Assembly: GCF_004116495.1 (NCBI RefSeq)
Contig: NZ_PDKC01000018.1
Span: 1-58,746 of the forward strand
Reading direction: 5' to 3'
Source: Arcobacter sp. CECT 8985
GTDB taxonomy: Bacteria > Campylobacterota > Campylobacteria > Campylobacterales > Arcobacteraceae
Length of the DNA stretch: 58,746 nucleotides
Part shown: positions 1 through 58,746 of the stretch, piece after piece
How the letters are laid out: each line of letters starts with the position of its first letter
How positions within the stretch are numbered: the first letter of the stretch is position 1
The notes under the pieces: model-generated
The model's input: the letters and a program-made list of their open reading frames with translations, nothing else
Told to the model about the DNA's origin: nothing
Database searches by the model: none
Program-made: the position numbers and the translations under genes

Positions 1-151
1 TAAATAAACTTAGACTCAAAATTATTTTTCTATTAAAAGATATCTTTTTCTTATTTTGAATAATATTAAATTTATTATAGTTAATTAATGAATAATAACA
101 AATAGTTAAGTAATTAATAGCTACTATTTTTAAAACAATATAAGGGATAAG

Positions 152-754
152 ATGTCAAATAGCAGTAAAATAAATGAAATTTATGAAAAGATAAAGGGTT
201 TAGAAGAAGAATTAAAACAAGAATATGAAAAAAATAAACATAGTTTTCACTTTAGAAAAGCTTTTAATAAATTCCAATTTGATAGGGATTATATAAATAA
301 ATATAAAAGTAAAGTTATGAACTCTTTTAAATATTTATGGAGAGAAAGAGTTAGCATAATCTTAACTATTCCTATTATATGGTCAGTTTTAATACCAGCA
401 TTTTTATTAGATATATTTGTTACTTTATATCAAAATATATGTTTTCCTATTTATAGAATTCCAAAAGTAATTAGAAAAGAGTATATAATTATTGATAGAT
501 ATAATCTTTTTTATTTAAATAAAATACAACAGATAAATTGCTTATATTGTGAATATTTCAATGGACTTATGGGATATGTAAGAGAAGTTGCAGGAAGAAC
601 AGAACAATATTGGTGTCCTATCAAACACGCAGAAAAAATGCATGATAATCACTCACGATATAATAAATTTTTTGATTATGGTGATGCAAAATCATATCAA
701 GAAAATATTGATAAAGTAAGAGAAGACTTTGAAGATATAAAAAAGGAAAAATAA
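152..754 (+). CDS. Conserved membrane protein with Cys/His motif
   Basis: This is a 200-residue protein of unknown function. The N-terminal 60 residues are charged and probably helical. A hydrophobic stretch at about 68-95 gives one or two membrane segments. The C-terminal part carries C130-x2-C133 and then WCPIKH with C155 and H159, a spacing that could bind a metal or an iron-sulfur centre. I recall similar proteobacterial hypothetical proteins sharing the GYVREVAGRTEQYWCPIKHA block, so the family appears conserved but unnamed. The start is ATG preceded by AAGGGATAAG. The next gene follows immediately, so the two are probably cotranscribed. The gene is convincing; its function is not known. 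Confidence 0.8.
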   Translation: MSNSSKINEIYEKIKGLEEELKQEYEKNKHSFHFRKAFNKFQFDRDYINKYKSKVMNSFKYLWRERVSIILTIPIIWSVLIPAFLLDIFVTLYQNICFPIYRIPKVIRKEYIIIDRYNLFYLNKIQQINCLYCEYFNGLMGYVREVAGRTEQYWCPIKHAEKMHDNHSRYNKFFDYGDAKSYQENIDKVREDFEDIKKEK

Positions 755-1150
755 ATGAATTTAAGATTTAATTTAGAAGATATTTCTCAGCTTATTATTG
801 GAGCATTTGCCCTTTGTGTTCCTATTTGTTTTTCACAAGAAGCTTGGAATATTGCTGAAACTTTACCCGAATTAAATCTAATTTTATTAGCAGTTTTAAC
901 TATATTTTTTCTTAGTTTTTATGTTTATGGAAGTATTTTTCAATCAAATATAAAATCAAGATTTTTAGTATTTTTATTTAGAATAATTATTGCTTATTTG
1001 ATTACTATGCTAGTAGTAGCTTTAACTTTGTTTGCTTTGCATAAATTACCAATTTTTACTGATATTTTATTATCAATAAAAAGAGTAATTGTAATATCAA
1101 TGCCAGCATCAATTGGAGCAATAATCGTAGATGGATTAGATAAGGAGTAA
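755..1150 (+). CDS. Small four-helix membrane protein
   Basis: This 131-residue, strongly hydrophobic protein has about four predicted membrane segments (near 12-30, 38-60, 68-90 and 103-125) and few charged residues outside the loops. The ATG sits directly after the stop of the upstream Cys/His membrane protein, with AAAAAGGAAAAATA as the ribosome binding site inside that gene's end, so the two form a two-gene operon and may work together. No family is recognised. The stop codon lies inside a hairpin shared with the convergent SulP gene. Confidence 0.72.
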   Translation: MNLRFNLEDISQLIIGAFALCVPICFSQEAWNIAETLPELNLILLAVLTIFFLSFYVYGSIFQSNIKSRFLVFLFRIIIAYLITMLVVALTLFALHKLPIFTDILLSIKRVIVISMPASIGAIIVDGLDKE

Positions 1151-1159
1151 ACTCCTTAT
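1140..1159. terminator. Hairpin between convergent genes
   Basis: ATAAGGAGT and ACTCCTTAT form a perfect 9-bp inverted repeat with a two-base centre. It spans the stop codon of the small membrane protein and reaches the stop of the convergent SulP gene. There is no long T tract, so it is a weak terminator or a 3'-end stabilising hairpin. Confidence 0.55.
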
Positions 1160-2700
1160 TCTAATGCATCTTGAACTTTTTCAAAAATAGATACATCTTT
1201 AAATATATTAGACTTATCTAATGATTCAATCTTTTTAATATGTCTTTGTTTTAAAACTAGGCATATATCTATACCCAAATCTTTCAATTTTAAAATCAAT
1301 TCTTCCAAAGTAAAAATTGCAGATATATCCATAAAAGGTACATTTTTACAATTTATAACTAATTTCTTTGTATCTAAAAGTTTATTTATTTCTTCTTCAA
1401 AAAAAGATGCAGAACCAAAGAAAAAAGCTCCATTTATATCCAATACTCGAACTTTACTATCTTCTTCATTTATATTTTTATTCTGTATATTTTTTTCTAA
1501 GGAAATCTTTAAATTAGCTTCTTTTGATATTCTATAAACAATTAATAAAGAAGCAAGAGTTATTCCCACTCCAACTGCCATAATTAAATCAACAAATACT
1601 GTTAAAATAAAAACTATAACCATTACAATCATATCATTTCTAGGAGCAAATCTTGCAACTTTCAAGAATTTATAATCTAATATATCTAATCCTACTTTCA
1701 TTAAAATACCAGCAAGAACTGCAAGAGGTATTTTTGAAGCAATAGGAGCTAAAAATAGTACAATCAATAATAAAACTACTGCATGGATTATTCCAGATAA
1801 TTTAGTTCTTCCACCACTTTTAACATTTACTACTGTTCTCATTGTAGCACCTGCGCCTGGAATACCACCTATTAAAGATACTAAAGTATTACCAATACCT
1901 TGACCAATTAATTCTTTATTTGAATTATGTTTTGTTTTCGTAATAGAATCTGCAACCAAAGAAGTTAATAAAGTATCAATAGTCCCTAATAAAGCTAAAG
2001 TTATAGCTAATACTATAATATCTTTACTTTTTGCAAAGTCAAATGAAGGTATTACAAATTCAGGAATAGAAGTAGGAATTTCACCTATAGTCTTAATATC
2101 AAAATTCAATACAATACTAAGAATAGTCATAGAAGTTAATGCTAATAATGCAGGTGGAATTATATTTGCTATTTTTTTAGGAGTTCCTAACATTATTGCT
2201 AAAGTTAAAGAAGATAATAACAATGCCTTATAATTCATATTTGAAAAGGTATCACCTAAATGTGATACTGTTTGTATAATTGAACTATGTGCATCAACAC
2301 CAACAAAAGGATTTATTTGTAGAATTATTATAATTATTCCAATTCCACTCATAAAACCTGAAATAACTGGATAAGGTATATATCTTACAAATTTACCAAT
2401 TTTAAAAACACCAAACAATATTTGAAATACTCCAGCAAGAAAAACTACACACATTACAGCTTTTAAATCATTATGAAAAACAGTAATTGTACTTGCCATT
2501 ACAACAGTCATAGGTCCAGTAGGACCTGAAATCTGTGAAGAAGTACCTCCGAATAAAGAAGCAAAGAAACCTAATACTATTGCCCCATAAAGTCCAGCAA
2601 CTGCACCTGCTCCACTTGCTACTCCAAAAGCTAGAGCTAATGGTAGTGCTATAATTGCAGCTGTTAAACCACCAAAAAAATCACCTTTTAAATTTGACAA
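1156..2700 (-). CDS. SulP family anion transporter with STAS domain
   Basis: This 514-residue inner-membrane transporter belongs to the SulP family (SLC26 relatives), which takes up sulfate, bicarbonate or related anions, often with protons or sodium. About residues 5-385 are hydrophobic helices. They include an early GDFFGGLTAAIIALPLALAF and a SQISGPTGPMTVVMA signature. About residues 410-510 form a cytoplasmic STAS domain (VLDINGAFFFGSA, then VINCKNVPFMDISA). The start is TTG with AAAGGA eight bases upstream. A small exported protein is encoded 20 bp upstream on the same strand. The substrate cannot be told from sequence; bicarbonate and sulfate are both possible. Confidence 0.9.
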   Translation of the reverse strand: MSNLKGDFFGGLTAAIIALPLALAFGVASGAGAVAGLYGAIVLGFFASLFGGTSSQISGPTGPMTVVMASTITVFHNDLKAVMCVVFLAGVFQILFGVFKIGKFVRYIPYPVISGFMSGIGIIIIILQINPFVGVDAHSSIIQTVSHLGDTFSNMNYKALLLSSLTLAIMLGTPKKIANIIPPALLALTSMTILSIVLNFDIKTIGEIPTSIPEFVIPSFDFAKSKDIIVLAITLALLGTIDTLLTSLVADSITKTKHNSNKELIGQGIGNTLVSLIGGIPGAGATMRTVVNVKSGGRTKLSGIIHAVVLLLIVLFLAPIASKIPLAVLAGILMKVGLDILDYKFLKVARFAPRNDMIVMVIVFILTVFVDLIMAVGVGITLASLLIVYRISKEANLKISLEKNIQNKNINEEDSKVRVLDINGAFFFGSASFFEEEINKLLDTKKLVINCKNVPFMDISAIFTLEELILKLKDLGIDICLVLKQRHIKKIESLDKSNIFKDVSIFEKVQDALE

Positions 2701-2720
2701 TTATTCATTCCTTTTATAAC

Positions 2721-3170
2721 TTATCTAAAAGATAAAAATAACTTTAACTTATTTATCTTGACGTGAAGTGTACTCCTTTTTTCCTTATAGTGTATTTTTT
2801 CTTTTGTTATATATCTATCACTAAAAAGCTTATATTTAACTACTTTATTTTTATATTTAATCCAAAATTTAGAATCATTTATCAATACATAAACCACTCT
2901 TTTTTGTTTAAATTTTAAAAATCTATTTTTTCTTCTTTCAAAAGTTAGATTTATTTTATATTGGTTATTTCCAATAAATAAAACATCACTTTTTTTTAGT
3001 TTATATTTACCATCAATAACATTTCCTAAAGCATCTACTTTTAAAGATCCTTTTTCTATACTAAAAGGCATTGAATTATTAAAGTCTTCAATTTCATCTG
3101 TCAAAAAAGAACTATTTTTAGCAAAGATTACCCCTGAAATAAAAAATATCAATATAAAAACTTTTTTCAT
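2721..3170 (-). CDS. Small exported protein of unknown function
   Basis: This 149-residue protein begins with a clear Sec signal peptide (MKKVFILIFFISGVIFAKN, probable cleavage after the FA-K region). The mature part is rich in Lys, Phe and Tyr and in beta-prone segments, so it is likely a basic periplasmic or surface protein. No domain is recognised. AAAGGAAATACA precedes the ATG. It lies 20 bp upstream of the SulP transporter gene on the same strand and is probably cotranscribed with it. A link to anion transport is only inference. Confidence 0.65.
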   Translation of the reverse strand: MKKVFILIFFISGVIFAKNSSFLTDEIEDFNNSMPFSIEKGSLKVDALGNVIDGKYKLKKSDVLFIGNNQYKINLTFERRKNRFLKFKQKRVVYVLINDSKFWIKYKNKVVKYKLFSDRYITKEKIHYKEKRSTLHVKINKLKLFLSFR

Positions 3171-3249
3171 TGTATTTCCTTTTTTATTTGATACAATAAT
3201 TTTAAAAGATTTTTGTGGAAAAATAGTTTAAGACTCAAAGGATTTGAAA

Positions 3250-4614
3250 ATGAAAATATTTGATTTAATAGTAATTGGAGCAGGAAGAGGAAGTAATTTA
3301 GCAGTAAAAGCAGCAAAACTTGGGAAAAAAGTTGCTATTATAGAAAAAGACAAATTAGGTGGAACTTGCCCCAATAGAGGTTGTGTTCCTTCAAAACTTT
3401 TGATTGGTTATGCAAATAAAATAAGAGAAATAAAATCATCAAAAAAACACTATATAAACTCTTATATTGATACTATTGACAAAGAAAAAATATTTGAAGA
3501 TACAAATGATTATATTGATTCAGTAGAAAGTTTTTACGAAAAAAAATTTAATGAAAATGTTACCGTTTATAAGGGTGAAGCTTCATTTATTGAAAATAAA
3601 ATAATACAAATAAATGAAGATAAAATTACTGCAGAAAATATTGTCATCTCAACAGGTTCAAGACCGGCTGAACCTTTAACAAAAGAATCTTGGACTAGTG
3701 ATGATATTTTTCCTTTAGAAAAAATACCTAAATCCATTACTATTGTAGGTGCTGGATTTATAGCATGTGAATTAGCAAATTTCTTTGATGCTATTGAAGT
3801 AAAAACTATTCAATTAGTAAGAGGAGAAACTTTACTTGAAAATGAAGATAAAGATATTCAAGAGATTTTCAAAAATGAATATACAAAAAATGTAGATGTA
3901 AGATTTAATTCATCTATAAAAGAAGCAAAACAAAAAGAAGATTATTTTGATATAGAATTAGAAGATGGTAACTTTATTCAAACCCAAGCTCTTCTTTATG
4001 CCATTGGAAGAGTTTCAAATGCAGATACATTAAATTTAGAAAATACAGATATTAAACTAACAAAAAGAGGTTTCATAAAAAGAGACGAATTTTTCCAAAC
4101 TGATGTAAAAGGTGTTTATGTTGTAGGTGATGCAAGTGGAGAGAATATGCTTCAACACGCCGCTGCATATGAAGTAAACTATCTTTTCAAAATACTTTTT
4201 GAAGAAGAGAATAAGCCATTAAAATTTAAATATATGCCACACGCAGTATTTTCAAATCCTGAAGTTGCAAGCGTTGGATTCACAGAGCAAAAAGCTAAAG
4301 AACTGAATTTAAATTATGTAATATCAACTACAAGTTGGAAAGCAAGTGCAAAAGCTAAATCTTTAAAAATAGATTATCCAAAAACAAAATTTATATTAAA
4401 TCCTTATACATATGAAATTTTAGGTTGTCATTTAATTGGTTTTGAAAGTGCAACAATTATTCATCAAGTCCTTGCAATAATGCACATAGAAAACGATATA
4501 AGACACTTAAAAGATATGCTATATATTCATCCTGCATTAAGTGAAGTTTTATTGCCAGCTGCTGTAAATGCAGTAAAAGTTATTGAAGAGTATAAAAAGT
4601 CACAAGAATCGTGA
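3250..4614 (+). CDS. Pyridine nucleotide-disulfide oxidoreductase (Lpd/MerA-like)
   Basis: This FAD-dependent disulfide reductase of 454 residues resembles dihydrolipoyl dehydrogenase and mercuric reductase. The FAD-binding loop GAGRGS starts at residue 10. The redox-active cysteines are C40 and C45 in GGTCPNRGCVPSK. An NAD(P) site (VGAGFIACELA) lies mid-protein, and the C-terminal dimerisation domain keeps the catalytic HPALSE motif. No N-terminal metal-binding domain and no E2 lipoyl partner are adjacent, and the window has a separate true E3 (lpdA), so the substrate is unknown. I prefer the ATG at 3250 because AAAGGA lies seven bases before it; a TTG two codons earlier is less likely. It is convergent with sodB. 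Confidence 0.85.
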   Translation: MKIFDLIVIGAGRGSNLAVKAAKLGKKVAIIEKDKLGGTCPNRGCVPSKLLIGYANKIREIKSSKKHYINSYIDTIDKEKIFEDTNDYIDSVESFYEKKFNENVTVYKGEASFIENKIIQINEDKITAENIVISTGSRPAEPLTKESWTSDDIFPLEKIPKSITIVGAGFIACELANFFDAIEVKTIQLVRGETLLENEDKDIQEIFKNEYTKNVDVRFNSSIKEAKQKEDYFDIELEDGNFIQTQALLYAIGRVSNADTLNLENTDIKLTKRGFIKRDEFFQTDVKGVYVVGDASGENMLQHAAAYEVNYLFKILFEEENKPLKFKYMPHAVFSNPEVASVGFTEQKAKELNLNYVISTTSWKASAKAKSLKIDYPKTKFILNPYTYEILGCHLIGFESATIIHQVLAIMHIENDIRHLKDMLYIHPALSEVLLPAAVNAVKVIEEYKKSQES

Positions 4615-4620
4615 CTTTTT
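4594..4620. terminator. Bidirectional terminator between flavoprotein gene and sodB
   Basis: AAAAAGTCAC, a seven-base loop, then GTGACTTTTT form a perfect 10-bp stem with A and T runs at the two ends. This is the classic form of a terminator that works in both directions. It covers the stop codon of the flavoprotein gene and lies just past the end of sodB. Confidence 0.8.
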
Positions 4621-4629
4621 ATTGCTTAG

Positions 4630-5208
4630 TTATTTTGCAAGATTTTCAGCTACGAAATCCCAATTAACTAATTTCCAGAAATTTTCTAAATATGCTGGTC
4701 TTGCATTTCTACAGTCAATATAGTATGCATGTTCCCAAACATCACATGTTAATAGTGGTGTTAAACCTTCAGTAATTGGTGTTGCAGCATTTGGAGTTGA
4801 AATAATACTTAGTTTTCCACTTGCATCTTTTACTAACCATGCCCAACCTGAACCAAAGTGTGTAACGGCTTTATTTGTAAATTCAGTTTTAAACTCTTCA
4901 ACAGAACCAAAATTTTCAACTAATGCAGCTTCTAATTCAGATGAAACTGTTGTTTCATTAGGAGTTAAACTATTCCAGAAGAAATCATGATTAAATACTT
5001 GTGCAGCATTGTTAAAAACCCCACCTTCTGAATCTTTAATAATATCTTCTAAACTTGAATCTTCGTGCTTTGTACCTGCAATTAATTCATTTAATTTATT
5101 TACATATGTTTGATGGTGTTTACCATAATGAAATTCTAAAGTCTCTTTAGACATTAAAGGTGCTAAAGCATCTAAGCTATAAGGTAAAGTCATTAATTCA
5201 TGTTTCAT
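4630..5208 (-). CDS. sodB: Superoxide dismutase [Fe]
   Basis: This 192-residue enzyme converts superoxide to hydrogen peroxide and oxygen in the cytoplasm. The metal ligands are visible: H27, H74 (in QVFNHDFFW), D156 and H160 (in DVWEHAYYID). The Gln at position 70 in AAQVFNH is the mark of Fe-type enzymes, in contrast to the GGHxNH of Mn-type. The length is normal for bacterial Fe-SOD. AAAGGATTAAAA precedes the ATG, and a TATAAT -10 on the minus strand at 5272-5277 gives a monocistronic promoter. I could not see a convincing Fur or PerR box. Confidence 0.97.
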   Translation of the reverse strand: MKHELMTLPYSLDALAPLMSKETLEFHYGKHHQTYVNKLNELIAGTKHEDSSLEDIIKDSEGGVFNNAAQVFNHDFFWNSLTPNETTVSSELEAALVENFGSVEEFKTEFTNKAVTHFGSGWAWLVKDASGKLSIISTPNAATPITEGLTPLLTCDVWEHAYYIDCRNARPAYLENFWKLVNWDFVAENLAK

Positions 5209-5271
5209 TTTTAATCCTTTGTTAAATTTGTTTTTGTACTTTCAGAATACAATTAAAAGCTTAAAAGAATT

Positions 5272-5277
5272 ATTATA
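5272..5277 (-). promoter_or_regulatory. Probable sodB -10 box
   Basis: A perfect TATAAT on the minus strand, about 64 bp upstream of the sodB start. The surrounding DNA is very AT-rich with no good -35, as is usual for sigma70 promoters of Campylobacterota. Confidence 0.45.
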
Positions 5278-5331
5278 CATAGAAACTAATTTTTATTTTA
5301 AGACAATTTTTGTCCTATATAAGAAAGCCTG

Positions 5332-5988
5332 TTATCTTGTTAAATAAAGGATTCTTCCTTTAAAAGGTTTGTCTAAATAAGAAGCTGTAGGTTTTTTAAA
5401 TTCAGAACTAAATCCATATGTACTCATTTTTTTACAAAATGTATTATGATTTCCCCTACCTGGATCAACAATTATTATTTCACATTTTTCATTTGCATAA
5501 AGATTAATAAAAGAAGATAATAAATCTACATGAGTTCTTTCATATAAAACATCACTTCCTATAATAAGATCAAATTTATTTGTAACAAGCTTTTTATTAT
5601 GCCAATCTGCTTGAAAGTAAGGAATATTATGATTACTATTTAATGAGCAATTGTATTTTAAAAATCGCCCCACCTCTGGATGATAATCTGTTGCAGTTAT
5701 ATCAGCATCTCTTTCATTTAATAGTAAACTAGCTAACCCTAACCCACAACCTAATTCTAATATACGTTTATTTTTAATATTATATGATGCCATTAAATGT
5801 GATAAAACTTTTGAAGAATCCCAAACAATACCAAATAATGGCCACTGTGCAGAAGAAATCCCCATATCTTCTGCAATATGATTTTTATCATAAAATTGTT
5901 GATTATCCCTTAACATTGTTAAATGTATATCGAAAGATTCAATCTCCACTGTTGCGTATCTGACCCTATAATTGTCATGTTGAAACAT
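5332..5988 (-). CDS. Class I SAM-dependent methyltransferase (methyltransferase-16-like)
   Basis: This 218-residue protein has a Rossmann-type SAM-binding motif (RILELGCGLGLASLL), an acidic residue after strand 2 (TATDYHP), and a motif IV-like GSDVLYE. Together these match the Nnt1/METTL21-type family, several members of which methylate lysines in proteins, although other substrates occur. The N-terminal 60 residues hold the family-typical WPLFGIVWDSSKVLS segment. AAGG about ten bases before the ATG is the ribosome binding site. The substrate cannot be assigned from sequence. It stands alone between sodB and the RNase H-like gene. Confidence 0.8.
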   Translation of the reverse strand: MFQHDNYRVRYATVEIESFDIHLTMLRDNQQFYDKNHIAEDMGISSAQWPLFGIVWDSSKVLSHLMASYNIKNKRILELGCGLGLASLLLNERDADITATDYHPEVGRFLKYNCSLNSNHNIPYFQADWHNKKLVTNKFDLIIGSDVLYERTHVDLLSSFINLYANEKCEIIIVDPGRGNHNTFCKKMSTYGFSSEFKKPTASYLDKPFKGRILYLTR

Positions 5989-6151
5989 AATAAAATACCT
6001 TAATTTATATAATAATTGAAATGTATTAATCGTGGTATTAGGAAGTAGATTTTACTTAAGTAGTTATGTAGTTAGGCAGAATTTATTTGATAAAAACCAG
6101 TTTTTCAATTACTTCATCATAGCTAAAATATAAGATAATAGCAAATAATAA

Positions 6152-6619
6152 TTAATCTAATTGCCTTAATTTTAACCTTGAAGCCTTATCTACAAAAGAA
6201 AATATTTTATCTATTTCATCTTTTGTTTCACTTTTTTTATGTCCTTTTATCTTTATAATTTCAAAGTCGTACTTTTCATATAATAAAAAAAACTCTTTAT
6301 AAAGTTCTTTATTTTTAACTTCTTTTCCTGTTTTTGTTAGATAATTATTTGATTGTAATTTTTCTTTTCTATTTAATAAAGACAAGATATTTTGACAATC
6401 AGTATATACTATAAATTTATGTTTCAAATCTATATCTTTTAAAGCCCACAAAAAAGTTTGCACTTCTAATTTTGTAGAAGAAGTATCTTCAAAAAATTTT
6501 GATTTAATTAACTTCTTATCACAATTTACTATTTCTTCACAAAGTAAATAAGAACCAAAACCAATCTTCTTCTGAGGATTTACACTTCCATCTACAAAAA
6601 GTTTATATTTTTTATTCAT
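6152..6619 (-). CDS. RNase H-fold protein (RNase HI-like)
   Basis: This 155-residue protein has all four acidic residues of the RNase H active site in order: D10 (LFVDGSVNP), E52 (STKLEVQ), D74 (VYTDCQNI) and D144 (SFVDKASR), plus H127 (IKGHKK), which is often important in catalysis. It is therefore probably an active endonuclease cleaving RNA in RNA-DNA hybrids. It is more divergent than standard rnhA, so a second, specialised RNase H is possible. There is no Shine-Dalgarno sequence, and a TATAAT box lies five bases before the ATG, suggesting a leaderless mRNA. Confidence 0.75.
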   Translation of the reverse strand: MNKKYKLFVDGSVNPQKKIGFGSYLLCEEIVNCDKKLIKSKFFEDTSSTKLEVQTFLWALKDIDLKHKFIVYTDCQNILSLLNRKEKLQSNNYLTKTGKEVKNKELYKEFFLLYEKYDFEIIKIKGHKKSETKDEIDKIFSFVDKASRLKLRQLD

Positions 6620-6624
6620 GTTAA

Positions 6625-6630
6625 ATTATA
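6625..6630 (-). promoter_or_regulatory. -10 box of a possible leaderless transcript
   Basis: TATAAT on the minus strand ends five bases before the ATG of the RNase H-like gene. The expected transcription start would fall on or next to the start codon. No AGGA-like sequence lies between. Confidence 0.4.
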
Positions 6631-6639
6631 ACATTAAAA

Positions 6640-7110
6640 CTATAAACCTAACTTGCTCATACAAGGATAATCATCCGGTCTTACATCTGTTTCCCAAAGA
6701 AGCTTTCTATCTTGTTCATTGATTTTTATATCATTTATACAAGCAAATCTTTTTTGCATAAGACCATTTTCATCAAATTCCCAATTTTCATTTCCATAAC
6801 TTCTATACCATTGATTATTTTCATCGCACCATTCATATGCAAATCTAACTGCAATTTTGTTTTCTGTATAAGCCCAAAGTTCTTTTATCAATTTATAATT
6901 TAACTCTTTTTCAAACTTATTTTTTAAAAAATCAACAATTTGTTCTCTTCCATTTATAAATTGATCTCTATTTCGCCAATAACTATCTATTGTGTATGAA
7001 AGACTTATATTTTCTGCATTTTTACTATTCCAAGCATTTTCAGCTAATCTTGCTTTTTTTATTGCACCTTCTAAATTAAATGGTGGTAATGGTTTTTTTT
7101 GAATTTTCAT
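6640..7110 (-). CDS. DUF1348 (NTF2-like) family protein
   Basis: This 156-residue protein matches the DUF1348 family, a nuclear transport factor 2-like fold. Typical blocks are LPPF at the N-terminus, [13 protein letters not shown], the [29 protein letters not shown] core and the RPDDYP ending. Members are small cytoplasmic proteins of unknown role, often found near TetR regulators. AAAAGGAAAAATT precedes the ATG. A TetR-type operator (7129-7144) identical in 15 of 16 bases to the one before the adjacent tetR gene sits 19 bp upstream of the start, so the regulator very probably represses this gene. Confidence 0.88.
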
Positions 7111-7128
7111 AATTTTTCCTTTTATTAA

Positions 7129-7144
7129 CCAAACGATTGTTTGA
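7129..7144. promoter_or_regulatory. TetR-type operator upstream of the DUF1348 gene
   Basis: CCAAACGATTGTTTGA is an inverted repeat (CAAAC-N4-GTTTG) just upstream of the DUF1348 gene. It matches the operator before the neighbouring tetR gene in 15 of 16 positions, which strongly suggests that the same repressor binds both. Confidence 0.8.
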
Positions 7145-7164
7145 TTTTAAATACAAAAAAAATA

Positions 7165-7722
7165 TTAGTCAAAAAGACTAATAATTTCTTCACCTACTCT
7201 TAAATAATCTTCTTTTTTATCATATAGATTCATCATCATTATTGCTCCTTGAGTTAAAGCTACATATTTTTTTGATAGTAAAATTGCTTCTTCTTTATTA
7301 TATTTATTTTCCAATATATTACTCAAAGAATTTTGCCAATTTAAAAAATAACTTCTTATCTCTTTAGCAAATACTTCATTTTGAAGTGATGTTTCCAATG
7401 CAAGATTTCCTAATAAACAACCACCTTCACTATTTAAAAAATATTCATCAACTTTTTTTACAAAAAGTTTCAATTTATCCTTTGCTGTTAACTCATCTTT
7501 ATAAGAAATAGAATATATATTATTAATAAAATAACTATGTATATATTTTAATGACTCTATGCCTATTTCATCTTTACTTTTAAAATGGTGGTAAATACTT
7601 CCTTTTATTAATCCACATGCATCAGCAATATTTGCCATTGAAGTGTTATAATAACCATTTACTTTAAAAAGATGAATTGAATTTTTAAGAATCTCTTCTT
7701 TTGATGTTTTTTTTATTGCCAT
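7165..7722 (-). CDS. TetR family transcriptional regulator
   Basis: This is a 185-residue repressor. The N-terminal helix-turn-helix is typical (SMANIADACGLIKGSIYHHFKSKDE, shown in part: IADACGLIKGSIYHHF), followed by a helical ligand-binding domain with C133-area GGCLLGNLALE, common in the AcrR/YxaF-like branch. The open reading frame continues upstream to 7947, but that extra part is the reverse of sfsA and is not plausible. The ATG at 7722 has a GGGA-type binding site and begins with the usual lysine-rich MAIKKTSKEEIL. Its own operator at 7731-7746 overlaps the translation start region, so autorepression is likely. It is in the same direction as the DUF1348 gene and divergent from sfsA. 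Confidence 0.92.
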   Translation of the reverse strand: MAIKKTSKEEILKNSIHLFKVNGYYNTSMANIADACGLIKGSIYHHFKSKDEIGIESLKYIHSYFINNIYSISYKDELTAKDKLKLFVKKVDEYFLNSEGGCLLGNLALETSLQNEVFAKEIRSYFLNWQNSLSNILENKYNKEEAILLSKKYVALTQGAIMMMNLYDKKEDYLRVGEEIISLFD

Positions 7723-7730
7723 AGTTTTTC

Positions 7731-7746
7731 CCAAACGATTGTTTGG
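7731..7746. promoter_or_regulatory. TetR-type operator upstream of tetR
   Basis: CCAAACGATTGTTTGG is a near-perfect palindrome nine bases upstream of the tetR start codon, in the tetR/sfsA divergent intergenic region. Its twin lies at 7129-7144. The half sites CAAAC/GTTTG are a common TetR-family pattern. Confidence 0.82.
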
Positions 7747-7828
7747 CAAAATTTTAGCAATATTATTTATAATTGTCAAGAAACAATAAGTAAACTTATA
7801 TAAAATATAAAAAATTAAAAGGTAATTT

Positions 7829-8524
7829 ATGAAATTTGAAAAACTATATGAAGGTAAGCTAATAAAAAGATATAAAAGATTTTTAGCAGATATAAAACTA
7901 AATAATGGTGAAGAGATAACAGCCCATGTACCAAATAGTGGAGCCATGACTTCATGTATTGAAGAAAATTGCCCTGTTTGGGTAACTTTTCATGATAACC
8001 CAAAAAGAAAATTAAAGTACACTTTAGAACTAACAAAAATGGGTGAAAACTTAATTTGTACAAACACAGGTGTTGCAAATAAAATTGCAATTGAAGCTAT
8101 AAAAAATGGAACAATAAAAGAGCTTCAAGGTTATGATAGTTTAAAACCAGAACAAAAATATGGACAAAATAGTAGGATTGATATTTTATTAGAAAATGAA
8201 AACAGTGATAAAAAATGTTACGTGGAAGTAAAAAGTGTAAGTTTAAAACTAAATGATACATTAGCTTTTCCAGATGCAGTTACGACAAGAGGAACAAAAC
8301 ACTTAAATGAATTAAGAGATATGGCAAAACAAGGTCATAGAGCTGTAATGTTATATGTTATTCAAAGAACTGATAATGAAAATTTTAGACTTGCAAAAGA
8401 GATTGATTTAAAATATTATGAAACATTTCAAGAAGTAATAAAAGATGGAGTAGAAGTTATAGTGTACCAATCAAATATAAATTTTAATGAGATATATATA
8501 AGTAAAAGAAAAGAAATTATATAA
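7829..8524 (+). CDS. sfsA: SfsA family DNA/RNA nuclease
   Basis: This 231-residue protein is recognisable as SfsA. The N-terminal OB-like part has RYKRFLADIKLNNGEEITAHVPNSGAM, shown in part as AHVPNSGAM. The C-terminal part has a PD-(D/E)xK nuclease-like core (SRIDILLENE, then CYVEVKSVSL) and the PDAVTTRGTKHL block. First described as a sugar fermentation stimulation protein that binds DNA, the family is now generally regarded as nuclease-like. AAAAGGTAATTT precedes the ATG. It is divergent from tetR, whose operator lies about 85 bp upstream, so partial coregulation is possible. Confidence 0.95.
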   Translation: MKFEKLYEGKLIKRYKRFLADIKLNNGEEITAHVPNSGAMTSCIEENCPVWVTFHDNPKRKLKYTLELTKMGENLICTNTGVANKIAIEAIKNGTIKELQGYDSLKPEQKYGQNSRIDILLENENSDKKCYVEVKSVSLKLNDTLAFPDAVTTRGTKHLNELRDMAKQGHRAVMLYVIQRTDNENFRLAKEIDLKYYETFQEVIKDGVEVIVYQSNINFNEIYISKRKEII

Positions 8525-8593
8525 TTTTTTCTTATAATATTACTTTAAAGATACATAACATATAATTATATATCTTTTATAAAGGAAACTTAT

Positions 8594-8779
8594 ATGAATA
8601 AATTTGACAAAATTAGAAATTTTTGCAGAACTTTTAGAATTTTTCTAGGAATTGCTTTAATTATTGCAGGAATTGTTACAGGAATTTATTGGTTTTATTT
8701 AGGAGTAATTCCTTTAATTATTGGACTTACAAACTTTTGTCCATTATGTAAAATTACAAAAAAATGTAGTATTAATTAA
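8594..8779 (+). CDS. DUF2892 (YgaP-like) small membrane protein
   Basis: This 61-residue protein has two membrane helices (about 15-33 and 36-50) and a C-terminal CPLCKITKKC cysteine cluster. It matches the YgaP-type transmembrane domain (DUF2892), here without the rhodanese domain found in E. coli YgaP. AAAGGAAACTTAT gives a good ribosome binding site. It ends in the bidirectional terminator shared with hrpB. Function unknown; a role in sulfur or thiol chemistry is only suggested by family association. Confidence 0.85.
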   Translation: MNKFDKIRNFCRTFRIFLGIALIIAGIVTGIYWFYLGVIPLIIGLTNFCPLCKITKKCSIN

Positions 8780-8791
8780 CTACATTTTTTT
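8758..8791. terminator. Bidirectional terminator between DUF2892 gene and hrpB
   Basis: An A run plus ATGTAGT, loop ATTAATTA, then ACTACAT plus a T run gives a perfect stem of about 13 bp. It covers the stop codons of both convergent genes and has T tracts in both directions. Confidence 0.82.
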
Positions 8792-11218
8792 CTTTGTTTT
8801 ATTTGTAGCTTGAGCTTCATGGGGATTTTCTGGCCAATAGTGCTTTTTATATTTTCCCCTAAGTTCTTTTCTTACCTCAGCATAAGAGTTTTGCCAAAAA
8901 CTTTTTAAATCATACGTAATTTGTATAGGTCTTAAAGCAGGAGTTAATAACTCTATTTGTAAAGGAATTTTTCCATCTAAAACTTTTGGTGTTTCATAAG
9001 TACCAAATATCTCTTGTATTTTAATACTTATTTTTGGTTTATTTATATCTGTGTAATTTATTTTTATTTTTGAACCACTTGGAGCATCAAAAAAAACTGG
9101 AGCTAATTTTTCTAAATTTTGCTGTTGTTCCCAAGATAAACGATTAATCAAAATATTATATAAATCTAATTTTTTTAGTTCATCAACTGATTTAATGTTT
9201 AATAAATATATTTCAAGCCACTCGTCTAAAGTATTAATTAATTCATCATTACAAAAAGATGGAAAATTTAAACTACGATTATTTTTATTTACAAACTCAA
9301 CTCTTTGTTTTAATGATATTGCTTTTTTATCCCAGTTTAATAACTCCAACCCTTCTGTTTTTATAAGATTAAGTATCAAACTAGGTATTTTATTATTTTG
9401 TATTTTTAAAGGTTGAGAACTTAAAGACAAATCTAAAAATGTAGTAAACTCTTTAGCAATAAGTTTGTTTAATTGTCTATCAAAATTCACTATTTGCTGT
9501 ATTTTTACAAATTCTTTAAAATATTTTAAAATATTAGCAAGTTTTATTTTTAATGCTTGAATTATAAAAGAATCTTTTGACTTAGCATTTATATTAACTG
9601 CAACTAAAAATTTTTCATTAAATAAATAACTATTTTTATGAAGTTTTGCACCTTTATTATTACTAAGTTTATACCTAATATCATTTTCATCTCTAATTTT
9701 TGCCAACCTATCAGGATAAGCATAAAGAGCCAAAACTCCTAGCATTTCATAATCAAATTTTTCTTTTTTAATTTTTTGTATTTTTTCTAATTTTTTTAAA
9801 TATAGTCTTGATTCTTTTAAAATAGCATTATTATTACCATATTCATAACAATCAACAAAAGTATTATAAATATCACCTTCTAAATTATTAGTATTTAATA
9901 TTGAAGCTAAAAGTGAAGCTTCATAAGCAAAACCCAACTCATTTGCTTTTAAAATCATGTATGCAAATCTTGGGTGAATTCCTAAACTTATAGCTTTTTT
10001 ACCAAAAGAAGTTATATTATATTTTTCATCAATCATTTTTAAATCTATTAAAAGTTTTTTTGCATGTAATATTGAAATTTCATCAGGAATATCAAGCCAT
10101 TTTAAATCTTCAAAACTATCAATTTGCCATAAAGATAATTCTAATAATGTCTGAGTCAAATCAGTTCTTAATATCTCAGGTTTTGAACTTTTTTCTAAAA
10201 TCTTTGATTTGTGCCACAACTTATAACAAGTTCCTTCTTCCAATCGCCCTGCTCTTCCTTGTCTTTGAGTAGCAGATTCTAAGGAAATAAAACATAATTC
10301 TAAATGGTTCATACCAGTTGAACTATCATATCTTGATATTTTTTCTAATCCCGTATCAATTACTATATTTACACCTTCTATTGTCAAAGAAGTTTGAGCA
10401 ACATTAGTAGCTAAAATGACTTTTCTTTTCTCTTGTTTATTTATTGCTAAATCTTGTTGTTTTTTATCAAGATTGGAATACAAAGGTAAAACCAAAATAT
10501 CATCACTCAATTTTAAACTATTTTTTACTTCCATTATTTGTTTAAATCCAGGTAAAAAAACTAAAATATCTTTTTTACTACTCTTTACAGCTTTATTAAT
10601 AGTTTGCATTACAAGAGTTAAATCATCATAACTTGGCTGTTTTATATTTGGATCTAAATAAATAGTTTTTACTTCATAATTTTTAGCAATTGATGTAACT
10701 ATTGAAGCTTGTAAAAAACTAGACAATTTTTCGCAATTTAATGTTGCAGACATTATTAAAAGTTTTAAATCGTCTCTTAAAAACTCTTGTATTTGTAAAC
10801 AAAAAGCCAAAGATAAATCAGTATAAATACTTCTTTCATGAAATTCATCAAAGATAATCAATCCAATATCATCTAAACTTTGACTTGCTTGTATTTTCCT
10901 AATTAAAATAGCTTCTGTAACAACTAAAATCTTTGTTTCATCACAAAAACAACTATCTAGTTTCACTTGATAACCTACAGTTTTTCCTACTTCTTCCCCT
11001 AAGTTCTTTGCAAGACGCGTTGCAACTACTCTTGCGGCTACTCTTCTTGGTTCTAATACTATAATTTTTTTATTTTTTATATATTGTTCTTGTAAAAGCT
11101 CAATTGGAACAACTGTACTTTTACCTACACCAGTTGTAGCTTGAAGGATTATTCTGTTGTTTTCATTTAGTTTTGATTTTAAATCATCTAAGACTTCATA
11201 TATTGGTAGTTTATTCAT
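8780..11218 (-). CDS. hrpB: ATP-dependent helicase HrpB
   Basis: This 812-residue DEAH-box helicase of the HrpB type has Walker A ATTGVGKST at 27-35, DEFHERS as the DExH motif, SATL as motif III, and QRQGRAGR as motif VI. These are followed by the HA2/OB-like region and the HrpB-specific C-terminal domain ending with KHYWPENPHEA. The length fits the family (about 800-820). The role in bacteria is poorly defined; RNA remodelling is assumed. I take ATG 11218 rather than the TTG one codon earlier. There is no Shine-Dalgarno, and TATAAT at 11226-11231 is close enough to give a leaderless transcript. Confidence 0.94.
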   Translation of the reverse strand: MNKLPIYEVLDDLKSKLNENNRIILQATTGVGKSTVVPIELLQEQYIKNKKIIVLEPRRVAARVVATRLAKNLGEEVGKTVGYQVKLDSCFCDETKILVVTEAILIRKIQASQSLDDIGLIIFDEFHERSIYTDLSLAFCLQIQEFLRDDLKLLIMSATLNCEKLSSFLQASIVTSIAKNYEVKTIYLDPNIKQPSYDDLTLVMQTINKAVKSSKKDILVFLPGFKQIMEVKNSLKLSDDILVLPLYSNLDKKQQDLAINKQEKRKVILATNVAQTSLTIEGVNIVIDTGLEKISRYDSSTGMNHLELCFISLESATQRQGRAGRLEEGTCYKLWHKSKILEKSSKPEILRTDLTQTLLELSLWQIDSFEDLKWLDIPDEISILHAKKLLIDLKMIDEKYNITSFGKKAISLGIHPRFAYMILKANELGFAYEASLLASILNTNNLEGDIYNTFVDCYEYGNNNAILKESRLYLKKLEKIQKIKKEKFDYEMLGVLALYAYPDRLAKIRDENDIRYKLSNNKGAKLHKNSYLFNEKFLVAVNINAKSKDSFIIQALKIKLANILKYFKEFVKIQQIVNFDRQLNKLIAKEFTTFLDLSLSSQPLKIQNNKIPSLILNLIKTEGLELLNWDKKAISLKQRVEFVNKNNRSLNFPSFCNDELINTLDEWLEIYLLNIKSVDELKKLDLYNILINRLSWEQQQNLEKLAPVFFDAPSGSKIKINYTDINKPKISIKIQEIFGTYETPKVLDGKIPLQIELLTPALRPIQITYDLKSFWQNSYAEVRKELRGKYKKHYWPENPHEAQATNKTKKKM

Positions 11219-11225
11219 CAATATA

Positions 11226-11231
11226 ATTATA
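11226..11231 (-). promoter_or_regulatory. -10 box of a possible leaderless hrpB transcript
   Basis: TATAAT on the minus strand lies seven bases upstream of the hrpB ATG, with no AGGA-like element between. Transcription should begin at or beside the start codon. Confidence 0.4.
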
Positions 11232-11276
11232 CTTAAAAAATCTTTTAGCTAATATTTCATATTAAAAAGGATAATT

Positions 11277-11561
11277 ATGGCAAAACAAGCAACAGCTAGA
11301 CATATTTTAGTTACAACTGAAAAACTAGCAAAAAAATTAAAAAAAGAGATATCAAATAAAGAGATAACTTTTGAAAAGGCTGCAAAAAAGTTTTCAAAGT
11401 GTCCATCAGGTAAAAAAGGTGGAGAGCTTGGAATGTTTAAAAAAGGTGATATGGTAAAAGAGTTTGATGAAGTAGTTTTTAACAAAGAGTTAAACAAAGT
11501 TCATGGACCAGTTGAAACTGAATTTGGATTTCATCTAATAGAAATAACAGGAAGAATCTAA
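11277..11561 (+). CDS. Parvulin-type peptidyl-prolyl isomerase
   Basis: This 94-residue protein is a stand-alone parvulin domain: ATARHILVTTEKLA at the N-terminus, FEKAAKKFSKCPSGKKGGELG in the middle (key: CPSGKKGGELG), and GPVETEFGFHLIEITGR at the end. It has no signal peptide, so it is probably a cytoplasmic PpiC-like isomerase that speeds folding at proline bonds. The length matches E. coli PpiC (93 residues). AAAAAGGATAATT precedes the ATG. It is divergent from hrpB across a short gap. Confidence 0.95.
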   Translation: MAKQATARHILVTTEKLAKKLKKEISNKEITFEKAAKKFSKCPSGKKGGELGMFKKGDMVKEFDEVVFNKELNKVHGPVETEFGFHLIEITGRI

Positions 11562-11574
11562 AGAGATTCTTCTT
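11549..11574. terminator. Hairpin between convergent genes
   Basis: GAAGAATC, loop TAAAGA, GATTCTTC: an 8-bp perfect stem, extendable by one wobble and one A-T pair, spanning the stop codon of the parvulin gene and reaching the end of the convergent gene. T runs are short, so termination may be partial. Confidence 0.6.
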
Positions 11575-12067
11575 ACGCAAGAGATAAAGCTGAAGCTAAA
11601 ACCTCTTTTGAAACACTATTTGTTATTAAATCTTTCCAATATGCTTTTCTGTCTTCTAATTCATCAGCAAATTGAAGTTGCATCTTTACATCAAAAAAAC
11701 CATCATTCATAATCTTCTCATGATAAGAATCATAAACTTTATCTTTATTTGTCAAATCTTTATTATTATCAACAAAATCTTTTAAAGCATGCAAAAAGGC
11801 ATTTACTTTCAAGTTATCTTCATATATCTGTTCAAAATCTTCATCATCATGAAAATTTGTAATTAATTTAATCATTACATTTAATACATTTTCAACATTT
11901 ATATCAAGACTTAACTCTTCAAGTTTTGAAGCCATTTCATCTTCATCAAAACAAGTCTCTCTTACAAGAGTTCCTAAAGCCATTTGATAATATATTTGAT
12001 ATTTTGATATGGCATCAACTAAACCATCTTTTTGAAATTTTTGTCTTATTAATTGTTCTTTTTCCAT
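11573..12067 (-). CDS. Acidic helical protein of unknown function
   Basis: This 164-residue, acidic, predicted all-helical cytoplasmic protein has no signal peptide or membrane segment and no recognised domain. It begins MEKEQLIRQKFQKDGLV and is rich in Asp, Glu and Leu. It is probably genuine because codon use matches its neighbours, but I cannot place it in a family. There is no good Shine-Dalgarno; a TAAAAT sequence six bases before the ATG could act as a -10 of a leaderless mRNA. Confidence 0.65.
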   Translation of the reverse strand: MEKEQLIRQKFQKDGLVDAISKYQIYYQMALGTLVRETCFDEDEMASKLEELSLDINVENVLNVMIKLITNFHDDEDFEQIYEDNLKVNAFLHALKDFVDNNKDLTNKDKVYDSYHEKIMNDGFFDVKMQLQFADELEDRKAYWKDLITNSVSKEVLASALSLA

Positions 12068-12184
12068 GAAAATATTTTATATTATTTATTGTTGTTTTTA
12101 GCTTATATATAATAAAAGTTTTTTTATTGTCATAATTCTTTGGTATAATAAAAATAAAAGATAAAATTTGTTTAAATACAAAAA

Positions 12185-12199
12185 AGAAAAGAGGTGATC
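12185..12199 (+). promoter_or_regulatory. Extended Shine-Dalgarno sequence
   Basis: AGAAAAGAGGTGATC matches 14 of 15 bases of the full complement of the usual bacterial 16S rRNA 3' end (AGAAAGGAGGTGATC). The GTG used as the nominal start of the acyltransferase lies inside it, which is not a workable spacing. The codon at the ideal distance (12203) is ATA. Confidence 0.55.
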
Positions 12200-12889
12200 A
12201 AAATATTTCTAAATCTAAAAAAAACTAAAATAGCACTTTATGCTATGTTCTTGACAAATAAGTATGGACTAAAACTAAAAAAAACTAAAAATTCAAAAGA
12301 GAAAATGAACCTTAGGTTAGAATACTCTTCAAAACTTTTAGAAAAACTCAACATTAGTGTAAATGTTTTAAATAAAGATAAAATACCTTCATCAGGACAA
12401 TTTTTATTGGTTTCAAATCATAGAAGTATAATTGATCCATTAATTATTGAAATTGCTTTAAAAAACAGTTCTATAAAAGGTTTTTGGGTAGCAAAAAAAG
12501 AGTTATACAATTCACTTTTTTTTGGAAGTTTTACAAAAAATGCGGGGTCAATATTAATTGATAGAGAATCAAGTAATATGTCTGATTTTTTCAAAAGAAC
12601 AAAAGAGATAGTAAAAGAAGGTCATTCAATTTTCATCTTTCCTGAAGGAACAAGAAATACTACAAATGAAGTATTAAATGGATTCAAAGATGGTTCAAAA
12701 TTAATTGCTTTAAAAAATAGATTAGATATTTTACCAATTTTTATAAAAACAAATGCAAATGAAGCACTAAAACAAGCAATAGAAAATGGTAAAGAAAACA
12801 TAAAAATTGATGTTTTAATGGGTGAACCTATTAGTTACAAAGATAGAACCTCTTTAGAAGAAAATTATAAAAAACAGTTTAATATCTAA
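12194..12889 (+). CDS. 1-acyl-sn-glycerol-3-phosphate acyltransferase (PlsC-like)
   Basis: This PlsC-type acyltransferase transfers a fatty acyl chain to lysophosphatidic acid or a similar lipid at the inner membrane. The catalytic H-x4-D motif is visible in VSNHRSIIDP, and the substrate-binding block is FPEGTRN. The nominal product has 231 residues, normal for the family. The start is uncertain: GTG at 12194 lies inside the Shine-Dalgarno sequence, ATA at 12203 has the ideal spacing, and ATG codons at 12242-12244 and 12305 are further alternatives (12305 has AAAAGAGAAA before it). It ends in a bidirectional terminator. Confidence 0.88.
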   Translation: MIKIFLNLKKTKIALYAMFLTNKYGLKLKKTKNSKEKMNLRLEYSSKLLEKLNISVNVLNKDKIPSSGQFLLVSNHRSIIDPLIIEIALKNSSIKGFWVAKKELYNSLFFGSFTKNAGSILIDRESSNMSDFFKRTKEIVKEGHSIFIFPEGTRNTTNEVLNGFKDGSKLIALKNRLDILPIFIKTNANEALKQAIENGKENIKIDVLMGEPISYKDRTSLEENYKKQFNI

Positions 12890-12899
12890 ACTGTTTTTT
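12869..12899. terminator. Bidirectional terminator
   Basis: AAAACAGTTTA, loop ATATC, TAAACTGTTTT: a perfect 11-bp stem with A and T runs on both flanks. It overlaps the acyltransferase stop codon and ends beside the stop of the convergent hydrolase gene. Confidence 0.85.
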
Positions 12900-12900
12900 A

Positions 12901-13596
12901 CTATCTATTCATCCAATCAATAATTTGTAAACTAAGATTTTGGGCATCTTCTAAAGGTATATTATGACTATTACCTACTCTACTTTTTATTACAATATTC
13001 TCTAAATTCATTTGCTCTAATTTTGCTATTGAATCATGATTTAACAATCTGTCATTTTTACTAAAATAATAATTTATAGGATGTTTAAGTTTACTTATTT
13101 TTTCGTATAAATCTTCTCTATTTAATGTAGAGGCTAATTGGGCTAAAAATACATCTTTGCCTAAATCTTCATACATTTTTTGTATTAAATCAATTACAAT
13201 TTGATCATCTTTATTCTCTAATAAAGAGATTGCTTTTCTCTTGCCTAACAAAGAAAAGCCATTTTTTTTAATTGCTTCAATTCTATCTTTTCTTCTAAAT
13301 ATCTCAATTGAGTTTGTTTTGCTTGGTGTTCCTGCAAGATTAAAAAGTTTTTTTACTCTATGTGGATATTTTATTGTAAAATATGTAGCAATATAACTTC
13401 CAAGAGAAAAACCTAAAATATTAATTTTTTCATCTTCAATTTGTTCATTTAAAATCTCATTTATTTCATCATAATCTTCACTATTTGGTATTTTGATATA
13501 TACAAATTCAAATTTATCATCTAATAAATGTATTAATCTTTGCCATAATCTCTCATCTGTCATAAGTCCAGGTATTAAATATATTTTCTCTTTCAT
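12901..13596 (-). CDS. Alpha/beta hydrolase
   Basis: This 231-residue hydrolase opens with a strand and oxyanion region (IYLIPGLMTDERLW). The nucleophile elbow is GFSLGSY, a catalytic Asp candidate lies in SKNDRLL, and the catalytic His is in VGNSHNIPL. No signal peptide is seen, so it is cytoplasmic. It resembles small esterases and thioesterases of the alpha/beta-hydrolase superfamily; the substrate is not predictable. The closest upstream sequence to a binding site is GAAGATGAGAG. It is convergent with the acyltransferase and divergent from the YitT gene. Confidence 0.8.
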   Translation of the reverse strand: MKEKIYLIPGLMTDERLWQRLIHLLDDKFEFVYIKIPNSEDYDEINEILNEQIEDEKINILGFSLGSYIATYFTIKYPHRVKKLFNLAGTPSKTNSIEIFRRKDRIEAIKKNGFSLLGKRKAISLLENKDDQIVIDLIQKMYEDLGKDVFLAQLASTLNREDLYEKISKLKHPINYYFSKNDRLLNHDSIAKLEQMNLENIVIKSRVGNSHNIPLEDAQNLSLQIIDWMNR

Positions 13597-13724
13597 CTCT
13601 CATCTTCAAGTATTTTTTTTAAAATATCATATTTATTCTAAAAAGTGACAATAATTAAACACTAAAATGTTCAAAATAGATCATAAATAAATTATAATAA
13701 TAGAAATTATACATTAGGAGAACT

Positions 13725-14570
13725 ATGAATTCTTTTATAAAAGAAGAGTTAAGAAATTATACGTATATTATTATAGGCTCTATTTTATTAGCACTTTCAG
13801 TTAGCATATTTTTTTCACCAAATGAACTTCTTACAGGAGGAACAGCTGGTTTTGCACTTTTACTTCATTATATTACACCACTTAGTATTGGTACTTTAAT
13901 AATATTGATAAATATTCCTCTTTTACTTATTGGTATTAAGTATTTAGGCAAGATGTTTGCTATTAGAACAATCATTACTCTTATTCTAATTTCAGTTTTT
14001 GTAGATTACTTTGATAAATTTCTAGATATTCCAGCATTAGTTCATGACTCAGCACTTAGTGCAATTTTTGGTGGTATTTTAATAGGAATTGGAATTACAT
14101 TAGTTATAAAAGCTGATTCAAGTGCAGGAGGTTCTACAATTGTAGCTAGAATAGTAAGTACAAAAACAGAGATAAAAGCAGGAGTTATACTTCTTGTAAT
14201 TGATTCAATGATTATTTTATCTTCATTTCTAGTATTAGAAAATAAAGAAAAAATACTATGGAGTATAGTAAGTATTTATGTTACATCAAAAGTTATTGAT
14301 ACTATTTTAACTGGTAGATTAGATAAAAAAGTTGTATATTTAGTTACAGATAAAACAGAAGAATTAAAAGTAAAAATAAGAGAAGAGCTAGGTCCTAAAG
14401 GTACTATTATAAATGGTGATGGACTTTTTGAAGGTGAAAATAAAAAAATGATTTTAATTGTAGTTGAAGTAAGTAAATTACAAAATTTAAGAAAAATGGT
14501 TAAAATAATAGATCCTGAAGGCTTTTTAATCATCACAGAAGCAACAGAGATGCTAGGAAGAGGAAACTAA
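13725..14570 (+). CDS. YitT family membrane protein
   Basis: This 281-residue protein has five or six membrane helices in the first 190 residues, including the family-typical FFSPNELLTGGTAGFALLLHY and KADSSAGGSTIVAR segments (key: GGTAG and SAGGSTI). A cytoplasmic C-terminal DUF2179 domain follows (VYLVTDKTEELK ... GPKGTIINGDGLFEG). The role of YitT proteins is not established. ATTAGGAGAACT is a strong ribosome binding site. It is followed by its own terminator. Confidence 0.92.
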   Translation: MNSFIKEELRNYTYIIIGSILLALSVSIFFSPNELLTGGTAGFALLLHYITPLSIGTLIILINIPLLLIGIKYLGKMFAIRTIITLILISVFVDYFDKFLDIPALVHDSALSAIFGGILIGIGITLVIKADSSAGGSTIVARIVSTKTEIKAGVILLVIDSMIILSSFLVLENKEKILWSIVSIYVTSKVIDTILTGRLDKKVVYLVTDKTEELKVKIREELGPKGTIINGDGLFEGENKKMILIVVEVSKLQNLRKMVKIIDPEGFLIITEATEMLGRGN

Positions 14571-14590
14571 AATAGGCATACGCCTATTTT
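14569..14590 (+). terminator. Terminator of the YitT gene
   Basis: AAAATAGGC, loop ATAC, GCCTATTTT: a perfect 9-bp stem with flanking A and T runs, starting at the stop codon and placed between convergent genes. Confidence 0.78.
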
Positions 14591-14606
14591 AAATTGATAC
14601 AAATTT

Positions 14607-15401
14607 TTATATATCAATGTAACCTTGTAAATAATTAATAGCTTTACCACTAACTAATACTCTATCATCTTTTACTTCACAATGTAATACCCCTGTTCTT
14701 TTAGAAGCTTGAAGAGCAATAAGTTTATTTTTATTTAATTTATCTTTCCATAAAGGAGCAAGTCCTGCATGAATTGAACCAGTTACTGGATCTTCATCTC
14801 CTCCATTTGCAGGCCAAAAATATCTAGAAATAAAATCATATTTACCACTATTATCTAAAGCTGTTACAACTACATCTAAAGGTGCTAGTTTTTTAAGAAT
14901 CTCACTTTTATATGTTACATTTAAAACATCTTCTTTTTTCTCATAAACAGCAAAATATGCTTGTTCACTTTTATAAACCTCTTTAGGAGTTATAGATAAA
15001 CCTTCTATTATATCTTTTGGCATTTCATCTAAAAATTCTGGTTTTCTATTTGGGAAGTCCATTTGTATTAAATCATCAACTTTTTTTACTTCAAACTCTC
15101 CAATAGCTTTTGCAAAAAATGTTAAATTATTAAGCTGTTTATTTTCAGAAAATAAAATATGAGAACTTGCTAATGTTGCATGTCCACAAAATTCTATTTC
15201 ACAAATAGGAGAAAACCATCTTATATGGTATATATCATCTTTATCTTGAACTAAAAATGCAGTTTCTGATAGATTGTTTTCTATTGCAATATTTTGCATT
15301 ACACTTTCATCTAACCACTCATTTAAAATAATTACAGCTGCTTGATTTCCTTTAAATAATTCATCTGCAAAAGCATCTACTATATCAATTTTTAATCTCA
15401 T
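14607..15401 (-). CDS. PhzF family isomerase/epimerase-like protein
   Basis: This 264-residue protein belongs to the PhzF fold family (diaminopimelate epimerase-like). The N-terminus has VDAFADELFKGNQAAVI, the catalytic Glu region is NNLSETAFLV, and the second half has GDEDPVTGSIHAGLAP, both typical. Only a few members make phenazine; most have unknown substrates. No phenazine genes are present here, so that role is not suggested. It is the last gene of a tight operon with argC, a dehydrogenase and a small hydrolase (gaps 26, 3 and 17 bp). AAGGTATAAA precedes the ATG. Confidence 0.93.
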   Translation of the reverse strand: MRLKIDIVDAFADELFKGNQAAVIILNEWLDESVMQNIAIENNLSETAFLVQDKDDIYHIRWFSPICEIEFCGHATLASSHILFSENKQLNNLTFFAKAIGEFEVKKVDDLIQMDFPNRKPEFLDEMPKDIIEGLSITPKEVYKSEQAYFAVYEKKEDVLNVTYKSEILKKLAPLDVVVTALDNSGKYDFISRYFWPANGGDEDPVTGSIHAGLAPLWKDKLNKNKLIALQASKRTGVLHCEVKDDRVLVSGKAINYLQGYIDI

Positions 15402-15418
15402 TTTATACCTTATTTATT

Positions 15419-15967
15419 TTAAATATTAAAAACCATTTTTTTTAGTTTTTCTAAATAATTTTCAAATGCTATATTATTATAATTTTTTGACTTTTTATTC
15501 ATAAAACCATGATTATATATACTTATTTCAACTTTTATATTTTCTTTTTCTAATAAAATATTTGATATTTGTTTTGTATCAAAGCATTTTTCATATTTTG
15601 CAAAAAATATATTCGTATTAACTTTTGGTTCTAATTGCAAATATTTTCTAATTAAAGAAGGATAAAAACATATTACTTTTTTTAGATTATGCAAATGTAA
15701 AGAAGCTAATCTCCATGCAACAGTTCCTCCTGCACTAAATCCAAGAATAACATCAATATTTTCTTTTTTACAAATATTCAATGCTTTTTCAAAATATTTT
15801 TCATGTCCGCACTTTTTTATAAAACTCTCATAAGCTTCTTGTTCATCTAAAAAAAAGAGTTTTTCATCTTCATAAGGATCTAAAATATTCAAATTACTTG
15901 TAAAGTTTATTAATTCATTAGACAAATAAACTTTACCAAAAATATCTGTCAAAACAAGAATTTTCAA
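15419..15967 (-). CDS. Small alpha/beta hydrolase-like protein
   Basis: This 182-residue cytoplasmic protein has a nucleophile elbow in LGFSAGGTVAWRLASL and a final His candidate in IYNHGFMNK, giving the pattern of dienelactone hydrolase-like enzymes, but shorter than most. The start is TTG, three bases after the stop of the upstream dehydrogenase gene, with the protein beginning directly at the first beta strand (KILVLTDIFG). The binding site is weak, so translational coupling is likely. The substrate is unknown; its place in the operon suggests a shared pathway. Confidence 0.75.
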   Translation of the reverse strand: MKILVLTDIFGKVYLSNELINFTSNLNILDPYEDEKLFFLDEQEAYESFIKKCGHEKYFEKALNICKKENIDVILGFSAGGTVAWRLASLHLHNLKKVICFYPSLIRKYLQLEPKVNTNIFFAKYEKCFDTKQISNILLEKENIKVEISIYNHGFMNKKSKNYNNIAFENYLEKLKKMVFNI

Positions 15968-15970
15968 ATT

Positions 15971-16924
15971 TTATAAACCATTAACTATATTAATTGGTTT
16001 TTTACCTTCAATTACTCTTTTTGCATTCAATGCAGCTTTATTTCTCATATCAAATTCTGCTTTATCACTATAAAATGCTGTATGCGGATTGATAATAAAT
16101 CTTCCATCAAGCCATTGTTCTTTGGCTCTCCATGCATCTAACATTAAGCCATCACCAGCTGGCTCATTTGGTAATACATCTAAGTTTACACAATTTAATT
16201 GTCCACTTTTTAAAGGTTCATAAAAAACATCTAAATCTTTCACAATTGCACCACGTGCTGTATTTACAATAGAAGCACCCTTTTTCATCTTTGCAATAAA
16301 TTTTTCATCTATCATCGCTCTTGTTTCATCAGTTAAAGGACAATTTATTGAGATAATATCGCAAGTTTCCAAAAGTTCATCAAGTGTATCAAACCTTTTT
16401 GCTCCAAGCATTTTTTCTGTTCCTGCTGATAAATAAGGATCATAAAAATGTGTTTGAAATCTAAGTGCATTTGCTTTTAAAATAACACTTCCTCCAATTC
16501 TTCCTGCACCAATTACACCAAGTTTATAATCACTTGTTCTTTTTATATAATCTAGTGTATTTATTTGCCAAGAATCTCTATAATCTCTACATTTATAATC
16601 ATATCTTGAAATACCTCTTGCAATATTCATAATCATTGCAATGGCACTATCACTAACTTCATCTGTACCATAATCAGGAGTATTTGCTGCGTAAATTCCT
16701 TTTTGCTTAAAATAGTCTAATTCTTGAAAAACATCATACCCAACACCATATCTAATCATTGCTTTTAATTTTGGTAATTTATCTACAAACTCTTTTGTAA
16801 TTTGTTTATGCCAAACTATTATTACTTCTATATCTTCATGTAAACTATCTGATAATTCATCACCTAATACATCTTTTTCAATATAAGGATCAACAACTTT
16901 ATCAGTTATATAAACTTTATTCAT
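15971..16924 (-). CDS. D-2-hydroxyacid dehydrogenase (CtBP-like)
   Basis: This 317-residue NAD-dependent dehydrogenase reduces a 2-oxoacid to a D-2-hydroxyacid or runs the reverse. The nucleotide loop is GAGRIGG at 139-145. The catalytic Arg is in NTARGAIV, the Glu in NEPAGDG, and the His in NPHTAFYS. The overall pattern is nearest to the bacterial C-terminal-binding-protein-like subgroup. GGAGAGAGTATAA precedes the ATG. It sits 26 bp after argC and 3 bp before a small hydrolase, so it is the second gene of a four-gene operon. The substrate is unknown. Confidence 0.9.
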   Translation of the reverse strand: MNKVYITDKVVDPYIEKDVLGDELSDSLHEDIEVIIVWHKQITKEFVDKLPKLKAMIRYGVGYDVFQELDYFKQKGIYAANTPDYGTDEVSDSAIAMIMNIARGISRYDYKCRDYRDSWQINTLDYIKRTSDYKLGVIGAGRIGGSVILKANALRFQTHFYDPYLSAGTEKMLGAKRFDTLDELLETCDIISINCPLTDETRAMIDEKFIAKMKKGASIVNTARGAIVKDLDVFYEPLKSGQLNCVNLDVLPNEPAGDGLMLDAWRAKEQWLDGRFIINPHTAFYSDKAEFDMRNKAALNAKRVIEGKKPINIVNGL

Positions 16925-16950
16925 TTATACTCTCTCCTAAAAAATTATAT

Positions 16951-17904
16951 TTATATTTCTTTTGATTTTAAACCTTGTTTTTCATCAAGTCCTAACATAA
17001 TATTCATACATTGAACTGCTGCACCTGATGCACCTTTTCCAAGATTATCTAATCTTGAAATTACTACCATATCAGTTTCATTTTCATATACAGATATTTC
17101 TAATGTATTTGTATTATTACATTTCATTGGATTTAATAACCCATTATCTAAATACTCGTCATTATTTTCTATTATATTTATAAATTTTTCATCTTTATAA
17201 TATTCTTTATATATATTTAGTATCTCTTCTCTTGAAACTTTTGTTTTAAAATCTTTCTTAACTAAATAACTCATTACAAGCATACCTTGTTTAAAGTTAC
17301 CAACACTTGGCGTAAAAAGTGGAGCTTCATCTAAATCTAACATATATTTCATTTCTGGTAAATGCTTATGATTTAATCCTAATGAATATGGTCTTTGACC
17401 TGCTATATTTTCAAAGCTTCCGCTTTCATAATCATCAATCATACCTTTTCCTCCACCACTAAATCCAGTAATTGAGTGACAAATTAATTTATATGATTTA
17501 TCTAAAATATCTTTTTTAATTAATGGTTTCATTGCAACTATTAAACCACTTGCATGACATCCTGGAACACAAACTTTAGTTGAGTTTTTTATCTCATCTC
17601 TTTGAGTTGGTGTAAGTTCAGGAACACCATATGTCCATTTTGGATTTGTTCTATGTGCTGTACTTGCATCAATAACTTTTACTTTTTCATTTGATATTAA
17701 ACTAACAGAGTGTTTTGAAGCAGCATCAGGTAGACATAAAAAAACTAAATCTGCACTATTTAATAACTGTTTTTTTACTTCATCATTCTTTTTATCTTCT
17801 TCATTAATTGTAAGTAATTCTATTTCATCTCTATTTTCTAACATTTCATGAATTTTTAGACCTGTTGTACCATATTGTCCATCTACAAAAATTTTATATT
17901 TCAT
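16951..17904 (-). CDS. argC: N-acetyl-gamma-glutamyl-phosphate reductase, type 2
   Basis: This 317-residue enzyme reduces N-acetyl-glutamyl-phosphate to the semialdehyde in arginine synthesis. The N-terminus FVDGQYGTTGLKI is the signature of the short type 2 form, unlike the GASGYTG of type 1. The catalytic cysteine is C116 in VPGCHASG. The C-terminus has DNLGKGASGAAVQC, typical of the family. AGAGGTAAAA precedes the ATG. No other arginine gene is adjacent; instead it leads an operon with a CtBP-like dehydrogenase, a hydrolase and PhzF, which leaves open a modified substrate. Confidence 0.93.
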   Translation of the reverse strand: MKYKIFVDGQYGTTGLKIHEMLENRDEIELLTINEEDKKNDEVKKQLLNSADLVFLCLPDAASKHSVSLISNEKVKVIDASTAHRTNPKWTYGVPELTPTQRDEIKNSTKVCVPGCHASGLIVAMKPLIKKDILDKSYKLICHSITGFSGGGKGMIDDYESGSFENIAGQRPYSLGLNHKHLPEMKYMLDLDEAPLFTPSVGNFKQGMLVMSYLVKKDFKTKVSREEILNIYKEYYKDEKFINIIENNDEYLDNGLLNPMKCNNTNTLEISVYENETDMVVISRLDNLGKGASGAAVQCMNIMLGLDEKQGLKSKEI

Positions 17905-17990
17905 TTTTACCTCTAAAATATTATAATTATTACTTCACAAGTTTATCTAAAATTTGTTTTCATTAGGATTTTATAAAATAAGGAGTTTCA

Positions 17991-18383
17991 TTGAACAATC
18001 AAAAAAATCTTTTCATTTCTACATTTATAGTTATGATATGCACATATTTATATATATTTGGAGAAGAAAAAACTATAAATCTAATTTCAAAAGAGTACAT
18101 TTATATAATAGCATTTACAATAGTATCACTAACTTTTTGTTTTTTTAAATTTAAACTGAAAGATTTTCAAGTAGTAGAATTTATTCCCACAAATAATGTT
18201 TCACTAAAATCAACAGTTATATTTTTTATAATTTTTGAAATATACGATTATTTTAGTGAAGATGGTTTTAAAGGAATGATATCACAATGGTTTATATATT
18301 GGATACTTGGAGTTACAATACTTATTTTAACTCATACAATAAATTATTATAAAAATTATCAAATACTACGAAAAATAAGTTAA
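17991..18383 (+). CDS. Small membrane protein, TTG start
   Basis: This 130-residue protein has four probable membrane helices separated by short lysine-rich loops. No family is recognised. The start is TTG with a strong AGGAG five bases upstream, which is the only good initiation signal in the region. It is divergent from argC and lies before the pst promoter region, on the same strand as pstS but with its own upstream sequence. Codon use matches its neighbours. Confidence 0.65.
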   Translation: MNNQKNLFISTFIVMICTYLYIFGEEKTINLISKEYIYIIAFTIVSLTFCFFKFKLKDFQVVEFIPTNNVSLKSTVIFFIIFEIYDYFSEDGFKGMISQWFIYWILGVTILILTHTINYYKNYQILRKIS

Positions 18384-18456
18384 TTTTTTTATTCTATAAT
18401 AAAACCTAACTTTTTTATTTTTTATAAAACACCATAAAATGGCTATTTTCCACTAG

Positions 18457-18501
18457 TGTTACAATAATTGTAACCAAGATGTTACCAGCTTAATTTATAA
18501 T
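18457..18501 (+). promoter_or_regulatory. Probable Pho box and pstS promoter
   Basis: Three hexamers (TGTTAC at 18457, TGTAAC at 18469, TGTTAC at 18480) lie 12 and 11 bp apart, one helical turn each. This is the layout bound by OmpR/PhoB-type response regulators. The first two also form the 17-bp palindrome GTTACAATAATTGTAAC (18458-18474). A perfect TATAAT at 18496-18501 follows and AAGGA lies before the pstS ATG. The regulator gene is not in the window. Confidence 0.65.
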
Positions 18502-18535
18502 TCCAACATCAAATTTCAAAAAAGGAAAATAGTCA

Positions 18536-19534
18536 ATGAAGAAAGTATTATTATTCACAGCTTTAGCATTAAGTACAACAATAGCTTCAGCAGCAGATAT
18601 TAAAGGTAGTGGAGCATCGTTCCCATATAGTGTTTACCAATCATGGATTAAAGCATATCACAATGCAACACAAGTTCAAGTTGATTACGTAAAAAAAGGT
18701 AGTTCAAGTGGAATTAAAGATATTAAAGCAAGAGCAGTTGATTTTGCTGGTTCTGATGCACCTTTAAATCCAAACCAATTAAAAAAAGCTAGATTATATC
18801 AATTCCCTGCAGTTGTTGGTGCAGTTGCAATTAGTTATAACGTTCCAAATGCAAAAGGTTTAAAATTAAGTAGAGAAGCTTTAGCTCAAATTGCTTTAGG
18901 AAAAGTAAAATATTGGGATAACTCTTTAATTACAAAAACAAATCCAAATATAGATCTTCCACATAAAAAATTAACTTTTGTTCATAGAGCTGATGGTTCT
19001 GGTACTACATTTAACTTCACATACTACTTAAGTAAAATTTCTAAAGAGTGGAGAAAAGAATTCGGTGCTAAAAAATCTTTAAATTGGCCTGGAGATCATC
19101 ATGTAGGTGGTAAAACAAATACAGGTGTTGCAGCATTAGTAAAACAAACTCCATACTCAATTGGTTATATCGATTATGCAGATGCTAAAAATAATAACTT
19201 ACATATGGCTACAGTAGAAAATAAAGCAGGAAACTATATTAAACCTGAATTAAAATCTTTTCAAGCAGCAGCAGCAAAAGCTGATTTAGATCCTAAAAAA
19301 GATTTCTTTGCAGTAATTGGTGATCCAGCAGGTGAAAAAGTATATCCAATCGTTGCAGCTACATTTATCCTTTTACCAAAAGAAAAACCAGAAGTTAATA
19401 AAAAAGTTACAGCTTTTTATAACTACTCGTTTAAAAATAGTGCTCATTTAGCAACTGAATTAGGTTATGTTCCATTACCAGATAGTTTAACTAGTAAAAT
19501 TAGAAAATACTGGTCAGAAAAAGGTGTAAACTAA
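18536..19534 (+). CDS. pstS: Phosphate ABC transporter, phosphate-binding protein
   Basis: This 332-residue periplasmic protein captures phosphate for the PstCAB permease. It has a Sec signal peptide (MKKVLLFTALALSTTIASA). The mature part carries the phosphate-site motifs GSGASFPYSVY, KKGSSSGIKDI, DFAGSDAPL and RADGSGTTFNF. There is no lipobox, so it is soluble. It is the first gene of pstSCAB-phoU and has its own Pho-type promoter. A hairpin in the 62-bp gap before pstC probably raises its level relative to the membrane genes. Confidence 0.97.
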   Translation: MKKVLLFTALALSTTIASAADIKGSGASFPYSVYQSWIKAYHNATQVQVDYVKKGSSSGIKDIKARAVDFAGSDAPLNPNQLKKARLYQFPAVVGAVAISYNVPNAKGLKLSREALAQIALGKVKYWDNSLITKTNPNIDLPHKKLTFVHRADGSGTTFNFTYYLSKISKEWRKEFGAKKSLNWPGDHHVGGKTNTGVAALVKQTPYSIGYIDYADAKNNNLHMATVENKAGNYIKPELKSFQAAAAKADLDPKKDFFAVIGDPAGEKVYPIVAATFILLPKEKPEVNKKVTAFYNYSFKNSAHLATELGYVPLPDSLTSKIRKYWSEKGVN

Positions 19535-19549
19535 TCAGTAAAAATAAAG

Positions 19550-19569
19550 CGTAAGTCTTATGACTTACG
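19550..19569 (+). other. Intercistronic hairpin pstS-pstC
   Basis: CGTAAGTC, loop TTAT, GACTTACG: an 8-bp perfect stem in the pstS-pstC gap. There is no T run after it, so it is not a normal terminator. It could protect the pstS 3' end or cause partial read-through. Confidence 0.6.
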
Positions 19570-19596
19570 TTAATCTCAAATTGATGGTCAGGTAAT

Positions 19597-20508
19597 ATGG
19601 AAAAAATTTTTAAAAACGTCTCTTTATTAAGTGCTTCACTTGTACTTGTAATATTAATCGGAATATTCGTTACTCTATTTATGTCTTCAAAACATGCAAT
19701 GAATGAGTTTGGTCTTGGTTTTATAACAAACCCAGCATGGCAAACAGAAGTTGCATTAACTCCACAAGAAGCTAAAAACACGGTTGTTGATGAATATAGT
19801 CTTTTCCCAGATGAAGAGCCTACAAAAACAATTTATGGTGGTTTAGTTCCAATTATTGGTACTGTTCTTTCAACTTTAATTGCATTAGCATTTGCACTTC
19901 CAATTGCAATGGGAATTGCAGTATTTTTAGCAGAAATTGCACCCAAAAATGTATCACATGTTGTAGGAATAGCTATTGAGTTGCTTGCTGCAATTCCTAG
20001 TATTATATTTGGTATGTGGGGGCTATTTTATTTTGCTCCTATAATTCAAAAGTTAGTTGGAGGTTATCAAGTATCTTTACTAACAGCAGGACTTGTTCTT
20101 GGTATTATGATTTTACCATTTATGGCTGCAATTACTAGAGATAGTATGAAAACTACTCCTGATATTTTAAAGGAGTCTGCATACGCTTTAGGTGCAACAA
20201 AATTTGAAGTTATTAAAGATGTAATTTTCCCTTATTCAAAAGTTGGTATTATAGGTTCAATTATTTTAGCATTGGGTCGTGCATTAGGTGAAACAATGGC
20301 CGTTGCTTTTCTAATTGGTTCAGTTTTCGAACTTCCAAAAGCATTAAATTCACCTACAATTTCAATTCCAGTAGCACTAGCAAACAACTTTGGTGAAGCA
20401 ACAGGACTTGGTGCTTCTTCATTATTTTATTTAGCATTTTTACTATTTTTAATTAGTTTTATAGTTATTTCAATTGCTAAGTTTTATTTTCTTAAAAAGG
20501 TTAAATAA
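19597..20508 (+). CDS. pstC: Phosphate ABC transporter permease PstC
   Basis: This 303-residue inner-membrane permease has about six helices, an N-terminal periplasmic segment containing FGLGFITNPAW-like sequence (here EFGLGFITNPAW) and the ABC-permease EAA loop (ESAYALGATKFEVIKDVIFP). It pairs with PstA to form the phosphate channel. The ATG follows TGGTCAGGTAAT, an acceptable binding site. The gene ends with TAATG, one base overlapping pstA. Confidence 0.96.
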   Translation: MEKIFKNVSLLSASLVLVILIGIFVTLFMSSKHAMNEFGLGFITNPAWQTEVALTPQEAKNTVVDEYSLFPDEEPTKTIYGGLVPIIGTVLSTLIALAFALPIAMGIAVFLAEIAPKNVSHVVGIAIELLAAIPSIIFGMWGLFYFAPIIQKLVGGYQVSLLTAGLVLGIMILPFMAAITRDSMKTTPDILKESAYALGATKFEVIKDVIFPYSKVGIIGSIILALGRALGETMAVAFLIGSVFELPKALNSPTISIPVALANNFGEATGLGASSLFYLAFLLFLISFIVISIAKFYFLKKVK

Positions 20509-21314
20509 TGAGATTACTACTAAATAAAATAGTACTTCTTTTAGCTATTTTATCTGCGTGCACGGGTTTAGCTTTTTTAGCTTGGATTTTAATAACACTA
20601 TTTTTAAAAGGAATTACTTCATTTCATTTTAGTTTATTTGTAGATGATTTAATTAGTAATGGACTAAGAAATTTAATTGTTGGTCAATTTATTATGGCAG
20701 GACTTGCTTCATTAGTTGGTATTCCAATTGGTGTTCTAGCTGGAGTATATCTTCAAGAATATGGATATAACAGCAAGTTCACTAGAATAGTAAGAGACTT
20801 AAACGATATTATGGTTAGTGCTCCATCAATTGTAATAGGTGCTTTTGTTTATGCAATTATTGTTATTCCATCTGGAGGAGCAAGTGGTTTTGCAGGAAGT
20901 ATTGCTCTTACAATTATGATGATTCCAATTGTAATTAATACAACAGATAATATGCTTTCATTAGTTCCTACAGAACTAAGAGAAGCTGGTATTGCAATTG
21001 GAGCTAGTAAATATAGAGTTATTATGGATATTATTGTAAAAGCTGCAAAAGTTGGTATTATGACAGGACTTCTTTTATCTTTTGCAAGAATTATAGGAGA
21101 AACTGCACCATTACTATTTACAAGTGGTACAAGTAACTATTTTACTTTAGATTTAACACAAACATTTCCATCTTTAACTGTAAGTATTTATGACTTAGCA
21201 AATGACCCAGTACAAGCAAGTAGAGATTTAGCGTGGGCTGCTTCATTCATTTTAACAGCATTAGTTCTAATGATTAATCTACTTGGAAGATATTTAACAA
21301 GACACAAAGGATAA
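20508..21314 (+). CDS. pstA: Phosphate ABC transporter permease PstA
   Basis: This 268-residue partner of PstC has about six helices. The ABC-permease EAA loop is [18 protein letters not shown], and [12 protein letters not shown] and [14 protein letters not shown]-like (here [14 protein letters not shown]) segments are typical. Its ATG overlaps the pstC stop by one base, so translation is coupled. The next gene, pstB, starts six bases after its stop. Confidence 0.96.
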
Positions 21315-21319
21315 AATTA

Positions 21320-22102
21320 ATGTCAATTATGAATATAGAAAAATTTAGCTTCAAATATGCAGGGGCTAGTGAAGACTCTTTAAAAAATATAAATTTACCT
21401 ATCAAAAAAAATAAAATCACTGCATTAATTGGTCCTAGTGGTTGTGGTAAATCAACACTTCTTAGATCATTAAATAGAATTCATGATTTATATCCAAATA
21501 ATAAATATGATGGAAGATTGATGCTTCTAAACCAAAATTCAAATAAAATGGAAAATATTTTAGATATAAAAAAAGAAAATGATTTTATAAAACTAAGACA
21601 AAGAGTTGGAATGATTTTCCAAAAACCAACTCCATTTCCAATGAGTATATTTGATAATGTTGCCTATGGCCTTAAAATAGCAGGTGTAAAAAACAAAACT
21701 GAACTTGAAGATAAAGTTGAAGCTGCTTTAAAAGGTAGTGCACTTTGGGATGAAGTTTCTGATAGACTAGATAAAAGTGCGATGGGTCTTAGTGGTGGTC
21801 AACAACAAAGATTATGTATTGCAAGAGCAGTTGCTGTAAAACCAGATTTATTGCTATTTGATGAACCAACTTCTGCACTTGATCCAATATCAACAGCAGC
21901 AATTGAAGAACTTATTACAAGATTGAGAAATGAAGTAAGTATTGCTATTGTTACACATAATATGCAACAAGCTAGTAGAATTAGTGATTATACAGCATTT
22001 ATGTATCTTGGAAATTTAGTTGAATACAATCATACAGAAGACATTTTCATCAATCCAAAAGAGAAGAAGACAGAAGATTATATTACAGGGAGATTTGGTT
22101 AA
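21320..22102 (+). CDS. pstB: Phosphate ABC transporter ATP-binding protein
   Basis: This 260-residue cytoplasmic ATPase powers PstCA. Walker A is GPSGCGKST at about 38-46, the ABC signature is LSGGQQQR, Walker B is [13 protein letters not shown], and the H-loop is IVTHNMQQA. The length is normal for PstB. CAAAGGATAAAATTA precedes the ATG. Its stop overlaps the phoU start by one base. Confidence 0.97.
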
Positions 22103-22767
22103 TGTTAAAAAAATATACTCAAGATTTAGAAAATTTACATGATAAAGGTGTAAATATTGTAAGAAATATTCTAAAATCAAACAATTATATCCTTGAAGCA
22201 TTGCAGACTAATAATCTTAATGTTTTAGATGATGCAAGAAATTGTTTAAAGCCTATTTCAAATGAGAGTTTAGAAATAGACAATGGGATAGTTAAACTCT
22301 TAGCACTAGAGACACCAGAAGCAAGTGATTTAAGAAGAATTGTTTCTTTTTTTAAAATAACAAATGAACTTCAAAGAACTGCTTCTAATACAAAAGGTAT
22401 TATTAAAAATTTTGAACTTTGTTATAATACATTAGATAAAAAATATATAGAAGAGTACACAATTCCACTTCAAAAAACAGCAGTTTCTTGCCTTGAAGGT
22501 CTTTTAGCCATGACTGAAAGTACAAATGAAAATGTAAAAGAAAAATTTAATCTAGTTTTTGAAGCACAAGAAAAAACTGATGAACTATATAACCTTTTTC
22601 AAGATAATTTAATGAAAGAGAACAAAGAAATTGAAGAGTTCAATCAATATGCAAAAGTTCTTAATACATTAAGAAAATATGACAAAATTGCTAATAGATC
22701 ACTTGATATTGCTTATTTAATTGTTTATGCAAAACTTGGTGGAGTATTAGGTGAAGTAGAGATTTAA
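22102..22767 (+). CDS. phoU: Phosphate signalling protein PhoU
   Basis: This 221-residue all-helical protein has the PhoU duplicated three-helix pattern, with acidic metal-binding stretches (LALETPEASDLRRIVSFFK and NTLRKYDKIANRSLDIA). It links transport by Pst to the sensor kinase and limits phosphate uptake. It is the last gene of the pst operon, with a one-base overlap to pstB, and its stop lies in a strong hairpin. Confidence 0.94.
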   Translation: MLKKYTQDLENLHDKGVNIVRNILKSNNYILEALQTNNLNVLDDARNCLKPISNESLEIDNGIVKLLALETPEASDLRRIVSFFKITNELQRTASNTKGIIKNFELCYNTLDKKYIEEYTIPLQKTAVSCLEGLLAMTESTNENVKEKFNLVFEAQEKTDELYNLFQDNLMKENKEIEEFNQYAKVLNTLRKYDKIANRSLDIAYLIVYAKLGGVLGEVEI

Positions 22768-22777
22768 TCTCTACTTC
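22753..22777 (+). terminator. Hairpin at the end of the pst operon
   Basis: GAAGTAGAGATT and AATCTCTACTTC form a perfect 12-bp inverted repeat around one central base, spanning the phoU stop. No strong T tract follows, so it may be a 3' stabiliser as well as a weak terminator. Confidence 0.6.
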
Positions 22778-22863
22778 ATCAAATCTCTTCAATACTTACC
22801 TAAAATAAAGTAATAATACTTTAAGTCTACAAGATGTAAAATATTTTTCTCAAAGGAGAAAAT

Positions 22864-23889
22864 ATGAATGATATTTTAAAACCAAGAAATATAAATAACT
22901 TAAATTTAAAAAATTCACTAATTATGGCACCATGTTGTATGTATAGCGCACAAAAAGATGGAAAACTTACACATTTTCACTTTTCTCATTATGAAGCAAG
23001 AGCAATTGGTGGAGTTGGACTTATTATAATTGAAGCAACTGCAATTGAACCAAAAGGTAGAATTTCTGATAAAGATTTAGCATTATATAATGAAGAGCAA
23101 GCATTACTACACAAACAACTTGTAGAAAATTGCAAAAGTTATGGAACAAAAATGGGAATTCAATTAGCCCATGCAGGAAGAAAAAGTCAAGTTGAAAATT
23201 CAACTCCTATTGCTCCAAGTAGTATAAGATTCAATGAAGAATATAAACTGCCCAAAGAAATAACAATTGAAGAGATTGAAAAAATTAAAAAGTCTTTTGT
23301 AGATTCTGCAATTTTAGCAAAAGAAGCAGGATATGATTTAATTGAACTTCATAGTGCACATGGATATTTACTTTGTGAATTCAATTCACCACTTACAAAT
23401 AAAAGAGATGATATTTATGGTGGAAGCTTAGAAAATAGATGTAGATTAACAGTTGAAATAGCAAAAGAGATAAAAGAAGCAACAAATATTGCTTTAAGTG
23501 TAAGAATTAGTGCAACAGAATGGAGTAAAGGAGGATGGAGCATAGAAGATAGTATTTACTTATCAAAAGAGCTTGAAAAAGTTGGAGTTGATGTAATTCA
23601 TGTATCTGCTGGTGGAAATCAATCAAATCCAGAAAATATGCCAAAACTTGAACCTTTATATCAAGCTAATTATGCAAAACAAATAAAAGAAAATATTAAT
23701 ATTCCTGTTATTGCAGTTGGATTGATCAATACATATGAACAATGTCAAGAAGTTTATGATAAAAATTGTGCTGATTTTATTGCAATGGGAAGAGAACTAC
23801 TTAGAAATCCAAATTTAATTCAATATTTCTTAAAAAAAGAAAATAAGCAAGATGAGTTCCAAGGACAATATTCAAGAGCTTTTAAATAA
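22864..23889 (+). CDS. Old yellow enzyme family NADH:flavin oxidoreductase
   Basis: This 341-residue FMN enzyme of the YqjM/NamA-like branch reduces activated C=C bonds with NAD(P)H. The N-terminal redox-tuning Cys is in MAPCCMYSA. FMN and substrate motifs are QLAHAGRKSQ, ELHSAHGYLLCEFNSPL, RISATEW and FIAMGRELLRNP. The length fits the single-domain class (about 340). CAAAGGAGAAAAT is a strong binding site. It is monocistronic between two hairpins. The physiological substrate is not known. Confidence 0.94.
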   Translation: MNDILKPRNINNLNLKNSLIMAPCCMYSAQKDGKLTHFHFSHYEARAIGGVGLIIIEATAIEPKGRISDKDLALYNEEQALLHKQLVENCKSYGTKMGIQLAHAGRKSQVENSTPIAPSSIRFNEEYKLPKEITIEEIEKIKKSFVDSAILAKEAGYDLIELHSAHGYLLCEFNSPLTNKRDDIYGGSLENRCRLTVEIAKEIKEATNIALSVRISATEWSKGGWSIEDSIYLSKELEKVGVDVIHVSAGGNQSNPENMPKLEPLYQANYAKQIKENINIPVIAVGLINTYEQCQEVYDKNCADFIAMGRELLRNPNLIQYFLKKENKQDEFQGQYSRAFK

Positions 23890-23912
23890 GAAAGAGTTAA
23901 TTCTCTTTCTTA
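23887..23912. terminator. Bidirectional hairpin
   Basis: TAAGAAAGAG, loop TTAATT, CTCTTTCTTA: a perfect 10-bp stem starting at the stop codon of the old yellow enzyme gene and covering the end of the convergent permease gene. Confidence 0.7.
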
Positions 23913-25210
23913 TACTCCCTATTAAACATATGTTTTCTTACAAATCTTCCATATAAAACTTCAAATAATATTGAAACTAAAATAAATGCAAAAAATATTA
24001 TAACTGCATTTTTATCAGTTTGATAAGTATGAATAATTAGAGTTGATAAAGCAATAAAACTAATAATACAACTTATAATAAGTATAATTTTACTTGCTTT
24101 TATTTGCTTATATAATTTTAATGCTGCTACGTTTACTATAAAAAAAATCAGTAAAAAACTAGCACTACCAATAATAGCAATTTGGGCTAAATTTATACTA
24201 TTTGCTAAAATTAAACTAAAAAAAGCAGTAATAATAACACTTAATGTTGGAATATTGTTTTTTTCTGTATTAAAAACAGTTGGTAACTCACCATCAACTG
24301 CTAAAATATACCCTAACCTACCATTTCCATATATAGTTGCATTTATTGCTGAAAAAGTAGCTAATAAAGCAGTAACTGAAACTATTGTAAAACCGATTTG
24401 TCCAAGAGCAGGTTTTGCTGCTATTGCTAATGCATAATCTTTTGCTTCAAGTAGTTTATCTTCACTTACAGTTCCTATTGAAGTTACTGCAATTAATAAA
24501 TATAAAATAATTACTAAAATAACAGAAATGTAAAATGCTTTTGGAAGATTTGATTTTGGATTTTTTATATCTTCTGCTGAATTTGCAATAAGTTCAAAAC
24601 CTTCATATGCTACAAAGATTATCATACCAGCAACAAGAAGTGAAATACTTCCTTCCCAATGTTTAGGAGACAATCTATCATAATCAAGATATGAATAACT
24701 TGCAACTATTACAACAATCAATAAAACTACTTTTATAAATACAATAAAAGACTCTGATTTACTTACAAAAGAAGCACTAATTAAGTTTATAACCAAAGGT
24801 AATAAGATAGCTAAAGATATAAAAAAATGATTAAAAAATTTTGTTTCATTATCCAAAAATAATACTTGAGAATAAGAAGAAAACGCAACTGCATATAAAG
24901 ATATAGTAACTAAATAACTAAGCCAAAGCATAAAATTTACACTTCCAGATAGATAATTGTGCCCAAAAGCTTCATCTATAAAACTTACAGTTCCACCTTT
25001 ACTTTGAAACTTCACAGATAGTTTTGCATAAGAGTATGCAGTTAATATAGCTACAATTCCAGCGAGCAAAAAAGCAATAACTGTTGCGCCATGAGCTAAA
25101 GAAACAGCTTCACCTAAAACAGCAAAGATTCCTCCACCAACCATGCCACCAACACCAATAGAAATAGCTCCTAATAGACCAATTGTTCTAGTGTTATTTT
25201 TATTATTCAA
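23897..25210 (-). CDS. APC family amino acid permease
   Basis: This 437-residue inner-membrane transporter has about twelve helices. The first helix carries GAISIGVGGMVGGGIFAVLG, the glycine-rich unwound segment of the APC superfamily. KSKGGTVSF-like (here QSKGGTVSFIDEAFG) and AYEGFELIANSAEDIKNP are also typical. Substrates in this group include amino acids and amines. The start is TTG, with AAAGGA seven bases upstream. It stands upstream of no further gene on this strand before the convergent old yellow enzyme. Confidence 0.9.
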   Translation of the reverse strand: MNNKNNTRTIGLLGAISIGVGGMVGGGIFAVLGEAVSLAHGATVIAFLLAGIVAILTAYSYAKLSVKFQSKGGTVSFIDEAFGHNYLSGSVNFMLWLSYLVTISLYAVAFSSYSQVLFLDNETKFFNHFFISLAILLPLVINLISASFVSKSESFIVFIKVVLLIVVIVASYSYLDYDRLSPKHWEGSISLLVAGMIIFVAYEGFELIANSAEDIKNPKSNLPKAFYISVILVIILYLLIAVTSIGTVSEDKLLEAKDYALAIAAKPALGQIGFTIVSVTALLATFSAINATIYGNGRLGYILAVDGELPTVFNTEKNNIPTLSVIITAFFSLILANSINLAQIAIIGSASFLLIFFIVNVAALKLYKQIKASKIILIISCIISFIALSTLIIHTYQTDKNAVIIFFAFILVSILFEVLYGRFVRKHMFNREYKKEN

Positions 25211-25238
25211 AAATAAATCCTTTATAAATATAATTTAA

Positions 25239-25481
25239 TCAAACACTTTTTATAATTTTTAAAACATATAATAATACAACTGCTCCAATAGTTGACATAA
25301 TTATTGAGCCTATAAATCCACCTGCACTAAGACCAACTGCTGAAAATACAAAACCACCAATTACAGCACCTATAATACCAATTACAATATTTCCAATAAG
25401 TCCAAATCCTCCACCAGTCATTATTTTACCGGCTAACCAGCCTGCAATTGCACCTATTAATAAAAATACTATTATATTCAT
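25239..25481 (-). CDS. GlsB/YeaQ/YmgE family membrane protein
   Basis: This 80-residue protein with three short glycine-rich helices (IGAIAGWLAGKIM, GNIVIGIIGAVIGGF and SIIMSTIGAVVLLY) matches the YeaQ/YmgE (transglycosylase-associated) family of stress-linked membrane proteins of unknown action. I take ATG 25481 over the TTG two codons earlier because AAAGGATTGCGA gives the better spacing. It lies between the EncFtn-like gene and the APC permease on the same strand. Confidence 0.9.
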   Translation of the reverse strand: MNIIVFLLIGAIAGWLAGKIMTGGGFGLIGNIVIGIIGAVIGGFVFSAVGLSAGGFIGSIIMSTIGAVVLLYVLKIIKSV

Positions 25482-25593
25482 TCGCAATCCTTTTTATAAC
25501 TTATTTAATATTAACTGAATTATCTTTAAGTTTAGAAAATAAAAAGATATTTATTTTAACTACACAGAAAGTAAAATTAAGAGATTATATATG

Positions 25594-25619
25594 TTGCACA
25601 TAGTTTTAACTATGTGCAA
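25594..25619. terminator. Strong hairpin at the end of the EncFtn-like gene
   Basis: TTGCACATAGTT and AACTATGTGCAA form a perfect 12-bp stem with a very short centre, covering the last codons and stop of the EncFtn-like gene. The T run follows on the plus strand (CTTTTTTT), not on the minus strand, so the direction of termination is not certain. Confidence 0.6.
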
Positions 25620-25893
25620 TCTTTTTTTCTGTAAAAAGATAATCTTTTAGCTCTTTATCAAAAGTTGCATCTTTTCGACGAATCCATTCTAAAACCATTG
25701 CTGCATGCTCTTTTTCTTCATCTCTATTATGAATTAAAATTGCTTTTAGTTCCTCATCTTTACAGGCATCTACTCTTTGATTGTACCAATCAACAGCTTC
25801 TAGTTCTTCCATTAAAGAGACTATTGCTCTGTGCATATCACGTGTTTCTACACTTATTTCTTCAATTGGTTCATGATAACCTTCACTTGCCAT
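25606..25893 (-). CDS. Encapsulated-ferritin-type (EncFtn) protein, short form
   Basis: This 95-residue protein closely matches the EncFtn family of encapsulin cargo ferritins: HRAIVSLMEELEAVDWYNQR, then HNRDEEKEHAAMVLEW and the DYLFTE ending (key blocks). By alignment from memory with the Rhodospirillum protein, its ferroxidase ligands correspond to E30, E60 and H63. EncFtn forms an annular decamer that oxidises Fe(II). Unlike cargo versions it stops right after the DYLFTEKK helix, with no linker or encapsulin-targeting peptide, and no shell gene is in the window. AAAAAGGAGAAAAA precedes the ATG. It may act free in the cytoplasm. Confidence 0.9.
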   Translation of the reverse strand: MASEGYHEPIEEISVETRDMHRAIVSLMEELEAVDWYNQRVDACKDEELKAILIHNRDEEKEHAAMVLEWIRRKDATFDKELKDYLFTEKKIAHS

Positions 25894-26006
25894 TTTTTCT
25901 CCTTTTTATTTAATGTAACTTAATCATATTTTTTTTTACTGTAAAAAAGCTTACAATTATGAACTTATTATCTATTTTATTTTTATAATTGAACTTAATA
26001 AAAAGG

Positions 26007-26573
26007 TTATTTTATTTTTATTGGAAGTAAACTTAAAAAACTCAAAGCCTCTGGAAGTGAAAATTGTGCATTTTTTAAATCATTATTTTTAGGATTAATA
26101 AGATAGTTTCTTGAAGTTTCAAAGTTTGCTTTTTTTAGATTGTTATTGATAAACACAGTAAGTTCCAAATCACAATTATCAAATAATGAACCTTCTAAAT
26201 TACACTCTTCAAATCCACAATCTTTTATAACTGTATTTATAAATTTCATCTTTCTTAAATCTAATAAATGAAATGAGTTTTGTGAAATATTACAATCATT
26301 AAATTTTATATCAAAAGGTTCATCACAATTACTCCAAGAAATCCCTATAAGTTTTGAGTTTTCAAAAGTGATATCATTAAAAATACAAGATTTTAGAATA
26401 CTTAAAGACAAATCACATCCAATAAAAGTACACTCAGTAAATTTACAACCAATCATAATACTTTTAGAAAAATCGCAATTTTTAAAAGTACAATTATCAA
26501 AATAGATTTTATGCAATTCTTTTTCTTCTAATTTATTAAACTCTTCTTCCCAATAATCATCAGTTTTAAGCAT
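26007..26573 (-). CDS. Pentapeptide-repeat protein
   Basis: This 188-residue protein is built of pentapeptide repeats (FKNCDFSKSIMIGCKFTEC and similar, with C/F at every fifth position), which fold into a right-handed quadrilateral beta helix. Many Cys residues occupy the A(D/N)LxX positions. Some members mimic DNA and shield gyrase from quinolones; most have no known role. There is no signal peptide. AAAAAGAGAAAT precedes the ATG. A specific role in drug resistance is not supported by the sequence alone. Confidence 0.88.
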   Translation of the reverse strand: MLKTDDYWEEEFNKLEEKELHKIYFDNCTFKNCDFSKSIMIGCKFTECTFIGCDLSLSILKSCIFNDITFENSKLIGISWSNCDEPFDIKFNDCNISQNSFHLLDLRKMKFINTVIKDCGFEECNLEGSLFDNCDLELTVFINNNLKKANFETSRNYLINPKNNDLKNAQFSLPEALSFLSLLPIKIK

Positions 26574-26673
26574 ATTTCTCTTTTTATTTCCATTTTAACA
26601 TATTAATATTAAGTTATATTGGATTTTTTTTGAAAATTAAGTTTATTTTAAGCAATAAAGACAAAAATTATTG

Positions 26674-26820
26674 TACAATGTTTTTACACAAAGATGGTTC
26701 GAGTTACATCTTTAGTATGCTTTATTGATAACTTTGTTATACAGTACAATCAACCTAAAAGAAGAATCTCTCATTATTTTAATAAGACCATAATTGATAC
26801 AAAATTAAAAAGGAATTACA
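26674..26820 (+). promoter_or_regulatory. Promoter and structured leader of the cold-shock gene
   Basis: A TACAAT -10 (26674-26679) is followed by a 5' leader of about 135 bases. This holds the hairpin AAAGATG/CATCTTT (26690-26713) and further complementary stretches. Long structured leaders that control stability and translation by temperature are known for cspA-type genes; here this is inference. Confidence 0.5.
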
Positions 26821-27042
26821 ATGGCAACATTAGTAAACGGAACAGTAAAATGGTTCAATAGCGAAAAAGGTTTCGGATTTATTGAACAAGAAAACGGTGG
26901 AAAAGATGTATTCGTACATTACAGACAAATTAATAACAATAATGGTTATGGTAGAGTTTCTTTAGAAGACGGACAAAAAGTAACATTTGAAATTGCTCAA
27001 GGTGAAAAAGGTCCACAAGCAGAAAACGTTACTGCTGTATAA
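26821..27042 (+). CDS. Cold-shock domain protein (CspA family)
   Basis: This 73-residue single-domain nucleic-acid chaperone has [18 protein letters not shown] with RNP1 (KGFGFI) and RNP2 (DVFVHY). It binds single-stranded RNA and DNA and melts mRNA structure in the cold. The motif [22 protein letters not shown] carries a small loop insertion typical of the group. AAAAAGGAATTACA is the binding site and a long structured leader precedes it. Confidence 0.97.
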
Positions 27043-27051
27043 TTTTAAGTT

Positions 27052-27075
27052 TTAAGTAGCAAAATTGCTACTTAA
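27052..27075. terminator. Terminator of the cold-shock gene
   Basis: TTAAGTAGCAA and TTGCTACTTAA form a perfect 11-bp stem just after the stop. Convergent with the HAD gene that ends at 27086. Short T runs follow. Confidence 0.7.
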
Positions 27076-27085
27076 TTCGCTTTTC

Positions 27086-27553
27086 TTAATTTCTCAACGT
27101 TGCAATCAATCGATTTTTATCTTTCAAAAAACCAAATACATCAAATATAGAATTTACTAGAATATCAGAACTTAATAAAGTTTGAGTACATAACCCTTCG
27201 TCTTGTAAAATTGAAATACCAATAATAGACTCTTTTAACATTAAAGTATCATTTCTTCCATTTCCCACACAAAGTGTAGTTTTTGAATCTAAACTTTTTA
27301 TAAATTCCAATTTTTTTTCATCTTGTTTTTCTTTACTTATAGTAATAACTTTGCAATTAGTATTTTTTAATTCACGCTCAACACTTCCATAAGTATCAGC
27401 AGTAATTACATAAAAATCAAAATATTTAGAAAATTCATTTATCATTTTATCTACATTTTCAATTAATTTACCATCAATTGCTATTGTTCCATTATAATCA
27501 AATACTATATTTTTAAGTTCAAAACTTTTTTTACTAGGTATATCTATTTTCAT
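27086..27553 (-). CDS. HAD family hydrolase (P-type ATPase-like)
   Basis: This 155-residue protein has HAD motif I FDYNGTIA (D19, then Asn at the usual second Asp position), motif II-like YVITADTYGS, and motif IV GNGRNDTLML. The Asn at the second position and the overall look resemble the soluble P-type ATPase-like branch. The substrate is not known. It is the last gene of a five-gene operon; its ATGA overlaps the GNAT stop by four bases. Confidence 0.86.
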   Translation of the reverse strand: MKIDIPSKKSFELKNIVFDYNGTIAIDGKLIENVDKMINEFSKYFDFYVITADTYGSVERELKNTNCKVITISKEKQDEKKLEFIKSLDSKTTLCVGNGRNDTLMLKESIIGISILQDEGLCTQTLLSSDILVNSIFDVFGFLKDKNRLIATLRN

Positions 27554-27981
27554 TTTACTTTCTCAAACTTCATTTCTAATTCTTCTTGATTTGTATTAGA
27601 ATCAATTTGTTCTTTAATAATATTAAAACCATTTGATAGATAAAAATTGCATGCTTTTTTATTCTTTTTATATACAGTAAGAAATAAAGTATCATTTTTA
27701 CTTTTTGCATCATCTATCAATTTTTTACCCAATCCTTTAGATTGATATTGACTTTTTATAAAAATTGCAGCCAAAGTAGTTTTGTATAAAGAATAAAATC
27801 CTACAATTTCAGAATCTTTTTCAATAACATAAGTTAAAGAATTTGGAATATAAATATCTTTCATATTTTGCACTTGTGATTCCCAAAAACTAGAACTTAT
27901 AAAATTATGTGCAATTATAGATGCTTCTAACCAAATATCAACAATTTTATTAATATCTTGTTTGTTTGCTTTTCTTATCAC
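27550..27981 (-). CDS. GNAT family N-acetyltransferase
   Basis: This 143-residue acetyltransferase has the acetyl-CoA loop QYQSKGLGKKLIDDA and the later FLTVYKKNKKACNFYLSNGF typical of GNAT enzymes. The open frame reaches back to 28044, but the start is most likely the GTG at 27981. It lies one base after the stop of the EamA gene, with AGAAGG about 11 bases upstream, and the protein then begins at the usual IRKANKQD. Substrate unknown; RimI/RimL-like or small-molecule acetylation is possible. Confidence 0.87.
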   Translation of the reverse strand: MIRKANKQDINKIVDIWLEASIIAHNFISSSFWESQVQNMKDIYIPNSLTYVIEKDSEIVGFYSLYKTTLAAIFIKSQYQSKGLGKKLIDDAKSKNDTLFLTVYKKNKKACNFYLSNGFNIIKEQIDSNTNQEELEMKFEKVK

Positions 27982-27982
27982 T

Positions 27983-28852
27983 TCAAGAAACCTTCTTTTT
28001 TCTACTAACCAAAATACCACCAATAACAATAAGTATAATACCAATTAAAGTATAAATATCAGGAATCATATCACCAAGTAAAACACCAAAACCTATTGCA
28101 AAAGGAATATTTGTATAACTTACAACACCAATAATACTTGCTTTACTTAAACTATAAGCTCTTGTTAAAAACCATTGAGAACCAGTAGATATAACTGCCA
28201 TCAATAAAACAAGAATCCATATAAAATAATCTGCATGTACTTTAAAATGTGCATAAGGAGTAAAAGATAGTATTACTGGAATAATCACACCTACACCCAT
28301 AAAAGATAACATAATAACTCTTGCATCATAAATATCTTTTATTTTTTTTATTGTGGCATATGCTGCTGCTGCAAAAAAACCACCTAATACTCCAAGAATG
28401 TGTTCATACGATATCTCTATTCCAAATGGTTTCATTATAAAAATAATTCCTAAAAAACCTATGATTAAAGCAATAAAAGTATTAAAACTTATTGACTCTT
28501 TCATCAAATAATAAGCTAATATTGTCACAAAAAAAGGTGATGTCTTATTTAATACAACAGCTTCACCAAGAGGAATAGTAGCAATTGTAAAAAAGAACAA
28601 AATCATGGCTAAACTACCAAATAAACCCCTTAAAAAAAGCAGATGTAATTTTGAAGTATCTATTTTAATATGAGATTTTTTTATACTAAAAATCACCATC
28701 ATTGCACCTAATAAATTTCTATAAAAAACTATTTCCATTGGATCCATATGAAAAGATAGATATTTTGCAATAGCGCCATTTACTGCTCCAAGTAAAGCAC
28801 TTAATAGCATAAATAAAACGCCTTTGTCTATTGATTTAAATTTTTCTTGCAT
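27983..28852 (-). CDS. EamA family drug/metabolite transporter
   Basis: This 289-residue inner-membrane protein has ten helices made of two repeated EamA units, with GAVNGAIAKYLS near the start and PFFVTILAYYLMKE in the first repeat. The family exports metabolites or amino acids; the substrate is not known. AAGGA lies about 15 bases before the ATG, at the end of the upstream helicase gene. It is in the middle of a five-gene operon. Confidence 0.92.
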   Translation of the reverse strand: MQEKFKSIDKGVLFMLLSALLGAVNGAIAKYLSFHMDPMEIVFYRNLLGAMMVIFSIKKSHIKIDTSKLHLLFLRGLFGSLAMILFFFTIATIPLGEAVVLNKTSPFFVTILAYYLMKESISFNTFIALIIGFLGIIFIMKPFGIEISYEHILGVLGGFFAAAAYATIKKIKDIYDARVIMLSFMGVGVIIPVILSFTPYAHFKVHADYFIWILVLLMAVISTGSQWFLTRAYSLSKASIIGVVSYTNIPFAIGFGVLLGDMIPDIYTLIGIILIVIGGILVSRKKKVS

Positions 28853-28857
28853 TAAAA

Positions 28858-30087
28858 CTATTTTAATCCTTGTTCTCTTAATTTATCTTTTTTACTTTTT
28901 CTTTTACCCTTTGTTGGTTGAGGGCCTTTTTGTTTTTTTTGTTCTTTAAAAGTAAAATCAAATCCGTCAATTTGTTCTTTTTTTATATCAAGTTTATATC
29001 TTTTTTCTATTAATTTAAAATGAGCTAAATTATCATTGTCTAAAAATGATATTGCAGTTCCACTCTTCCCTGCCCTTGCAGTTCTTCCAATTCTATGTAT
29101 ATAATCTTCTGTACTTCTTGGCAAATCATAATTTACAACACAATCAATATCATCAATATGTAATCCTCTTGAGGCAATATCAGTAGAAAAAAGTACACGA
29201 ATTTTTTTATCTTTAAAATCATCAAGCGTAAGAATCCTTTCTTCTTGAGTTAAATCTCCATGAAAAGACTCTGCACTAAAGCCATTTTTTCTGAACTTAT
29301 AAGCTATATTATCAGCTGCTCTTTTTGTTGGCATAAAAACTAATACTGATTTAAACTTATTTTTCTTTATTAAATATCTTAACAATGCACTTTTATTCTG
29401 TTTATCTACAAGTATTGCTCTTTGTATTACTTCTTCTACATGTGATGTTTTACTTTTTATTTCTACTTTTTTTGCACTTGTAGTTACTTTTGAAGCTATA
29501 TCTATAACTTTTTGTGAATATGTTGCTGAAAAAAATAGATTTTGTCTTTGTGTTGGAAGATGTTTTAAAAGTACATCTAACTCCTCTTTAAAACCCAAAT
29601 CAAGCATTTTATCAGCCTCATCCAATACAAAATATTCAAGATTAGATAAATTGATCTGTTTTTTATCTATAATATCAAGTAATCTTCCTGAAGTTGCAAC
29701 TACTACATCACAACCTTTTTGAATCTTTAAAAGTTGATCTCCTATTCCCTCACCACCAATAACTGAAACAATAGAAGGTTTATGAGTAAAAAATTGACTC
29801 ATATTTGAAAAAGTATCAGCAATTTGTAAAGTCAATTCTCTTGTTGGCGCTAATACCAATACTTTTATCTTTGCTTTTTTTTCTATTTTATTTTGTTTTA
29901 AAAGTTCTAATAAAGGAATTACAAAACTTGCAGTTTTTCCACTTCCTGTTTGTGCTTGTGCCATCACATCTTGTTTTGTTTTAATAAGAGGAATAACCTC
30001 TTTTTGTATATCTGTTGGTATTTTATAGTTATTTTTTTCTAATGCTTTATTTAGCTCTTTAGATAAATTAAATATATCAAATGACAA
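28858..30087 (-). CDS. DEAD-box RNA helicase (RhlE-like)
   Basis: This 409-residue RNA helicase has all core motifs: Q motif IPTDIQ, AQTGSGKT, PTRELTLQ, VLDEADKMLD, SATYS, HGDLTQEER, STDIASRGLH and HRIGRTARAG, then a basic tail (KKQKGPQPTKGKRKSKK). It is likely involved in ribosome assembly or RNA turnover. The start is TTG with AAAGGA five bases before it. It follows the pseudouridine synthase gene by 17 bp and precedes the EamA gene by 5 bp, so it is in the same operon. Confidence 0.95.
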   Translation of the reverse strand: MSFDIFNLSKELNKALEKNNYKIPTDIQKEVIPLIKTKQDVMAQAQTGSGKTASFVIPLLELLKQNKIEKKAKIKVLVLAPTRELTLQIADTFSNMSQFFTHKPSIVSVIGGEGIGDQLLKIQKGCDVVVATSGRLLDIIDKKQINLSNLEYFVLDEADKMLDLGFKEELDVLLKHLPTQRQNLFFSATYSQKVIDIASKVTTSAKKVEIKSKTSHVEEVIQRAILVDKQNKSALLRYLIKKNKFKSVLVFMPTKRAADNIAYKFRKNGFSAESFHGDLTQEERILTLDDFKDKKIRVLFSTDIASRGLHIDDIDCVVNYDLPRSTEDYIHRIGRTARAGKSGTAISFLDNDNLAHFKLIEKRYKLDIKKEQIDGFDFTFKEQKKQKGPQPTKGKRKSKKDKLREQGLK

Positions 30088-30104
30088 ATTTTTCCTTTTG
30101 TTTT

Positions 30105-30680
30105 CTAATAAAATTTTTTAAGTAATTCTTTCTCTTCATCAAGTGAAAGAAACCTATATTTCCCTAATTCTAAGTCAAGTTTAAAACTTCCAATACTAAC
30201 TCTTTCAAGTTTCAAAACTTTTAAAGGTGTTCCAAATTTAAAGTCTTTCATTGCCCCAAAAAGTCTACGAATATGACGATTTTTACCTTCATCTATGCTT
30301 ATTCTTAACTTTGTTTTTGCTCCACCAGTACCTATTTTTTCTACTTGTAAAGCTTTTAATAATCCATATTTTGTATCTATACCTTTTAAAGCTAATGAAA
30401 TATGTTCATCTGTAACATACCCTCTAACCCAAATTTCATAGATTTTTATACAATTTTTTGGCTTTGTTAAAAAATTTCCTACTTTTCCATCTTTTGTAAA
30501 AAGTAGCAATCCTCTTGATTCCAAATCCAAACGTCCTATAGGCATCCACTCATCTTCATAAACCCAACCAGGAAGAAGATCATAAACAGTTTTTCTTCCT
30601 AACTCATCTGAACGAGTAACAACATACCCTTTTGGTTTATTTAAAGCCAATAATTTTGTCGAATTTTTTGTTGTATTCAT
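30105..30680 (-). CDS. rRNA pseudouridine synthase, RluE/RsuA family
   Basis: This 191-residue enzyme has the catalytic Asp in PIGRLDLESRGLLLFT and the family blocks LALNKPKGYVVTRSD and ITIDEGKNRHIRRLF-like (here ISIDEGKNRHIRRLF). It has no S4 domain, as in RluE, which modifies 23S rRNA. The exact site is not predictable. AAGGAACAAACCTT precedes the ATG. First gene of the operon that runs on to the DEAD helicase. Confidence 0.92.
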   Translation of the reverse strand: MNTTKNSTKLLALNKPKGYVVTRSDELGRKTVYDLLPGWVYEDEWMPIGRLDLESRGLLLFTKDGKVGNFLTKPKNCIKIYEIWVRGYVTDEHISLALKGIDTKYGLLKALQVEKIGTGGAKTKLRISIDEGKNRHIRRLFGAMKDFKFGTPLKVLKLERVSIGSFKLDLELGKYRFLSLDEEKELLKKFY

Positions 30681-30853
30681 AAGGTTTGTTCCTTAGGTTT
30701 TAAAAGAGAAATTGAATTAAGATTGTTAGTAATAATTAATATTGAGTTTTCTTCTTATTCAAGACTCTTAAAAAAACAAAAGTTTTATTAAGAGTATTAA
30801 AACCTTTTAATTAATATGTATTATATATTTAAAAGTCTTAATTTAATGATATT

Positions 30854-31162
30854 TTAGTAGTTATAACTTTTATTATTTCCAGTTGACTTCTCTTCACATT
30901 GTTGATTATAAACTCTTGCTACATGAACCATACTAATAAGCTTTATTAGAGGTTTTAGTAAAAATTGTGCACTTCCTACGATAAATAGCCAAGTACCACT
31001 TTTCATTAAAGAGTCATACAAAAAGAAAAAACTACCTATCAAAAACCAAAGAGCAATAAAAAAATCATTTATTGCAACTAAAAATTCATATCTTCGTTGA
31101 ATAACAATATGTCGGTTTCCAATATCAACATCTAGTTCATTTTCCTTCTCATAAAAAATCAA
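30854..31162 (-). CDS. YrhK domain protein
   Basis: This small membrane protein matches the YrhK-like domain: RYEFLVAINDFFIALWFLIGSFFF, then GTWLFIVGSAQFLLKPLIKL (key: INDFFIALWFLIGS and LFIVGSAQ). It has two membrane helices and unknown function. The open frame begins at a TTG at 31204, but a TTG at 31162 has AAAAAGGA at the right distance and gives a 102-residue protein starting MIFYEKENELD, which I prefer. It is preceded on the same strand by a small basic protein gene. Confidence 0.82.
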   Translation of the reverse strand: MIFYEKENELDVDIGNRHIVIQRRYEFLVAINDFFIALWFLIGSFFFLYDSLMKSGTWLFIVGSAQFLLKPLIKLISMVHVARVYNQQCEEKSTGNNKSYNY

Positions 31163-31222
31163 TCTAAATCCTTTTTTTATCTTTTTTACAATATAAAATA
31201 ACAAAAAGTTATAAAAATAATT

Positions 31223-31384
31223 TTAATTTTCTGTATTAGAATTTTTATTTTCTGATGATTCAGAAATTTCCTCTTCTATTTTATTCTCTTTATTAGCTAA
31301 TTTTTTAAGACGCTTTTCCTCTTTTTTCTTCTGTTTTTCAATCTCTCTTGCTCTTTTTTCATAGTTATAATTTGGTTTTGCCAT
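31223..31384 (-). CDS. Small basic/charged protein (53 residues)
   Basis: This short frame encodes a 53-residue, highly charged helical protein (begins MAKPNYNYEKRAREIEKQ, then runs of Lys/Glu and a Ser/Asn-rich end). Similar MAKPNYxxEKRxRExxKxKKxEEKRxRK small proteins occur widely in proteobacteria with no assigned role. An AAAAAGGACGTAC sequence before the ATG is an adequate binding site. It lies between the YrhK gene and the HTH gene. Confidence 0.75.
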   Translation of the reverse strand: MAKPNYNYEKRAREIEKQKKKEEKRLKKLANKENKIEEEISESSENKNSNTEN

Positions 31385-31556
31385 GTACGTCCTTTTTTAG
31401 TATATAAACTAATAGAACAGTTAATTATTAAAAATATACCAAATGCCCTAAAAATCTAAGTTTTTATAATAACTTAGAGTATAACAAAGTTTTTGATATT
31501 TTTTCTTAAATATAAAGTATTGTGATTTTTTTAGTTATAAAAGTAATTTAATCAAT

Positions 31557-31562
31557 TATAAT
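31557..31562 (+). promoter_or_regulatory. -10 box before a 17-codon frame
   Basis: TATAAT on the plus strand, followed by AAGAGAAGAAA and an ATG at 31591. No annotated plus-strand gene follows within the next 1.4 kb, so this promoter would drive a very short transcript or an antisense RNA to the HTH gene. Confidence 0.35.
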
Positions 31563-31590
31563 CTTACAGCATAATAATAAAGAGAAGAAA

Positions 31591-31644
31591 ATGAAAAATA
31601 TGCCCTCAATCATCTTTCTTATTCTCCATTTAATACAGACATAA
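31591..31644 (+). CDS. Possible 17-residue hydrophobic peptide
   Basis: A short frame reads MKNMPSIIFLILHLIQT, preceded by AAGAGAAGAAA and a TATAAT box. Its end overlaps the 3' end of the convergent HTH gene. Short hydrophobic peptides of this kind occur in type I toxin-antitoxin systems, but a frame this short can arise by chance. Low confidence. Confidence 0.25.
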   Translation: MKNMPSIIFLILHLIQT

Positions 31645-31966
31645 CAGTAGCTCTACTTGTATTTAATTCTTTTGTTATTTTGGTTATATTTATATCACCA
31701 CTATTAGTATAATAGTTTTCATCATCTAACATACGTAAAATCTCATCTTTTTTATCTAAAAGCTCTTGTGATGTTGCTCTTTTGGCAAATGTAAAATCCT
31801 CTTCACTCATAGTTTTCATAGCTTCTAAATCTCTTTTTATTGTTGGTACTGTAACACCAAGTTCTTTTGCTAAATCTTTTGCTTCTTCTATACCATTTGA
31901 TATTAGCTCTTTTATAGCTATTCTTCTTGTTTTGATTTTACGTCTACGATGATATGAAATTTTCAT
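31619..31966 (-). CDS. Small helix-turn-helix DNA-binding protein
   Basis: This 115-residue protein has a very basic start (MKISYHRRRKIKTRRIAIKEL) and two segments with helix-turn-helix character: AKDLAKELGVTVPTIKRDLEAM and ITKITKELNTSRATVMSVLNGE (each shown in part). Both resemble DeoR- or LuxR-type recognition helices. There is no ligand-binding domain. Its ATG lies two bases after the stop of the upstream 2-hydroxyacid dehydrogenase, so they are cotranscribed. The target is not known; autoregulation of the pair is a guess. Confidence 0.72.
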   Translation of the reverse strand: MKISYHRRRKIKTRRIAIKELISNGIEEAKDLAKELGVTVPTIKRDLEAMKTMSEEDFTFAKRATSQELLDKKDEILRMLDDENYYTNSGDINITKITKELNTSRATVMSVLNGE

Positions 31967-31968
31967 CT

Positions 31969-32913
31969 TTAATAACCCTTTTTTATATCTATTGAAATCG
32001 GGATTATTCCTTTTTCATAATATTGCTTAAGATTTTTTGAAACTATTTTTGAAGCACTTGCCATATCTGTTGGGCCAGAGATATGTGGTAAAATTGTTAT
32101 ATTTTCATTTTCCCATAACAAAGAGTCGCAATTAAGAGGCTCTTCATAAAATACATCCAAAATAGCATGGGAAAGCTCAGATTTATTAAGTTTTTCAACT
32201 AAATAATCATAGTCAATAATTCCAGCTCTTGCAAAATTTATTATTGAAGCATTTGAATTAAGTAAATCTAACTTTTGTTTATTTAGTAAATTATTTGTTT
32301 GTTTTGTTAAAGGTAATAAACAAACTACAATATGGGCTAATTTAAGTGCAGTTTCTAACCCTTCATCTCCATGATAAGTAATAACCTCATCTATTTGTTT
32401 TTTACTTTTTGACCATCCTAAAACATTAAAACCATTCTTTTTTAATTTAAATGCACTTGCAAGTCCTAATTTACCTAAACCTAAAATTAAAATATTTTTA
32501 TCTTTTGATAGTGTTTCTATATGAGGTTTCCATATTTTTTGTCTTTGTTGACTATGGTATAAATGCATATTTTTATGTAAATATAAAGTCCAAGCTAAAA
32601 CTGATTCAGCCATGGTATTAGATAAAACTGGATCAACCATACGCACAATTTGAAAGGAAGGATTTGGTATTGAATCAAGAAGTTTTTCAACACCAGCCCA
32701 AAGACTTTGAACCCATTTTAAATTTTTCATTTGTAAAATATTTGAGGGATTAGGATTTGCGATAATTGCAAACTTTGCATTTAATTTTTGTTCTTTTGAT
32801 AAATCATCAAATAGTACAATATTATATTCACTCATTTCATCTTGTAAGTATTTCAACCACAAGTGTGTTATTTGTCTATCTGAGCCACTTACAAAAGGAA
32901 TTATTTTTTTCAT
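31969..32913 (-). CDS. D-2-hydroxyacid dehydrogenase (GhrA-like)
   Basis: This 314-residue NAD(P)-dependent dehydrogenase has the loop LGLGKLGLASA, catalytic Arg in NFARAGIID, Glu in VFYEEPL, and His in LPHISGPTD. The divergent N-terminal half with WVQSLWAGVEKLLD is typical of the glyoxylate/hydroxypyruvate reductase A branch. AAAATGGAGTATT precedes the ATG. The small HTH gene follows after two bases. The substrate is probably glyoxylate or a related 2-oxoacid. Confidence 0.9.
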   Translation of the reverse strand: MKKIIPFVSGSDRQITHLWLKYLQDEMSEYNIVLFDDLSKEQKLNAKFAIIANPNPSNILQMKNLKWVQSLWAGVEKLLDSIPNPSFQIVRMVDPVLSNTMAESVLAWTLYLHKNMHLYHSQQRQKIWKPHIETLSKDKNILILGLGKLGLASAFKLKKNGFNVLGWSKSKKQIDEVITYHGDEGLETALKLAHIVVCLLPLTKQTNNLLNKQKLDLLNSNASIINFARAGIIDYDYLVEKLNKSELSHAILDVFYEEPLNCDSLLWENENITILPHISGPTDMASASKIVSKNLKQYYEKGIIPISIDIKKGY

Positions 32914-33071
32914 AATACTCCATTTTTCTTTTATATTCTATACATATTTATAATTTTATTTTATCATAAAGTTTATTATTGAAATTAGTATAACATCTCA
33001 AACTTTCTAATTTTTAAAGTTATATAAAATTAATAGAAAAAAATTGTTATAATTCCACAGTAAGGGTAAAA

Positions 33072-34289
33072 ATGAATAAAACAATCAATTTAAAAATAAA
33101 ATCGAGATTTGTAGAAGAGTACCAAGATAAATATCCACTTATCCAAAAAGAGATTTTTCAAAATATTGAAGATTTAAATGAAGAAGGAATTATTATAAAT
33201 CTTCTTTCACCAAATAATAAATTTATAGCAAAAGGATATTATGGTAGACAAAATAAAGGATATGGATGGGTTCTATCATACAATAAAGAAGAACAAATAG
33301 ATAAAACATTTTTCATAAATAAAATAAAAAATGCAATAACTTATAGAAAAGATTTTTATGAAGATGCAAAAAATAATATTACAACTGCATTTAGAGTTTT
33401 AAACGGAGAAGGTGATAAACTAGGTGGACTTACTATAGATTATTTTGATGGATACTATATGCTTACTTGGTATAGCTTAGGTATTTATAGTTTCAAAAAT
33501 ACAATATTAGAAGCATTACAAGAGGTTTTAAAACAAGATAAAACATACAAAGGTATCTATGAGAAAAAAAGATTTGATACAAAAGGACAGTATCTAGATA
33601 GTAAAAGTGATTTTGTTTGTGGGCTTCAGGCCCCTGCCCCAATAATAGTTCGTGAAAATAACGTCAACTTTGCAGTATATTTAGACGATGGTGCAATGAC
33701 AGGAATATTTTTAGATCAAAAAGATGTAAGAAAAAATATACGAGACAAATATGCAAATAAAAAAACAATGTTAAATGCTTTTTCATATACAGGTGCATTT
33801 TCTATTTATGCTGCCTTAGGTGGTGCAAAAAAAACAACAAGTGTAGACTTAGCCAAAAGAAGTCTACTTAAAACAAGTGAGCAATTTGAAGTAAATAATA
33901 TAGATGTAAACTCTCAAGAAATAATAGTTGATGATGTTTTCAATTACTTTAAATATGCCGTAAAAAAACAGTTTAAATTTGACATGGTAGTACTTGATCC
34001 ACCAAGTTTTGCAAGAAGTAAAAAAATCACATTTAGTGTCTCAAAAGATTATGTAAAACTTTTAAAAGAAGCTATTCAAATCACAAATAAAAATGGAATT
34101 ATTGTAGCCTCTACAAACTCAGCAAACTTTGGAATAATGAAGTTTCGACAGTTTATAGAAAAAGCTTTTAAGGAACTAAAAGAAAAATATGAGATTTTAG
34201 AAACATTCTCTTTGCCAAAAGATTTCAAAGTTGATGATAATTTTAGACAAGGTAATTACCTAAAAGTAGTCTTTATCAAAAAAAAATAA
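33072..34289 (+). CDS. Class I rRNA (cytosine-C5)-methyltransferase, RlmI-like
   Basis: This 405-residue protein has an N-terminal PUA-like RNA-binding region (about 1-75, with NNKFIAKGYYGRQNKGYGW), an EEHR-like middle domain, and a SAM-methyltransferase fold with LNAFSYTGAFSIYAA and the catalytic DPPSFARSK motif. It likely methylates a cytosine of 23S rRNA as E. coli RlmI does at C1962. Length and order match RlmI. Good signals: TATAAT at 33047 and AGGGTAAAA before the ATG. Confidence 0.92.
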   Translation: MNKTINLKIKSRFVEEYQDKYPLIQKEIFQNIEDLNEEGIIINLLSPNNKFIAKGYYGRQNKGYGWVLSYNKEEQIDKTFFINKIKNAITYRKDFYEDAKNNITTAFRVLNGEGDKLGGLTIDYFDGYYMLTWYSLGIYSFKNTILEALQEVLKQDKTYKGIYEKKRFDTKGQYLDSKSDFVCGLQAPAPIIVRENNVNFAVYLDDGAMTGIFLDQKDVRKNIRDKYANKKTMLNAFSYTGAFSIYAALGGAKKTTSVDLAKRSLLKTSEQFEVNNIDVNSQEIIVDDVFNYFKYAVKKQFKFDMVVLDPPSFARSKKITFSVSKDYVKLLKEAIQITNKNGIIVASTNSANFGIMKFRQFIEKAFKELKEKYEILETFSLPKDFKVDDNFRQGNYLKVVFIKKK

Positions 34290-34312
34290 AAAGAAGTATT
34301 GAGTGAATATTT

Positions 34313-35341
34313 TTATGATTTTGCATCCAATAACTCTTTTATTGACAAAGGAAGAAATGAGCGAGATTTTTGAGTAATAGCTTTTTCATGTTTTTGCCAA
34401 AGTACGCCAAGATAAATAATAGTAAATCCAATAGCTGTTAAGGCTATAGGAAATAACAAACTATCTTTAAATACATCAGATGCTAGATAACCTAAATAAC
34501 CACAACAACCCAAAGCACCAAAAACAACAAAAACTCTACGAACTAACAATACACCAACGCCAATCATTAAAAGGTTTATACAAAAATAAATAAATTTTGA
34601 AAGTTCACTATCTGAGCTTTGAAAAGACAAACCACCCCAGAATGCAATCACACCAAATATATAAATCCAAAAAGCATAATCAGCTTTTTTATATAAACGA
34701 ATATCAATCAAAAATCCAAGGACTATCATTAATAAACCAGAATATAAAGAAACTAATTTTCTTAATTCCCAAGTAACATCACCACCAGAAATCATCGCAG
34801 TAACATCCATAGTCATGTACCATAGTGTTACAGCAATAGGCATTATTAAAAAAGGATATTTATATTTCCATGCAACAAAAGTACCAACGGCTAGTGTGCC
34901 TAACTCCATATATAACCAATGCCACTTTATATATCTATGGTAATCTTTGTATACAGTTTCATCAGGCCAAACTCCTATGTATTGTTGTAAGCCATAGATT
35001 GCTAATGGTGTTAGACAAACAACAAATGTTGCACAAATACCTGCTGGTATAATCAGATGTTTACTAGAAAATGAATTGCTAAGTTTTAAACCTATTCCAG
35101 CATATAAAAGTGAGATGAAAAATATTCCAGCTCCTCCAAATGACTCCCATCCAAGATTCATAAAAAGCGTCATAGCACCTATAGCTATAAGCCCACCAAG
35201 GTAATAAAGAACATGAGTAAAAGTAAATCTTGGTACACTTTCAGGCTGAACAATCAAAAATTCATACAAAGCATCTGCTTGTTGAAGTGAAATTATATTT
35301 TTATCAACTGCTTTTTTTAATTTTTTCTTTGTTACTTCCAT
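34313..35341 (-). CDS. DUF2157-type membrane protein
   Basis: This 342-residue protein has a short cytoplasmic N-terminal helix region (KKLKKAVDKNIISLQQADALYEFL) followed by about ten to eleven membrane helices, the pattern of DUF2157 proteins of unknown function. An ATG four codons upstream (35353) has no binding site, while TGAGG lies seven bases before ATG 35341. It is convergent with the methyltransferase gene. A gap of 272 bp without any recognised feature lies upstream of it. Confidence 0.85.
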   Translation of the reverse strand: MEVTKKKLKKAVDKNIISLQQADALYEFLIVQPESVPRFTFTHVLYYLGGLIAIGAMTLFMNLGWESFGGAGIFFISLLYAGIGLKLSNSFSSKHLIIPAGICATFVVCLTPLAIYGLQQYIGVWPDETVYKDYHRYIKWHWLYMELGTLAVGTFVAWKYKYPFLIMPIAVTLWYMTMDVTAMISGGDVTWELRKLVSLYSGLLMIVLGFLIDIRLYKKADYAFWIYIFGVIAFWGGLSFQSSDSELSKFIYFCINLLMIGVGVLLVRRVFVVFGALGCCGYLGYLASDVFKDSLLFPIALTAIGFTIIYLGVLWQKHEKAITQKSRSFLPLSIKELLDAKS

Positions 35342-35613
35342 TTTATGCCTCATTATTTAAGTAGTGTCTAATTATCAAATATACATTTATTATAATATGT
35401 TAACAAGTGGGATTTTTTGGTATATAATATTTTTAAATACAAATTTTATTTTTTATAATCAATATGCATATTTTATATCTAAATATAGTTGACAAATATA
35501 TAAAACTTATAATTATTGAAGCTGTAATTTATAATCTATTTTCAATCTTCATTACTTGATAAAATTTTAATTAGAAAACTATAACGAATAAATATTACAA
35601 AATTTAATTTCAA

Positions 35614-36429
35614 CTACCACCAAGTTATAAAAAAGCTTTGAATTTTATCTTCTTTTTTGTTTTTTAACCAAACAAGAGAAGATTTTTTATAACTTAATAA
35701 TAGTTCAATTTCAGTTATAACTTCATCAAAACTTTTCCATATTTGGTTTGAGTTACAATCACTAACCCAATCATCTCTTAAAGGTAAAAAGTATTCAAAC
35801 TCTTTAAAATATTCTTGATTTACAAACTCTTTATACTTTATATAAAAACCTTTTATACAATTATTATTTACAATAGGTATCTTTTTAGCTAATAAGTGTA
35901 AAGGAACATATATATTTCCTTTGAAACAAACCTTTTGTTCAATATTATTTATATCAATTCCATATAAATACTGTCTAGTCTCACTTTTATATAACAAAGG
36001 AAGTTGCTTGTTTTTTAATTTATCTATTTTCTTTATAAAAGAGTCATCTTTATTTGGACCAATAAACCTATCAATCTCATTGTTAAAAGAGGTATCATAC
36101 AAATAATATTTATAAATATGCTCTATGTGCAAATATTTTTGATTTTTTTTATCATAGATTAAAAAATCTAATTCACCAAGTGTTTGTTTATTATGAATAA
36201 TTTGAACATTGCTTTTTATGAACTCATAATTTGATGATTGATTTATATAAAACTCAAAAAAACGCTCTATTCTTTTGCCTAAAGGAAGTTTTTCTGTAAT
36301 ATTTAGTTTGTTAAAATCAAACTCATTTATCTTTTTTATATCTAGTTTAAACTGAGTAAGGGTATTTATTTCATCAAATAAATAAGGTGTATTTATAAAT
36401 CCTAAAAATTGAGTTTTTAAATTATTCAT
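35614..36429 (-). CDS. DUF1853 family protein
   Basis: This 271-residue protein matches DUF1853: LGKRIERFFEFYINQS, then LGELDFLIYDKKNQKYLHIEHIYKYYLYD (key: GELDFLIYD and LHIE), then FIGPNKDDSFIKKIDKL and the W-rich end. The ELD-x-LxxD ... HIE arrangement resembles a PD-(D/E)xK nuclease core, but activity is unproven. I take ATG 36429 (MNNLKTQFLGF); it overlaps the TGA of the upstream small membrane gene (ATGA), and the 16 extra residues before it belong to that gene's other frame. The gene lies at the edge of the accessory region. Confidence 0.85.
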   Translation of the reverse strand: MNNLKTQFLGFINTPYLFDEINTLTQFKLDIKKINEFDFNKLNITEKLPLGKRIERFFEFYINQSSNYEFIKSNVQIIHNKQTLGELDFLIYDKKNQKYLHIEHIYKYYLYDTSFNNEIDRFIGPNKDDSFIKKIDKLKNKQLPLLYKSETRQYLYGIDINNIEQKVCFKGNIYVPLHLLAKKIPIVNNNCIKGFYIKYKEFVNQEYFKEFEYFLPLRDDWVSDCNSNQIWKSFDEVITEIELLLSYKKSSLVWLKNKKEDKIQSFFITWW

Positions 36430-36686
36430 TTTGTTAAAATCTTTAATAAAGAACCAGAACTTATTCCATGTATCCATTTTGGACGAGATATAATGCCTTT
36501 TGAAAGTAATACATAATGAAGAAGATACAAGTAAAAACCATACACGGGCCAGATAATAAAATTTAATTGAAAAGTAAAAGCATCAATCATTACCCATCTT
36601 AATAATATAAGTGAAGCCAATATATAAATAATCACTATACCTACTATTGCATCAGATAAACCTTCTAATAAAAGAATCCCTGTCAT
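36426..36686 (-). CDS. Small membrane protein of unknown function
   Basis: This 86-residue protein has two or three membrane segments (about 8-32, 36-52 and 55-62). Its stop codon overlaps the start of the DUF1853 gene (ATGA), so the two are translationally coupled. No family is recognised. The binding site is weak (GAGAAAATCAAG). Confidence 0.6.
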   Translation of the reverse strand: MTGILLLEGLSDAIVGIVIIYILASLILLRWVMIDAFTFQLNFIIWPVYGFYLYLLHYVLLSKGIISRPKWIHGISSGSLLKILTK

Positions 36687-36784
36687 CTTGATTTTCTCAC
36701 AAGTATCATCTACTTTTTATTCCTTTTAAAAAAAACTATTATCTCATCAAATTATATACTGAAAATACTATTATAAAGTTATCA

Positions 36785-37198
36785 TTATCCTTTGTGACGA
36801 TTCATAATCTCTATAGCAACCTGCAATCTTGCTGCTAAATTTAGGTCATTACGTGACAATGCATTCTCTACTCCCAAACGTGCTTTTTCAATAAAGTTGA
36901 TGCGTGTATCATCTGTATTCATATCTACTGGATGACCAGATATTACTGAAATTTTCATTGTCATACCCAAAAAAGTAGAACTATCATCAAGCGACAATTT
37001 TCCATTGCAGATTTGCTCATTCATCCAATCAAACATTTCCTTGCGCGTCATACTAGTAAAATCTGCTTGCTTAACAACAGGCGTTTCAACTGTTGTAGCG
37101 TCTGCAAGTACAGATGAAAATGATGATTTACTAGTATTTGCAGTAGTAGATATCTGTGTATGTTGGTTGAAATAATTGTTTTCAGTGTTAATTTTCAT
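36785..37198 (-). CDS. Unknown protein with Ser/Thr-rich N-terminus
   Basis: This 137-residue protein starts with a disordered Asn/Ser/Thr segment and then has a compact domain with DFTSMTRKEMFDWMNEQI, SSTFLGMTMKIS and LAARLQVAIEIMNRHKG (key blocks). I have seen similar short proteins with 'MTRxEMxDxMN' and 'FLGM' blocks in other marine proteobacteria, without a named function. G+C is about 36% over the gene, higher than the flanking DNA, which hints at transfer. GTAAGGAGATTTT is a strong binding site. Confidence 0.7.
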   Translation of the reverse strand: MKINTENNYFNQHTQISTTANTSKSSFSSVLADATTVETPVVKQADFTSMTRKEMFDWMNEQICNGKLSLDDSSTFLGMTMKISVISGHPVDMNTDDTRINFIEKARLGVENALSRNDLNLAARLQVAIEIMNRHKG

Positions 37199-37411
37199 AA
37201 AATCTCCTTACAGGTATAATAAAAGTTAATAAAATATTTTTTCAAATAATTACACAAACTGATACAAAACAATTTCATTAACAGCATCTGAATCTAACTA
37301 TTGATACTGCTTTTTTTATACTTATTATGATAACGCATTAAACATAAATATCTCATATTAAAATCTGCCCTATTTTTCTCTATACTTTTCTATTTAAAAA
37401 GTGAGCTTTTT

Positions 37412-38119
37412 TTATACAAAAATATCTAAATATGTTGTGTTTATTGAATCTTTATATTTTAGTGTAGAATCATCAAGTCCTAGTCCTTTTTCTAATTGTC
37501 TAATTAATTTTGAACTATCATTTTTATATAAATAATTTTCAATATTAACCATAAAATTTTTTTCAAAATCTTTGTCAGTATTTAATCTTTCATATAATTT
37601 ACTAAAATCTATACTTTCTTTTTCTTTTTCTAGTTCAAAATTTAATTGAAGTTCTTTTTGTTCATTTACACTTTTTTCATAGTAGCTAGCATGAAAAGCA
37701 ATTCTACTAACTTTTGTTTGACCTTCTCTTGTATAGTTTTCATCATCATATGCCAAATGTGTTGTAGTATAATCTACTTGTGCATATATATTATAGTAAT
37801 GTGTTCTTTCATCACCATCATATACAGTGAAGCTATCTTGAGAATTAGATGTTATAGTAAAATCTCCTGAGCCATCTTTCCCATTTTTGAAGTCTTCTAT
37901 TATATCAGAAACTTTTCTTATGCCATTTACAGCATTTTTCAACCAAGGATATTCTTTTAATTGTTCTTTTGTTGCTTCATATTCTTTTCGTTGATTATCT
38001 ACTTCTGAAATAGCAGAATTTATTTTATTTACTGTTTTTTCATCAAGTTTTTGTGCTTTGGGTAAAGGTAATATCTCTTTAAAAGAGTTTAATATGCTGT
38101 TTGAAGAATCTACTATCAT
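37412..38119 (-). CDS. Unknown 235-residue protein
   Basis: This soluble protein has no signal peptide. It has a coiled N-terminal third (about 20-75), a beta-rich middle with FTVYDGDERTHYYNIYAQVDYTTTHLAYDDE (key: YYNIYAQVDYTTTHL) and a helical C-terminal part. No family was recognised. AAAAAGGACTCCT precedes the ATG. It lies on the same strand as the 137-residue protein, with a 213-bp gap that holds nothing recognisable. The pair may have been acquired together. Confidence 0.65.
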   Translation of the reverse strand: MIVDSSNSILNSFKEILPLPKAQKLDEKTVNKINSAISEVDNQRKEYEATKEQLKEYPWLKNAVNGIRKVSDIIEDFKNGKDGSGDFTITSNSQDSFTVYDGDERTHYYNIYAQVDYTTTHLAYDDENYTREGQTKVSRIAFHASYYEKSVNEQKELQLNFELEKEKESIDFSKLYERLNTDKDFEKNFMVNIENYLYKNDSSKLIRQLEKGLGLDDSTLKYKDSINTTYLDIFV

Positions 38120-38224
38120 AGGAGTCCTTTTTAAACTAATAATAAGAATTATATTATTTACATTATTAATAATAGTTTAAATTATATTTAATTTAATGTT
38201 ACCATTTGAAGGATTTGTTATACG

Positions 38225-38443
38225 TTACTTTACCTCTGACAATACTGAAATTCTTTCTACATCTCGGCTAGGAAAATCAGGATTTTCATATACATGCGAC
38301 TAATAAGTTTTTCCCTTTTTTTGTCCAAATTTAGGAAAGAAAAAATCAACATCCTGTGAGAAGAGATCCAAATAACTAGAATCACCACATCTATCTTCTC
38401 GAAATACTTAATTACTAGCTCAACTAAATCATTTTTTTTTCAT
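38225..38443 (-). pseudogene. Decayed SnoaL/NTF2-like gene
   Basis: On the minus strand the remains read, in pieces in different frames: NDLVELVIKYFEKID, then GDSSYLDLFSQDVDFFF and PKFGQKKGK, then a stop, then HVYENPDFPSRDVERIS. These match the start, the DLFxxDVxFxFPKFG core and the end of SnoaL-like NTF2-fold proteins (about 130 residues). One A too many in the run of nine A after the ATG breaks the start; a further frameshift, a stop codon and loss of about 60 middle codons follow. AAGGA and an ATG remain. This is the main content of the gap 38120-38569. Confidence 0.65.
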
Positions 38444-38521
38444 AATCATTCCTTCATTTTTATTAATTTACATATTTCTTTATAATAATTTGTTATGTAA
38501 AAATTGGTTCATTTAAAATCA

Positions 38522-38557
38522 ATGGTTTTATTAACAATATACTATTAATAAAACCAT
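38522..38557. other. Perfect 13-bp inverted repeat after zinc-ribbon gene
   Basis: ATGGTTTTATTAA and TTAATAAAACCAT are separated by ten bases. The hairpin lies about 13 bp after the stop of the zinc-ribbon gene. It has no T run, so it may be a weak terminator or a mobile-element footprint. Confidence 0.5.
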
Positions 38558-38569
38558 AAGCTATATACA

Positions 38570-38767
38570 TCATAAATAAAAAATTGGTGTTATACTTATA
38601 TCTGTAAATGGTGCATAAATAACACTAAAATTAAATAAATGGCCTGTTCTTATATTTTTTTTGCAACTTGGACATTCATAAAAATTACAATTTTTTTTCA
38701 AAATTTGATGAAATAAAATCCATTCCATAGGAATTGTCTTTTCATGACAATTAGGACATTGCTTCAT
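38570..38767 (-). CDS. Small zinc-ribbon-like protein
   Basis: This 65-residue protein carries two CPxC knuckles, CPNCHEKTIP near the start and CPSCKKNI about 30 residues later, the pattern of a zinc ribbon. The rest is hydrophobic and aromatic. I take ATG 38767 because AAAGG lies six bases upstream; the ATG at 38782 overlaps the attC-like site. It begins right after the attC-like element, as a following cassette gene would. Function unknown. Confidence 0.6.
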   Translation of the reverse strand: MKQCPNCHEKTIPMEWILFHQILKKNCNFYECPSCKKNIRTGHLFNFSVIYAPFTDISITPIFYL

Positions 38768-38778
38768 ATTTAACCTTT

Positions 38779-38851
38779 GCATAACGGTTGTCGTGAGCCA
38801 ATACTAAACCCGCTCTTGGTTTTAGTATTGGTTTCCTCGTTTTTGTTATAT
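38779..38851 (-). repeat. attC-like imperfect palindrome
   Basis: Read on the minus strand, this 73-bp element starts with ATATAAC right after the stop of the 199-residue gene. It continues through AAAAACGAGG and a 13-bp stem with one bulge (CCAATACTAAAACC and GGTTTAGTATTGG), and ends with GTTATGC. The order RYYYAAC-like box, L-like box, stem, L-like box, GTTRRRY-like box is that of integron attC sites, although both end boxes deviate from the consensus by one base. No integrase gene is in the window. Confidence 0.55.
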
Positions 38852-39451
38852 TTAGTGATCTTCAAGTTTTTTAATAAAATCACTTCCCACATAGTCCTTA
38901 AATTGATTATATTTAAATCTATAAAATTCATTCCAATAGCTTACGATTCTATCTTTAGTTAATCTCCAATAGCTAGGGTTTTCTTGGATAAACTCTATAT
39001 ATGATTTTACATTGCTTTCATTAATATTTTCATTGATTATATTCAAAATTTCTATTAAATAACTTCCTGCATTAGAAATCATAAAGGGAATGATGAAATA
39101 ATCATCTAACCCTAATAAATTTTCAATTCTTTTTTGTCTTACGTATCCGTCAGAATGACGAGTATAAAGACAATTAAGTATCTTTTTTTGTTGAGAGGTT
39201 AACCTTTCTTCTTTTAATAGGTTTGGTTCATCAAAATATATTCTTGAATTTATTGTTATTAATTCAGTTTCTAATTCAACTTGTTCACCTATTTCATGAA
39301 TATAAGAAATTTCAACACCTAAACAATTTGTTACAGGCTTGTTGATAGGTAAAATTTTAATGACCTGTTTTACATCTAATTCAAGTTTTTTTGGAAAAGA
39401 TTTATAAATTAGTTCTTTAACATCAGAAAGCTTTTGCTTATTATCTTCCAT
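38852..39451 (-). CDS. Unknown protein, possible gene-cassette product
   Basis: This 199-residue soluble protein has no recognised domain. It has a helical N-terminal part, a beta-rich middle (GVEISYIHEIGEQVELETELITINSR, shown only for position) and an aromatic-rich helical C-terminus (YWNEFYRFKYNQFKDYVG). GAAAGGAAAAG precedes the ATG. GTTATAT occurs 21 bases upstream of the ATG, and an attC-like palindrome begins directly after the stop, so gene plus palindrome have the size and layout of a single integron cassette (about 690 bp). Confidence 0.65.
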   Translation of the reverse strand: MEDNKQKLSDVKELIYKSFPKKLELDVKQVIKILPINKPVTNCLGVEISYIHEIGEQVELETELITINSRIYFDEPNLLKEERLTSQQKKILNCLYTRHSDGYVRQKRIENLLGLDDYFIIPFMISNAGSYLIEILNIINENINESNVKSYIEFIQENPSYWRLTKDRIVSYWNEFYRFKYNQFKDYVGSDFIKKLEDH

Positions 39452-39517
39452 CTTTTCCTTTCATCATATAACTATTTATTAGTATTACATTAAAAAAGCA
39501 AAATATTCAAGCTTTAA

Positions 39518-39600
39518 GTAAAATCTGGGGACAGTATACCAATTAATCTAAATTTTTCTTTTATTTCAGTAAAAATCCGGGGACATTATGTATAATTAAA
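39518..39600 (+). repeat. Two copies of an AGTAAAATCYGGGGACA repeat
   Basis: AGTAAAATCTGGGGACAGTA (39518-39537) and AGTAAAAATCCGGGGACATT (39569-39588) lie about 50 bp apart in the same orientation, followed by similar AT-rich text (CCAATTAA and TATAATTAA). Such GGGGACAGTATAC-type sequences are, from memory, common at the ends of Y1/REP-associated transposase genes in other bacteria. No transposase remains here. Confidence 0.5.
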
Positions 39601-39657
39601 TAGATATCAAAAAAATTTATAATTTTATTGATACTGTAAGCTTTTATTTGTAATAAA

Positions 39658-39909
39658 TTATTGCTGTAAAATCAGCTCATTATCAGTAGGATTTAACTTT
39701 ATTAAAATAACATCATAAAAATAAGCTAACGCCTCAAGTAAGGAACCAATTATAAGAAAAACAAATGATGAATTAATTGGAACATTGTCTAAAAAGAAAC
39801 TTATAATAAGACCTAAAACACAAAGACCTGCCAATAAATGAACAATTCTCAAAAATAATCCTCGTATTAGCATCATAGGGTAAAACAATAACGATTTAAG
39901 TATTTTCAT
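39658..39909 (-). CDS. Small membrane protein of unknown function
   Basis: This 83-residue protein has two membrane helices (about 18-40 and 48-67) with a basic N-terminus (MKILKSLLFYPMMLIRGLFLR). No family is recognised. TTAGGAAATAAAT is a good binding site. It lies between the repeat region and guaA on the minus strand, after a hairpin and a long palindrome. Confidence 0.65.
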   Translation of the reverse strand: MKILKSLLFYPMMLIRGLFLRIVHLLAGLCVLGLIISFFLDNVPINSSFVFLIIGSLLEALAYFYDVILIKLNPTDNELILQQ

Positions 39910-39966
39910 ATTTATTTCCTAATTTATATTCTTTTTTCTAAAATTAAAAGTTTACTTTAGGTTGTG

Positions 39967-40014
39967 CTAGGTTTAGGTGAAGATGTACTAAAAGTACCTC
40001 GAACCTAAACCTAG
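39967..40014. repeat. 48-bp imperfect palindrome
   Basis: CTAGGTTTAGGT (39967-39978) and ACCTAAACCTAG (40003-40014) are perfect 12-bp arms. Between them GTACT/AGTAC (39985-39997) forms an inner stem with unpaired flanks. It lies downstream of guaA, beyond the guaA terminator hairpin. It may be a second terminator or a dispersed palindromic repeat. Confidence 0.55.
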
Positions 40015-40022
40015 TGTAAGAT

Positions 40023-40046
40023 GAATAAAAGCTATCGCTTTTATTC
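40023..40046 (-). terminator. Hairpin at the end of guaA
   Basis: GAATAAAAGC, loop TATC, GCTTTTATTC: a perfect 10-bp stem that includes the guaA stop codon. Only short T runs follow, so the longer palindrome downstream may assist. Confidence 0.6.
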
Positions 40047-41576
40047 CCATTCGATAGTTGCTGGTGGTTTAGATGAAATATCATAAACAACTCTATTAAT
40101 CCCATCAACTTCGTTGATGATTCTTCTAGAGATAGTTTCTAATATATCGTGTGGAATATATGCAAAAGTTGCTGTCATTCCATCTGTTGCTTCTACTATT
40201 CTTACACAAACTGTGTTGTCATAAGTTCTGTTATCACCCATAACACCAACAGATTTTACATTTAGCAATACTGTAAATGCTTGCCATGTTTTATCATAGT
40301 ATCCTGTTGATCTAAGAACATCAAGCATAATAACATCTGCTTTTCTTAATAATTCTAAGTCTGGTTTATTTACATCTCCCATAACTCTAATAGCAAGTCC
40401 TGGTCCAGGGAAAGGGTGTCTTCCAATCATATCTTTTGGAAGTCCAAGTTCTAATCCTAAAGCTCTTACTTCATCTTTAAAGATTTCTCTTAATGGCTCG
40501 ATTAATTCAAATGTCATCCAATCAGGTAAGCCACCTACATTGTGGTGAGATTTGATTGTTTTAGAAGGCCCTTTAACAGAAACAGATTCAATAACATCAG
40601 TATAAAGTGTACCTTGAGCTAAGAACTCAATACCATCATGTTTTTTTGCTTCTTTATCAAATACTTCAATAAAAGTTTCACCAATAATTTTTCTTTTTTT
40701 CTCTGGGTCTGTAACTCCAGCTAATCTTTCTAAAAAGATTTCACTAGCATCTACTGTTATTAGGTTTACACCACGTGCAGCAAACATTGTTTCTACTTGT
40801 TCTCTTTCATTTGCTCTTAAAAGTCCATTATCAACAAATACTGGAATTAGTTGTTCACCAATTGCTTCAGCTAAAAGTGTTGCAACTACAGAAGAATCAA
40901 CTCCTCCACTTACACCACAAAGAACTTTTTTATCTCCAACTTTTTCTTGGATTTTTGCAATTTGTTCTTTAGCAAAAGAACCCATATTCCAAGTAGAATC
41001 ACATCCACAAATATGTTTTGCAAAGTTTTTAAGAAGTTTACTACCTTGCTCTGAATGATATACTTCTGGGTGAAATTGAAATGCATATACAAGTCTATTC
41101 ATATCTGCAATTGCAGCATATGGAGAGTTTTCACTTATTGCAATTTTTTCAAATCCTTCTGGGATTTTTTCTACTCTATCTCCATGTGACATCCATACTG
41201 TTTGTCCATCACTTGTATCTTTAAATAGATCACTATCTTTTACGAAATTTAATTTAGCTTTTCCATACTCATGATGAGATGCTGGTATAACACTTCCTCC
41301 GAAATGTTGTGCGATTAATTGCATACCATAACAAATACCTAAAATAGGAAGTCCTAATTCAAAAATTTCACTATCTGGGTGATAAGAGTCTTCTGCATAT
41401 ACAGATGCTGGACCACCACTTAAAATAATCCCTTTAGGAGTTCTTGCTTTAATAGCTTCGATACTTTCACTAAATGGAACAATTTCACTGTATACACCAG
41501 ATTCTCTTAGTTTTCTAGCAATGATTTGTGTATATTGACTACCAAAATCTAATACAACTATTGGCACATGTTTCAT
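40041..41576 (-). CDS. guaA: GMP synthase (glutamine-hydrolysing)
   Basis: This 511-residue enzyme makes GMP from XMP, ATP and glutamine. The glutamine amidotransferase domain has the nucleophile C82 in GICYGMQL and HPE in [10 protein letters not shown]. The ATP-pyrophosphatase domain has the PP-loop GVSGGVDSS, and the C-terminal dimerisation domain has [13 protein letters not shown] and the KPPATIEWE end. Full length. AAGGAATATAATAT precedes the ATG. The gene is monocistronic between hairpins. Confidence 0.98.
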
Positions 41577-41694
41577 ATATTATATTCCTTAATTAATTTC
41601 ACATAAGAAGTGAGTTCTTATTTTTATTTTTTAATCTTAATATAATATCTAATAAGTGGTAAATTTTAAGTTAAATGAGTTTTTTTAAGAAGCG

Positions 41695-41724
41695 AAAAAG
41701 CTACTAAAAAATTAGTAGCTTTTT
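41695..41724. terminator. Bidirectional terminator of nhaD
   Basis: AAAAAGCTACTAA, loop AAAA, TTAGTAGCTTTTT: a perfect 13-bp stem with A and T runs on both ends, just after the nhaD stop on the minus strand. Confidence 0.85.
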
Positions 41725-41730
41725 TATAAT

Positions 41731-43113
41731 TTAGAAGTGGCTTACATGTAGAACTTCATATTGAAGATACCATACTAAAACAGATACAACATATCCAATA
41801 AACACAACCCATGCATATTTCATATGTGAACCGAATGTATAAATTCCATGTAGTTTACCCATAACACCAACACCAGCTGCACTACCAAATGAGATTAAAG
41901 AACCACCAACACCAGCTGTTAATGTAACCAACATCCATTGGTCAAGTCCCATTTCAGGATTTGCTTTTAATACTGCTGACATTACTGGAACATTATCAAC
42001 TATTGCAGATAAGAAACCTACTCCAATATTTGACCAAGTTGGTCCTAATACTGATGGATCATATACATGTGATGCAAGTGCTAACCATCCAATAAAGTAT
42101 AATCCTCCAACTGCTGCTAAAATACCAAAGAAAAATAATAGTGTATTATTTTCTATTTTTGCAATGTTATTAAAGATATTGAAGTGATCTTTACCATGTC
42201 TTTTCTTAAGTCCATAAGAATAAACTTTAAGTAAAGATAGACCAAACATCATACCCCACATTGCTGGTAAATGTAATACTTGATGTGACATTACTGCACA
42301 GAAGATTGTAAATACACCAAGAGCCATAACAACTTTTGCTCCTGCTGCCATTTCAGGTTTTTCTTCTTTTGAAGCATCAAAAACTGGTTTTTCATTTGGA
42401 ACAAATCTAGCTAAGATAAATGCAGTTGCTAAGTATCCTAAAACTGCTGCTGGGAATAGATATAAGAAATCTGTAAATACACCTTTTCCTGCTGTCCATG
42501 CCATAAGTGTAGTAATATCACCAAAAGGAGACCATGCCCCACCAGCATTTGCTGCAACAACGATATTAATTGCACCTGGAACTAAAAACTCTTTTTTCTC
42601 TTTTTCAATAGTGATTAAAACTGTTGATAAAATAAGTGCAGTTGTCAAGTTATCTGCAATTGGAGATAAGAAGAATGCAATAAATCCAGTTACCCAGAAA
42701 AGTTTTCTATATGTATAACCTTTTGAAACTAGATTGTATTTTAGCCTATCAAATACATTCATATGAATCAGTGATTCTATATATGTCATAGCAACAAATA
42801 AGAAGAAGAAAATCTCTGCAATTTCAAGAATCAAATGCTCTGCTTGAACATGAACCAAGTCCATGTTTAGACCATTTATTGCATAGTAAAGTGCAATTAG
42901 AATAAAAATAAAAGTACCAATAAATAATGCAGGTTTAGCCTTATCTATTTCATATTTTTCTTCTGCTGCAACAAAGTAGTAACCTACTACAAAAATTAAT
43001 AACGAAGCGAACCCTATCCATGTCATCGTTAAATCTGGGATTTGCTCTTGCGCTGAGCTTGAAGCAAACGCCGCTACTGTACAAAGAAAAAGTGACAGTA
43101 TAACTTTAAACAT
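41731..43113 (-). CDS. nhaD: Na+/H+ antiporter NhaD
   Basis: This 460-residue sodium/proton antiporter has a cleavable-looking N-terminal segment (MFKVILSLFLCTVAAFASSS) and about twelve helices. It includes the family-typical SPIADNLTTALILSTV, NAGGAWSPFGDITTLMAW, VDNVPVMSAVL and SFGSAAGVGVMG. It removes sodium at alkaline pH and fits a marine or brackish habitat. AAGGAGATTTA precedes the ATG. An 8-bp inverted repeat (TTCAAATA/TATTTGAA, 43135-43161) lies just upstream, with unknown meaning. Confidence 0.95.
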   Translation of the reverse strand: MFKVILSLFLCTVAAFASSSAQEQIPDLTMTWIGFASLLIFVVGYYFVAAEEKYEIDKAKPALFIGTFIFILIALYYAINGLNMDLVHVQAEHLILEIAEIFFFLFVAMTYIESLIHMNVFDRLKYNLVSKGYTYRKLFWVTGFIAFFLSPIADNLTTALILSTVLITIEKEKKEFLVPGAINIVVAANAGGAWSPFGDITTLMAWTAGKGVFTDFLYLFPAAVLGYLATAFILARFVPNEKPVFDASKEEKPEMAAGAKVVMALGVFTIFCAVMSHQVLHLPAMWGMMFGLSLLKVYSYGLKKRHGKDHFNIFNNIAKIENNTLLFFFGILAAVGGLYFIGWLALASHVYDPSVLGPTWSNIGVGFLSAIVDNVPVMSAVLKANPEMGLDQWMLVTLTAGVGGSLISFGSAAGVGVMGKLHGIYTFGSHMKYAWVVFIGYVVSVLVWYLQYEVLHVSHF

Positions 43114-43240
43114 TAAATCTCCTTGAAGTGTTTCTTCAAATAAATATAAAATCTATTTGAAAATTTAAAATTAAATTCTGCCTAAAAAAGACTTAAATCT
43201 AACCTATTACTTCAATTTTGATAGTTATCTGGGCTGTTTT

Positions 43241-44698
43241 TTAGTCCTTTTTAAGAAAATGCGCACCTAAAGACTCTTTTCTATTTAAAGCAGCTTTTAA
43301 AATCTGTCTTGCTGTTAACAATCTTAAATATAAAAGTCGCCCAACGTCTTGTTTTAAAAACTCATTAACTTGCGATAAGGCTTGTTTTAAGACATTTTCT
43401 TCTCTTACAATAGCAGCACTTTTCCACATGATTTTACGTAATGAATTTTTAATATCTTTATCTATTGGTTTATTTCTTGTATATGATTTTATTGGTTTTG
43501 TATAGTTTTTATAAGATATTTGAAACTTTTCATTTAAACTATGTTTAACTGCTAAATTTGAAAATACAATACCTTCAATAAGTGAATTAGATGCCAATCT
43601 ATTTGCACCATGAAGACCTGTACATGCAGCTTCACCAACAGCATATAAATTTTTCATTCCAGGAACTAATGCATTGTTATCTGTAGGAATTCCACCCATA
43701 GTGTAGTGAAATGCAGGAGAAATAGGAACTCTTTCAAAAGGTAATTCAAATCCAAGTTCTTTTAGGTTTGCATAGATATTTGGAAATCTCTTTTTAAAAA
43801 AAGATTTTTCAAATTTTTCAAAAGATAAAAAAACTCCTTTTTTATTTTTTACTGCATAATCAAAAATAGCACGGCTTACTACATCTCTTGGAGCTAATTC
43901 TCCATCTTTATGGTAATCAAATAAAAATCTATAATTATCTTCATCAACTATATGAGCACCCTCACCTCTTAAAGCTTCACTTAACAAAGGTTTTCTTGCA
44001 AAATGTGTACCTTTTACAACTGTAGGATGAAATTGAAGCATTTCCATATCTTTTAAAGCAATGCCCTTTTCAAGACATATACCTTGAAGTTCTCCAGCAA
44101 TAGTTGTTGAATTTGTATGATACTTATATAAAGAACCAACACCACCACTTGCAATAATAGTATTATGTGCATAAATTACTTTTTGTTCTGTCTCACTTAC
44201 AAATACTTGTGCTCCATAACAAACACCATCTTCAATTAGTAAATCAGAAACAACAGTATCTGTTAACATTTCGTGAGGAAATTTTTGAACTAAAAAATAG
44301 TGAATCATTCTACCAGTGGCATCACCATCTGCATGGATTATTCTATCTCTTGAGTGTGCAGCTTCCCTTGTAAATGCAAGTTCACCTTTTGAATTTAAAT
44401 CAAACTGTAATCCAGCATCAATCAAATCTTCTACTGATTTCAAAGAGTTTTTACTTAATATTTCAACTGCTTTTATGTCATTATAATGAGCACCTGCAAC
44501 AAGTGTATCTTGAATATGTACAGGTATATCTTCATCATCAACTGCAGTTGCTACTCCACCTTGGGCCCAAAAAGTATTACAATCCCATGGAGATTTTTTT
44601 GTAACAAGTAATACTTTTTTATCTTTAGGAATTAACCTAGCAGCATTTAACCCAGCAACCCCTGAACCAATTATCAGATAGTCATAAGTTATTTGCAT
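43241..44698 (-). CDS. nadB: L-aspartate oxidase
   Basis: This 485-residue flavoenzyme oxidises aspartate to iminoaspartate, the first step of NAD synthesis. The FAD loop is IIGSGVAGLNAAR. Succinate-dehydrogenase-like blocks are HSRDRIIHADGDATGRMIH, RDVVSRAIFDYAVK, FHYTMGGIPTD and GLHGANRLASNSLIEG (shown as keys). The length is slightly shorter than E. coli NadB but complete. Its ATG overlaps the TAA of an upstream lipoprotein gene (TAATG), so the two are coupled. nadA and nadC are not in the window. Confidence 0.94.
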   Translation of the reverse strand: MQITYDYLIIGSGVAGLNAARLIPKDKKVLLVTKKSPWDCNTFWAQGGVATAVDDEDIPVHIQDTLVAGAHYNDIKAVEILSKNSLKSVEDLIDAGLQFDLNSKGELAFTREAAHSRDRIIHADGDATGRMIHYFLVQKFPHEMLTDTVVSDLLIEDGVCYGAQVFVSETEQKVIYAHNTIIASGGVGSLYKYHTNSTTIAGELQGICLEKGIALKDMEMLQFHPTVVKGTHFARKPLLSEALRGEGAHIVDEDNYRFLFDYHKDGELAPRDVVSRAIFDYAVKNKKGVFLSFEKFEKSFFKKRFPNIYANLKELGFELPFERVPISPAFHYTMGGIPTDNNALVPGMKNLYAVGEAACTGLHGANRLASNSLIEGIVFSNLAVKHSLNEKFQISYKNYTKPIKSYTRNKPIDKDIKNSLRKIMWKSAAIVREENVLKQALSQVNEFLKQDVGRLLYLRLLTARQILKAALNRKESLGAHFLKKD

Positions 44699-44823
44699 TA
44701 TTTTGATGCTTCTTGCTTACTATCCACATATACAGGATCGGCTTTAAATCCACATCCACTAAGAACTAATAAAAAACTTGTTATAATAACAATATGAAAA
44801 ATATGAGTGCAATTCTTAATCAT
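44698..44823 (-). CDS. Small lipoprotein, LptM-like
   Basis: A frame of 41 codons upstream of nadB encodes a short lipoprotein: MIKNCTHIFHIVIITSFLLV, lipobox LSGC, then GFKADPVYVDSKQEASK. The CGFKxxPxY start of the mature part is like that of the LptM (YifL) family, small outer-membrane lipoproteins that assist LptD maturation, though assignment is by short motif only. Its TAA overlaps the nadB ATG by one base. AGGA lies 12 bases before the ATG. It overlaps the start of the divergent DUF721-like gene by 30 bp. Too short for most gene callers. Confidence 0.65.
   Translation of the reverse strand: MIKNCTHIFHIVIITSFLLVLSGCGFKADPVYVDSKQEASK
44779..44787 (+). promoter_or_regulatory. Extended -10 of a possible leaderless gene
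   Basis: TGTTATAAT is a perfect extended -10 element (TGnTATAAT). It ends six bases before the ATG at 44794, so transcription should start at that codon. No Shine-Dalgarno sequence is present. Confidence 0.5.
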
Positions 44824-45207
44824 CTTAAACAACATCCTGAATTTAGGAAAATTAATACTAACGAAAAGATTCAAAGGTTAATAAATATACTACCATTGAA
44901 ACTAAAAAAAGGTATAAAGTTTGCCTATGTAAAAGGTGAAATATTATACTTTGTATTAACTCATCCCGTATTTAAATTAGAATTCAATCATAACAAAGAT
45001 TCCATAAAATCACAATTAATTAACGCTAATTTGGCGAATATTGAAGATATAAAGTTTTTTGTTACAAATAAAAGAGAAAAAAAGCAAGAAATTAAAATCA
45101 AAGAGAAATATGATGAACGTTCATATGGAATATTTGAAAACAAAGTTGAAGATCCAAGATTACATAATCTTTTTGAGGATATAAGAGATATTATAAAAAG
45201 CTCTTAA
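44794..45207 (+). CDS. DUF721/DciA-like protein
   Basis: This 137-residue protein has KIQRLINILPLKLKKGIKFAYVKGEILYFVLTHPVFKLEF in its first half (key: GIKFAYVKGEILYFVLTHP), which recalls the DUF721 (DciA) fold of proteins that help load replicative helicase. The C-terminal half is charged and probably unstructured. The identification is from the general pattern and could be wrong. No binding site; an extended -10 box six bases upstream suggests a leaderless mRNA. Its 3' end overlaps the convergent metallopeptidase gene by 17 bp. Confidence 0.55.
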   Translation: MKNMSAILNHLKQHPEFRKINTNEKIQRLINILPLKLKKGIKFAYVKGEILYFVLTHPVFKLEFNHNKDSIKSQLINANLANIEDIKFFVTNKREKKQEIKIKEKYDERSYGIFENKVEDPRLHNLFEDIRDIIKSS

Positions 45208-45778
45208 GTAAATTCTCCCTTTGTTTGTAATCAGGACAATACTCATAAACTAAATTCCAAAAATTCTTTGAATGGTTTTTATGTTCTATATGGCATAACT
45301 CATGAATCACAACATACTCTATTACTTCAATAGGAAACTTAACAAGTAAAATATTAAAATTTAATCCATTTTTATAATTACAAGAGCCCCATGTTCTTTT
45401 ATTTTTTCTATATTTTATAGAAGTTGGGAAAAGTTTCATCTTTTTTGAAAATTTTTCAAGTATTGGAGGTATTATTTCTTGAGCTTGCTTTTTATAAAAA
45501 AAATCAATATCTCTATTATCTAAATTTTTATGCTTTACACCTAAAAAATAAAATTCATTTTCTTCTAAATTATTTATAGAAACCTTTGAAATATTATTTA
45601 AAATCCATTGAGATTTACTTTCTATTATCTGTTCTATATCATATTTATTTAGATAAAAATTGGTTTTAATTTCTATTGAATTTATATCTTTAATTCTTAT
45701 ATAAGTATGTTTCAAACCTCGTTTTTTAAGTACATTGACATTAATTTTCAAATTGCTTATTTCAGTTATAAACTCCAA
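45191..45778 (-). CDS. YgjP-type (DUF45) metallopeptidase
   Basis: This 195-residue protein has the metal-binding HELCHIEHKNHSKNFW, which contains HExxH and a following His, and the family block KRTWGSCNYKNGLNFN. This is the SprT/YgjP-like M48-related group. It is cytoplasmic; the substrate is unknown. The start is TTG with AAGGA five bases upstream. It overlaps the convergent DUF721-like gene by 17 bp. Confidence 0.9.
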   Translation of the reverse strand: MEFITEISNLKINVNVLKKRGLKHTYIRIKDINSIEIKTNFYLNKYDIEQIIESKSQWILNNISKVSINNLEENEFYFLGVKHKNLDNRDIDFFYKKQAQEIIPPILEKFSKKMKLFPTSIKYRKNKRTWGSCNYKNGLNFNILLVKFPIEVIEYVVIHELCHIEHKNHSKNFWNLVYEYCPDYKQRENLLKSFL

Positions 45779-45869
45779 ACAAATCCTTAAGTTACTTTTT
45801 GATAAAATTTCGCATTATATTAGCCGTATAATATTAACATAATGAAAATTATTTAGAGGAAAAAAACTA

Positions 45870-47060
45870 ATGAAAATTGCCCAGAGAATGGAGAAACTGT
45901 CTCCGTCAGTTACAATGGCTATTACTGCTTTAGGGAGAGAACTAAAAGCGCAAGGTAAAGACATTTTAAGTTTTAGTGCAGGTGAACCTGATTTTGATAC
46001 ACCAGATGTGATTAAAGATGCAGCTATTAAAGCTATTAAGGCTGGATTTACGAAATATACATCTGTTGAGGGTATAACTGAAACAAAGCAAGCAATTATT
46101 GATAAACTAAAAAGAGACCATGGATTAGAGTATAATCTTGATAATATTGTAATAAGTAATGGGGCTAAACACTCACTTTTCAACCTATTTCAACTATTAA
46201 TTAATGAAGGTGATGAAGTAATTATTCCTTCACCTTACTGGGTTACTTATCCAGAGCAAGTAAAATATTCTGATGGTGTACCTGTTTTTATTGAAACAGA
46301 TGATAAATCTGATTTTAAAATTACAGCAAAACAATTAAAAGATGCAATTACACCAAAAACAAAAATTCTTGTATTAAATTCACCTTCTAACCCAGCAGGT
46401 TCTGTTTATTCAAAAAAAGAGTTAACTGAAATTGCAAAAGTATTAGAAGGAACTGATATTTTAGTATTGTCTGATGAAATGTATGAAAAAATCATTTACG
46501 ATAAAGCAGCTTTCACTTCAACTGCACAAATTAGTAAGGACATGTATGATAGAACAGTAACTATCAATGGACTTAGTAAAGCTGTTGCAATGACTGGATG
46601 GAGATTTGGATATATTGCAACTCCAAGAGTTGATATCGTAAAAGCAATGATTAAACTTCAAGGACAAGTTACTTCAAATATCAACAGCATGACTCAAGTA
46701 GCTTCTATTTCTGCACTTGAAGGTGAAGCAGATAAAGATATAGAAAGAATGAGAAAAGAGTTTGAAAAAAGAAGAGACTTCGCAGTTAAAGCATTTAATG
46801 ATATAGAAGGTATTAGCTGTGTTAAACCAAAAGGTGCTTTTTATTTATTTGTAAATGTAAAAGAAATCACTGAAAATTCTATTAAATTCTGTGAACAACT
46901 ACTAGCAGAAGAAGGCGTTGCAGTTGTTCCTGGATTAGCTTTTGGTAAAGAAGGATACTTTAGATTCTCTTATGCTACTGATTTAGAAAGTATTAAAAAA
47001 GGTATAAAAAGAATTGAAAGATTTGTAGATAGAATTAAAAATGTGGATTACAACGAGTAA
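45870..47060 (+). CDS. aspC: Aspartate aminotransferase (PLP-dependent, class I)
   Basis: This 396-residue PLP enzyme has FSAGEPDFDTPDVIK, YTSVEGITETKQAI, NSPSNPAGSVYSKKEL and the PLP lysine in NGLSKAVAMTGWRFGY, with a C-terminal FRFSYATD. This is the Ib-type aspartate/prephenate aminotransferase pattern; it may also transaminate related acids. AGAGGAAAAAAACTA is the binding site. The CDF exporter gene overlaps by one base (TAATG). Confidence 0.9.
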   Translation: MKIAQRMEKLSPSVTMAITALGRELKAQGKDILSFSAGEPDFDTPDVIKDAAIKAIKAGFTKYTSVEGITETKQAIIDKLKRDHGLEYNLDNIVISNGAKHSLFNLFQLLINEGDEVIIPSPYWVTYPEQVKYSDGVPVFIETDDKSDFKITAKQLKDAITPKTKILVLNSPSNPAGSVYSKKELTEIAKVLEGTDILVLSDEMYEKIIYDKAAFTSTAQISKDMYDRTVTINGLSKAVAMTGWRFGYIATPRVDIVKAMIKLQGQVTSNINSMTQVASISALEGEADKDIERMRKEFEKRRDFAVKAFNDIEGISCVKPKGAFYLFVNVKEITENSIKFCEQLLAEEGVAVVPGLAFGKEGYFRFSYATDLESIKKGIKRIERFVDRIKNVDYNE

Positions 47061-47950
47061 TGACACTTCAAAAAAAGGCTACACTAGTATCTTCTAGTGT
47101 AGCTGCAATACTAACAGTTTTAAAACTTATCATTGGAGTATTTAGTGGTTCTGTGGCTGTTTTAGCTTCAGCAATTGACTCTACTCTTGATATGTTTGTT
47201 TCTGTATTTAACTACTTTGCAATTTCAAATGCTGAAAAACCAGCTGATAAAACATTTAATTATGGTAGAGGTAAAATTGAGGCACTAGCTTCTGTTATTG
47301 AAGGCTCGATAATAACATTATCCGGTATATTTTTACTTTATGAAGCAGTAAAAAAATACTTCACAAATGCAAAAGCTGCATATTTAGAGATATCACTAAC
47401 AATAATGGTTATTTCATTAATTATTACAATAAGCTTAGTTATTTACTTAAATTATGTTTCTAAAAAGACTAATAATATGGTAATAAAAGCTGATGCATTA
47501 CATTATAAAACAGATGTTTATTCAAATATTGCAGTTTTAGCTTCTTTGATTTTAGTTAAAGTCACAGGATATGAAATTGTTGATGTAATTGTAGGTGCAA
47601 GTATTGCAATTTTTATTATTTATTCAGCATATGAACTTATATCTGATGGGGTATTAATTCTATTAGATAGAGCAGTAGATGAAAAAATAGTAGAAGAAAT
47701 TAAAAATATTATAACAAGCTCTTCAAAAAGAGTAACAACATATCATTTATTAAAAACAAGAGAGGCTGCAAACCAAACTTTTGTAGATGTACATATAGTA
47801 TTTGATAAAGAGATTTCATTATTAGAAGCACATAAAATAAGTGATAATATTGAGGACTCAATTCAAGCTATTGATAAATCAAAAGAATGGGTTATAAATA
47901 TTCATTTAGATCCATATGATGACTTAAAAACTAATTTAGCAAATATGTAA
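47060..47950 (+). CDS. Cation diffusion facilitator (FieF-like) metal exporter
   Basis: This 296-residue exporter has six helices and the two metal-binding pairs ASAIDSTLD (helix 2) and HYKTD (helix 5). The cytoplasmic C-terminal domain has VDVHIVFDKEISLLEAHKISDNIE, typical of ferritin-like CDF domains. It moves Zn(II), Fe(II) or similar cations out of the cytoplasm. HYKTD (H-x3-D) is usual for zinc or iron members. Cotranscribed with aspC through a one-base overlap. Confidence 0.93.
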   Translation: MTLQKKATLVSSSVAAILTVLKLIIGVFSGSVAVLASAIDSTLDMFVSVFNYFAISNAEKPADKTFNYGRGKIEALASVIEGSIITLSGIFLLYEAVKKYFTNAKAAYLEISLTIMVISLIITISLVIYLNYVSKKTNNMVIKADALHYKTDVYSNIAVLASLILVKVTGYEIVDVIVGASIAIFIIYSAYELISDGVLILLDRAVDEKIVEEIKNIITSSSKRVTTYHLLKTREAANQTFVDVHIVFDKEISLLEAHKISDNIEDSIQAIDKSKEWVINIHLDPYDDLKTNLANM

Positions 47951-48048
47951 AAAAATTAAATAATTTTTTTTAGATTATATTAATACTTCTTATATTACAA
48001 TACGATAATTTTTTTCCAATAATAAATTTTATTAATAAAAGGCTAGCA

Positions 48049-49917
48049 ATGATAAGCAACTTATCAATTTCAAAGAAACTATATTTAGGTTTTTCTCTAA
48101 TGATTTCAATTATTATAATTATAACAATAATTGGAATTTTAAAAGTTAAATTTATTGATGATACTTTATATAAAGTAGTTGATATAAATTCTGTAAAACA
48201 AAGGTATGCTATAAACTTTAGAGGCAGTGTTCACGATAGAGCAATTGCAATTAGAGATTTAGTAATAGCAAAAGATAAAGAAGATAAACTTTTTAAAACT
48301 TCACTTGAAAATATCAAAAGATTAGAAAAATATTATGAAAAATATCAAAGACCTCTTAATAATATGCTAAAAAAAGGGTTGAATGTTGAAAACAAAGAGT
48401 TAGAATTAATAAACAAAATTAATAATATTGAAGCTATAACTCAACCATTGGTAAAAAAAATAATATTTTTAAAACAAAATGATCAAAATGAAAAAGCAAA
48501 AAAACTTTTATTAGAACATGTAAGTAAAGATTTTAGAATATGGTTAAATAGTATAAATGATTTTATTGATTATCAAGAAGACAAAAATCAAATAGAAACT
48601 CCAAAAGCAAGAGAAGTTGCAAGTAGTTTCTCTTACACTATGATTACTATTTTAATAGTATCATTAATTTTAGCAATATTTTTTTCAATTCTAATATCAA
48701 ATCAAATGATAAAATCAGTACAAAAAGTTCAGTTAGGATTACAAAACTTTTTTGATTTTTTAAATAAAAAAAGACAAAAAGCCTCAATTATTGAACTAAA
48801 AGGAAAAGATGAATTTGTTCAAATGGCAAAGATTATAAATGAAAATATAAAAACAATTGAACAAAAGACACTTACAGATGAACTTTTTGTAAAAGATATT
48901 GCGAAGTTTGCAAAAGAGATTGGAGATGGTAATTTTCAAGCAAAAATAAACAAATCAACAAATACAGATTCTTTACTTGAATTAAAACATATATTAACTA
49001 ATATGCAAAAAGAGTTAGAAAAAACTATTACAAATAGTATCCCTAAACTTTTAGAAGTATTGCAAAGTTTTAAAAATTATGATTTTACTAAATCATATGA
49101 AGATTCTGATGCAAAAGTAACTGTAGCAATAAATCAACTAGGTGAAGAGATTTCAACACTGCTTAGAAACTCTTATGATATTGGTAAAACATTAGAAAAT
49201 TCTTCTGATATATTAATAAATAATGTTAATAAATTGAATATTAGTTCAAATGAAGCAGCAAGTTCTTTAGAACAAACATCTGCATCATTATCAAATATTA
49301 TGAATAATGTAGAGACAAATTCAAATTATGTTGAAGAGATGGCTGTCTATGCTAAAGAGGTAAATACTTCTGCAATTGAAGGTCAAAAACAAGCAAAAAA
49401 TACAAGCAATGCAATGACAGAACTTTCAGTACAAGTAAACGAAATAAATGAAGCTATTGGAATAATTGATAAAATTGCATTTCAAACAAATATTTTATCT
49501 TTAAATGCAGCGGTTGAAGCAGCAGGTGCAGGTGAAGCTGGTAAAGGATTTGCAGTAGTTGCACAAGAAGTGAGAAACTTAGCATCAAGAAGTTCTCAAG
49601 CTGCAAATGAAATAAAACAAATTGTAGAAGAAGCGACAAATAAAGCTAATTTTGGGAAACAAACAAGTGATAAAATGATTGAAGGGTATGAAGTTTTATT
49701 TAATAATATTGATAAAACAACAAAAATAATTGATAATATTGAAACATCGTTTAAAGAGCAAGAGCAAGGAATCTCTCAAATAAATGAAGCTATTTTATTG
49801 ATTGAGGAACAGACACAAAAAAATGCTACAATTGCAACACAAACAAAACAAATTGCTATAGAAAATGATGAAATAGCAAAAGAAATTGTAAATGACTTAA
49901 GCAATAAAAAATTCTAA
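48049..49917 (+). CDS. Methyl-accepting chemotaxis protein
   Basis: This 622-residue chemoreceptor has a membrane helix at about 11-32, a periplasmic four-helix-bundle sensor (about 35-195), a second membrane helix at about 200-222, a HAMP region to about 280, and a cytoplasmic signalling domain. The hairpin tip is [35 protein letters not shown] (key: [20 protein letters not shown]). The ligand is unknown. AAAGGCTAGCA precedes the ATG. The signalling tip has E-A-A-G, one residue off the common EAARAGE. Confidence 0.95.
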
Positions 49918-49941
49918 AAGTAGGAGGGAACTCCTACTTTT
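49916..49941. terminator. Bidirectional terminator between the MCP gene and metE
   Basis: AAAAGTAGGAG, loop GGAA, CTCCTACTTTT: a perfect 11-bp stem with A and T flanks. It overlaps both convergent stop codons. Confidence 0.88.
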
Positions 49942-52210
49942 ATTTTCTATTTTCTCTTACTATATTTACTGCTTTTACCATATTTTCTAAACTTTGTTTA
50001 ACTTCAGGCCATTTTCTTGTTTTTAGTCCACAATCTGGATTTATCCATAATTGCTCTTTTGGTAGTACTTCAAGTAATGCATCAATTTGATTTACCATCT
50101 CTTCTACACTAGGAACTCTTGGACTATGAATATCATAAATTCCTGGCCCTACTTCTTGCTTATATCCAACTTCTTTAAAGATTTTAAGTAACTCATTTCC
50201 ACTTCTTGCAGTCTCTATTGAGATTACATCTGCATCCATTGCTTCAATTGTTTTTATAATATCATTAAATTCACTATAACACATATGAGTATGAATTTGA
50301 GTATCTATTTTAGATTTACTAACACTTAATTTAAAGTTATCAACTGCCCATTTTTCATAAGTAGAAATATTTTCTTTTCTTAAAGGATACCCTTCTTTAA
50401 AAGCAGCTTCATCAACTTGAATCATTTTAATACCTGCATTTTGAAGATCATCAACTTCTTTTGCAATAGCAAGTCCTATTTGTTTTGCAACTTCATTTCT
50501 AGGTTTATCATCTCTAACAAAAGACCAGTTTAAAATAGTAACAGGACCTGTTAACATTCCTTTTACTACTTTTTTTGTTTTGCTTTGTGCATATTTAATC
50601 CACTCAACAGTCATTGGATTTTCTCTACTAACATCACCAAAAATCAGTGGTGGCTTAACGCATCTACTTCCATATGATTGAACCCAAGCATTTTTTGTAA
50701 ATGCAAAACCATCAAGTAACTCACCAAAATACTCAACCATATCATTTCTTTCTGGTTCACCATGAACTAAAACATCTAAGCCAATACTCTCTTGAAATGA
50801 AATACAATCATCAATATAATCTTTTATATTTGATTCATACTCATCTTTTAAAATAGTACCAGTTTTATAATCTCTTCTATTTTTTCTTATTTCAGGAGTT
50901 TGAGGAAAAGAACCAATTGTTGTTGTTGTTAAATCATCATATTTAAAAAACTCTCTTTGCGCTTTTATTCTATCTTCAAATGCATCTTCTCTTTGAACTA
51001 ATTTTAAAGATAAAATTTCATCTTGAACTTTTTTATTATGAATTTTTGTAGATTCTTCTCTACTTTTATTATCTTCTTCATTTGATTTTAACGATGATTT
51101 ATCTTCAAGTGTTAACTCTTGTTTAAAAAATAACTTTGAGATAAGTTTTAACTCAACAAGTTTTTCTTTTGCAAAACTTAGCCATGATTTAATATCGCTA
51201 TCTAATGCGATTTCATACTCCAATGTAAATGGTACATGTAATAAAGAACAAGATGTTGAAACTAAAATATTATCTTTGTTTACAACTTTTGAAATATCTT
51301 CTAAAAGTTTTACTTTTTTTGCAATATTACTTTTCCAAACATTTCTTCCATCAACAACACCAGCAATTAAAACTTTATTTGAAGCTTGAATATCTTCTAA
51401 AATGTCAAAGTTTTTTTCTCCATAAACAAAGTCAAGTGCTAAAGCCCAAATTGGAGTATTAACTAAAATTTTAGTAGCTTCATTTGAGTGTTCAAAATAT
51501 GTTGCAACTGCAATTTTTATATTAGCAGAAACATTAGCTAATTTGTCATAAGCTGGTTTAATAAGTGATAATACTTTTGAGTCTAAATCTTTTACAAATA
51601 AAGGTTCATCAAATTGAATAGTAATATTTTCTTCAAGAGAAGATATCTCTTCTAATAACTTAGTATACTGTTCAACAACAGAATTAATATGTAAAAAAGT
51701 ATCACTATTATCAACTGATTTACTAAGCCCTAAATATGTAATTGGCCCAATTAAATTAATTTTAGTATTTACTCCATGCTCTTTTGCTTGTTTAAATTCA
51801 TTTATAACTTTTTTGCTATTAAGCTCAAATTTTGTATCTTTTGATATTTCTGGAACAATATAGTGATAATTTGTATTAAACCATTTAGTCATCTCCATTG
51901 CAACAGCATCCTTATTACCTCTTGCCATTGCAAAATATTGTTCATGACCTTCTAAATCTTGAAATCTTTTTGGAATTGCTCCTAACAAGATTGTAGTATC
52001 TAACATATTATCATAGTATGAAAAATCATTTGATGAGATATACTCAACTTTTGCTTTCTTTTGATATGACCAATGTCTTTTCTTTAATTCACTTGCTACA
52101 TATTCAACTTCACCAAAGTCAACATCACCCGCCCAAAAGCTTTCTAAAACTTTTTTAAGCTCTCTTTTTTCTCCAATTCTTGGAAATCCGATTACATAAT
52201 TTTTAGACAT
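49940..52210 (-). CDS. metE: Cobalamin-independent methionine synthase
   Basis: This 756-residue zinc enzyme transfers a methyl group from 5-methyltetrahydropteroyltri-L-glutamate to homocysteine. The N-terminal barrel starts FPRIGEKRELKKVLESFW. The C-terminal catalytic barrel has TTTIGSFPQTPEIR, VHGEPERNDMVEYFGE, the zinc ligands in IHTHMCYSEF and the final Cys in NPDCGLKTR. Full length for MetE. AAAGGATAAAATA precedes the ATG. A cysteine-rich unknown gene lies 66 bp upstream on the same strand and may be cotranscribed. No riboswitch pattern was seen. Confidence 0.97.
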   Translation of the reverse strand: MSKNYVIGFPRIGEKRELKKVLESFWAGDVDFGEVEYVASELKKRHWSYQKKAKVEYISSNDFSYYDNMLDTTILLGAIPKRFQDLEGHEQYFAMARGNKDAVAMEMTKWFNTNYHYIVPEISKDTKFELNSKKVINEFKQAKEHGVNTKINLIGPITYLGLSKSVDNSDTFLHINSVVEQYTKLLEEISSLEENITIQFDEPLFVKDLDSKVLSLIKPAYDKLANVSANIKIAVATYFEHSNEATKILVNTPIWALALDFVYGEKNFDILEDIQASNKVLIAGVVDGRNVWKSNIAKKVKLLEDISKVVNKDNILVSTSCSLLHVPFTLEYEIALDSDIKSWLSFAKEKLVELKLISKLFFKQELTLEDKSSLKSNEEDNKSREESTKIHNKKVQDEILSLKLVQREDAFEDRIKAQREFFKYDDLTTTTIGSFPQTPEIRKNRRDYKTGTILKDEYESNIKDYIDDCISFQESIGLDVLVHGEPERNDMVEYFGELLDGFAFTKNAWVQSYGSRCVKPPLIFGDVSRENPMTVEWIKYAQSKTKKVVKGMLTGPVTILNWSFVRDDKPRNEVAKQIGLAIAKEVDDLQNAGIKMIQVDEAAFKEGYPLRKENISTYEKWAVDNFKLSVSKSKIDTQIHTHMCYSEFNDIIKTIEAMDADVISIETARSGNELLKIFKEVGYKQEVGPGIYDIHSPRVPSVEEMVNQIDALLEVLPKEQLWINPDCGLKTRKWPEVKQSLENMVKAVNIVRENRK

Positions 52211-52276
52211 TATTTTATCCTTTAATTTTCTAAATATTTTTATATTGTTATGATTTTTTATTTATATTATTAAGTA

Positions 52277-52618
52277 TTAAAGGAATTGTGGGGGATGTAC
52301 GCCAGTTCTTCTAAAGGCGAAGAATTTACAATAATATGGACATCTTGGAATAAATTTAAATAGTGATACTGCTAATTGAGTTTTTCTTCTAAAAACACAA
52401 TCACAATGACAAGGTTTATTATTTTTGATTATAGTATTTAATAAACTTTGCTCTTCGCAACAGAGTATTTCATCTTCATTTTCATCTGAAAAGCTATATT
52501 TTGTAAAATTAAGATTGTTTTTAAAAGTTGTAGTCATGCCATGAAGTCTTTGTGCTACTGCATAAGCAAGTATTGAAGACAATGAAAAATACTTTTTAAA
52601 ACCAAGAGGCTTTATCAT
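52277..52618 (-). CDS. Cys-rich protein of unknown function upstream of metE
   Basis: This 113-residue protein has eight cysteines in groups: C53-C54, C70-H71-C72-x-C74, and C93-x3-C97. This looks suited to binding a metal or an iron-sulfur cluster. The N-terminus is KPLGFKKYFSLSSILAYAVA and the end is FFAFRRTGVHPPQFL. No family was recognised. AAAGGAGTAGTC is a near-perfect ribosome binding site, so it is very probably translated. It lies 66 bp before the zinc enzyme metE on the same strand. A link to metal supply or methionine control is only a guess. Confidence 0.65.
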   Translation of the reverse strand: MIKPLGFKKYFSLSSILAYAVAQRLHGMTTTFKNNLNFTKYSFSDENEDEILCCEEQSLLNTIIKNNKPCHCDCVFRRKTQLAVSLFKFIPRCPYYCKFFAFRRTGVHPPQFL

Positions 52619-52670
52619 GACTACTCCTTTATTTTTTTGGAATTATATCTTAAGAAATCTTAAGTATTTC

Positions 52671-52702
52671 AAAAAGAGTAAAATTAATTATTTACTCTTT
52701 TT
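52671..52702 (-). terminator. Terminator of the pyruvate dehydrogenase operon
   Basis: AAAAAGAGTAAA, loop ATTAATTA, TTTACTCTTTTT: a perfect 12-bp stem that covers the lpdA stop codon, with T runs both ways. It closes the aceE-aceF-lpdA operon. Confidence 0.88.
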
Positions 52703-54118
52703 TGCTTTTGGGTTTGGAAGATCTGTAATGCTTCCTTCATAAATCTCTGCTGTTAATCCAACTGATTCATGTAAAGTTGGGTGAGCGTGAATAGTAAGAC
52801 CTATATCTTCTGCATCACAATCCATTTCTAACGCAAGTCCAATTTCACCAAGTAATTCACCTGCATTATCACCAACAATAGCTCCACCAATTAATGTATT
52901 ATCTTTTTTATCAAAGATAAGTTTTGTAAATGCATTTTCACTTACATCACTTGCTAATGCTCTACCTGAAGCAGACCAAGGGAAAGTTGAAACTTCATAA
53001 TCTATTCCAGCTTCTTTTGCTTCTTTTTCAGTCATACCTGCCCATGCAATTTCTGGGAAAGTATATGCAATTGAAGGAATCATTTTTGGTGCAAAATAGT
53101 GTTTTTTACCTGCAATTACTTCAGCTGCAACATGACCTTCATGTACACCTTTGTGTGCAAGCATTGGTTGACCAACTATATCACCAATTGCAAATATATT
53201 ATCTACGTTTGTTCTCATTTGCTTGTCAACATCAATAATTCCCCAATCATTAACATTTACACCTGCATTTTCAAGACTTAACATTTTTCCATTTGCAGCT
53301 CTACCAATAGCTACTAATACTGCATCATAAACGATAGGTTCAGCACTTACACCTTCACCTTCCATTGATACATGAATTCCATCATCTTTTGCTTCAACTT
53401 TAGCAACTTTAGTATTTAACATAATATTAAATCTATCTTTGTTTGCTTTTGTATATGCTTTGATAACATCTTTATCTGCAACAGGAACTAATTGATCTTG
53501 CATCTCAACAACATCAATACTTGATCCTAGTTTTTGATAAACTGTACCCATCTCAAGTCCAATAATTCCACCACCCATAATAAGTAGTTTTTTTGGTACT
53601 TCTTTAAGTCTTAATGCATCTGTAGAGTCCCAAATTCTAGGATCTTCATGTGGAATAAATGGCAATTCAATTGGTCTAGAACCTGCTGCAATAATTGCAT
53701 TATCAAATTTAACAATTGTCTCTTCATCACCATTTTTAACAGATACACTATTTTTATCAATAAAGTTAGCAGTTCCATTTACAACAGTAACTTTTCTCAT
53801 TTTTGCCATTGCTGATAATCCATCAGTTAATTTTTTTACAACTGAACTTTTATATCCTTCAATTTTTTTGATATCAATTTCAGGTTTACCAAAACTAACA
53901 CCATGATGAGAAATCTCTTCTGCTTCTTCTATTACTTTAGCAACATGAAGAAGTGCTTTTGATGGAATACAACCTACATTTAGACAAACTCCACCTAAAG
54001 TATTATGTTTTTCAACTAAAACAACATCAAAACCTAAATCTGCACTTCTAAAAGCAGCAGAATAACCAGCTGGTCCTGCTCCTATTACTAATATTTGTCC
54101 TTTAATTTCTTTACTCAT
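52688..54118 (-). CDS. lpdA: Dihydrolipoyl dehydrogenase (E3 of pyruvate dehydrogenase)
   Basis: This 476-residue FAD enzyme reoxidises the lipoyl groups of E2. The FAD loop is VIGAGPAGYSAAF, the redox cysteines are C45 and C50 in GGVCLNVGCIPSK, the NAD site is IMGGGIIGLEMG, and the catalytic pair is H446/E451 in HAHPTLHES. It directly follows aceF (15-bp gap) as the third gene of the operon. TCGAGGTAATT precedes the ATG. Confidence 0.97.
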   Translation of the reverse strand: MSKEIKGQILVIGAGPAGYSAAFRSADLGFDVVLVEKHNTLGGVCLNVGCIPSKALLHVAKVIEEAEEISHHGVSFGKPEIDIKKIEGYKSSVVKKLTDGLSAMAKMRKVTVVNGTANFIDKNSVSVKNGDEETIVKFDNAIIAAGSRPIELPFIPHEDPRIWDSTDALRLKEVPKKLLIMGGGIIGLEMGTVYQKLGSSIDVVEMQDQLVPVADKDVIKAYTKANKDRFNIMLNTKVAKVEAKDDGIHVSMEGEGVSAEPIVYDAVLVAIGRAANGKMLSLENAGVNVNDWGIIDVDKQMRTNVDNIFAIGDIVGQPMLAHKGVHEGHVAAEVIAGKKHYFAPKMIPSIAYTFPEIAWAGMTEKEAKEAGIDYEVSTFPWSASGRALASDVSENAFTKLIFDKKDNTLIGGAIVGDNAGELLGEIGLALEMDCDAEDIGLTIHAHPTLHESVGLTAEIYEGSITDLPNPKAKKSK

Positions 54119-54133
54119 AATTACCTCGATTTA

Positions 54134-55816
54134 TTATAAAAGTAATAATCTAATATCACTTAATAGTTTTGAAAGTGTAGTTGTAAATCTTGCTCCATCA
54201 GCTCCATCAATAACTCTATGGTCATAAGATAAAGAAAGTGGTAACATTAATCTTGGTTCAAAATCTTTACCATTATATTTTGGTTTTATTTCTGATTTTG
54301 ATAATCCTAAAATTGCAACTTCTGGTGCATTAATAATTGGAGTAAATGCTGTTCCACCAATTCCACCAAGACTTGAAATTGTAAAACAAGCACCTTGCAT
54401 ATCTTGTGGTTTTAATTTCCCATCTCTTGCTTTTTTAGAGATCTCTTTTAATTCATTTGATAAATCTTCGATTCCTTTTTTATCAACATCTTTGATAACT
54501 GGAACTACAAGTCCATTTGGAGTATCTACTGCAACTGCAATATTTATATATTTTTTAAAGATAATACTTTGACCATCTGGGCTTAATGATGAGTTAAAAT
54601 TAGGGTGTAATTCTAATGCTTTTGCAACTGCTTTAAGTGCAAATACAAGTGGAGAAATCTTAACACCATTCTCTTTTTTTGCATTAAGTGCATTTTGAGT
54701 TTTTCTAAACTCTTCAAGTTCAGTAATATCAGCTTCTTCAAATTGTGTAACATGAGGAATACCAACCCAATTTCTATGTAAGCTTGGTCCAGATATTTTT
54801 TGAATTTTTGACATTTCAACTGTTTCAATTTCTCCAAATTTAGAAAAATCAATAGGTTTAAGTTCAGGTAAATCAAATCCTAAAGAACCACCACCAACTG
54901 TACCATTAGCTTCAGCTTTATTTATAGTTTTAATTTTAGTTTTGATGTATTCTCTTACATCTTCTCTTAAAATTCTACCTTTTCTTGCACTACCTTTTAC
55001 TAAAGATAAGTCAATTCCAAACTCTCTTGCTAATTTTCTAACAGATGGTGAAGCATAAACTTTTCCAGTAGTTTTTACAAAATCACCTTTTGGTGCTGTT
55101 GTTTCTTGTGCAACTGAATCTTCTTTTGTAGGAGTTTCAACTTTTGCAGTTGGCTCTTTTGTTTCTGATTTTACAGGAGCTTCTTCTTTTACTGGTTCAG
55201 AAGTTGAACCTTCTACAACTCTTTGCATTTTTGCAATTAATGAACCTGTTTTAACTTTATCACCAGATTTAACTAATAGTTCAACTACTTTTCCATCAAA
55301 TGGTGCAGGAACATCCATAGTTGCTTTTTCTGTTTCTAAAGTAATAAGTCCAGTCTCTTCTTCAACATCATCACCAATTGCAACTGCAATTTCGATAACA
55401 TCAACTGCATCATCTTGTCCTAAATCAGGAACAAGTACATCTTCAATTACTGTTTTTGATTCTGTATTAGTTGCTGCTGATGTTTCTTCTTTTTTTGGCT
55501 CTTCTTTTGCTTCTTCTTTAACTTCTTCTACTTTTTCTTCAGCTTTAGGCTCTTCTTTTGCAGGTGCAGAATCTTCTGCTCCTGCTTTTTTTATAGTACC
55601 AACTACATCACCTTCTGAAATTTTATCACCTACTTTTACTTTTATTGAGTCAATAGTTCCTGCAAAATCTACAGGAATATCCATAGAAGCTTTTTCTGTT
55701 TCTACAACAATTACAGCTTCTTCTTCCTCAATACTATCACCGGGGTTAACACAAATTTCAATAACTTCTACTGCTTCTCCACCAACATCTGGTAGTTTAA
55801 TCTCTTCTATACTCAT
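54134..55816 (-). CDS. aceF: Dihydrolipoyllysine acetyltransferase (E2)
   Basis: This 560-residue core enzyme has two lipoyl domains with the modified lysines K42 (ETEKASMD) and K164 (ETEKATMD), joined by Ala/Glu/Lys/Pro-rich linkers. An E3/E1-binding domain follows at about 254-290 (ASPSVRKLAREFGI). The C-terminal catalytic acetyltransferase domain has the active His H533 in SYDHRVIDGADG. AAGGTGAAATA precedes the ATG. Second gene of aceE-aceF-lpdA, nine bases after aceE. Confidence 0.97.
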   Translation of the reverse strand: MSIEEIKLPDVGGEAVEVIEICVNPGDSIEEEEAVIVVETEKASMDIPVDFAGTIDSIKVKVGDKISEGDVVGTIKKAGAEDSAPAKEEPKAEEKVEEVKEEAKEEPKKEETSAATNTESKTVIEDVLVPDLGQDDAVDVIEIAVAIGDDVEEETGLITLETEKATMDVPAPFDGKVVELLVKSGDKVKTGSLIAKMQRVVEGSTSEPVKEEAPVKSETKEPTAKVETPTKEDSVAQETTAPKGDFVKTTGKVYASPSVRKLAREFGIDLSLVKGSARKGRILREDVREYIKTKIKTINKAEANGTVGGGSLGFDLPELKPIDFSKFGEIETVEMSKIQKISGPSLHRNWVGIPHVTQFEEADITELEEFRKTQNALNAKKENGVKISPLVFALKAVAKALELHPNFNSSLSPDGQSIIFKKYINIAVAVDTPNGLVVPVIKDVDKKGIEDLSNELKEISKKARDGKLKPQDMQGACFTISSLGGIGGTAFTPIINAPEVAILGLSKSEIKPKYNGKDFEPRLMLPLSLSYDHRVIDGADGARFTTTLSKLLSDIRLLLL

Positions 55817-55825
55817 TATTTCACC

Positions 55826-58498
55826 TTATGCATTTAATGGGTTAATTTTTTCTGTATCAATATTGTATTTTTTAATTGTATCTAATACAACTGATTTATC
55901 AATTAAACCTTTTTCTGCTAATTGAGAAATTGTTGTAAATACAATAAAGTTAGAATCAACTTCAAAGTGTGCTCTTAAGTTAGCTCTACTATCAGATCTA
56001 CCAAAACCATCTGTACCTAAAGCTTTAAAGCTTCCTTTTACATATGCTCTAATTTGATCAGAGTATAATTTCATATAATCTGTTGCAGAAACAATAATGT
56101 TATCTTCATTATCTCCAAGAACTTGTGTTACATATGGAACTTTTTTGTCTTCATTTGGATGTAACATATTGTATCTTTCAATATCTTGACCTTCTCTTGT
56201 TAATTCATTATAAGAAGTTACAGAATAAATATCAGAAGAAATTCCATACTCATCAGCTAAAATTGTAGCTGCTTTTCTAACTTGTTCTAAAATTGAACCA
56301 GAACCTAATAATTTAACATTATAATTATTTTTAGATTCAATAGTATCTAATTTATAAATACCTTTAATAATACCCTCTTCTACACCTTCTGGCATAGCTG
56401 GTTGAACATAGTTTTCATTCAATGTTGTTAAATAATAGAAAATATTTTCTTGTTTTTCACCATACATTCTTTCAATACCATTTTGAACAATAACTGCAAG
56501 TTCATAACCATAAGTTGGGTCATATGAAACACAATTTGGAATAGTGTTTGCTAATATATGTGAATGACCATCTTCATGTTGTAAACCTTCACCATTTAAT
56601 GTAGTTCTACCTGATGTTCCACCAACTAAGAAACCTCTAGCTTGTAAGTCACCAGCTGCCCATGCCATATCTCCAATTCTTTGGAAACCGAACATTGAGT
56701 AGTAAACATAAAATGGAATCATTGGACAATCATTTACAGAGTATGAAGTAGCAGCAGCAACCCAAGAACCCATTGCTCCAAGTTCATTAATACCTTCTTG
56801 AAGTACTTGTCCTTTTTTATCTTCTTTATAGTATGCAACTTGATCTCTATCTTGAGGAACATATTTTTGCCCTTCATGTGCATAAATACCAATTTGTCTA
56901 AACATACCTTCCATACCAAATGTTCTTGCTTCATCAGGAACAATTGGAACAATTTTTTTACCAATATTTTTATCTTTTACTAATGCATTTAATACTCTAA
57001 CAAGTACCATAGTTGTAGAAACTTCTCTATCTCCACTACCTTTTAATACTGCATCAAATGCTTCTAATGAAGGGATTTCTAATTTTTCAGAAAACTCTTT
57101 TCTTCTTTGTGGAATATAACCACCAAGTGCAGATCTTCTTTCTCTTAAGTATTGCATCTCTTCACTATCTTCTGCTGGTTTATAGTATGGTAAATTTTCC
57201 ATCTCTTCATCAGAAATAGGAATATCAAATCTATCTCTAAATTTTCTTAATGTCGCAAAATCAACTTTTTTTACACCATGAGCAATATTTTTACCTTCAG
57301 CAGCATCACCCATTCCATAACCTTTTACAGTTTTTGCTAAAATAACTGTTGGTCTACCTTTTGTTTCATTTGCTTTTTTATAAGCTGCATAAACTTTTAC
57401 TGGGTCATGTCCACCTCTGTTTAATCTCCAGATTTCATCATCACCCATGTTTGCTACTAGATCTTTCGTCTCTTCATATTTATTAAAGAAGTTTTCTCTA
57501 GTGTAAGCTCCACCTTTTTGTTTATAGTTTTGGTATTCACCATCAACTGTTTCATTCATAAGTTTAACAAGCTTACCTGATTTATCTTTTTCTAATAATG
57601 GATCCCAATATCTACCCCAAATTACTTTAATAACTTCCCAGTTTGCACCTCTAAACTCACCTTCTAGTTCTTGGATAATTTTACCATTACCTCTAACTGG
57701 TCCATCAAGTCTTTGTAAGTTACAATTCACAACAAATATTAAGTTATCTAAACCTTCACGTCCAGCAAGTCCTATTGCACCTAAAGATTCAGGTTCATCA
57801 CACTCACCATCACCCATATAACAATAAACTTTTTGGTCACTACAATCTTTAATACCTCTATCAGTTAAGTATTTTAAAAATCTAGCTTGATAAATAGCTT
57901 GTATTGGTCCAAGTCCCATAGATACTGTTGGGAACTGCCAATATTCTGGCATTAATTTTGGGTGAGGATATGAAGATAATCCTTTTCCATCAACTTCTTG
58001 TCTAAAGTTATCCATTTGTTCTTCAGTAATTCTACCTTCAACAAAACTTCTTGCATAAATTCCTGGGGCAATATGACCTTGGAAAAATACTAAGTCTCCA
58101 CCATTTTTATCATTTGGTGCTCTAAAAAAGTGATTAAAACCAACATCATATAATGTTGCAGAAGATGCAAATGATGCAATATGACCACCAAGCTCTAAAT
58201 TTTTCTTAGATGCTCTTAGAACCATAGTTTGTGCATTCCATCTAATAATTGATCTGATTTTTCTTTCTAATAATAAATTTGCTGGCATCTTTGGTTCATG
58301 ATGCACAGGGATTGTATTTAAATAAGCAGTCGTTGCTTTATATGGAAGATAGCCACCACTTCTTCTTGCTTTATCTATAAGTTTTTCAAGCAAATAATGT
58401 GCTCTTTCTGTTCCATCCTCGTCAATTACAGTTTCAAGAGCCTCCAGCCATTCTTTTGTTTCGCTAGGGTCAATATCTTGTAGTTTTTTATCTGACAT
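55826..58498 (-). CDS. aceE: Pyruvate dehydrogenase E1 component (homodimeric)
   Basis: This 890-residue thiamine-diphosphate enzyme decarboxylates pyruvate and acetylates E2. The ThDP/Mg motif is GDGECDEPESLG followed by NCNLQRLDG, and HGVKK and DRDQVAYY-type blocks are typical of the AceE class. The length is normal. AAAAGGAGTATAT precedes the ATG. The promoter must lie in the AT-rich region 58499-58746, where I see several TATAAT-like sequences but no clear operator. A complete PDH complex, rather than only pyruvate:ferredoxin oxidoreductase, is typical of Arcobacteraceae. Confidence 0.98.
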   Translation of the reverse strand: MSDKKLQDIDPSETKEWLEALETVIDEDGTERAHYLLEKLIDKARRSGGYLPYKATTAYLNTIPVHHEPKMPANLLLERKIRSIIRWNAQTMVLRASKKNLELGGHIASFASSATLYDVGFNHFFRAPNDKNGGDLVFFQGHIAPGIYARSFVEGRITEEQMDNFRQEVDGKGLSSYPHPKLMPEYWQFPTVSMGLGPIQAIYQARFLKYLTDRGIKDCSDQKVYCYMGDGECDEPESLGAIGLAGREGLDNLIFVVNCNLQRLDGPVRGNGKIIQELEGEFRGANWEVIKVIWGRYWDPLLEKDKSGKLVKLMNETVDGEYQNYKQKGGAYTRENFFNKYEETKDLVANMGDDEIWRLNRGGHDPVKVYAAYKKANETKGRPTVILAKTVKGYGMGDAAEGKNIAHGVKKVDFATLRKFRDRFDIPISDEEMENLPYYKPAEDSEEMQYLRERRSALGGYIPQRRKEFSEKLEIPSLEAFDAVLKGSGDREVSTTMVLVRVLNALVKDKNIGKKIVPIVPDEARTFGMEGMFRQIGIYAHEGQKYVPQDRDQVAYYKEDKKGQVLQEGINELGAMGSWVAAATSYSVNDCPMIPFYVYYSMFGFQRIGDMAWAAGDLQARGFLVGGTSGRTTLNGEGLQHEDGHSHILANTIPNCVSYDPTYGYELAVIVQNGIERMYGEKQENIFYYLTTLNENYVQPAMPEGVEEGIIKGIYKLDTIESKNNYNVKLLGSGSILEQVRKAATILADEYGISSDIYSVTSYNELTREGQDIERYNMLHPNEDKKVPYVTQVLGDNEDNIIVSATDYMKLYSDQIRAYVKGSFKALGTDGFGRSDSRANLRAHFEVDSNFIVFTTISQLAEKGLIDKSVVLDTIKKYNIDTEKINPLNA

Positions 58499-58746
58499 AT
58501 ATACTCCTTTTGTAATTTTATTTGAATCTTAATATCTAGTTAGCAAATAATATTAAAATAATACTATAATTAACTTATTTGATAGTTATCTACTAAAAGT
58601 ATAAATATATTATAAGAAATTATCTATTAAAAACAGAATAATGTCATAATAATTTTTATATTTAAAAAAAATTAAGATTTTTTATTAAGGATTGTTTAAT
58701 TTTTATACTTTTTTTATATTTTGTTTCTTAAAATGTACTTATATAT

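Follow-up and report, generated by a model that had tools for sequence, protein, structure and literature searches.

A gene cassette beside guaA in Arcobacter sp. CECT 8985, a probable remnant of a decayed chromosomal integron

The window analysed here, i.e., the whole stretch of 58,746 bases, contains a cassette that is very probably the last intact one of a sedentary chromosomal integron, by now nearly erased, at the 3' end of guaA, the gene for the glutamine-hydrolysing GMP synthase. This reading is supported at the level of sequence by an attC site, an attI-like site, matching cassette boundaries, a relic of the integrase gene intI, broken neighbouring cassettes, and a graded decay of the same locus in relatives (Table 1).

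Table 1. Features of the guaA-side array in the window, listed by position.
Feature	Position	Strand	Basis
235-aa gene flanking the array distally	37412..38119	minus	two similar stretches at the corresponding locus of G001
Cassette 3 relic, SnoaL-like pseudogene	38224..38446 (approximate ends)	minus	aligned with the intact 141-aa gene of G003
Cassette 2 (zinc-ribbon gene), decayed	38489..38784	minus	homology to G015 and G060
Shortened zinc-ribbon ORF, 65 aa	38570..38767	minus	homologous ORF of G070 has 150 aa
attC site of cassette 1	38779..38851	minus	R1 match, 59.4 bits, E 3.3e-10
Cassette 1, 687 bp, intact	38785..39471	minus	boundaries G/TTATAT and G/TTATGC; own R'' complementary to 5' boundary
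199-aa cassette gene	38852..39451	minus	ORF; plasmid homologues
attI-like site, right end merging with the intI relic	39469..39494	minus	26 bp; 2 mismatches to the attI pattern
intI relic, 31 bp	39488..39518	plus	DNA similarity to fossil and intact intI
guaA, 511-aa ORF; 3' end hosts the integron	40041..41576	minus	NCBIfam NF000848, 807 bits, cut-off 400

The sequence-only reading had described a gene and an attC site laid out as a cassette, and every part of that layout was recovered: on the minus strand, GTTATAT (39472-39466) lies 5' of the 199-aa ORF, which is followed directly at its 3' end by a 73-nt imperfect palindrome running from ATATAAC to GTTATGC. The minus-strand match to an attC model, which it had named as support, was likewise obtained. 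Up to E 10, this palindrome is the single match in the window to R1, a covariance model of 27 attC sites from integrons of the family, from which the window site was excluded and in which four sites from contig C66 of the window's own genome were included. The sites of R1 and of a second model, R2 (12 sites), were hand-picked from regular-expression candidates at loci around intI matches, retaining sites of ~70 or ~130 nt and excluding candidates of ~53–62 and 78–115 nt as well as matches inside genes; the regular expression was written after viewing the window and C66, and therefore is independent of neither. R2 had no match in the window up to E 1, and no Rfam family matched at the cassette 1 attC. 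When folded as single-stranded DNA, the cassette-sense strand (with 3 and 6 nt of flank) gave z -4.7 and the opposite strand z -4.2, with 0 of 200 shuffles as good in either case.

Further, 26 of 33 cassettes from 13 arrays, two of which belong to the window genome, had a 5' boundary triplet complementary to their own R'', with seven imperfect boundaries among the 33 tested; permuted pairings averaged 2.7 and never exceeded 11 of 33 (5000 permutations). The window cassette obeys this rule (GTTATAT versus ATATAAC), and the crossover points place its ends as listed in Table 1. It carries both the imperfect attC hairpin with R'' and R' ends and the boundary complementarity expected of an integron gene cassette. 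Hairpins are common in AT-rich DNA, and the lack of an Rfam match would also suit a chance palindrome, such as a terminator, behind an ordinary gene, but this explanation is refuted by the R1 score (E 3e-10) and also has the matching boundaries, the attI-like site and the further cassettes against it, so that we give it practically no credence. Judged by model score, hairpin and boundaries, the element is a real integron-type cassette with a genuine attC.

Cassette 1 abuts an attI-like site, attI being defined here by sequence conservation rather than by a recombination test. The site aligns with nine other attI loci of the genus, including the one beside the intI on C66, and the reversed pattern, used as a control, gives 0–2 matches per genome. 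As judged by conservation only, the window thus has an attI beside its array. Next to it is the intI relic, 29 of whose 31 bases are identical to a fossil intI beside guaA in G002, with an alignment score of 52 versus 24.1 ± 3.0 for dinucleotide shuffles, none of 1000 reaching the score. None of 1000 shuffles reached the score of the relic with the C66 intI, and 14 of 1000 did with the fossil intI of G001; the relic is also similar to the intact intI at guaA in G068 (90%) and G065 (86%) over 29 bp. There is no IntI protein match at the guaA locus of the window, and therefore no full-length intI in cis. The attI-like site and the relic overlap by a few shared bases, and from this arrangement we infer a deletion junction. 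At 39527-39590 and 39658-39909, the place of the lost part of intI is taken by two similar stretches containing GGGGACA and also by an 83-aa ORF with membrane-protein-like sequence. The motif GGGGACAGTATAC beside the relic was considered as a genome-wide repeat and rejected, as it occurs once exactly and once with a mismatch.

On the other side of cassette 1, two decayed cassettes follow. Cassette 2, with a zinc-ribbon gene, retains R'' of its attC at 38498-38489, the rest of the site being gone. It is 94% identical to DNA of G015 over 182 bp, versus 83.7% identity between the guaA genes of the two genomes, and the similarity begins exactly at the crossover point, 38785. Of the 104 family genomes, four others have a homologue of the zinc-ribbon gene, and none was found in the five congeners. 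In G060, an attC lies on either side of the homologue, and identity to the window extends over 46 bp through R'' of the downstream attC; in G070, an R1 site precedes and an R2 site follows the gene (both genomes belong to another genus); in G073, an attC was detected before the gene only; and in G015, none was found on either side. Relative to G060, the window copy has lost ~170 bp, and the other homologous ORFs are short as well (G060, 56 aa; G015, 27 aa; G073, 48 aa). Cassette 3 is a relic of a SnoaL-like gene whose intact 141-aa ortholog lies in the guaA array of the congener G003 (SnoaL_2, PF12680, 31.8 bits, cut-off 27), and ~199 bp of it are missing from the window copy. In the same G003 array (L043:2717-4371), a gene for an EcoRV-type endonuclease adjoins one for a Dam-family methyltransferase.

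The guaA locus was compared across the family, where 99 of 104 genomes have guaA at E ≤ 1e-150. The flanks of 95 of these were examined (G042, G043, G044 and G100 were left out), 89 of them at least 1400 bp long and about a quarter only 1500 bp, so that an attI farther away may be missed. An attI with at most two mismatches was present on the guaA strand in 16 of the 95 flanks, with 0 on the opposite strand and 0 with the reversed pattern, and IntI protein matches occurred in 11; most flanks had neither signal. At guaA, G065 and G068 have a full-length IntI, G066 and G074 have one in two pieces, and seven genomes (G070, G067, G069, G001, G002, G003 and G038) have a truncated or fragmentary one. 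For example, G001 (Malaciobacter halophilus) has an attI with a truncated intI, 584 bp in all and 84% identical to the intI-attI of C66, and G002 shares its truncation point and adjoining sequence. The congener G003 has shorter pieces, and two of the five congeners, G004 and G005, have no integron trace at guaA.

A further 11 flanks, that of the window included, have an attI-like or attC-like signal but lack a match to IntI protein. Six of them (the window genome, G037, G041, G063, G073 and, weakly, G071) retain small pieces of intI DNA, and no such piece was found in the other five (G059, G061, G062, G064 and G084). The idea that erosion has gone furthest in the window was rejected, given pieces of similarly small size in the other five genomes and the five flanks with none; by these comparisons it is among the most eroded members still recognisable. 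A single intI truncation common to several genera was also rejected, since intI does not end at the same point in G070 as in G001/G002. In the guaA tree, whose bootstrap had not fully settled, G068 and G069 are sister species, one with a full-length intI and the other with ~10% of it, and no shared sequence was found between them after attI; they thus differ both in intI and in what follows attI, which indicates that both the decay of intI and the turnover of arrays can proceed quickly. Taken together, these comparative sequence data identify guaA as a place where integrons recur in the family, in states that range from a full-length intI to almost complete loss.

This setting bears on a second explanation, in which an integrase encoded elsewhere in the genome inserted a single cassette off-target at a secondary site, the kind of site that the sequence-only reading had supposed. 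No intact intI is present in cis, one frameshifted intI exists on C66, and the comparison with relatives that had been called for shows that none of the five congeners has the 199-aa gene (E ≤ 0.001), all of which would agree with such an insertion. However, the attI-like site that cassette 1 abuts is fused to an intI relic, two more decayed cassettes adjoin cassette 1, and the gene next to the array is a recurrent integron site; we therefore regard off-target insertion as very improbable, and the term secondary site has to be given up. The description of the cassette as lone is at best partly right, as cassettes 2 and 3 follow, and the description "without an integrase" is right for an intact adjoining intI and has to be amended for the 31-bp relic and the frameshifted gene on C66.

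The intI on C66 is the only other one found in the genome. It is split between two frames, has an insertion of 28 nt when compared with intact relatives, and encloses a palindrome that occurs once in the genome. The intI of G005 has the same split; intI and attI are 96% identical between G000 and G005 (L007:12008-12998, L047), with most flanking stretches at ~84–86%, which suggests, from identity levels, that the two genomes may share an exchanged integrase locus that was already inactivated. The C66 integron is bracketed by a direct repeat of ~93 bp (L007:8816-8908 and 13002-13094), which corresponds to the 3' end of a sensor-kinase gene. R1 attC sites are located on C66 (four), C82 (two), C33 (one) and in the window (one), an R2 attC lies at the guaB locus on C11, and six attI-like sites are spread over five contigs of the genome. 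An attI is present in the recQ-side array on C33. Across the family, 23 of 104 genomes have an intI match at E ≤ 1e-40, a threshold at which the integrase model TIGR02249 matches no control genome; at E 0.001, it matches tyrosine recombinases generally (14 of 14 control genomes). The attI recurs beside or near nucleotide-synthesis genes, i.e., guaA, guaB, purH and carB (L129, L131, L085, L087 at guaB, L134 at purH, and L088, ~5 kb from carB), these gene names coming from NCBIfam in the case of the window, L129, L134 and L088. In three species, attI together with ~300–411 bp of upstream DNA (83–93% identical) is present at different loci (L083:5621, L086:5016 and L088:7971), and no intI homology was found.

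Alternatively, the guaA intI could have been lost long ago, leaving an orphan attI that was still fed by the IntI of another locus, present or ancestral. The six attI-like sites facing one broken intI, the intactness of cassette 1 beside broken neighbours, and the closer identity to G015 of the zinc-ribbon cassette than of guaA would all fit. Yet guaA-side intI can decay fast, as in the sister species G068 and G069, and therefore capture in cis followed by quick loss suffices; the unlike truncation points of G070 and G001/G002 also weigh against the orphan attI. We consider this alternative arguable but unlikely. Similarly doubtful is the broader suggestion that the genus runs a dispersed integron, in which several orphan attI platforms per genome, mostly without an integrase, would be fed by IntI in trans; guaA, guaB, the sensor-kinase locus and others might, equally tentatively, be such platforms. 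If this were true, the evolving unit would be a network of attI landing sites rather than one intI-attI-array locus.

Under the preferred reading, a decayed integron in cis, IntI would have inserted cassettes at the guaA-side attI by recombination with cassette attC sites, and the 199-aa cassette, being nearest to attI, would be the most recent capture. Deletions may then have erased intI except for 31 bp, fused the relic to attI, and broken cassettes 2 and 3. The locus would now be a frozen remnant without intI, from which the 199-aa gene could still be expressed, and cassette 1 would presumably be mobile only with an integrase supplied in trans, a supply limited by the frameshift in the sole further intI found in the genome. 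A search for promoters around the array gave 12 sites versus 13.4 in shuffles, i.e., no excess.

The cargo of cassette 1 has homologues in eight plasmid records (two of them from one strain), seven of the eight at 27–34% identity and 86–97% query coverage, with hosts in Streptomyces, Streptantibioticus, Bacteroides, Phocaeicola and Burkholderia, that is, in Actinomycetota and Bacteroidota besides Burkholderia. In 397 other genomes of its own order, there were three weak matches only. Homologues scattered across plasmids and nearly absent from the order form the pattern of a widely transferred gene. The protein had no match in PADLOC or NCBIfam and only sub-threshold matches in Pfam (best TcaA_2nd, E 7e-4, 20.4 bits versus a cut-off of 26), and no viral relative was found. 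The one match to a solved structure (E 0.51) was dismissed as meaningless, and the predicted fold is unusable (mean pLDDT 34). In a Bacteroides plasmid record, the homologue adjoins DUF2750 and SMI1/KNR4-type genes. SMI1/KNR4 proteins are often immunity proteins, so one might guess at an immunity-like role for the 199-aa protein.

A single attC may be all that a model search detects of a former integron, and here comparison with relatives recovers an attI and a 31-bp intI relic in addition. The decay stages at guaA provide a natural series for the rate of integrase loss and for the later change of arrays. The view that such elements are rarely described in this phylum needs qualification, as integrons as such are on record for Campylobacterota in passages of PMC8618304, and intI matches occur in nearly a quarter of the family genomes as given above. 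Among the open-licence papers found by keyword, no title concerns an integron at guaA or in the genus of the window, which does not establish absence from print, and the recurrent guaA site is possibly undescribed.

Compared with known systems, the window resembles a CALIN, a cluster of attC sites lacking an integron-integrase, in having an attC-bearing cassette with no integrase nearby (excerpts of PMC9024848 and PMC8618304). It differs in having one detectable attC, whereas the IntegronFinder 2.0 default is two (same excerpts), and in its still recognisable attI and intI relic. As only one window attC passes the models, the element is not callable as a CALIN by the default rule; single-attC CALINs can be genuine according to part of the text of PMC9024848, and the passages of PMC8618304 count intI loss among the proposed origins of CALINs. 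The guaA integrons of G065 and G068 share with the window the place, the attI type and attC-bearing cassettes, but have a full-length intI reading towards guaA where the window has 31 bp. Beyond the family, a close likeness is with Xanthomonas, for which sections of PMC12444791 describe an ancestral integron downstream of ilvD, integrons in 93% of that study's genomes, many integrases inactivated by frameshifts, stops and large deletions, and attC clusters without intI elsewhere. A core biosynthetic host gene, inactivated integrases and intI-less attC clusters are common to both cases. In contrast, the window belongs to a different phylum, its host gene is guaA, its intI is eroded to ~3%, and attI is kept in 16 of 95 guaA flanks of the family, as against the 93% of Xanthomonas genomes with integrons. 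The window element, in an advanced state of decay, is thus of a known kind, comparable with the integron at Xanthomonas ilvD.
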